Below are positions 1 to 21,214 of a DNA stretch of 21,214 nt, in pieces. The notes beneath the pieces are model-generated. The model did no database searches. It saw nothing but the letters and a program-made list of their open reading frames with translations, and was not told where the DNA came from. Within the stretch, counting starts at the first letter, position 1; the number at the start of each line of letters is the position of its first letter. Source of the stretch: a virus; the IMG/VR virus record IMGVR_UViG_3300038619_000043, positions 1-21,214 of that record. The stretch is one strand, 5' to 3'. Both the position numbers and the translations under genes were made by a program.

Positions 1-78
1 TTTAGGTGGGATTTTTCTGGAAAGTTAAAAGAAAAAGGCCCCATTTATGGAGCCTGGACATTCAGTAAACTTGAATAA
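1..78 (+). CDS. C-terminal end of an unknown rightward protein (partial)
   Basis: Reading frame 1 is open from the window edge to a TAA at 76-78 and gives 25 residues ending GAWTFSKLE. The composition is protein-like and the frame stops 3 bp before the convergent barrel gene, which is the tight packing seen elsewhere here. The rest of the gene lies outside the window, so no function can be given. The terminator of the opposite gene is embedded in these codons. Confidence 0.45.
   Translation, partial: FRWDFSGKLKEKGPIYGAWTFSKLE
28..55 (-). terminator. Intrinsic terminator of the leftward barrel gene
   Basis: On the minus strand AGGCTCC, a 6-nt loop (ATAAAT) and GGGGCCT form a 7-bp stem (one G-U pair), followed directly by TTTTTCTTTT. 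It lies about 27 bp past the stop codon of the barrel gene. This suggests that the barrel gene is transcribed as a single-gene unit. Confidence 0.6.
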
Positions 79-81
79 GCA

Positions 82-741
82 CTAGAATCTGACGGCGTTA
101 TTATGGCGGAGTGAATTAAAAGTGCCTTCATTAGATTTGAAAAGGCTTAATCGGATGGCTACATCGAAGTCTTTGGTATCCATCATATTGGGGATATCAA
201 ACAGCAATCCGATCCCATATTTCGTATAATCTATCCCTATCTTAGTTCCTATCTCGTCTTCTGTGTAATCATAGATTGCAGATAGGCTTATCCTAAAATC
301 AGTGGATTTGAATGCTACGGATAATTCATGCATATAATGGCCCCATAGAGTTGGGAATACGGTATCTACATCGCGCCTGAGAGGATTGTAGAAATTCATC
401 CTAACATCGCTGTAGTTAGTTATATAATCGATTCCCAATCCCAATTGCTGGAAAGATCCGAAATTGGAATGATTCACGTCGAAGAACATTCCTGTCCCAA
501 TAGAACCATTCTTATAAGCCTTACGGACCATCGTGGATAGGCCTATATTATAATCTCCTTCGAAGCCGAAGGTTAGAACTGGAGATACCACTAGATCATT
601 TCCATCGCACTGGAACATCTTTTCATACAGAATGGTTACATTACTGTTATCGCGTATATTCTTAGTCGAAAATTGTATATCCGATTCTATATAAGAAGCT
701 AATGCATATACAGGCAAAAGAAATAGAGCTATTTTTTTCAT
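82..741 (-). CDS. Outer-membrane beta-barrel protein, inverse-autotransporter-like
   Basis: The start at 741 is preferred over 768 because GGAG lies just upstream and the protein then begins with a clear signal peptide (MKKIALFLLP, likely cleaved after ALA at residue 15). The 219-residue product is made of alternating strands with many aromatic residues and ends in Phe, the usual outer-membrane assembly signal. Segments such as GTGMFFDVNHSNFGSF followed by LGLGIDY and MNFYNPLRRD resemble the barrel of inverse autotransporters (invasin/intimin type), but no passenger domain follows. It is flanked by its own terminator and separated from the phage genes by orientation, as a moron would be. Possible roles are surface change or superinfection exclusion; this is inference. 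It could also be another small porin-like barrel. Confidence 0.7.
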   Translation of the reverse strand: MKKIALFLLPVYALASYIESDIQFSTKNIRDNSNVTILYEKMFQCDGNDLVVSPVLTFGFEGDYNIGLSTMVRKAYKNGSIGTGMFFDVNHSNFGSFQQLGLGIDYITNYSDVRMNFYNPLRRDVDTVFPTLWGHYMHELSVAFKSTDFRISLSAIYDYTEDEIGTKIGIDYTKYGIGLLFDIPNMMDTKDFDVAIRLSLFKSNEGTFNSLRHNNAVRF

Positions 742-833
742 ATATTCTCCATGGTTTCCAATAATCAAAGTTTTCTCTTATCTTTGTTTTTTTTCAACTG
801 AAGTGTTATGGTTTTTCCAAAAATGGAGGATCT

Positions 834-1067
834 ATGATTCATTGGATTAATTTGGTTTCTTTTTTAGTAACAGCAATAGCTTGCTTTTTCGTTTTTTATT
901 ACGCAAAAAAAGCTAACAAAGAGACTCTTGAGTTTATGAGAGAACGAGCACAATCCGAGACGGAGACTTTTAGAATGATATACGATCATAACCAAAGGAT
1001 TCTGGAATTAGAACAATCACTATCTCAGATCAGGCTGCACTTTTCTTTGAACCTTCAGAAGAAGTAG
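834..1067 (+). CDS. Small single-span membrane protein with coiled coil
   Basis: This 77-residue protein has one membrane span at about residues 5-23 (VSFLVTAIACFFVFYY), then a basic patch (AKKANKE) and a charged helical tail likely to form a coiled coil. GGAGG lies five bases before the ATG. Basic residues after the span predict a cytoplasmic tail, which argues against an inner-membrane spanin. The gene overlaps the 3' end of the portal gene tail to tail by 38 bp. A holin-associated or other lysis role is possible but not shown. Confidence 0.65.
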   Translation: MIHWINLVSFLVTAIACFFVFYYAKKANKETLEFMRERAQSETETFRMIYDHNQRILELEQSLSQIRLHFSLNLQKK

Positions 1068-3108
1068 AGGGAACCTCTGCTGGCTGAGTCAATGACTGCA
1101 ACATCTGAGCAACCTTCACTATCTGGTCTAGGTCCATCCCCTGGAGCTCTTTAATGGCTTTGATAAGATTCAACGTACCCGCTGTTTTCTCTTCTTCAGC
1201 CCTTTGAATGCGTTCCGCAGAGACGGCAGCATCCAGTACAATCTTATTCTCCCTCTCATGAGCCAGAGAACGATCCGATTGCGCCTTAGATTGGAGAGAC
1301 TCTGTAACAACTGCCTGATGTTGCATCGCCAGTTCCATTTCTGCTTGTTGTTGTTGTTGGATTGCTTGCGCCTTAGCTGCGACCACTTCTTCGAGTTCTT
1401 TTTTATCATGCAGATTTGAGTTTTTAACGATAAGCTCAGGAGGAATATCCACGCCCATAGTTTGAAGGGCTGCCAAGTGGAGGAATTGGGATTGTTTCTG
1501 GGTATCTGTGAGAATACCCTCTTCTACAACCACATTATATCTGGTGAATGCCTTGCTATAGAACTCAGGAGTTGGTTCTTGTTTAGTGATATTTCGAATC
1601 TTTTCAGGAGTATAATTTAGCTGCATCATCTTCAGGACTTTTTCACTGAGAAGTTCTTGAGATTGCTTGAGACCTTCGAAGATATGAGCCATGGGAACCC
1701 ATCCGGCCTCTTGGCGCATCTTGGATAGCATTGCAGCCACCTCGATGTTCTCGTTCTCGGCCATTCCTATATTCTCACGAGATAGACCCAATGAAGCGAA
1801 CATATCGTCTTTAAAGCCTTCCTCTAGTTGGAAGAAGGAAGGAGGGACGTTAGGGGCCTCTAAACGCTGTACGTCGGTCATCTGAGCCTCAGGCTTCATG
1901 AATATGACCTGGCCTTGCCCAGACTTATAAAGAGAAGTTGGGTTAGAAACAGAATCGGTCTTAGCGATCCATCCGGAGTTAAGTTGAGAATCAACTAAGT
2001 CAATTAGCTTAGAACGCCTTTTGTTTAGTTCTGTTTGAGAATCTCTATTAACCCTGCATAGAGATTGTATCTTCCAATTAAATAGATCGTAAGATGGTTC
2101 GAATATGCAGAAGAATGGGACGAAACAGTAATCGTTTAGGCCGTATGGGTCCTTTCCATAATAAAGTAATTCACCTTCTACAATTATACCTAATTCAACG
2201 GACCTAACTGGTTTCTTAATTATATCTAACTGAGGGAACATCTCCTTAAATGCCTTGAGTCTTCTCTTGTCTCCCTTCCATTCACGAGTCTCTCCCGTTT
2301 CCATATCAACGAGAACTTCTTTTATTTCCCATTTAGTTCTCCAATACTCGTTATAGTTCATTAGTTTCTGCATTCCCCATTGTCTAGCATAAGGCATGTA
2401 AGTAAACTTATCATCCCTTGTTCCCCATGGTAATGACATAATTACATCTTCTTTATCCGGTAACAAAGATATAATCTCAGTTCTACTAAGATACTTTCTA
2501 CGAGCAACAAAAGAACAGTCGGATAGGTCCCTCTTCGTTAGGAATGGATCAAAAATCACCGCGTTCCAATCGTCTTGATGAAACTTAATATCGCCAGAGA
2601 TTGGATCTGATCGATAATCCATGTATGGGGATAGGAAACATAGCCCTGAGATCAATGAACTCTTAAAAGCGCTGCTAATGGCCTCGTAGCCCTTTCCGTA
2701 CTTCATGACGTATTGCATGGAGTCTGTAAGAATCTTAGCCGTGATCTCCGAAGAATCTTCGATTGGACTGACGATGCTGGAATGTCTGTTCTTGATCTGG
2801 CGACCCGACACCAGATTTATGAGGGCCATCTGGCGGTTGTATGTGAAGCTAGATCGGCGCTGGTTGTTGAGATAGGCCAGCTCTTCTAGAGACCATTGAT
2901 TCGAAAGGTAATAACTGACGTCCTTATAGGCTTCAGCATAGAATGTATTGAGAAGCTGGTAAGACCTCTCATAGCTTTCCCCAAAGTCTTTGATGATGTC
3001 TTGGTGGAACTCGAGGCGAGGATCTGATTTGGCGATTTCTTTTCGGTAGTGCTCTAGAAATTCGGTGGAATCCTGAGAACGGGAATAGGAGGACATGGGA
3101 CTAGACAT
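1030..3108 (-). CDS. Phage portal protein, P22-like
   Basis: The 692-residue product has the length and layout of P22-type portals, the dodecameric ring at the capsid vertex through which DNA enters and leaves. Seen in the sequence: an N-terminal helical region, then the family pattern QWSLEELAYLNNQRR (71-85), TYNRQMALINLVSGRQIKNR (89-108) and a clip/wing region with many aromatic residues. The C-terminal third (about 600-690) is a long Gln/Glu-rich helix like the P22 barrel helix. GAGG lies 6-7 nt before the start at 3108; Met5 (3096) is a weaker alternative. A well-formed promoter precedes it, so it is probably transcribed apart from the terminase operon. The tail protein or capsid genes that normally follow are not in the window. 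Confidence 0.87.
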   Translation of the reverse strand: MSSPMSSYSRSQDSTEFLEHYRKEIAKSDPRLEFHQDIIKDFGESYERSYQLLNTFYAEAYKDVSYYLSNQWSLEELAYLNNQRRSSFTYNRQMALINLVSGRQIKNRHSSIVSPIEDSSEITAKILTDSMQYVMKYGKGYEAISSAFKSSLISGLCFLSPYMDYRSDPISGDIKFHQDDWNAVIFDPFLTKRDLSDCSFVARRKYLSRTEIISLLPDKEDVIMSLPWGTRDDKFTYMPYARQWGMQKLMNYNEYWRTKWEIKEVLVDMETGETREWKGDKRRLKAFKEMFPQLDIIKKPVRSVELGIIVEGELLYYGKDPYGLNDYCFVPFFCIFEPSYDLFNWKIQSLCRVNRDSQTELNKRRSKLIDLVDSQLNSGWIAKTDSVSNPTSLYKSGQGQVIFMKPEAQMTDVQRLEAPNVPPSFFQLEEGFKDDMFASLGLSRENIGMAENENIEVAAMLSKMRQEAGWVPMAHIFEGLKQSQELLSEKVLKMMQLNYTPEKIRNITKQEPTPEFYSKAFTRYNVVVEEGILTDTQKQSQFLHLAALQTMGVDIPPELIVKNSNLHDKKELEEVVAAKAQAIQQQQQAEMELAMQHQAVVTESLQSKAQSDRSLAHERENKIVLDAAVSAERIQRAEEEKTAGTLNLIKAIKELQGMDLDQIVKVAQMLQSLTQPAEVPSTSSEGSKKSAA

Positions 3109-3129
3109 TCTTTACCTCAGTATAATCTG

Positions 3130-3158
3130 AGTATAAAGCTATCTAATTAAAATTTAAA
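3130..3158 (-). promoter_or_regulatory. Sigma70-like promoter for the portal gene
   Basis: On the minus strand TTTAAA (3158-3153), a 17-bp spacer and TATACT (3135-3130) match -35/-10 elements at 4/6 and 5/6. The predicted transcript would begin near 3123 and carry a leader of about 15 nt with GAGG before the portal ATG. A second TATACT lies 11 bp closer to the gene (3124-3119), part of a tandem CTNAGTATAA repeat. Confidence 0.5.
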
Positions 3159-3165
3159 GTTTACA
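3144..3165 (+). repeat. 22-bp direct repeat, left copy
   Basis: TAATTAAAATTTAAAGTTTACA occurs here and, identical over all 22 bases, at 3612-3633. Both copies are also near a GAGTATAA element. The copies bracket the lone rightward gene at 3228-3608. The left copy contains the -35 element of the portal promoter. Confidence 0.85.
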
Positions 3166-3177
3166 AAATCTCCTAGA

Positions 3178-3207
3178 TTGCACAAAAAGTACAAGAAGTG
3201 GCATTAT
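3178..3207 (+). promoter_or_regulatory. Possible promoter for the bracketed gene
   Basis: TTGCAC (3178-3183), an 18-bp spacer and CATTAT (3202-3207) form a moderate sigma70-like pair. The predicted start is about 14 nt before the ATG at 3228. This would let the gene be expressed on its own although it sits between leftward genes. Confidence 0.35.
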
Positions 3208-3227
3208 TTTCGGGAAAAAGGAGATTT

Positions 3228-3608
3228 ATGGGACTAGAGTGGCTTAAAGATAATCAAGAGGAAATTTTATTCTTCTCTCAATTAGTTCACGACTATCAAA
3301 AACTGGCCGCAATGAGGGTTATGCAAACTCTCCGAGAAAAATGGAGATTGTCCCAAGAAGATTGCCAACATCTCATGATTTCGATATTTGGACGGCAGAT
3401 GAACGAGGCTTGTTATTCCGTCGGAGGAGCAATGATGGCGACTAAGATGAGAATCGATGAGATTCTTCCTAGCGCTACGATAGAACTCCTGAAGACGGCG
3501 CTCATAGACTCGGGCATAAATGATCCAAATCAAAGGAAAGACGTGGACATTACTTTAACTCATTGGAGAGAGTTTCTTTCGAAGGGAAATTCGGAATTTA
3601 TGGTATGA
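3228..3608 (+). CDS. Hypothetical helical protein in a repeat-bounded cassette
   Basis: The start at 3228 is chosen because AAGGAG lies four bases upstream; an in-frame GTG at 3198 has no such site. The 126-residue product is mostly alpha-helical, with no signal peptide or membrane span, and I recognise no family. It is the only rightward gene between the leftward portal and the leftward DUF551 gene. It has a possible promoter of its own and lies between two identical 22-bp repeats. These are moron-like features: a self-contained gene added to a phage genome. Confidence 0.7.
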   Translation: MGLEWLKDNQEEILFFSQLVHDYQKLAAMRVMQTLREKWRLSQEDCQHLMISIFGRQMNEACYSVGGAMMATKMRIDEILPSATIELLKTALIDSGINDPNQRKDVDITLTHWREFLSKGNSEFMV

Positions 3609-3611
3609 GTA

Positions 3612-3633
3612 TAATTAAAATTTAAAGTTTACA
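3612..3633 (+). repeat. 22-bp direct repeat, right copy
   Basis: This is identical to 3144-3165. It starts 3 bp after the stop of the bracketed gene and ends 3 bp before the stop of the convergent DUF551 gene. Here the neighbouring GAGTATA element is fused to the repeat; the left copy has 8 extra bases in between. Confidence 0.85.
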
Positions 3634-3636
3634 GTA

Positions 3637-3870
3637 TTAGAGGGATTCAGGAGGCTCCGGTAATGGCATCCAGTGGGTTACTTTCCCTAAATCCAAGTCG
3701 GACCTTTGTGTCATAAAAATTCCCTCATTGAGAATATAATTTCCAACAAATATAGGTCTTTCCATGAAATCATCATCTGGATGAAACCCCTCTTCCCTGG
3801 CATCGTGGTAAACTAAAACATCATCGCAATGATCTGGAACTCGTTCTTCGATCCTTATCCATTCATTCAT
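3637..3870 (-). CDS. DUF551 domain protein
   Basis: The 77-residue protein fits the DUF551 pattern over its whole length. It starts with WIRIEERVPDHCDDVLVYHD, has an acidic middle, and ends with the family signature VTHWMPLPEPP. DUF551 proteins are small, common in phages and prophages, and have no known function. The start overlaps the end of the upstream Cys-rich gene by 8 bp, so it appears to be the last gene of the leftward operon. Confidence 0.85.
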   Translation of the reverse strand: MNEWIRIEERVPDHCDDVLVYHDAREEGFHPDDDFMERPIFVGNYILNEGIFMTQRSDLDLGKVTHWMPLPEPPESL

Positions 3871-4165
3871 CTAATATGTATTCTTTCAGTTTGTTTTTTA
3901 ATTCCATCAAAAGAACGGGCGCTTCTTCTTCTCGAAACTTTCGATCAGCCTCTCTTCGTTCTTCAGCCATGTTTTTCTTATATTCTTCCCTTTTCTCAAC
4001 ACTTGGAATGAATAAAGATCCCATTTCCAGCATTTCTCCTCTTATTGTGCTTTCTAGAATCTCTATATTATCTTTTATCCTACATACACAATAACAACCA
4101 CCGTTATCCCTAGTTTGACAGTTTGCTAGCAAACACCGCCTTCCACAACACGGCTTATATTTCAT
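3863..4165 (-). CDS. Cys-rich N-terminus plus coiled-coil protein
   Basis: Seven cysteines fall in the first 28 of 100 residues (6, 7, 11, 16, 24, 26, 28), a density that suggests metal binding or disulphides. The rest is a highly charged helix rich in Glu, Lys and Arg (about 33-100), likely a coiled coil. The ATG overlaps the stop of the proline-rich gene as ATGA. No family recognised. Confidence 0.7.
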   Translation of the reverse strand: MKYKPCCGRRCLLANCQTRDNGGCYCVCRIKDNIEILESTIRGEMLEMGSLFIPSVEKREEYKKNMAEERREADRKFREEEAPVLLMELKNKLKEYILDE

Positions 4166-4305
4166 TTCGGAACCCCAGGCGGAGTTACAGGCTGAGAAGG
4201 GATATTCGTAGGAGGATAAGGCACAGGTGATGGTGATATCGGGCTCATGGGAGACCGAGGGACATCGGACGGGAGATTGGGGATGTTAACCATTCCTAGG
4301 GGCAT
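4162..4305 (-). CDS. Proline-rich 47-residue protein
   Basis: This short frame begins at 4305 after AGGAAG and ends in an ATGA overlap with the Cys-rich gene. The product is disordered-looking, about one third Pro, with repeated S-P and P-P steps (SPMSPISPSPVPYPP). It overlaps the 3' end of the 54-residue gene by 20 bp. Low-complexity composition gives no family. The coupled junction and the ribosome binding site support translation. Confidence 0.6.
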   Translation of the reverse strand: MPLGMVNIPNLPSDVPRSPMSPISPSPVPYPPTNIPSQPVTPPGVPK

Positions 4306-4450
4306 TTTTATCTTCCTTTTCTATTAATGGAACAAGAATGAGATCATATCCAGGGATAGGCTCTATCCTAAAATTGCAAATTCCGGTTCTTTTTTGTATT
4401 TCAAATATTTCAGAAAAAGTCGTTTTCCTGTAGATAACCATTTCTTTCAT
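4286..4450 (-). CDS. Hypothetical 54-residue protein
   Basis: The ATG at 4450 overlaps the stop of the Gly-rich gene as TGATG, so translation is probably coupled. The product starts MKEMVIYRKTTF and has a mixed strand/helix composition, unlike its low-complexity neighbours. No family recognised. Confidence 0.6.
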   Translation of the reverse strand: MKEMVIYRKTTFSEIFEIQKRTGICNFRIEPIPGYDLILVPLIEKEDKNAPRNG

Positions 4451-4740
4451 CAGAACTTAACCGGATTAGTTTGTTGAATCGAAGACACTGGAACTGCATA
4501 CGGCCAATAATAGAGAAATGGGCCATAGTACGGAGGAGGAGAAACCTGCACCATCCCCTTACCACCGGCGCCACCCACACCGCCTTGAGTAGCAGAATAA
4601 GGCAAAGGCCATGGAAATGAACGGGCACGCGGTGGAGTTTGGTTGGCAACCATCCCATTTCCCCCAGAATAGCCGCCTAATCCGCCTCCACCGGCGCCTC
4701 CAGTTGAAGTATCTACAGGAGGATTAAATCGAGAAGTCAT
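4450..4740 (-). CDS. Gly/Pro/Tyr-rich low-complexity protein
   Basis: This 96-residue protein has a Gly-rich N-terminal half (TGGAGGGGLGGYSGGNG), a central Pro/Arg stretch, a second Gly patch, and a Tyr/Pro-rich tail (PPPYYGPFLYYWPY). There is no signal peptide. Its ATG overlaps the stop of the upstream gene. Such composition suggests a disordered or self-associating protein. Another frame on the same strand (4410-4658) is taken as a shadow because it breaks the junction pattern. Confidence 0.6.
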   Translation of the reverse strand: MTSRFNPPVDTSTGGAGGGGLGGYSGGNGMVANQTPPRARSFPWPLPYSATQGGVGGAGGKGMVQVSPPPYYGPFLYYWPYAVPVSSIQQTNPVKF

Positions 4741-4970
4741 GATTTGCTCTCTTTTTTATTCTTCTCCATTTTAGCATATATCTTTATTCCCGACTTAGAA
4801 ACATGCTCAATAATCTGTTGAATAGTAATATCATGTCTAAAGGAGATTTTTATCATCATATGCATAGCTACAGCCGCAAAAAGTGGCTCTGATATTTTAT
4901 TTTCAATGCAAAAATCAACTAATTTATTTTGTAAATTATTCCCTTCTTTTTGAAATTCTTCTTCATTCAT
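4737..4970 (-). CDS. Small helical paralog family member H
   Basis: The 77-residue protein has a charged first helix, a hydrophobic core beginning SEPLFAAVAMHMMIK, then DITIQQIIEHV and a Lys-rich tail. This matches the pattern of the paralogs at 8110-8714, 11693-13150 and 14499-14738. Its first 14 bases, ATGAATGAAGAAGA, are identical to those of member A (start 13150). Start and stop overlap both neighbours as ATGA. Function unknown. Confidence 0.7.
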   Translation of the reverse strand: MNEEEFQKEGNNLQNKLVDFCIENKISEPLFAAVAMHMMIKISFRHDITIQQIIEHVSKSGIKIYAKMEKNKKESKS

Positions 4971-5212
4971 CCCTCAAAACTCCCATCGGGACTTCTAGGG
5001 AAAGGCTCTGGAAGATCTGGCGTATCTAGGTGTATGTCCAATGTCCAAGAATTACACAACAAGTAGATCGTATCCACGTCGAAAAGATCCTCGAAAGTAA
5101 TTTCATGAAACCTTACTGCCTCTCTGGGCTTTTTATCTGAAGAAGATCCCCCGAAAACATATATTCCGCCTATTACTAATAGGGCCGTCCAAATCCATAG
5201 TGATCTAATCAT
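4967..5212 (-). CDS. N-terminally anchored small membrane protein
   Basis: The start at 5212 follows GGGAGGG at good spacing; an upstream in-frame Met lacks a site. The 81-residue product has one span at residues 4-20 (SLWIWTALLVIGGIYVF), then a Gly/Ser stretch and an acidic domain ending in a Pro-rich tail. Arg3 before the span suggests N-in, C-out topology. It overlaps the previous membrane-protein gene by 8 bp, so the two may act together; a lysis role is possible but unproven. Confidence 0.65.
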   Translation of the reverse strand: MIRSLWIWTALLVIGGIYVFGGSSSDKKPREAVRFHEITFEDLFDVDTIYLLCNSWTLDIHLDTPDLPEPFPRSPDGSFEG

Positions 5213-5435
5213 TTTTCGATCCCTCCCCAACATGTATATCTTTATCGAATCTCACTGTTTTCACTTTTATTCCGTTAACATAAATCTTTTTAAGAACTCC
5301 ATTACAGTATACTAATACTATTTCCGAATTTTCTAATATTTTGGCATTATTCGATTTCTTTATAATGAAATATGATATCAAAAAAGAGGATAGACCACAC
5401 AAAAACCCAAGAAAGACATTAAATAACCAAATCAT
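5205..5435 (-). CDS. Small membrane protein, one long hydrophobic span
   Basis: The 76-residue product begins MIWLFNVFLGFLCGLSSF, giving a hydrophobic span to about residue 25 followed by KKSNNAK. This charge pattern predicts a cytoplasmic C-terminus. The C-terminal half has alternating strand-like residues. An in-frame TTG at 5462 is an alternative start but its GAGG is too close. It lies downstream of the RNA ligase gene after 81 bp and overlaps the next membrane gene. Confidence 0.6.
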   Translation of the reverse strand: MIWLFNVFLGFLCGLSSFLISYFIIKKSNNAKILENSEIVLVYCNGVLKKIYVNGIKVKTVRFDKDIHVGEGSKND

Positions 5436-5516
5436 AATCGTTGATCCAAAGATATTATCCAATCCTCAGATAGAATATGCGATTCCAATTCTTTTGGGAA
5501 AGAAAAAGTTAGGTTT

Positions 5517-6245
5517 TCAGGAGACGCTTCCATCGAAATCTCGACATTTCAGCTTGAACATGACGGGATCGCCATTTCGGAATAGCATGAGCGGAAAGCT
5601 ACGAGCGATTATTCCTTCCATTCTCTGAGGGATCGAGCTGCATTGACTAAGAGGATTGGACTTAACGAACTCGACAATCTCATGCTCTTGCATGAATCCC
5701 AGCTCAGGAGCGAAGGGGATTTCTAGCTTTTTGGCTATATCTTCGACAGCCAGTCTTTCTAGCCACCAATCACCTACTCTGACATCGAAAAGACAAAAGC
5801 CTGGATCTTTTCGATAGTTCCCGCCACAGGACTGTATCTTAGGTCCATAGCCCTCACCGTATAGAACAACCTTAGAAACATCCTTATAGAATGCAGACTC
5901 GATCCTTTCGGCCGTAAAGTGTGTTTGCAGGTATTCTAGGAGGTGGCATGGAAGTTGGGCATTTGAGGTTCGCCCATGAAAATTAACTCTTCTACCAAAT
6001 TCTTCCACCACCTCATCTCCGTCTCGAAAATAGACAAGGGGGTATTTGTCGTAGTAAATCCGGATATTGGTTCCATCCACCTTTTCTTGGACGCTCCAAT
6101 TTCGGATATTAGAGAACTCAGAACGAGCATAGTCTCCAACAATGAAAGACTGTCGACCTTCTTGATGATCCTTGGATTTTTTCTTTGCCTCATTAAAATA
6201 CCATCCCTGGCGTTTCCAAAGGCTGTTTATTTTTGGGTATTCCAT
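5517..6245 (-). CDS. RNA ligase family protein (Rnl2-like nucleotidyltransferase)
   Basis: RNA ligases join RNA 3'-OH and 5'-phosphate ends through an AMP-lysine intermediate. The 242-residue product carries all the expected motifs: I, KVDG with the nucleotidyl Lys55; III, YGEGYG (129-134); IIIa, FCLFDVR (150-156); IV, EGIIAR (210-215); V, FKLK (230-233). The N-terminus YPKINSLWKR and the context EKVDGTNIRI are typical of the phage branch of this family. The start at 6245 has GAGG four bases upstream; an upstream GTG (6269) is less likely. The protein ends soon after motif V, so it is a catalytic core without the C-terminal domain of T4 Rnl2. No polynucleotide kinase is nearby. A role in repairing tRNA cut by host defences is inference; DNA nick sealing is a less likely alternative. 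Confidence 0.88.
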   Translation of the reverse strand: MEYPKINSLWKRQGWYFNEAKKKSKDHQEGRQSFIVGDYARSEFSNIRNWSVQEKVDGTNIRIYYDKYPLVYFRDGDEVVEEFGRRVNFHGRTSNAQLPCHLLEYLQTHFTAERIESAFYKDVSKVVLYGEGYGPKIQSCGGNYRKDPGFCLFDVRVGDWWLERLAVEDIAKKLEIPFAPELGFMQEHEIVEFVKSNPLSQCSSIPQRMEGIIARSFPLMLFRNGDPVMFKLKCRDFDGSVS

Positions 6246-6395
6246 GAATCCTCTATGAATAAAAACCACATTATTTTTCTAACAACCTCTTTCCAGCGGT
6301 CTCTTAACCTGACGAAAAATTGGAGCTCCCTCCACCAAAATTTTAGAAATGGTCGCGTAAATGGAGGATCATAAATCCCACAAATGTCCCTATAT

Positions 6396-7868
6396 TCACG
6401 AGAACAATGGATTAGCTTTCTTAAACATGTCTTCGGCTTCTCTATCCCCGATTTTATTCTTCCCAGCGTCAACATAGAGTCTGACTGCAATAGCGAGATA
6501 GCGCAGGGAATCGGCGGCGTGGCTCCATTGATCGTGTACCGGCTTGTCTTTGTAGACACTTCTGGTTTCATTGTATTCCTTACGATAGTTGTAGATGGCC
6601 TTGATTAGGTGTTTGCATCGAGTATGATCGATCCAAAAGCGCGGAAAGATACCCCGCACAGCTTCAATGCCGTCCTCAAGTGAGAGCTTGAGGGTAGGCA
6701 AGGTAATAAATCTAATTCCGAGGGATCTTCCAACCTCTCTAGCTGACAATCCACTACTAAAAGCGTGGGATTCAATATCGTGGGGAGCATAGTGATCTGC
6801 GTAAATGTACGGCTTACTTTGAAGAATTCTCGCGTAATGAGCGAGCCCCTCTCCTTCGTTCTCATAGTGGTCCACAATATGGACCTCTCGTCCGCAAATC
6901 TGGAAAAAGCAGATTGAACACGCGTCACCGTATCCGATGTCCCAGGCTGTATACACTGGTAACTGCGTATCGACGGGGACGTTTGTAACTCTTTTTTCAT
7001 TTTTCGCATCCTCCACGTATTGAGAGTAGTAAGATCCTTGGATACCGAGGGTAAATGAGCAATAAAACTCCTGTTGAACGAAGTCCTCGCTCATTCCAGA
7101 GCTTCTCTCCTTCTCTATCTGCTTAGTGGTTATAGCTTTCGTGTCGTCCACCGTAAGAAGCTGACTAAACCATTCAGGATTGTTCTTAGCCATGTCATAG
7201 AGGGTTTTCGCATGATTTTCTCCCCGTGGCGTGAATACAAAAACTGCCCAACCATCATTTTCAGCCAAAATCGGGCGTATGAACTCCCATGCTTTAGGAT
7301 CTTGTATGCTGTATTCAGAGAAAACACAACCAATAGGATTTGTACCCACAATAGTGTCAATGTTGTCCGAGCCAATAACTTGAATAATCGAACCATTATG
7401 CAACCTTATTTTCATTTCTGTTGAGTTTGGCTGTCCTAAGACAAGTTCTTTGGGCAAATGATCGAGCATGCGAAGGCCATCTTTATCTATACCGTCCCAA
7501 AGGATCTTCCTTCCCTGGCCATAATGAGGGAAAAAGTAGTAGTAGATCCCTTTCTGGGATGCAGCACGAGAGATCATGTAATTCCAAGCGCTCTTGTCCT
7601 TTCCAGCGCGGCGATGCCACACCAAAACAGCGCGCTTTTTACCGCTTTTCATTGCGTGCCAAAACTCTTTCTGGTATTCTCTAGCCTCATACTTGTGGGG
7701 AATGGTCAAATTGAACGCCTGTACGTTCTCTCGCTTGGACAGCGGTACCGTTTGGCCTAATCCCCCTTTTTGGACGGTGCCTGGAGTACCCGGTGGAACA
7801 TACTGGCGTACCGGTGGCGATGTTTTTTTGTTTCTGGCGAGGCTTCTTTGAGAGAACGATTTAGCCAT
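6396..7868 (-). CDS. terL: Terminase large subunit
   Basis: This 490-residue packaging motor has both expected domains. The ATPase has the variant Walker A WHRRAGKDKS (84-93) and Walker B-like IGCVFSEY (179-186) with Glu185 in the catalytic position. The nuclease shows the RNase H-like pattern: Asp310 in AWDIGYGD, then ADHYAPHD (357-364) and DQWSHAADSLRY (446-457). The first 50 residues are basic and Pro-rich. It pumps DNA into the prohead through the portal and cuts concatemers. TerS lies upstream with three small genes between, an unusual spacing. A 47-bp gap separates it from the gene before it. Confidence 0.93.
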   Translation of the reverse strand: MAKSFSQRSLARNKKTSPPVRQYVPPGTPGTVQKGGLGQTVPLSKRENVQAFNLTIPHKYEAREYQKEFWHAMKSGKKRAVLVWHRRAGKDKSAWNYMISRAASQKGIYYYFFPHYGQGRKILWDGIDKDGLRMLDHLPKELVLGQPNSTEMKIRLHNGSIIQVIGSDNIDTIVGTNPIGCVFSEYSIQDPKAWEFIRPILAENDGWAVFVFTPRGENHAKTLYDMAKNNPEWFSQLLTVDDTKAITTKQIEKERSSGMSEDFVQQEFYCSFTLGIQGSYYSQYVEDAKNEKRVTNVPVDTQLPVYTAWDIGYGDACSICFFQICGREVHIVDHYENEGEGLAHYARILQSKPYIYADHYAPHDIESHAFSSGLSAREVGRSLGIRFITLPTLKLSLEDGIEAVRGIFPRFWIDHTRCKHLIKAIYNYRKEYNETRSVYKDKPVHDQWSHAADSLRYLAIAVRLYVDAGKNKIGDREAEDMFKKANPLFS

Positions 7869-7915
7869 CTTGCATTAGCCTTTTTAGTGTTATTACTTTC
7901 GGACCCTCTCATACA

Positions 7916-8110
7916 CTATTGAACTTGCATTCTCGTGGTGACGATGACCTCAGAGACTTCGCCGACGAACTCTGATCTAGTTTTATCTATAAAATCCTTA
8001 AGTAGAGGATCTGATTCGTGAAGACATACCTCTCTATATTCTAGAAACTTCTTTTTGAATGTAACGTGTTCATTCTTAAGAGTTACCGTGATTTCAATTG
8101 GAGTGCTCAT
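7916..8110 (-). CDS. Hypothetical 64-residue protein
   Basis: The ATG at 8110 overlaps the TAA of the preceding paralog as TAATG and has AAGAAGG upstream. The product has a strand-rich N-terminus (IEITVTLKN) and a helical, charged remainder. It lies between a paralog-family gene and terL. No family recognised. Confidence 0.6.
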   Translation of the reverse strand: MSTPIEITVTLKNEHVTFKKKFLEYREVCLHESDPLLKDFIDKTRSEFVGEVSEVIVTTRMQVQ

Positions 8111-8472
8111 TATTTTGCCTTCTTTTTCATCTTCATAGACTTGTCACACTTCTCGATCTTCTTATCCCGACGGATGTCTATCTTCACGAGCTTATCCATT
8201 TTCTTATCCATTGATTTCTTAACTTCTTTAATCTTCTTGTCCACGCTATTACTCCTTTTTTCTTTACCGTATAATTCGTGATAATTTTTCAAATCAGATA
8301 GCATTTCATTTATAGAAAGACCCAGTGCTATCGACATTGTATGAAATCCGGTTCTGAAAACCGCCAAAGTTGCAAGAGGAGGAACAATGCCCCCATCCCT
8401 AAAACAAACTAGAATTGCTTCAACAACATCAAATGCAAAAACCTGCCAATCTACTTCTTTTTCTTCGCTCAT
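8110..8472 (-). CDS. Small helical paralog family member G, with Lys-rich tail
   Basis: The start at 8472 is supported by GGAG seven bases upstream. Residues 1-75 of 120 match the paralog pattern: a first helix, then VPPLATLAVFRTGFHTMSIA and GLSINEMLSDLKNYHELY. Unlike other members it carries an extra tail of about 45 residues in which roughly half are Lys or Arg. The tail may bind nucleic acid; that is inference. Confidence 0.7.
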   Translation of the reverse strand: MSEEKEVDWQVFAFDVVEAILVCFRDGGIVPPLATLAVFRTGFHTMSIALGLSINEMLSDLKNYHELYGKEKRSNSVDKKIKEVKKSMDKKMDKLVKIDIRRDKKIEKCDKSMKMKKKAK

Positions 8473-8483
8473 CAATCGCTCCT

Positions 8484-8714
8484 CTATTCGTTTTTCATGT
8501 TGTCTATTTCTCGGTCATACAGGTCAGCAACCTCGTTAACCAATTGCCTGAATTCTTCTTTTGGGAACCCCATCCCCAGAGATACCCTAGAAAACCCATT
8601 ACCGAAATAGGACAAGACTATATTTGGAGGAAATCCACTCATTTCAAACTGCTCGAGTGAACGGGTTACCATTTCCACTATTTCATCAGCCGAACAATTA
8701 TTCGGATTTTTCAT
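8484..8714 (-). CDS. Small helical paralog family member B
   Basis: The start at 8714 overlaps the terS stop as TGATG and has GGAG upstream. The 76-residue product shows the family core: FPPNIVLSYFGNGFSRV, then GMGFPKEEFRQLVNEVADLY, with a charged end. Its place between terS and terL is notable because its closest look-alikes sit next to the repressor gene. Function unknown. Confidence 0.72.
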   Translation of the reverse strand: MKNPNNCSADEIVEMVTRSLEQFEMSGFPPNIVLSYFGNGFSRVSLGMGFPKEEFRQLVNEVADLYDREIDNMKNE

Positions 8715-9202
8715 CACTTACTCCAAGGCAGTTCGTTTATAAACACATTAAAATGCGTAGAAGTAACCTCATCAGCGGGCTTGTCTCTGTACTGCAATCT
8801 CTGCTTAGAGAGCCATATAAGCATAGGAACGTTCCCCTTCATCGCCATCTCATGCATCTTGCTTCGGATAGAGGCCTTTCCTGCAAACTCGCCTTTCTTG
8901 ACCAGCTCATGGCAATGCGTTTCTAGCGTGTTGACGGAGCATCCCATAGCCCAAGCGATCTCCTCTTGGGTACAATCTTCTGCGGCCATATCATAGATCC
9001 GATCTTGGTGGAGCTTGGAGAAGCCAGGGCCATTTTTCTCTTTATTGGCCAGAATCTCCTGATCACTTAGCTGAACGGACACACCCAAATGACCAGGATC
9101 CTGAGAGCGTATAGGGGACGCTTCTTTAAGAGGGGCATTCCTCTTCTTCTTCATATGACTTGCGATAGCAGCCTTGGCTCTGGCGGATTTAGGGCGAATC
9201 AT
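8714..9202 (-). CDS. terS: Probable terminase small subunit
   Basis: TerS recognises phage DNA and stimulates TerL. The 162-residue product has a basic, flexible N-terminus, a helix-turn-helix at about 77-98 (CTQEEIAWAMGCSVNTLETH), and the segment NVPMLIWLSKQRLQYRD (124-140). That segment resembles the G-N-x-x-M-x-I-W-L-x-K pattern common in small terminase-like DNA-binding proteins. It lies upstream of terL in the same operon. The alternative is another phage DNA-binding protein of this fold. Confidence 0.75.
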   Translation of the reverse strand: MIRPKSARAKAAIASHMKKKRNAPLKEASPIRSQDPGHLGVSVQLSDQEILANKEKNGPGFSKLHQDRIYDMAAEDCTQEEIAWAMGCSVNTLETHCHELVKKGEFAGKASIRSKMHEMAMKGNVPMLIWLSKQRLQYRDKPADEVTSTHFNVFINELPWSK

Positions 9203-9600
9203 ATGTCTACTTTATGATTCAGAGACTTAGACACCACCTTTGCCTCGTGTCCGTAGTATCCATTATGTGCATTGTATGCCACGAACTGAAGAGTTCCTCT
9301 GTCTGTTTCTATATTGACGCACATCATTCCGCCCTCGTCTAACCCGTATTTCGGAAGCATTTTCTTATTTAGACAATCGTCTACAACGTCTATACAAACA
9401 AGAGATGCCCCGATAAAGTCATTTGGATTATCTTGACACCAGAAATAACCCCATTCTTCGCAACATTGATGGAAACTATTTATCGTCAAATCTATGGATT
9501 GTTCCGTAGTGATCACGCGGAACCCTTCTCCAACGCAAGCCCTACGGGGCACATCGGAAAACAATTCTTCTATAGAAACTATTTTTTCATTCATAATCAT
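9199..9600 (-). CDS. Conserved phage hypothetical with HNGYYGH motif
   Basis: The 133-residue protein ends in a strand-rich region, GTLQFVAYNAHNGYYGHEAKV. That type of motif recurs in unnamed phage proteins; I know no assigned function. Start choice is uncertain: ATG 9600 forms an ATGA overlap with the upstream 49-residue gene, while ATG 9594 has a slightly better spaced GGA. Its stop overlaps the terS start. Two His and several Cys residues could bind a metal, but this is a guess. Confidence 0.65.
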   Translation of the reverse strand: MIMNEKIVSIEELFSDVPRRACVGEGFRVITTEQSIDLTINSFHQCCEEWGYFWCQDNPNDFIGASLVCIDVVDDCLNKKMLPKYGLDEGGMMCVNIETDRGTLQFVAYNAHNGYYGHEAKVVSKSLNHKVDI

Positions 9601-9746
9601 CCAAATAACTTTGTCGATCCCGTCTCATTGTCCATATGCTCGCGTATCTTTTTGACTTCCTCAGACAACGTTTTAATATGCCAAGAAATGTTACTAAGGC
9701 TCTTCTCGATAGGCGGAAGTTCTTTTTTAACATCTGGGGTGCTCAT
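9597..9746 (-). CDS. Hypothetical 49-residue coiled-coil protein
   Basis: The start at 9746 has GGAG eight bases upstream. The product is a short amphipathic protein with heptad-like spacing (LSNISWHIKTLSEEVKKIRE), a likely coiled coil. Its TGA overlaps the next ATG. It is too short for family assignment. Confidence 0.6.
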   Translation of the reverse strand: MSTPDVKKELPPIEKSLSNISWHIKTLSEEVKKIREHMDNETGSTKLFG

Positions 9747-9760
9747 ATCTAATTCTCCGA

Positions 9761-9910
9761 TTACTTCTTTTTCTTAGGGATCTTGGCGCCGCTCTTTCTC
9801 GCAGTATTGAGCGCAGCAGCAACCGCCTGCTTCTGAGGATGACCTGATTCGACCATCTCGCGGATGTTTTCGCTAATTACCTTTTTAGACTTTCCTTTAG
9901 CTAGTGGCAT
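9761..9910 (-). CDS. Small basic phage protein, MPLxxGKS type
   Basis: The 49-residue product begins [20 protein letters not shown], continues [19 protein letters not shown] and ends in KKKK. This is the well-known pattern of a small basic protein family found beside structural and packaging genes in many phages; its role is unknown to me. AGGAT lies just before the start at 9910. It sits between the 278-residue coiled-coil gene and the 49-residue gene, with 14-bp gaps on both sides. Confidence 0.75.
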
Positions 9911-9924
9911 ATAATCCTTGTTGT

Positions 9925-10761
9925 TTATATTTTCATAAACAGCGAGGCTTCCACTAAACTAGCAACTTCTTCGCTAGCCTGTGCAGCCCAATTCATTCTG
10001 TTTCTGGTGATTTGTTGTTTAGGGGATTTCATTATGAGGTGACAAATTATTCGAGGATCGAAGAGAACCTTTCCTTTGCCCCCTTTTGCGGTTTTGGGAA
10101 TAAATATAGAATGCTGTGCGAATAGATCGGGGTTTTCTCTCTGAAGAACCCTAATCGAAGTTGGTTGTATGAATCCAAATTTATTGCAGAATTGGTGTCT
10201 AGTCATCCACCCATCTGGAACAACAGGAGCCTCTTTCTTTGGCTTAGGAGCTTTCCTAGGCATTGTATGTTTCTTCGACTTCTTCGGCTGAGGCTCAACA
10301 GCGACCTCGTCTTTGAGGGACTGAAGGAACTGTTCGATTCTTTCGATAAGTAGTAAATTGTTCATTTCCAAATCTTTAGTTAGTTTTTTTATCTTTTCCG
10401 ACAACAATGAGGCGTTATTTTTCTCCGACAACAGCTCTATTTGAGCGATGTTAATGCCTCTTTTGAGGATGTCAATGTCGAGATCAAGTTGCTGCTCTCT
10501 CTCTTCATATCCCTCAATGGCGTTTCTCTGCTTATACATGTGGTCTTGCAGCTCTTGCTTTTCCACAGAGATCTTTTTGAAGGCGTCTCGGTCATATTCG
10601 TTTTCTGTTTTTCTAATAGACTTTTCTTTTTCGAGTTGTTTCTCTAGAGTCCCTATGACGAAGTTCTTACTTTCGCAAGAGGCTTGCAGAACTTGTATCT
10701 GCTCCTTTAGGGCGTTGATTTCATTTTTTTTATCCCAAAAAAGCTGAAACCAAACGCTCAT
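9925..10761 (-). CDS. Coiled-coil protein with C-terminal putative DNA-binding domain
   Basis: The first 150 of 278 residues form one long coiled coil rich in Glu, Lys and Gln. A basic linker with Pro-Lys repeats follows (157-180). The last 100 residues start [14 protein letters not shown], resembling an excisionase/MerR-like winged helix, and include a Gly/Lys loop (KTAKGGKGK). The end, [16 protein letters not shown], echoes RMDWASDARTIELIN in the next upstream gene. An organising or transcription-related DNA-binding role fits but is inference. Its ATG overlaps the previous stop. Confidence 0.65.
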
Positions 10762-11060
10762 TGAAGCCCCTGAGCAAGCTTAAATCCTTCTATGATAGAC
10801 TCGGATTTCTGCCACTGCGCAACGGCCATATCTTTTTCTTTTCTAAGATTATCGACCTTGTTGATAAGCTCGATGGTTCTGGCATCAGAGGCCCAATCCA
10901 TCCTGGCCAAAGAGTGCTGAGGTGGTGTAGGAGGAGGAATAAGCTTCATCGTTCTTACGTCTCTCTCTAAAGACTCCAATCTCTCGAGAACGCACATCAT
11001 GTTTTGATGCAAACAACCCAAATCAATCAGGCCATCTCTTACCTTCCAAGAAAACTTCAT
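10758..11060 (-). CDS. Hypothetical helical protein, 100 residues
   Basis: The start at 11060 overlaps the previous stop as ATGA, with GGGAG five bases upstream. The product has an N-terminal helix, a Pro-rich joint (LIPPPTPPQ), the segment RMDWASDARTIELINKV, and a C-terminal helix. It shares that segment with the 278-residue protein it is coupled to, so the two may bind each other or a common partner. No family recognised. Confidence 0.62.
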   Translation of the reverse strand: MKFSWKVRDGLIDLGCLHQNMMCVLERLESLERDVRTMKLIPPPTPPQHSLARMDWASDARTIELINKVDNLRKEKDMAVAQWQKSESIIEGFKLAQGLQ

Positions 11061-11236
11061 CTACTCTCCCTCTCATTCTTAGGTCGTATAAAAATATTTA
11101 GTTTCTTTTTTCTGTTTAGGCCATTAGTGAAATTTTGAACAACTCCTTTTTCCTTGAGGTCCGAAATCTCCTCTCTAGACAGAGCAATCTCAAGATAGTC
11201 GGTCCCCTCAAATCCCTCTTCAAATAGGAAGATCAT
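11057..11236 (-). CDS. Hypothetical 59-residue protein
   Basis: The ATG at 11236 lies inside the end of rusA (17-bp overlap) with GAGG seven bases upstream; the TGA overlaps the next start as ATGA. The product starts MIFLFEEGFEGTDYLEIALS and continues with a helix and a basic strand (KKKLNIFIRPK). Both junctions support it as a real gene. No function known. Confidence 0.68.
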   Translation of the reverse strand: MIFLFEEGFEGTDYLEIALSREEISDLKEKGVVQNFTNGLNRKKKLNIFIRPKNERESR

Positions 11237-11654
11237 CGTCTATCCTCGTGGGTTGAAAGGAATCAATAGGGATTATGCGAACGAGAGTATGAGCGCTTTC
11301 GTGATAGCGCTTGGTCATGCGAAGGTCTACAATCTGGGCATCATCTGCATAGAATACGCCCTTCATGATGTTGGTAATGAGATAAGCCAGATTATCCACG
11401 TCGGGCTTTTTGATATGATGAACCACGCCATTCAGCATTTGCGTTCTAAGGGTCCTAGAAACGCTTTTAATGGGCTCAAAGAAAAAGTGTAGATCTACCC
11501 TTACTGAGCATGTTAAAGGGCTGCTGGGGGCATAGGGCTTGATCTGCCAAAGAATTGACTGGGCTTCCTTGGCAGAGGGATTGTATGCACGCCCCCGAGC
11601 GAATCTGGTTTGTTTTTGTGGGATCGGATCGCCATGGATCTCGAACTGGATCAT
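11220..11654 (-). CDS. rusA: RusA-family Holliday junction resolvase
   Basis: RusA dimers cut four-way DNA junctions. The 144-residue length is close to E. coli RusA (120). Seen: the N-terminal GDPIPQKQTRFARGRAY, the acidic catalytic cluster KPDVDNL (83-89) with Asp85 and Asp87, the YADDAQIVDL segment (102-111), and a downstream Lys (115). All key positions of the family are present. It probably clears branched intermediates made by ERF/YqaJ recombination before packaging, which fits its place upstream of the terminase genes. Its weak ribosome site (AGG) lies in a hairpin described separately. Confidence 0.93.
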   Translation of the reverse strand: MIQFEIHGDPIPQKQTRFARGRAYNPSAKEAQSILWQIKPYAPSSPLTCSVRVDLHFFFEPIKSVSRTLRTQMLNGVVHHIKKPDVDNLAYLITNIMKGVFYADDAQIVDLRMTKRYHESAHTLVRIIPIDSFQPTRIDDDLPI

Positions 11655-11656
11655 TG

Positions 11657-11683
11657 AGTACCTGTGTTTTTCTCACAAGTACT
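11657..11683 (-). promoter_or_regulatory. Hairpin over the rusA ribosome binding site
   Basis: In the leftward transcript AGUACUUGUG and CACAGGUACU can form a 10-bp stem (nine Watson-Crick pairs and one G-U) around an AGAAAAA loop. It ends two bases before the rusA AUG. The AGG of the only plausible Shine-Dalgarno site is in the 3' arm. There is no U-run after it, so it is not a terminator. It lies where the paralog array ends and rusA begins. Confidence 0.55.
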
Positions 11684-11692
11684 ACAAAGTAT

Positions 11693-11914
11693 TTATTTAG
11701 AAAAGCCTTTCTTTTCTACTTCTGCATAAGGAATCAACGACTGTTCGAAAACGTGCATAAGCTCTGAGGATGGAATCCGGCATCTACTGGCCGCTGCCAA
11801 GTAGCAACTCAAAAATGCAGATAAAGCAATTTGCGGTCTATGTTCATATCCTTCTTTTATCATTCTTTTCATAAACGCTCTTCCGGCTTCTTTTTCTTCT
11901 TGTTCGGTTTTCAT
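11693..11914 (-). CDS. Small helical paralog family member C
   Basis: The 73-residue product has a charged first helix, then HRPQIALSAFLSCYLAAAS, then IPSSELMHVFEQSLIPYAEV, matching the family pattern. It is the last of six adjacent paralogs. The ATG overlaps the previous TAA (TAATG). A 38-bp gap holding the hairpin separates it from rusA. Confidence 0.7.
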   Translation of the reverse strand: MKTEQEEKEAGRAFMKRMIKEGYEHRPQIALSAFLSCYLAAASRCRIPSSELMHVFEQSLIPYAEVEKKGFSK

Positions 11915-12189
11915 TATTTTCCCCCGTTCTTGAACCTAGAGACCAGTTCTCGGATCTTTTTTATGTGGAATTCAATTTGATGTTCTTCGGATTCATTATT
12001 ACCTCCAGCCACCTCTTGCGCCTTCAAAAGGGCTCCTAAGGCCATAGCTCCAACTCCAAACAAGCACGCTATCATCGAGTTTGGAGAGGTTTTTCTAGCA
12101 ATAGCTTTATCTATTTCATTCTGTAGTCCCTTATCAAAGACTCTCATTGTTTCAATTTCATCTTGAAATTTGTCCATTAATTGTCTCAT
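11914..12189 (-). CDS. Small helical paralog family member J
   Basis: The 91-residue product has an N-terminal helix and the core KTSPNSMIACLFGVGAMALG. This is strikingly close to member A (GTSPVTMMVCLISSFCMIAA), two Cys-Leu-aligned segments in otherwise different proteins. After the core it departs from the pattern, with a Gly/Asn/Glu/His stretch where the others have the T-x-x-E helix. The hydrophobic core could be mistaken for a membrane span. ATGA overlap upstream. Confidence 0.7.
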   Translation of the reverse strand: MRQLMDKFQDEIETMRVFDKGLQNEIDKAIARKTSPNSMIACLFGVGAMALGALLKAQEVAGGNNESEEHQIEFHIKKIRELVSRFKNGGK

Positions 12190-12464
12190 TCCATCTCTTT
12201 AGATATTTCTTCGTAGGTTTCCATTACGATGTCCATTACCTGTTTCACTTCTTCCTTAGACCTCCCTTCCATAACCAGGGCATTTGCCAGCATGTTTACA
12301 CAAATAATAGAACCACAAGAGGCATTAACTTTATTTAAAATCATGCAATCTCGAATTAGCCCAAGAGCCCTCCTTACCTCGTCTTCTACCTCTTGTTCGG
12401 TCATTTTACTCCTGTGCTTCATGTCCATGCTCCTTATTGTATTTTTCATATCATTATCTGACAT
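12186..12464 (-). CDS. Small helical paralog family member D
   Basis: The start at 12464 has GAGG upstream and overlaps the preceding gene by 11 bp, giving 92 residues. An internal ATG at 12404 has a stronger AGGAG site and would give a 72-residue protein beginning MTEQEVEDEV, nearer the length of other members; both may be used. The core reads SCGSIICVNMLANALVMEG followed by RSKEEVKQVMDIVMETY, as in the family. The stop overlaps the next start. Confidence 0.68.
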   Translation of the reverse strand: MSDNDMKNTIRSMDMKHRSKMTEQEVEDEVRRALGLIRDCMILNKVNASCGSIICVNMLANALVMEGRSKEEVKQVMDIVMETYEEISKEME

Positions 12465-12660
12465 CTTCAAACCTCTCTGTGTAACTTTTAAGTGCAGCAT
12501 CGAACATAAGCCTCAGAAATTCCGGTGGCATTCCCGATCCGTAAGCAATATTGAGGATGGAATTCATCAGCGCCAGATACATGCTCGATCCTTTCTTCCC
12601 TTCACATAAGGATTTTAGTTGTTTGCAACACTCATCATATTCTTCTTTATCGTAACTCAT
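12454..12660 (-). CDS. Small helical paralog family member E
   Basis: At 68 residues this is the shortest member. After a Cys-containing first helix, the core is SSMYLALMNSILNIAYGSG, then MPPEFLRLMFDAALKSY. The ATG at 12660 overlaps the upstream stop as ATGA. No enzymatic residues are apparent. Confidence 0.7.
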   Translation of the reverse strand: MSYDKEEYDECCKQLKSLCEGKKGSSMYLALMNSILNIAYGSGMPPEFLRLMFDAALKSYTERFEDVR

Positions 12661-12917
12661 TCCTCATCCTCCGAATTAATCCGCAACATCTCTGGATATT
12701 GCTTAAGGAATTGCTTAAATTGTGCCTCGACTAGCTCTAAGGGAGCCCTCAGAGTTATCAGTCCCATGCCCATCACTTCCATCAATGCAAGGATGATGTT
12801 AGAAGGATCTGTATCAATCGGGGCTTTGTCCAATGCATGGAGAATGGCAGTCTTGGCCCATTCTATCTGGGCTCTAGCTTTTGGTGGGATCGGGGTTCCT
12901 TGGATTTTTTTACTCAT
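12657..12917 (-). CDS. Small helical paralog family member F
   Basis: The start at 12917 is preferred over an in-frame upstream Met (12932): it has AGAGG four bases upstream and makes the usual ATGA overlap. The 86-residue product has a basic N-terminus with IPPKAR, then TDPSNIILALMEVMGMGLI and APLELVEAQFKQFLKQY. The second core helix departs most from the consensus. Confidence 0.68.
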   Translation of the reverse strand: MSKKIQGTPIPPKARAQIEWAKTAILHALDKAPIDTDPSNIILALMEVMGMGLITLRAPLELVEAQFKQFLKQYPEMLRINSEDEE

Positions 12918-13150
12918 TTTTCCTCTTTCCATCTCTTAAATCGGTGTTTCATTGATTGTACCCATAGGTCAAATTCATCGTCGGTTAGACCTGTTCGTGC
13001 GGCTATCATACAGAAAGAAGAGATAAGGCATACCATCATGGTCACTGGCGATGTTCCTAGCTCAAGACCTTCGTTGATTGCTTTAGTGATATGTTCTTGA
13101 AATCGATCCATGGGATCTGTTAATTCTTTTTTTAGATCTTCTTCATTCAT
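12914..13150 (-). CDS. Small helical paralog family member A
   Basis: First of the six-gene array, directly after the repressor gene. The start at 13150 has AGGAGG upstream, the best ribosome site in the array. The 78-residue product shows the reference pattern: MNEEDLKKEL, then GTSPVTMMVCLISSFCMIAA, then GLTDDEFDLWVQSMKHRF and a charged tail. Helices are predicted throughout. Function unknown. Confidence 0.75.
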   Translation of the reverse strand: MNEEDLKKELTDPMDRFQEHITKAINEGLELGTSPVTMMVCLISSFCMIAARTGLTDDEFDLWVQSMKHRFKRWKEEK

Positions 13151-13410
13151 TGAGGTTGCCTCCTGTGTTTAAAAATATCCCTTAACTCCTTGATCGTAAC
13201 TACGCCCTCTGTTATCTCAGAGATTTTACGAGCAGTAATCCTAGATGGGGTATGCCCATGATTGATAATCCTGTAAATAGTATCGTCCGATATCCCGGCC
13301 TTTAAGGCAAAGGCCCTGATGTCGATTCCGTACTCTTCAATATACTCTTTTAATTCCATAAGTCGTTCATTTTTAATGGGTGTCTCTGTTTCTCCCAAAG
13401 AGGTTGCCAC
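13147..13410 (-). CDS. XRE/Cro-type helix-turn-helix regulator
   Basis: The 87-residue product has a helix-turn-helix at about 31-50 (IRAFALKAGISDDTIYRIIN), followed by HTPSRITARKISEITEG, typical of small phage repressors. It faces erf across a regulatory region and leads the leftward operon. The start is uncertain: GTG 13410 has no ribosome site, so the message may be leaderless; ATG 13359 gives 70 residues but would cut close to the domain start. It probably controls the divergent early promoters. A repressor in the same polycistron as terminase genes is unusual. Confidence 0.8.
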   Translation of the reverse strand: MATSLGETETPIKNERLMELKEYIEEYGIDIRAFALKAGISDDTIYRIINHGHTPSRITARKISEITEGVVTIKELRDIFKHRRQPQ

Positions 13411-13430
13411 ATCGTTAATTTAAGGTAAAT

Positions 13431-13480
13431 TGCTAATTTTTGCGGAAGTTTGCGAATTTTCTAGGATAAATGCGGATGAA
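13431..13480 (+). repeat. Decamer repeats in helical phase at the erf/repressor divide
   Basis: Ten-base units begin at 13431 (TGCTAATTTT), 13441 (TGCGGAAGTT), 13451 (TGCGAATTTT) and 13471 (TGCGGATGAA), spaced exactly 10, 10 and 20 bp apart. An overlapping dyad AATTTA-AGG-TAAATT lies at 13417-13431. The array is between the repressor and erf starts, so operator or iteron use is plausible. A weak rightward promoter (TTGCGG 13440, TAGGAT 13462, 16-bp spacer) overlaps it. Confidence 0.5.
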
Positions 13481-13522
13481 GTGATAGACTTTCGGCATAA
13501 ACAACAACCCAAGGAGGGTAGC

Positions 13523-14158
13523 ATGAACAAATCAGAACAAATCGGAGAGCTTTACGAGGCTCTCTCTAAAATGCAAGGAGCCCTCAAATCCGTTCCCAAG
13601 AATGGAAGAGCTCATCAAGAGCGCAAGTATTGCACTCTGGAAGATGTTTGGGAAACAGTACGCAAGCCTTTATCTGATAATGGCTTGGCTGTTACTCAGG
13701 CTATCGAGCATCATAATGATCAGTTCATGCTGATCACTGAGCTTGGTCATAAGTCCGGTCAATGGATGCGCAGCTTTTGTCCTCTCATGATGAAAGAGCA
13801 AACATCTCAAGGATTTGGATCTGCTGTGACTTATGCCCGTAGATATGGATTGGTTTCCTTGCTTGGTGTATGTCCTGATGAAGATGATGACGGTGAGAAA
13901 GCTGTGAAGAGCAAGCAGGAGCCTATTCCTGTGGAGACTAATAAGCCTAAGAAAACTGTTGAGCCTAAAACCGCAGAAGTTATCGAGCTAATCACTCGAG
14001 ATCAAAAGTCCGATCTTGAGCTCAGCCTAGTAGGATTCAAGGATTTAAGATCTACCATCCTGGAAAGATTGGGTGTAGATCAGCTCTATAAAGTCCCTGC
14101 ATCTAAGTACGACGATATTGTGGGATGGGTCAAGAAGCAGAAGGAAAAGGCTGCATGA
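13523..14158 (+). CDS. erf: ERF-family single-strand annealing recombinase
   Basis: ERF proteins bind single-stranded DNA and anneal complementary strands in phage recombination. The start at 13523 has AGGAGG five bases upstream; the longer frame from 13430 covers the regulatory repeats and is rejected. Seen in 211 residues: YCTLEDVWETVRKPL (36-50), NGLAVTQA (53-60), LGHKSGQWMRS (74-84), TYARRYGLVSLLGV (103-116) and the acidic run DEDDDGEKA, all in family order. The C-terminal third is Lys/Pro-rich linker plus a small helical region. It heads the rightward early operon and works with the YqaJ exonuclease downstream. Confidence 0.93.
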   Translation: MNKSEQIGELYEALSKMQGALKSVPKNGRAHQERKYCTLEDVWETVRKPLSDNGLAVTQAIEHHNDQFMLITELGHKSGQWMRSFCPLMMKEQTSQGFGSAVTYARRYGLVSLLGVCPDEDDDGEKAVKSKQEPIPVETNKPKKTVEPKTAEVIELITRDQKSDLELSLVGFKDLRSTILERLGVDQLYKVPASKYDDIVGWVKKQKEKAA

Positions 14159-14280
14159 GCCCGATTGAATTTGAAAGGGCTTATCATGCATGGGAATATA
14201 CCTGGATCGATGGGCCTAATGTAATAGAAGAACCTAAACAAACTAACGAACTATATGAAGAGGTTGAATATGGAACATAA
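14155..14280 (+). CDS. Hypothetical 41-residue protein
   Basis: The ATG overlaps the erf stop as ATGA and the frame runs to a TAA that overlaps the next gene by 11 bp. The product is acidic and aromatic-rich, beginning MSPIEFERAYHAWEYTW. It is small, but both junctions follow the local pattern. No function can be given. Confidence 0.6.
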   Translation: MSPIEFERAYHAWEYTWIDGPNVIEEPKQTNELYEEVEYGT

Positions 14281-14515
14281 ATTATGTAAGTTATCAGATA
14301 TAACTAAAGAACAAGTATTAAGTTGTATTAGATCAGATAAAAGAATGATGGATATTTATATAGAAGATTTGTTGAAAAAAGAAACTAAGGATATGTGGTC
14401 TATAAACCACGTGAGAGATTTGTATCACGATCATCGGGTATCCTGCACCATCCTTACGGATTACTTAGAAAGAATGTTTAAAGAAGAAGAGGTATTACAT
14501 GAAACAGCTAACTGA
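14270..14515 (+). CDS. Hypothetical 81-residue protein
   Basis: The start at 14270 has GAGG six bases upstream; a Met five codons earlier lacks one. The product is helical and charged with many Met, Asp and Lys. I cannot place it in the paralog family with confidence: its second half (VSCTILTDYLERMFKEEE) is only loosely similar. Its last codons, HETAN, overlap the next gene start by 17 bp. Confidence 0.65.
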   Translation: MEHKLCKLSDITKEQVLSCIRSDKRMMDIYIEDLLKKETKDMWSINHVRDLYHDHRVSCTILTDYLERMFKEEEVLHETAN

Positions 14516-14519
14516 AGAA
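14499..14519 (+). repeat. Gene-junction repeat, left copy
   Basis: A 21-bp element starting ATGAAACAGCTAACTGAAGA matches 14722-14742 at 19 of 21 positions. It serves as the end of one gene (HETAN stop) and the start of the next (MKQLTEE). The right copy does the same for the 79-residue gene and yqaJ (YETAN stop, MKQQTKE). Both overlaps are exactly 17 bp. Confidence 0.75.
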
Positions 14520-14738
14520 AGATTTAGTAAAATGGAAGAAGATGCAAAAAAGTTTTCGAATGTAGTACTTGAGTGTCTCGTTATTAACAATTTCGATTTC
14601 AGAAACGCTTCCTTTTTATTTGCGTGGTGTCTTTTTTCTGTATGTGCTGGAGGAGAACATAAGTCTATAGACGAAGTAGAGGAAATATTTAAAGAGTTAA
14701 TAAAATATAAAAGGAAACAATATGAAACAGCAAACTAA
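14499..14738 (+). CDS. Small helical paralog family member I (rightward operon)
   Basis: The 79-residue product has a charged first helix, the core FRNASFLFAWCLFSVCAGG, then SIDEVEEIFKELIKYK, matching the paralogs in the leftward operon. AGAGG lies six bases before the ATG. It is the only member found on the plus strand. Its two ends carry the same junction sequence, as if inserted between a pre-existing gene and yqaJ, or copied with its border. Confidence 0.7.
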   Translation: MKQLTEERFSKMEEDAKKFSNVVLECLVINNFDFRNASFLFAWCLFSVCAGGEHKSIDEVEEIFKELIKYKRKQYETAN

Positions 14739-14742
14739 AGAA
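14722..14742 (+). repeat. Gene-junction repeat, right copy
   Basis: This is the counterpart of 14499-14519, differing at two positions (A for T at the 11th base, A for G at the 16th). It holds the stop of the 79-residue paralog and the first codons of yqaJ. Confidence 0.75.
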
Positions 14743-15543
14743 TGGTTGGAGTTTAGAAGGACTAGAGTTGGCGCATCCGATGCCGCAGCTATCCTTGGGA
14801 TAAGTCCTTGGACTACTCGAAATCAACTTCTTAAGCAAAAGGCTAACGGAGTTGAGAAAGCATCTACTCCTGAAATGCGACATGGGTTGGAATCTGAGAA
14901 CGCAGCTCGATCTTTGTTCCAATCTATGACGGGTATTGGAACTGAGCAACCCGACTGTTTGATAAGCCCTACACTCCCTTGGCAAATCGCTAGCTTGGAT
15001 GGTCTTTCTTCGGATGGCCTTGTGGGCCTTGAGATTAAGACTAGCAAAACTCAGGAGCTATATGAGATGGCTAAAAGTAACATTATCCCCCCTCATTACA
15101 TGGCTCAAATACAACATCAATGGAGTGTGGTTCCCGGGATGAGCAAGCATTTCTATATGGTTTACGATAGCCTTGTGGATGATGCGGTCATCATAGAGAC
15201 CAAGAAAGATCAGGACTATATTGACCATATGGTCAAGCTAGAGAAAGAGTTCTGGCTAGAGCTCATGGATACGTTGCCTACTCAAGAGATGTTTGACGAA
15301 GAATGGCAAGAGCTCGCGAATGAGCTGATCCATATTCGATCCTTCAAGTCTCGAGAAAAGGAAATCACCGATCGCCTTGTGAAGCTAGCTGAAGGCCGAG
15401 ATTCTAAGGGTTTCGGTGTTTCCGTAAGTAGGACTGTACGTAAAGGGTCCGTAGACTACTCCAAGATTCCTCAATTAACTGGAATCGATCTTGAGTTGTA
15501 CAGAGGAGAGCCTACGGAATGTTGGACGGTTAGGTCAAGTTAG
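14722..15543 (+). CDS. YqaJ-family phage exonuclease
   Basis: YqaJ-type enzymes are lambda-exonuclease-like PD-(D/E)xK nucleases that resect DNA ends to make single strands for the annealing protein. The 273-residue product opens with EWLEFRRTRVGASDAAAILG (7-26), then HGLESEN with Glu57, IASLDGL with Asp93, GLEIKTS with Glu104 and Lys106, and HYMAQIQHQW with Gln129. All core catalytic positions are present. The C-terminal part is helical. It forms a recombination pair with ERF in the same operon, in the manner of lambda Exo/Beta. AAGGA precedes the ATG. Confidence 0.93.
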   Translation: MKQQTKEWLEFRRTRVGASDAAAILGISPWTTRNQLLKQKANGVEKASTPEMRHGLESENAARSLFQSMTGIGTEQPDCLISPTLPWQIASLDGLSSDGLVGLEIKTSKTQELYEMAKSNIIPPHYMAQIQHQWSVVPGMSKHFYMVYDSLVDDAVIIETKKDQDYIDHMVKLEKEFWLELMDTLPTQEMFDEEWQELANELIHIRSFKSREKEITDRLVKLAEGRDSKGFGVSVSRTVRKGSVDYSKIPQLTGIDLELYRGEPTECWTVRSS

Positions 15544-15685
15544 CCTTCTTGAGTCCGTCATAGATCTTCTTAATCGCGCCTTTCGGTAAGGGAGGCGCTT
15601 TTCTTTTCTCTTCTTCGATCTTGTACCATCTTTGAGTTGCTGCTTTCAATTCGTTAAACTTTCTTATTAAAATATCATATTCCAT
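15530..15685 (-). CDS. Hypothetical 51-residue protein
   Basis: The start at 15685 follows GGGGG at four bases. The longer in-frame reading from 15877 runs through a terminator and is rejected. The product begins MEYDILIRKFNELKAATQRW and is helical and basic, with PPLPKGAIKKIYDGL at the end. It overlaps the yqaJ end tail to tail by 14 bp. Its message would have to pass the terminator at 15831-15866 if started from the central palindrome, so it may be attenuated. Confidence 0.6.
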   Translation of the reverse strand: MEYDILIRKFNELKAATQRWYKIEEEKRKAPPLPKGAIKKIYDGLKKANLT

Positions 15686-15830
15686 ATTACCCCCTTTCGG
15701 TTTCGGATAAGAATGCCAATTATCCCTATTTAGGTCAAAGAGGAATGGAAGATAAATTTTTTGTAAAGATCCGTAGAGAAGATTTAGATTGTTAGCTCTA
15801 AATCCTTGTCTTGATATACGCTGTGAATAG

Positions 15831-15866
15831 AAAAAAAAGGTCTTGGAGCCATGAAACCCCAAGACC
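15831..15866 (-). terminator. Strong leftward intrinsic terminator
   Basis: On the minus strand GGTCTTGG, a 12-nt loop and CCAAGACC form a perfect 8-bp stem followed directly by eight T residues. No gene lies just upstream on that strand. It therefore ends a short transcript, probably from near 15891, or acts as an attenuator for the 51-residue gene. Confidence 0.8.
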
Positions 15867-15965
15867 GGAAAAGGCATGCTTTGAACGAGCGTGTATGATC
15901 ATACTCTAGCAGGGATTAAAAACAACTGCAAGAAAATCATTTAAACTTCCGGTCGGGCTCCAAGA
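15841..15965. repeat. Nested long-range inverted repeats before the replication gene
   Basis: TCTTGGAGCC (15841-15850) is the exact inverse of GGCTCCAAGA (15956-15965), and GACCGGAA (15863-15870) is the exact inverse of TTCCGGTC (15947-15954). They are nested around a 76-bp centre holding a 12-bp palindrome. Thus two divergent transcripts starting at the centre would carry related sequences in the same order. Confidence 0.7.
15893..15904. promoter_or_regulatory. Perfect 12-bp palindrome with -10-like sequence on both strands
   Basis: GTATGATCATAC is a perfect dyad near the centre of the nested repeats. TATGAT reads as a good -10 element on both strands. On the minus strand a weak -35 (TTGTTT) lies 16 bp upstream, predicting a transcript start near 15891. 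It could equally be a dimeric operator. Confidence 0.45.
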
Positions 15966-15987
15966 TCTCTAACACACAGGAGATCTT
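15962..15987 (+). promoter_or_regulatory. Hairpin over the replication-gene ribosome binding site
   Basis: AAGATCTC (15962-15969) and GAGATCTT (15980-15987) form a perfect 8-bp stem around a 10-nt loop, ending directly before the ATG at 15988. The AGGAG ribosome site (15978-15982) has its last three bases in the 3' arm. This would reduce initiation unless the 5' arm is pulled away. Confidence 0.65.
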
Positions 15988-16899
15988 ATGTCAGTCATCA
16001 GAGTTCAAAAGCTTCCAAGCAACTACGTCACAATCCACAAAGGGTTCCTAGAGGACAAGGAAATTTCTCTTCAGCTAAAAGGGTTTCTAGCCTACTGCCT
16101 AGCCAAACCCGATGATTGGGTTTTCTACGTGACCCAGCTTTCTTCTGCGTTAAAGGAAGGAAGAGATGCCCTTTATACCATCATAAATGAGGGCATAAAA
16201 TTCGGATATATCACCAGAGATTCCCAGAAGACTGAGAAAGGACAGTTCAAAGGGTGCGATTATCGTATCTTCGAGATACCAAAAAAATCTTATGATATAG
16301 CTATTAAAGATTTTATCGCCGTGTCGGGAAAGCCGGACGCGGTGGCGCCAGTAGTGGCCAAGTCGACACTACTAAAGAATAACTCTTACTCTTCTTCTTC
16401 AGTTCCTTCAGAAGAAAATAACAAGAAGAAAGAGCCGTCGGCTGTCGCCTCTTATTTGACAAATTTATTTTTGGAAAAAATCAAAGAGAGACTTCCCAAA
16501 TTCAAAGAACCTGATCGTGAGAAATGGACTGAAGAGATGGACAGGCTTATGCGCTTAGATGGCCGTACCGAGGAAGAGGTCCGAAGCGTAATCATGTGGA
16601 TTCACAAGGAAGCACCCGCATGGTACAAGGCTCATACCCTCAGCGTAGATGGCCTTCGCAAGAAGTTCGATGTCATATCCTCTCTAATGGCAGCCGATAA
16701 AGATAACAACATCATCAGACTCAACCGTAAGTATGCTCAAGAGCTTAAAGCTAAGTACCCTGCACAGATGAAATCAATGACATTCGATGCTAGATATGTA
16801 ACTAATACATTTAATTCCAAAGACTTACCTTTCAGCATGCCTCATGATCAGTTCAAGCGCCTCTTGGTTGAGATCTTCGGAGGGCGCTACAATGACTAA
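15988..16899 (+). CDS. Phage replication initiator / replisome organiser, winged helix
   Basis: The 303-residue product has an N-terminal winged-helix region typical of phage and plasmid replication proteins: KGFLAYCLAKPDDWVFYVTQ (31-50), EGRDALYTIINEGIKFGYI (57-75). A Ser/Asn/Lys-rich linker follows (about 130-150). The C-terminal half has a DnaD-like pattern: MDRLMRLDGRTEEEVRSVI, then WYKAHTLSVDGLRKKFD. Such proteins bind the origin and help load the helicase. No helicase or loader gene lies in the window, so host proteins may be used. The start is fixed by AGGAG inside a hairpin. The neighbouring inverted repeats could be part of an origin; that is inference. Confidence 0.82.
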   Translation: MSVIRVQKLPSNYVTIHKGFLEDKEISLQLKGFLAYCLAKPDDWVFYVTQLSSALKEGRDALYTIINEGIKFGYITRDSQKTEKGQFKGCDYRIFEIPKKSYDIAIKDFIAVSGKPDAVAPVVAKSTLLKNNSYSSSSVPSEENNKKKEPSAVASYLTNLFLEKIKERLPKFKEPDREKWTEEMDRLMRLDGRTEEEVRSVIMWIHKEAPAWYKAHTLSVDGLRKKFDVISSLMAADKDNNIIRLNRKYAQELKAKYPAQMKSMTFDARYVTNTFNSKDLPFSMPHDQFKRLLVEIFGGRYND

Positions 16900-17254
16900 C
16901 ATACGTTGGGGAAAGGAAGATGATCCGGCAGATAAGTGCCATCCGCATTACATGAAGAATCTTTGGCTCATGCAGGATACGGTGAAAAAGTTTGAAGAAA
17001 ATCCTATCAAATGGGTTAAGTTCGGCATTGGAGATGCAGGAGGCCAGGGGAATGTCATGCAAAAAAGTGTTCTATTCATAGTTTTCAAGGCTCCGTATGA
17101 TTATCCCTATACCAGTGGGTCATCTACTCCGATCTTTGCTCATCAGGATCATGAAGCTTTCTCTAAGGCGGTAAGGACTACGATCGATGCTTACCGTGAT
17201 ATGTCCATAAAATGTTCTGAGTACTTTGAGGAGAAAGCCCGTAAGACTGCATAG
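16892..17254 (+). CDS. Hypothetical 120-residue protein coupled to the replication gene
   Basis: The start at 16892 has GGAGG eight bases upstream and overlaps the replication gene by 8 bp. The product begins MTNIRWGKEDDPADKCHPHY, has a Gly-rich turn (FGIGDAGGQGN), a hydrophobic strand (SVLFIVFKAPYDYPY) and a helical end. The tight coupling suggests a replication or single-strand-binding role, but no motif proves this. Confidence 0.68.
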   Translation: MTNIRWGKEDDPADKCHPHYMKNLWLMQDTVKKFEENPIKWVKFGIGDAGGQGNVMQKSVLFIVFKAPYDYPYTSGSSTPIFAHQDHEAFSKAVRTTIDAYRDMSIKCSEYFEEKARKTA

Positions 17255-17332
17255 GATGCCCTATAATCGAGTCAAATGGTTATGGGAATACCAAGTAGCC
17301 TGAAAGTGTGTTAATCGAAATTTGAGGTGTTT

Positions 17333-17626
17333 ATGAAAGAATTGAAGGAAGATCCAGAGAGAGAGCGATTGAAGCTGTATCAATTCAATAGTCCGGAAGG
17401 CTCTTGTGAATATTTTGATGAGCCGGATTGGGCATGCACTTTTTGTAACTCAAGTTATCGTACACATGAATATAAAATTATGCCAAGATCCTGGATATGT
17501 GCCGAATGCAAGACCGATGATGAGAAAGCTGAGGACTATCAGCAAGGGTGCTATCTATCTAGACTTGTAGATGGGAATTTGATAATAGTTCAAACGTTTG
17601 ACTTGATCAAGAAGCCCGTAGAATAA
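17333..17626 (+). CDS. Zinc-ribbon protein
   Basis: The start at 17333 has GAGG five bases upstream. The 97-residue product has an acidic/basic N-terminus and a C-x2-C-x17-C-x2-C arrangement (Cys35, 38, 56, 59), as in zinc ribbons, with ACTFC and ICAEC knuckles. A strand-rich end follows. It is the last clear gene of the rightward block. A nucleic-acid or protein-binding role is likely for such a domain; the partner is unknown. Confidence 0.7.
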   Translation: MKELKEDPERERLKLYQFNSPEGSCEYFDEPDWACTFCNSSYRTHEYKIMPRSWICAECKTDDEKAEDYQQGCYLSRLVDGNLIIVQTFDLIKKPVE

Positions 17627-17629
17627 GAA

Positions 17630-17713
17630 ATGCAGCGATCATTTAGTAAAATCGTAGTATCAGTGAGGGAGATTGGTGGGGACTTTTTAACGTCACATAC
17701 TTTCCCCAAATGA
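17630..17713 (+). CDS. Possible 27-residue reading frame
   Basis: ATG at 17630, 3 bp after the zinc-ribbon gene, gives MQRSFSKIVVSVREIGGDFL and seven more residues, and stops in an ATGA overlap with the next frame. There is no good ribosome site. The only support is close packing and the junction. Confidence 0.25.
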   Translation: MQRSFSKIVVSVREIGGDFLTSHTFPK

Positions 17714-17850
17714 CGAACCATCCATTAGACGTCTCTAACTTCTTGATTAAAGAGCCCATCCCCGGTTCCCCGAGGGTAAATTATGGTCGGATAAACCATG
17801 GAGATCAAATTCCATCTTCACTCAAAGGATTCCACAACCATTATACATGA
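17710..17850 (+). CDS. Possible 46-residue reading frame
   Basis: ATG at 17710 overlaps the previous TGA; the frame stays open for 46 codons. The product begins MTNHPLDVSNFLIKEPIPG and has a protein-like composition with several Asn, His and Pro. It lacks a ribosome site and depends on coupling to the 27-residue frame. It fills much of an otherwise empty region. Confidence 0.35.
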   Translation: MTNHPLDVSNFLIKEPIPGSPRVNYGRINHGDQIPSSLKGFHNHYT

Positions 17851-17950
17851 AGGATTGATTAAGTAAAGGGGAAATAAACTGGATGGAATATCAGAAAAGA
17901 CGCCATCAACAAACGAATGATCAGAATCAATGTGATGGATGACCATTCAT

Positions 17951-18058
17951 TCATGCCATCGCTCTACAGATGAGGTAGGACATTACTATCGCAACCCCAA
18001 ACAAGATGGCGATCATGGTGAATACCTTTTCCTCTTCGGGTTCTTTGAAGTGGCTCAT
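17951..18058 (-). CDS. 35-residue mini membrane protein
   Basis: The start at 18058 follows GGAG at five bases and overlaps the lipoprotein stop as ATGA. An acidic N-terminus (FKEPEEEK) precedes one span (MIAILFGVAIVMSYLIC). It is coupled behind a lipoprotein and a virion appendage gene. A role in lysis or membrane penetration is possible, but nothing in the sequence decides it. Confidence 0.62.
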   Translation of the reverse strand: MSHFKEPEEEKVFTMIAILFGVAIVMSYLICRAMA

Positions 18059-18216
18059 TTCTTCTCCAGATCGACCGGCTTTATCTCTATGATAACGCCT
18101 TTGTTTCTTTTTAGCACTTCATGTGCTAGGACGGATAGTTCTTTTTCGGATGCGTTCTTCTCTATGAATCCACAGGAAGTGCATAGGAGTACAAATATTA
18201 GGGGGACGTATTTCAT
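18055..18216 (-). CDS. Small lipoprotein
   Basis: The start at 18216 overlaps the upstream tail-gene stop as ATGA. The 53-residue product has a signal MKYVPLIFVLLCTSCG, with Cys15 the likely lipid-bearing residue; position -3 is Cys rather than the usual Leu, so the lipobox is not ideal. The mature part is charged and helical (SEKELSVLAHEVLKRNKG). An outer-membrane spanin-like or exclusion role is possible; it is not Pro-rich as Rz1 is. Confidence 0.65.
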   Translation of the reverse strand: MKYVPLIFVLLCTSCGFIEKNASEKELSVLAHEVLKRNKGVIIEIKPVDLEKK

Positions 18217-18950
18217 GTTGATAATTCTTCTACATTTAACCAAGATTTCGTTTGATCGGAATTTCCATTATAGAAATAGGGTCCGGTCAAAAGCCCATCT
18301 GCGGCACATGGGTGCCAAACAAATACATAAGGAGCTACTACGGCAGAAGTCTGACTCAGAGATGCTTTTACGCTTATGATTGTAGGAGCCATCGTTCCGC
18401 TTGTAGAATATACTTCCATATATGTTGCAAGGGATACTCCAGACGTTCCTGCTGACACATCAGATTTGTTAATCAAAAGATGATTTGGAAAATCATTTCT
18501 TCCGAGATAAACTACTGGCGCGCCTATATTTCGTGTATTGCTGCTACTTACAGTTCCTAATGCAAATCCTATCAAACTACATGTTATATGTAGAACGCTT
18601 GTTAATGATAATGGAGTTATAGTAACGGTAAGCAATGTAGATCCCTGAGAATAAGGAATCGCAGCTGCATTAGTTGTTGCAATATAACTTATTCTTGGAA
18701 TATCAGTTCGAGGAGGATTTGCCGGATCTACCAAAGCAGGTCCTTCTACGTAAAGTCTTTGCAAAACGGTTCCACTTCCACCAGAAGCTTTAGGTGTCCA
18801 AGATAATCCACTTGGTTGAGTACTATCCGCCGTGAGTACAGTGGTATCGGCTCCAACTGGAAGGATGAGGGGTTGAAGTCCTGGGCCTGCTCCGGAGATG
18901 ATATCGCCTTTATTGAACTGGAATGGATTATTGGTGATGTTTGTCGTCAT
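18213..18950 (-). CDS. Virion appendage protein (tail fibre/decoration type)
   Basis: The 245-residue product opens with FNKGDIISGAGPGLQPLILP and VLTADSTQPSGLSWTP, a repeated theme in phage tail-fibre and appendage proteins. It continues as a beta-rich domain full of Thr, Ser and Val. The end, SWLNVEELST, looks like a family C-terminus. Its start overlaps the stop of the next upstream appendage gene. It is probably surface-exposed on the virion; receptor binding is inference. Confidence 0.65.
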   Translation of the reverse strand: MTTNITNNPFQFNKGDIISGAGPGLQPLILPVGADTTVLTADSTQPSGLSWTPKASGGSGTVLQRLYVEGPALVDPANPPRTDIPRISYIATTNAAAIPYSQGSTLLTVTITPLSLTSVLHITCSLIGFALGTVSSSNTRNIGAPVVYLGRNDFPNHLLINKSDVSAGTSGVSLATYMEVYSTSGTMAPTIISVKASLSQTSAVVAPYVFVWHPCAADGLLTGPYFYNGNSDQTKSWLNVEELST

Positions 18951-19918
18951 ACGAATGATGGCGCTCCCCTTCCGCCGATGATTGACCAGGTTGTATTGGC
19001 TACGTTACAGAAAAGAGTGACTGTGTCGTTGTAATGAGTAGAGGATACTGAGCCTCCAACTCCTACAGTAGAGCTTGTAAATCCTGCAAAGATCTGCTGC
19101 CCCGGTTGTTGACCTATTGTCCAACCTCCTAAACCGAAGCCTACGATCTGGATTATATCCCCGAAATTGCTGGATACCGGAAGGTTTAGAGTGACTGTAG
19201 CTGCATTGTTAGCCTGATATCCCTGATTTGGCATCATATTTGCCGTTAAACCGACTATATTGTTCCAGGTGACTCCTCCACCAGTTGAGCTCAAAGTAAT
19301 CGATCCTGGGCCATTTGTGACGGTAATTCCAGAACCTGCTGTAATCGTTGCTAGATCTGGGAAGTTTCCAGTGCGTCCGATTAAGATCTGACCATCGGAA
19401 GGCTCTATTGTCCATTGCATGGATGAAGTAGGTCCGTCTCCTAGAGCTATTCCATGAAGGGTTTGAGCTCCAAGCTTGTTGGCTAAAGAAGATGAGACTA
19501 CGGCTTTGGAAGAATCAGCACCTAAAAGGACTTCGGCATCAGAAGCCAGAGCAATAGTTCCTTCTTGGGTAGTAGAAGATGCTAATGCTGATATAGTTAA
19601 AGTGTCTAAAGCACCATTCGTATTAATGCCAGTAATATTGCTACCGACTATATTTACATTACCTGCCGACGGATTAACTATGCCTGCATTTCCTGTGATC
19701 GTCTGCACCCCTGCGGACGCAGAAAGACCTAAGGGAAGCCAGTAAGCATCTCCTATCTCGTTACTAACCAACAGAAAAGCTGTGGATGTTTCTGTATTAG
19801 TCCACAGAGTAGGGACTGTGAATTTGTTGTTATCCGGTGTAGGATCGAACGTCTTATTTATGTATAAGAGTGGATTCCCAGTATAAGCTAAAGGCCCTGC
19901 GGGCATTACACCTGACAT
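18947..19918 (-). CDS. Virion appendage protein, beta-rich, 323 residues
   Basis: AAGG lies just before the start at 19918. The sequence is Ser/Thr/Gly-rich with repeating short strands: NAGIVNPSAGNVNIVGSN, then SDGQILIGRTGNFPDLATIT and AGSGITVTNGPGSITLSSTG. Such repeats are typical of beta-helical or fibrous tail proteins. The C-terminal 100 residues form a distinct domain (NFGDIIQIVGFGLGGW to the end). No catalytic motif is seen. Confidence 0.65.
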   Translation of the reverse strand: MSGVMPAGPLAYTGNPLLYINKTFDPTPDNNKFTVPTLWTNTETSTAFLLVSNEIGDAYWLPLGLSASAGVQTITGNAGIVNPSAGNVNIVGSNITGINTNGALDTLTISALASSTTQEGTIALASDAEVLLGADSSKAVVSSSLANKLGAQTLHGIALGDGPTSSMQWTIEPSDGQILIGRTGNFPDLATITAGSGITVTNGPGSITLSSTGGGVTWNNIVGLTANMMPNQGYQANNAATVTLNLPVSSNFGDIIQIVGFGLGGWTIGQQPGQQIFAGFTSSTVGVGGSVSSTHYNDTVTLFCNVANTTWSIIGGRGAPSFV

Positions 19919-19926
19919 GAATCACC

Positions 19927-20265
19927 TTAAGTTTGTTTCAATCCTAGTCCGCCTATCCACAAGGTTCCTTGTGTAGGAGCGGCATTGATATATTTAACCC
20001 AGAACTGCTGGCCTTTCTGATACTGAGGAAATTGAGGATCCCCTAAGAAGGAAGCGGGGAAAAGAGGGACGCCATTCACACCGATGGGAAAATTATCATT
20101 GACCCCATCGAATGAAACCATCACTGCTTGGTCATAAGAAGTAGAAATGTTGAGATATCCTATCGGATAAGGAAGCGATCCTGGGATTAAGGTATAAGCG
20201 GCCGTGACCAATGAAAAGTCGTACGGTATCACAGGTATGGGGAATATCACTCTTGATTGTGCCAT
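19927..20265 (-). CDS. Small beta-rich virion protein
   Basis: The 112-residue product contains AVMVSFDGVNDNFPIGVNG in its middle and QKGQQFWVKYINA followed by GTLWIGG near its end, a pattern I associate with small phage tail or connector-decorating proteins. It has no signal peptide. It sits 8 bp upstream of the 323-residue appendage gene, in a structural gene block. Confidence 0.6.
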   Translation of the reverse strand: MAQSRVIFPIPVIPYDFSLVTAAYTLIPGSLPYPIGYLNISTSYDQAVMVSFDGVNDNFPIGVNGVPLFPASFLGDPQFPQYQKGQQFWVKYINAAPTQGTLWIGGLGLKQT

Positions 20266-20291
20266 ATAGATTCCATAAAGTTATAAAATAT

Positions 20292-21214
20292 TTATCCTAA
20301 AAACCTTCCAGAGAAGAACGTCTTGAGTTGCCCAGCATTGTTCCCCAGGACGGATACGGTTTGCGCGCCTCCAAATACCGTTACTGCACATTCCACTGTA
20401 TCTCCTGCTGTCAGTTGTGTTTCGATAGTTCCAGAAGAACAAGCTCCCGAATCCCCTACCAGGCTATGCATAGCGAAAGGATTCACTTCGGCCACTTGGA
20501 ATGAAAAAGTAGAGGTAACTATGGAGAATAAAAGTCCGGTTTGGGGTGCTGCTAAGTTTGCAACAGTTACGGTGGCTGAAAATTCATATATTCCCGTCTC
20601 TGGAGCCGTATATATCCCAGTTACCGTGTCATAATCGGATCCATTATTGTATATAACTGCATCATTGATAACGGTATAGGTAGCAGAAGCTCCGGTTGCA
20701 TTGGGGACATCAGCTGATTGATAAGCGGAGAAATTGCTTATCTTCGGAACCGATTGGACTGAGCTCCAGTCGGTATCGGCTACGCCTGTTTTTAGATAAA
20801 GAGTGGTTCCGTCATCTCCATTAGTTCTCTGGAATGTAGAACCTTGAGCGGCTGGGAATCCCCCTAAAGAAGGGTCACTACCCCCTGTCAGTTGTAAAAC
20901 TTTATTTACGAACTGGTAAGCTCCAGAAATAGTGGTAAGTACACCGCTGACTGTAGTAGATCCAAATCCTGCTGTACGATATGAAGTTGTAACATTAGAT
21001 AAATTGATAACTCCAGTTCCGGCCCCACTAATCACATTCCCAGCTGTAGAACCAAGAAAGGTGTCTGTGATATTGATAAGTTGGGTAGATGATTGGAAGA
21101 CACATGGCACGGCTGAATTATTCCATTTACAATTGCTTATAGATGTTGATCCCGCTGTTTGAGAAAGAGTCAATGTACCAACAAAAAAAGATCCTGTAAT
21201 ATTCAGAGCGGCTA
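20292..21214 (-). CDS. Tail-fibre protein with C-terminal C1q-like domain (N-terminus outside window)
   Basis: The frame is open to the right edge (first full codon begins at 21212), so the N-terminus is missing; a TTG at 21173 is not taken as the start. The visible 306 residues begin with beta-rich repeats (AGNVISGAGTGVINLSNVTT), then LYLKTGVADTDWSSV. The last 145 residues have the C1q/TNF-like layout: FSAYQS, an N-G-S-D-Y turn, GIYTAPETGIYEFSATVTV, LTAGDTVECAV, and the terminal FFSGRFLG. C1q-like domains trimerise and often cap fibres that bind receptors. Confidence 0.68.
   Translation of the reverse strand, partial: AALNITGSFFVGTLTLSQTAGSTSISNCKWNNSAVPCVFQSSTQLINITDTFLGSTAGNVISGAGTGVINLSNVTTSYRTAGFGSTTVSGVLTTISGAYQFVNKVLQLTGGSDPSLGGFPAAQGSTFQRTNGDDGTTLYLKTGVADTDWSSVQSVPKISNFSAYQSADVPNATGASATYTVINDAVIYNNGSDYDTVTGIYTAPETGIYEFSATVTVANLAAPQTGLLFSIVTSTFSFQVAEVNPFAMHSLVGDSGACSSGTIETQLTAGDTVECAVTVFGGAQTVSVLGNNAGQLKTFFSGRFLG

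Follow-up and report, generated by a model that had tools for sequence, protein, structure and literature searches.

The virus record analysed here, a 21,214-base fragment of a tailed phage that we call the window, carries a set of ten small genes (A1 to A6 and B to E) which, as judged by profile comparison, is one real family whose likeness goes beyond a shared hydropathy pattern. Our comparisons demonstrate the family, the slots that it occupies, its change in copy number and the speed of its divergence. It is possible, at a little below an even chance, that these are fast-diverging soluble three-helix-bundle proteins of phages with a P22-type portal, in which a re-surfaced scaffold binds host or rival proteins early. 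Besides the ten genes, the window encodes a P22-like portal protein (Pfam P22_portal, 2.7e-70), an RNA ligase, RusA, an HTH regulator, ERF, YqaJ, TerL and a TerS-like gene.

Results

All ten genes are open frames in tightly packed operons. Six of them lie on the minus strand behind a Cro/CI-type HTH regulator (13147..13410, minus strand; Pfam HTH_3, 1.1e-6), which heads the cassette and overlaps A1 by 4 bases. They are A1 (12914..13150; 78 aa), A2 (12657..12917; 86 aa), A3 (12454..12660; 68 aa), A4 (12186..12464; 92 aa), A5 (11914..12189; 91 aa) and A6 (11693..11914; 73 aa). The HTH gene and A1-A6 overlap one another by 1-11 bases, and we therefore regard them as one coupled cassette; 38 bases further on, a RusA resolvase gene (11220..11654, minus strand; Pfam RusA, 1.7e-18) forms the downstream boundary of the array. 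The ERF single-strand annealing protein (13430..14158, plus strand; Pfam ERF, 7.5e-20) is encoded divergently from the HTH gene, and E (14499..14738, plus strand; 79 aa) lies within the ERF-YqaJ recombination operon, where it overlaps both neighbours. On the minus strand again, B (8484..8714; 76 aa) and C (8110..8472) both lie in the TerS-TerL interval, C with a Lys-rich tail fused behind its family-like first ~75 aa, and D (4737..4970; 77 aa) lies in the TerL-portal interval. The ten genes and their coordinates in the initial annotation were right, apart from small corrections to four starts: B begins at ATG 8714 (or GTG 8717), C at TTG 8475 or ATG 8472, A2 at 12917 and A4 at 12464. Scans of the array for promoters and terminators gave nothing informative. 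The RNA ligase gene (5517-6269) adjoins TerL and has relatives in 10 related contigs.

Common descent of the ten genes, as the initial annotation had proposed, was examined by leave-one-out comparison of each gene with a profile of the others, with 300 full shuffles and shuffles keeping the hydropathy class as controls. Nine of the ten beat all 300 full shuffles (p 0.003 for A6), while A5 did not (p=0.16). Against the hydropathy-keeping shuffles, p was 0.003 for A1, A2, A4 and B, 0.037 for C, 0.04 for A3, a borderline 0.056 for E, 0.18 for D and A6, and 0.46 for A5. Profile E-values were 5e-7 for B, 5e-6 for A1, 4e-5 for A4, 6e-5 for A3, 0.0014 for E, 0.005 for A6 and 0.013 for D; the single-sequence hhalign result of A2 was weak (0.043), and A5 failed the profile tests. 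Three pairs stood out, namely B-C (z 8.5), A4-E (z 5.9) and A1-A5 (z 5.7 / 4.0). The two local likenesses seen initially were also found, a shared 14-base start in A1 and D (ATGAATGAAGAAGA) and a TSPxxMxxCL core in A1 and A5.

Relatives were collected by scans with TerL and portal, which gave 54 viral loci. When 3,740 ORFs were ranked by a profile of six small proteins from these relatives, eight of the ten genes of the window came out high on the list (E 1.5e-5 for B, 6e-4 for A4, 1.2e-3 for A1, 8e-3 for A3, 0.024 for D, 0.039 for E, 0.08 for C and 0.83 for A6), of which only A1, A3, A6 and C are independent, as the six proteins had been chosen for likeness to B, A4, D or E. The profile missed A2 and A5 among the same ORFs. 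The pooled profile of all members was too diffuse for counting members, and the E-values of an iterated HMM search were left unused because it drew in reversed decoys.

These results must be weighed against the view that there is no common family, and that independent small helical genes look alike through a shared amphipathic pattern. Reversed members do score surprisingly well with the profiles, so single-gene scores partly reflect a mere amphipathic three-helix pattern; pattern-keeping shuffles score well too, and A5 and D failed the stricter tests. At the level of the set, however, nine window genes (A5 left out) matched the profile of the relatives with a probability of 96%, an E-value of 4.9e-9 and a score of 45.8. 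The 20 hydropathy-preserving shuffles averaged 18.2 and never exceeded 25.4, and the reversed set reached 20.1. Together with the three outstanding pairs and the tandem paralogs of the relatives described below, this match makes independent origin highly improbable for the set, and for A1, A3, A4 and B that view is largely refuted. Compared separately with the relatives, the array reached 5e-7 and the four scattered genes 6e-5, while array and scattered genes compared with each other by profile gave no significant match. As a set the ten do form a family, though the membership of A5 and D is not secure. From their sequences we grade A1, A3, A4 and B as firm members, A2, A6, C and E as probable and D as weakly supported. 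A5 is a tentative member, tied to the family solely through its resemblance to A1.

Two further candidates were rejected: a gene of a related phage (G007_6356) failed all tests, and the window gene at 3198-3608 looked alike, yet is unrelated to the family. The protein encoded by the latter has 136 aa and is clearly related (z 20) to one encoded at 9184-9558 of G116, a phage contig from a Chlamydiota bin.

In an AlphaFold2 model built with a family alignment of 25 sequences, A1 is a three-helix bundle (residues 13-30, 35-53 and 57-77) with a mean pLDDT of 92.5. A5, modelled alone, also gave three helices, at low confidence (pLDDT 61). Among the two members modelled, the proposal of one shared fold is supported for A1 and only weakly for A5. 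Fold searches of the PDB and BFVD returned no structure match at E 0.001, which does not prove a new fold, since small helical bundles are hard to match. Most members are acidic, with a net charge that is mostly negative. The best 19-residue Kyte-Doolittle windows of A1, A2 and A5 reach 1.64-1.94, as would be expected if hydrophobic helix 2 spanned the membrane and the proteins were small membrane proteins of a holin-like or superinfection-exclusion kind; we consider this very unlikely, because most members stay below 1.6, under the usual membrane threshold, and the A1 model places helix 2 inside the compact bundle. The Lys-rich tail of C (8110-8238) matches a separate protein in the TerS-TerL interval of relatives (z 6-7), which suggests that C is a fusion of a probable family member with this tail protein.

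None of the ten proteins had a significant match in Pfam or PHROGs, and the members taken with their relatives gave nothing significant in NCBIfam, Pfam, PADLOC or PDB sequences; the best hit to PADLOC defence HMMs had an E-value of 0.016, among scattered single matches. A DinI-like identity (Pfam PF06183) was considered for A4, whose 29 C-terminal residues matched at E 0.0027. It was rejected, as the 18.4 bits fall short of the curated cut-off of 24.2, a single helix is covered and the other members lack the match. Viral contigs scanned with one protein at a time, B or a member of the G250 array (see below), gave no matches, nor did annotated phages searched by tblastn with A1 and B. One match in contig C141 of a Chlamydiia MAG runs antisense to a DnaA-like gene region and was taken as chance.

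That the family has duplicated repeatedly and diverged fast, as had been proposed, is supported by the set-level profile match and by a copy number that varies at conserved positions in relatives. In relatives whose portal is 75% and whose TerL is 67% identical to those of the window, only B among the ten has a BLAST-detectable relative (27% identity). Across the relatives, portal and TerL remain 67-75% identical, while the small helical genes lose BLAST-detectable orthologs. The genes recur in three slots, regulator-RusA, TerS-TerL and TerL-portal, with 0 to about 4 such genes in each, so the supposed copy-number variation in related phages was found. The regulator-RusA slot is occupied by family genes or genes that resemble them: six in the window, one in G002, two to three in G003, four in G006 and two, behind the regulator, in G009; the genes of G003 and G006 and that at G009 1076 were assigned by eye from size, position and helix pattern. 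Provided that its contig is circular, G002 carries about four further copies in the TerS-TerL interval. In an unbiased scan for paralogs within genomes, the window, G002, G003, G116 and G250 proved to encode duplicated small proteins with this architecture, and other duplicated small families turned up as well. From these comparisons, duplication appears to enlarge the family at a small number of fixed sites, mainly in the HTH-coupled cassette.

Among the other duplicated families, one with the ending VTHWMPLPxPP (window 3637-3870, G261 and G272) is often present in two or three copies. Another consists of tandem copies of a hydrophobic helix followed by a coiled coil (G003 35465-35858, G264 11174-12521, G269 7571-8055, G273 27265-28087); many end in a motif like EIKDFHGRLCxIEER, and the profile does not match the small helical family.

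The host of these phages is probably a member of the Chlamydiota (environmental chlamydiae), as far as contig assignments tell. The closest portal on a genome contig, 69% identical and the only one that close, is on a Chlamydiia MAG contig, and portal relatives were present in 10 of the 234 Chlamydiota genomes, the phylum searched. This host call rests on MAG bins, and the contigs are phage-sized or short, so a binning error is possible. In two Chlamydiota-binned phage contigs, G250 and G116, there are arrays that have this architecture and are clearly tandemly duplicated. The G250 array has five genes in two subgroups, one with internal identities of 32-51% and the other with 42%, and these tandem copies speak for the duplication claim. 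The G116 array has at least five genes, with pair z-scores up to 11.6. Compared with the window family by hhalign, the two arrays scored 15.6-18.3 against a class-shuffle maximum of 18.4, and with larger alignments the link reached P 1.8e-4. Homology is not proven by these scores, and the arrays may be analogues or far relatives of the window family. In related phages, a protein with a RING/U-box or MIZ-like domain (L002 9196-9816 and L003 13058-13705; matches of about 1e-5, which are on the cut-off or slightly under it) was observed, which is rare for a phage and fits an intracellular host.

Discussion

In the reading that we prefer, a conserved hydrophobic core would serve as the scaffold, and variable outer faces would bind different host or rival-phage proteins. 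The array proteins would be made early, together with the recombination genes, and their binding may counter defence or redirect the host. Early expression is suggested by the coupling to the HTH gene and to recombination genes. An arms-race role as originally supposed is not demonstrated by these data, since dN/dS among paralogs lies at 0.2-1.04, near saturation, and no known defence or anti-defence family was matched. This range fits loose constraint and gives no sign of positive selection.

The array genes might instead be partners of the HTH regulator, tuning the switch by binding the repressor of the phage itself or of a rival, in the manner of an antirepressor or immunity system. Translation of the array is coupled to that of the HTH gene, several relatives have their main array in the regulator-RusA slot, and the regulators themselves diverge fast (30-48% identity). 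We nevertheless hold this to be unlikely, as further copies occupy the TerS-TerL, TerL-portal and ERF-YqaJ intervals, the G116 array follows a large gene other than an HTH regulator, and a DNA-binding motif was not found in the proteins.

The placement of B, C and D next to packaging genes, beyond the early region, counts against our own proposal. Because of such copies near TerS, TerL and portal, which many relatives share, assembly or packaging roles, also raised in the initial annotation, have to be considered, in which the small proteins would act as adaptors of the terminase, the portal or the scaffold; that the Lys-rich tail of C is a separate TerS-TerL-interval protein in relatives fits as well. 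On balance a role as packaging or head-assembly accessories is distinctly improbable, given that the largest array of the window lies in the regulator-RusA region and divergence is far above that of TerL and portal. No family gene was found in the regulator-RusA slot of G008, which also speaks against this role, or in that of the Chlamydiia MAG contig, and 20 phages of a second clade gave no family match, a weak test as the profile is feeble at that distance.

Returning to a scaffold that binds host or rival proteins, several known systems offer a comparison. Anti-CRISPR (acr-aca) operons place several small genes and an HTH gene in one phage operon, as here; acr genes sharing an operon are usually mutually unrelated, whereas this array holds diverged copies with the HTH gene first, and no similarity to known Acr proteins was seen in Pfam, PHROGs or NCBIfam. 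The early host-takeover clusters of phages such as T4, SPO1 and phiKZ are likewise runs of small, fast-changing and poorly conserved genes. They differ from the present array, in which what seems to be a single fold recurs, and which belongs to phages with genomes of only some 40 kb. With P22-like tailed phages the window shares P22_portal and a P22-type ERF annealing protein; it differs in the small helical family, which was not found at E < 0.1 in five unrelated control phages.

Our literature search found neither a tailed chlamydial phage nor a similar family. The described Chlamydia phages are small single-stranded DNA gokushoviruses (PMC3091885). A wider reading, that in chlamydial tailed phages one three-helix scaffold has been repeatedly duplicated and re-surfaced into a modular kit of host-protein binders for anti-defence or takeover, and that the family extends to the arrays of G116 and G250 as distant members, is rather doubtful at present. 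Pfam, PHROGs and NCBIfam contain no entry for the family, which through its repeated duplication offers a testable case of scaffold re-use by phages. Chlamydiota-linked tailed phages with an expanding family of small proteins would help to approach the question of how phages cope with bacteria that live only inside cells.
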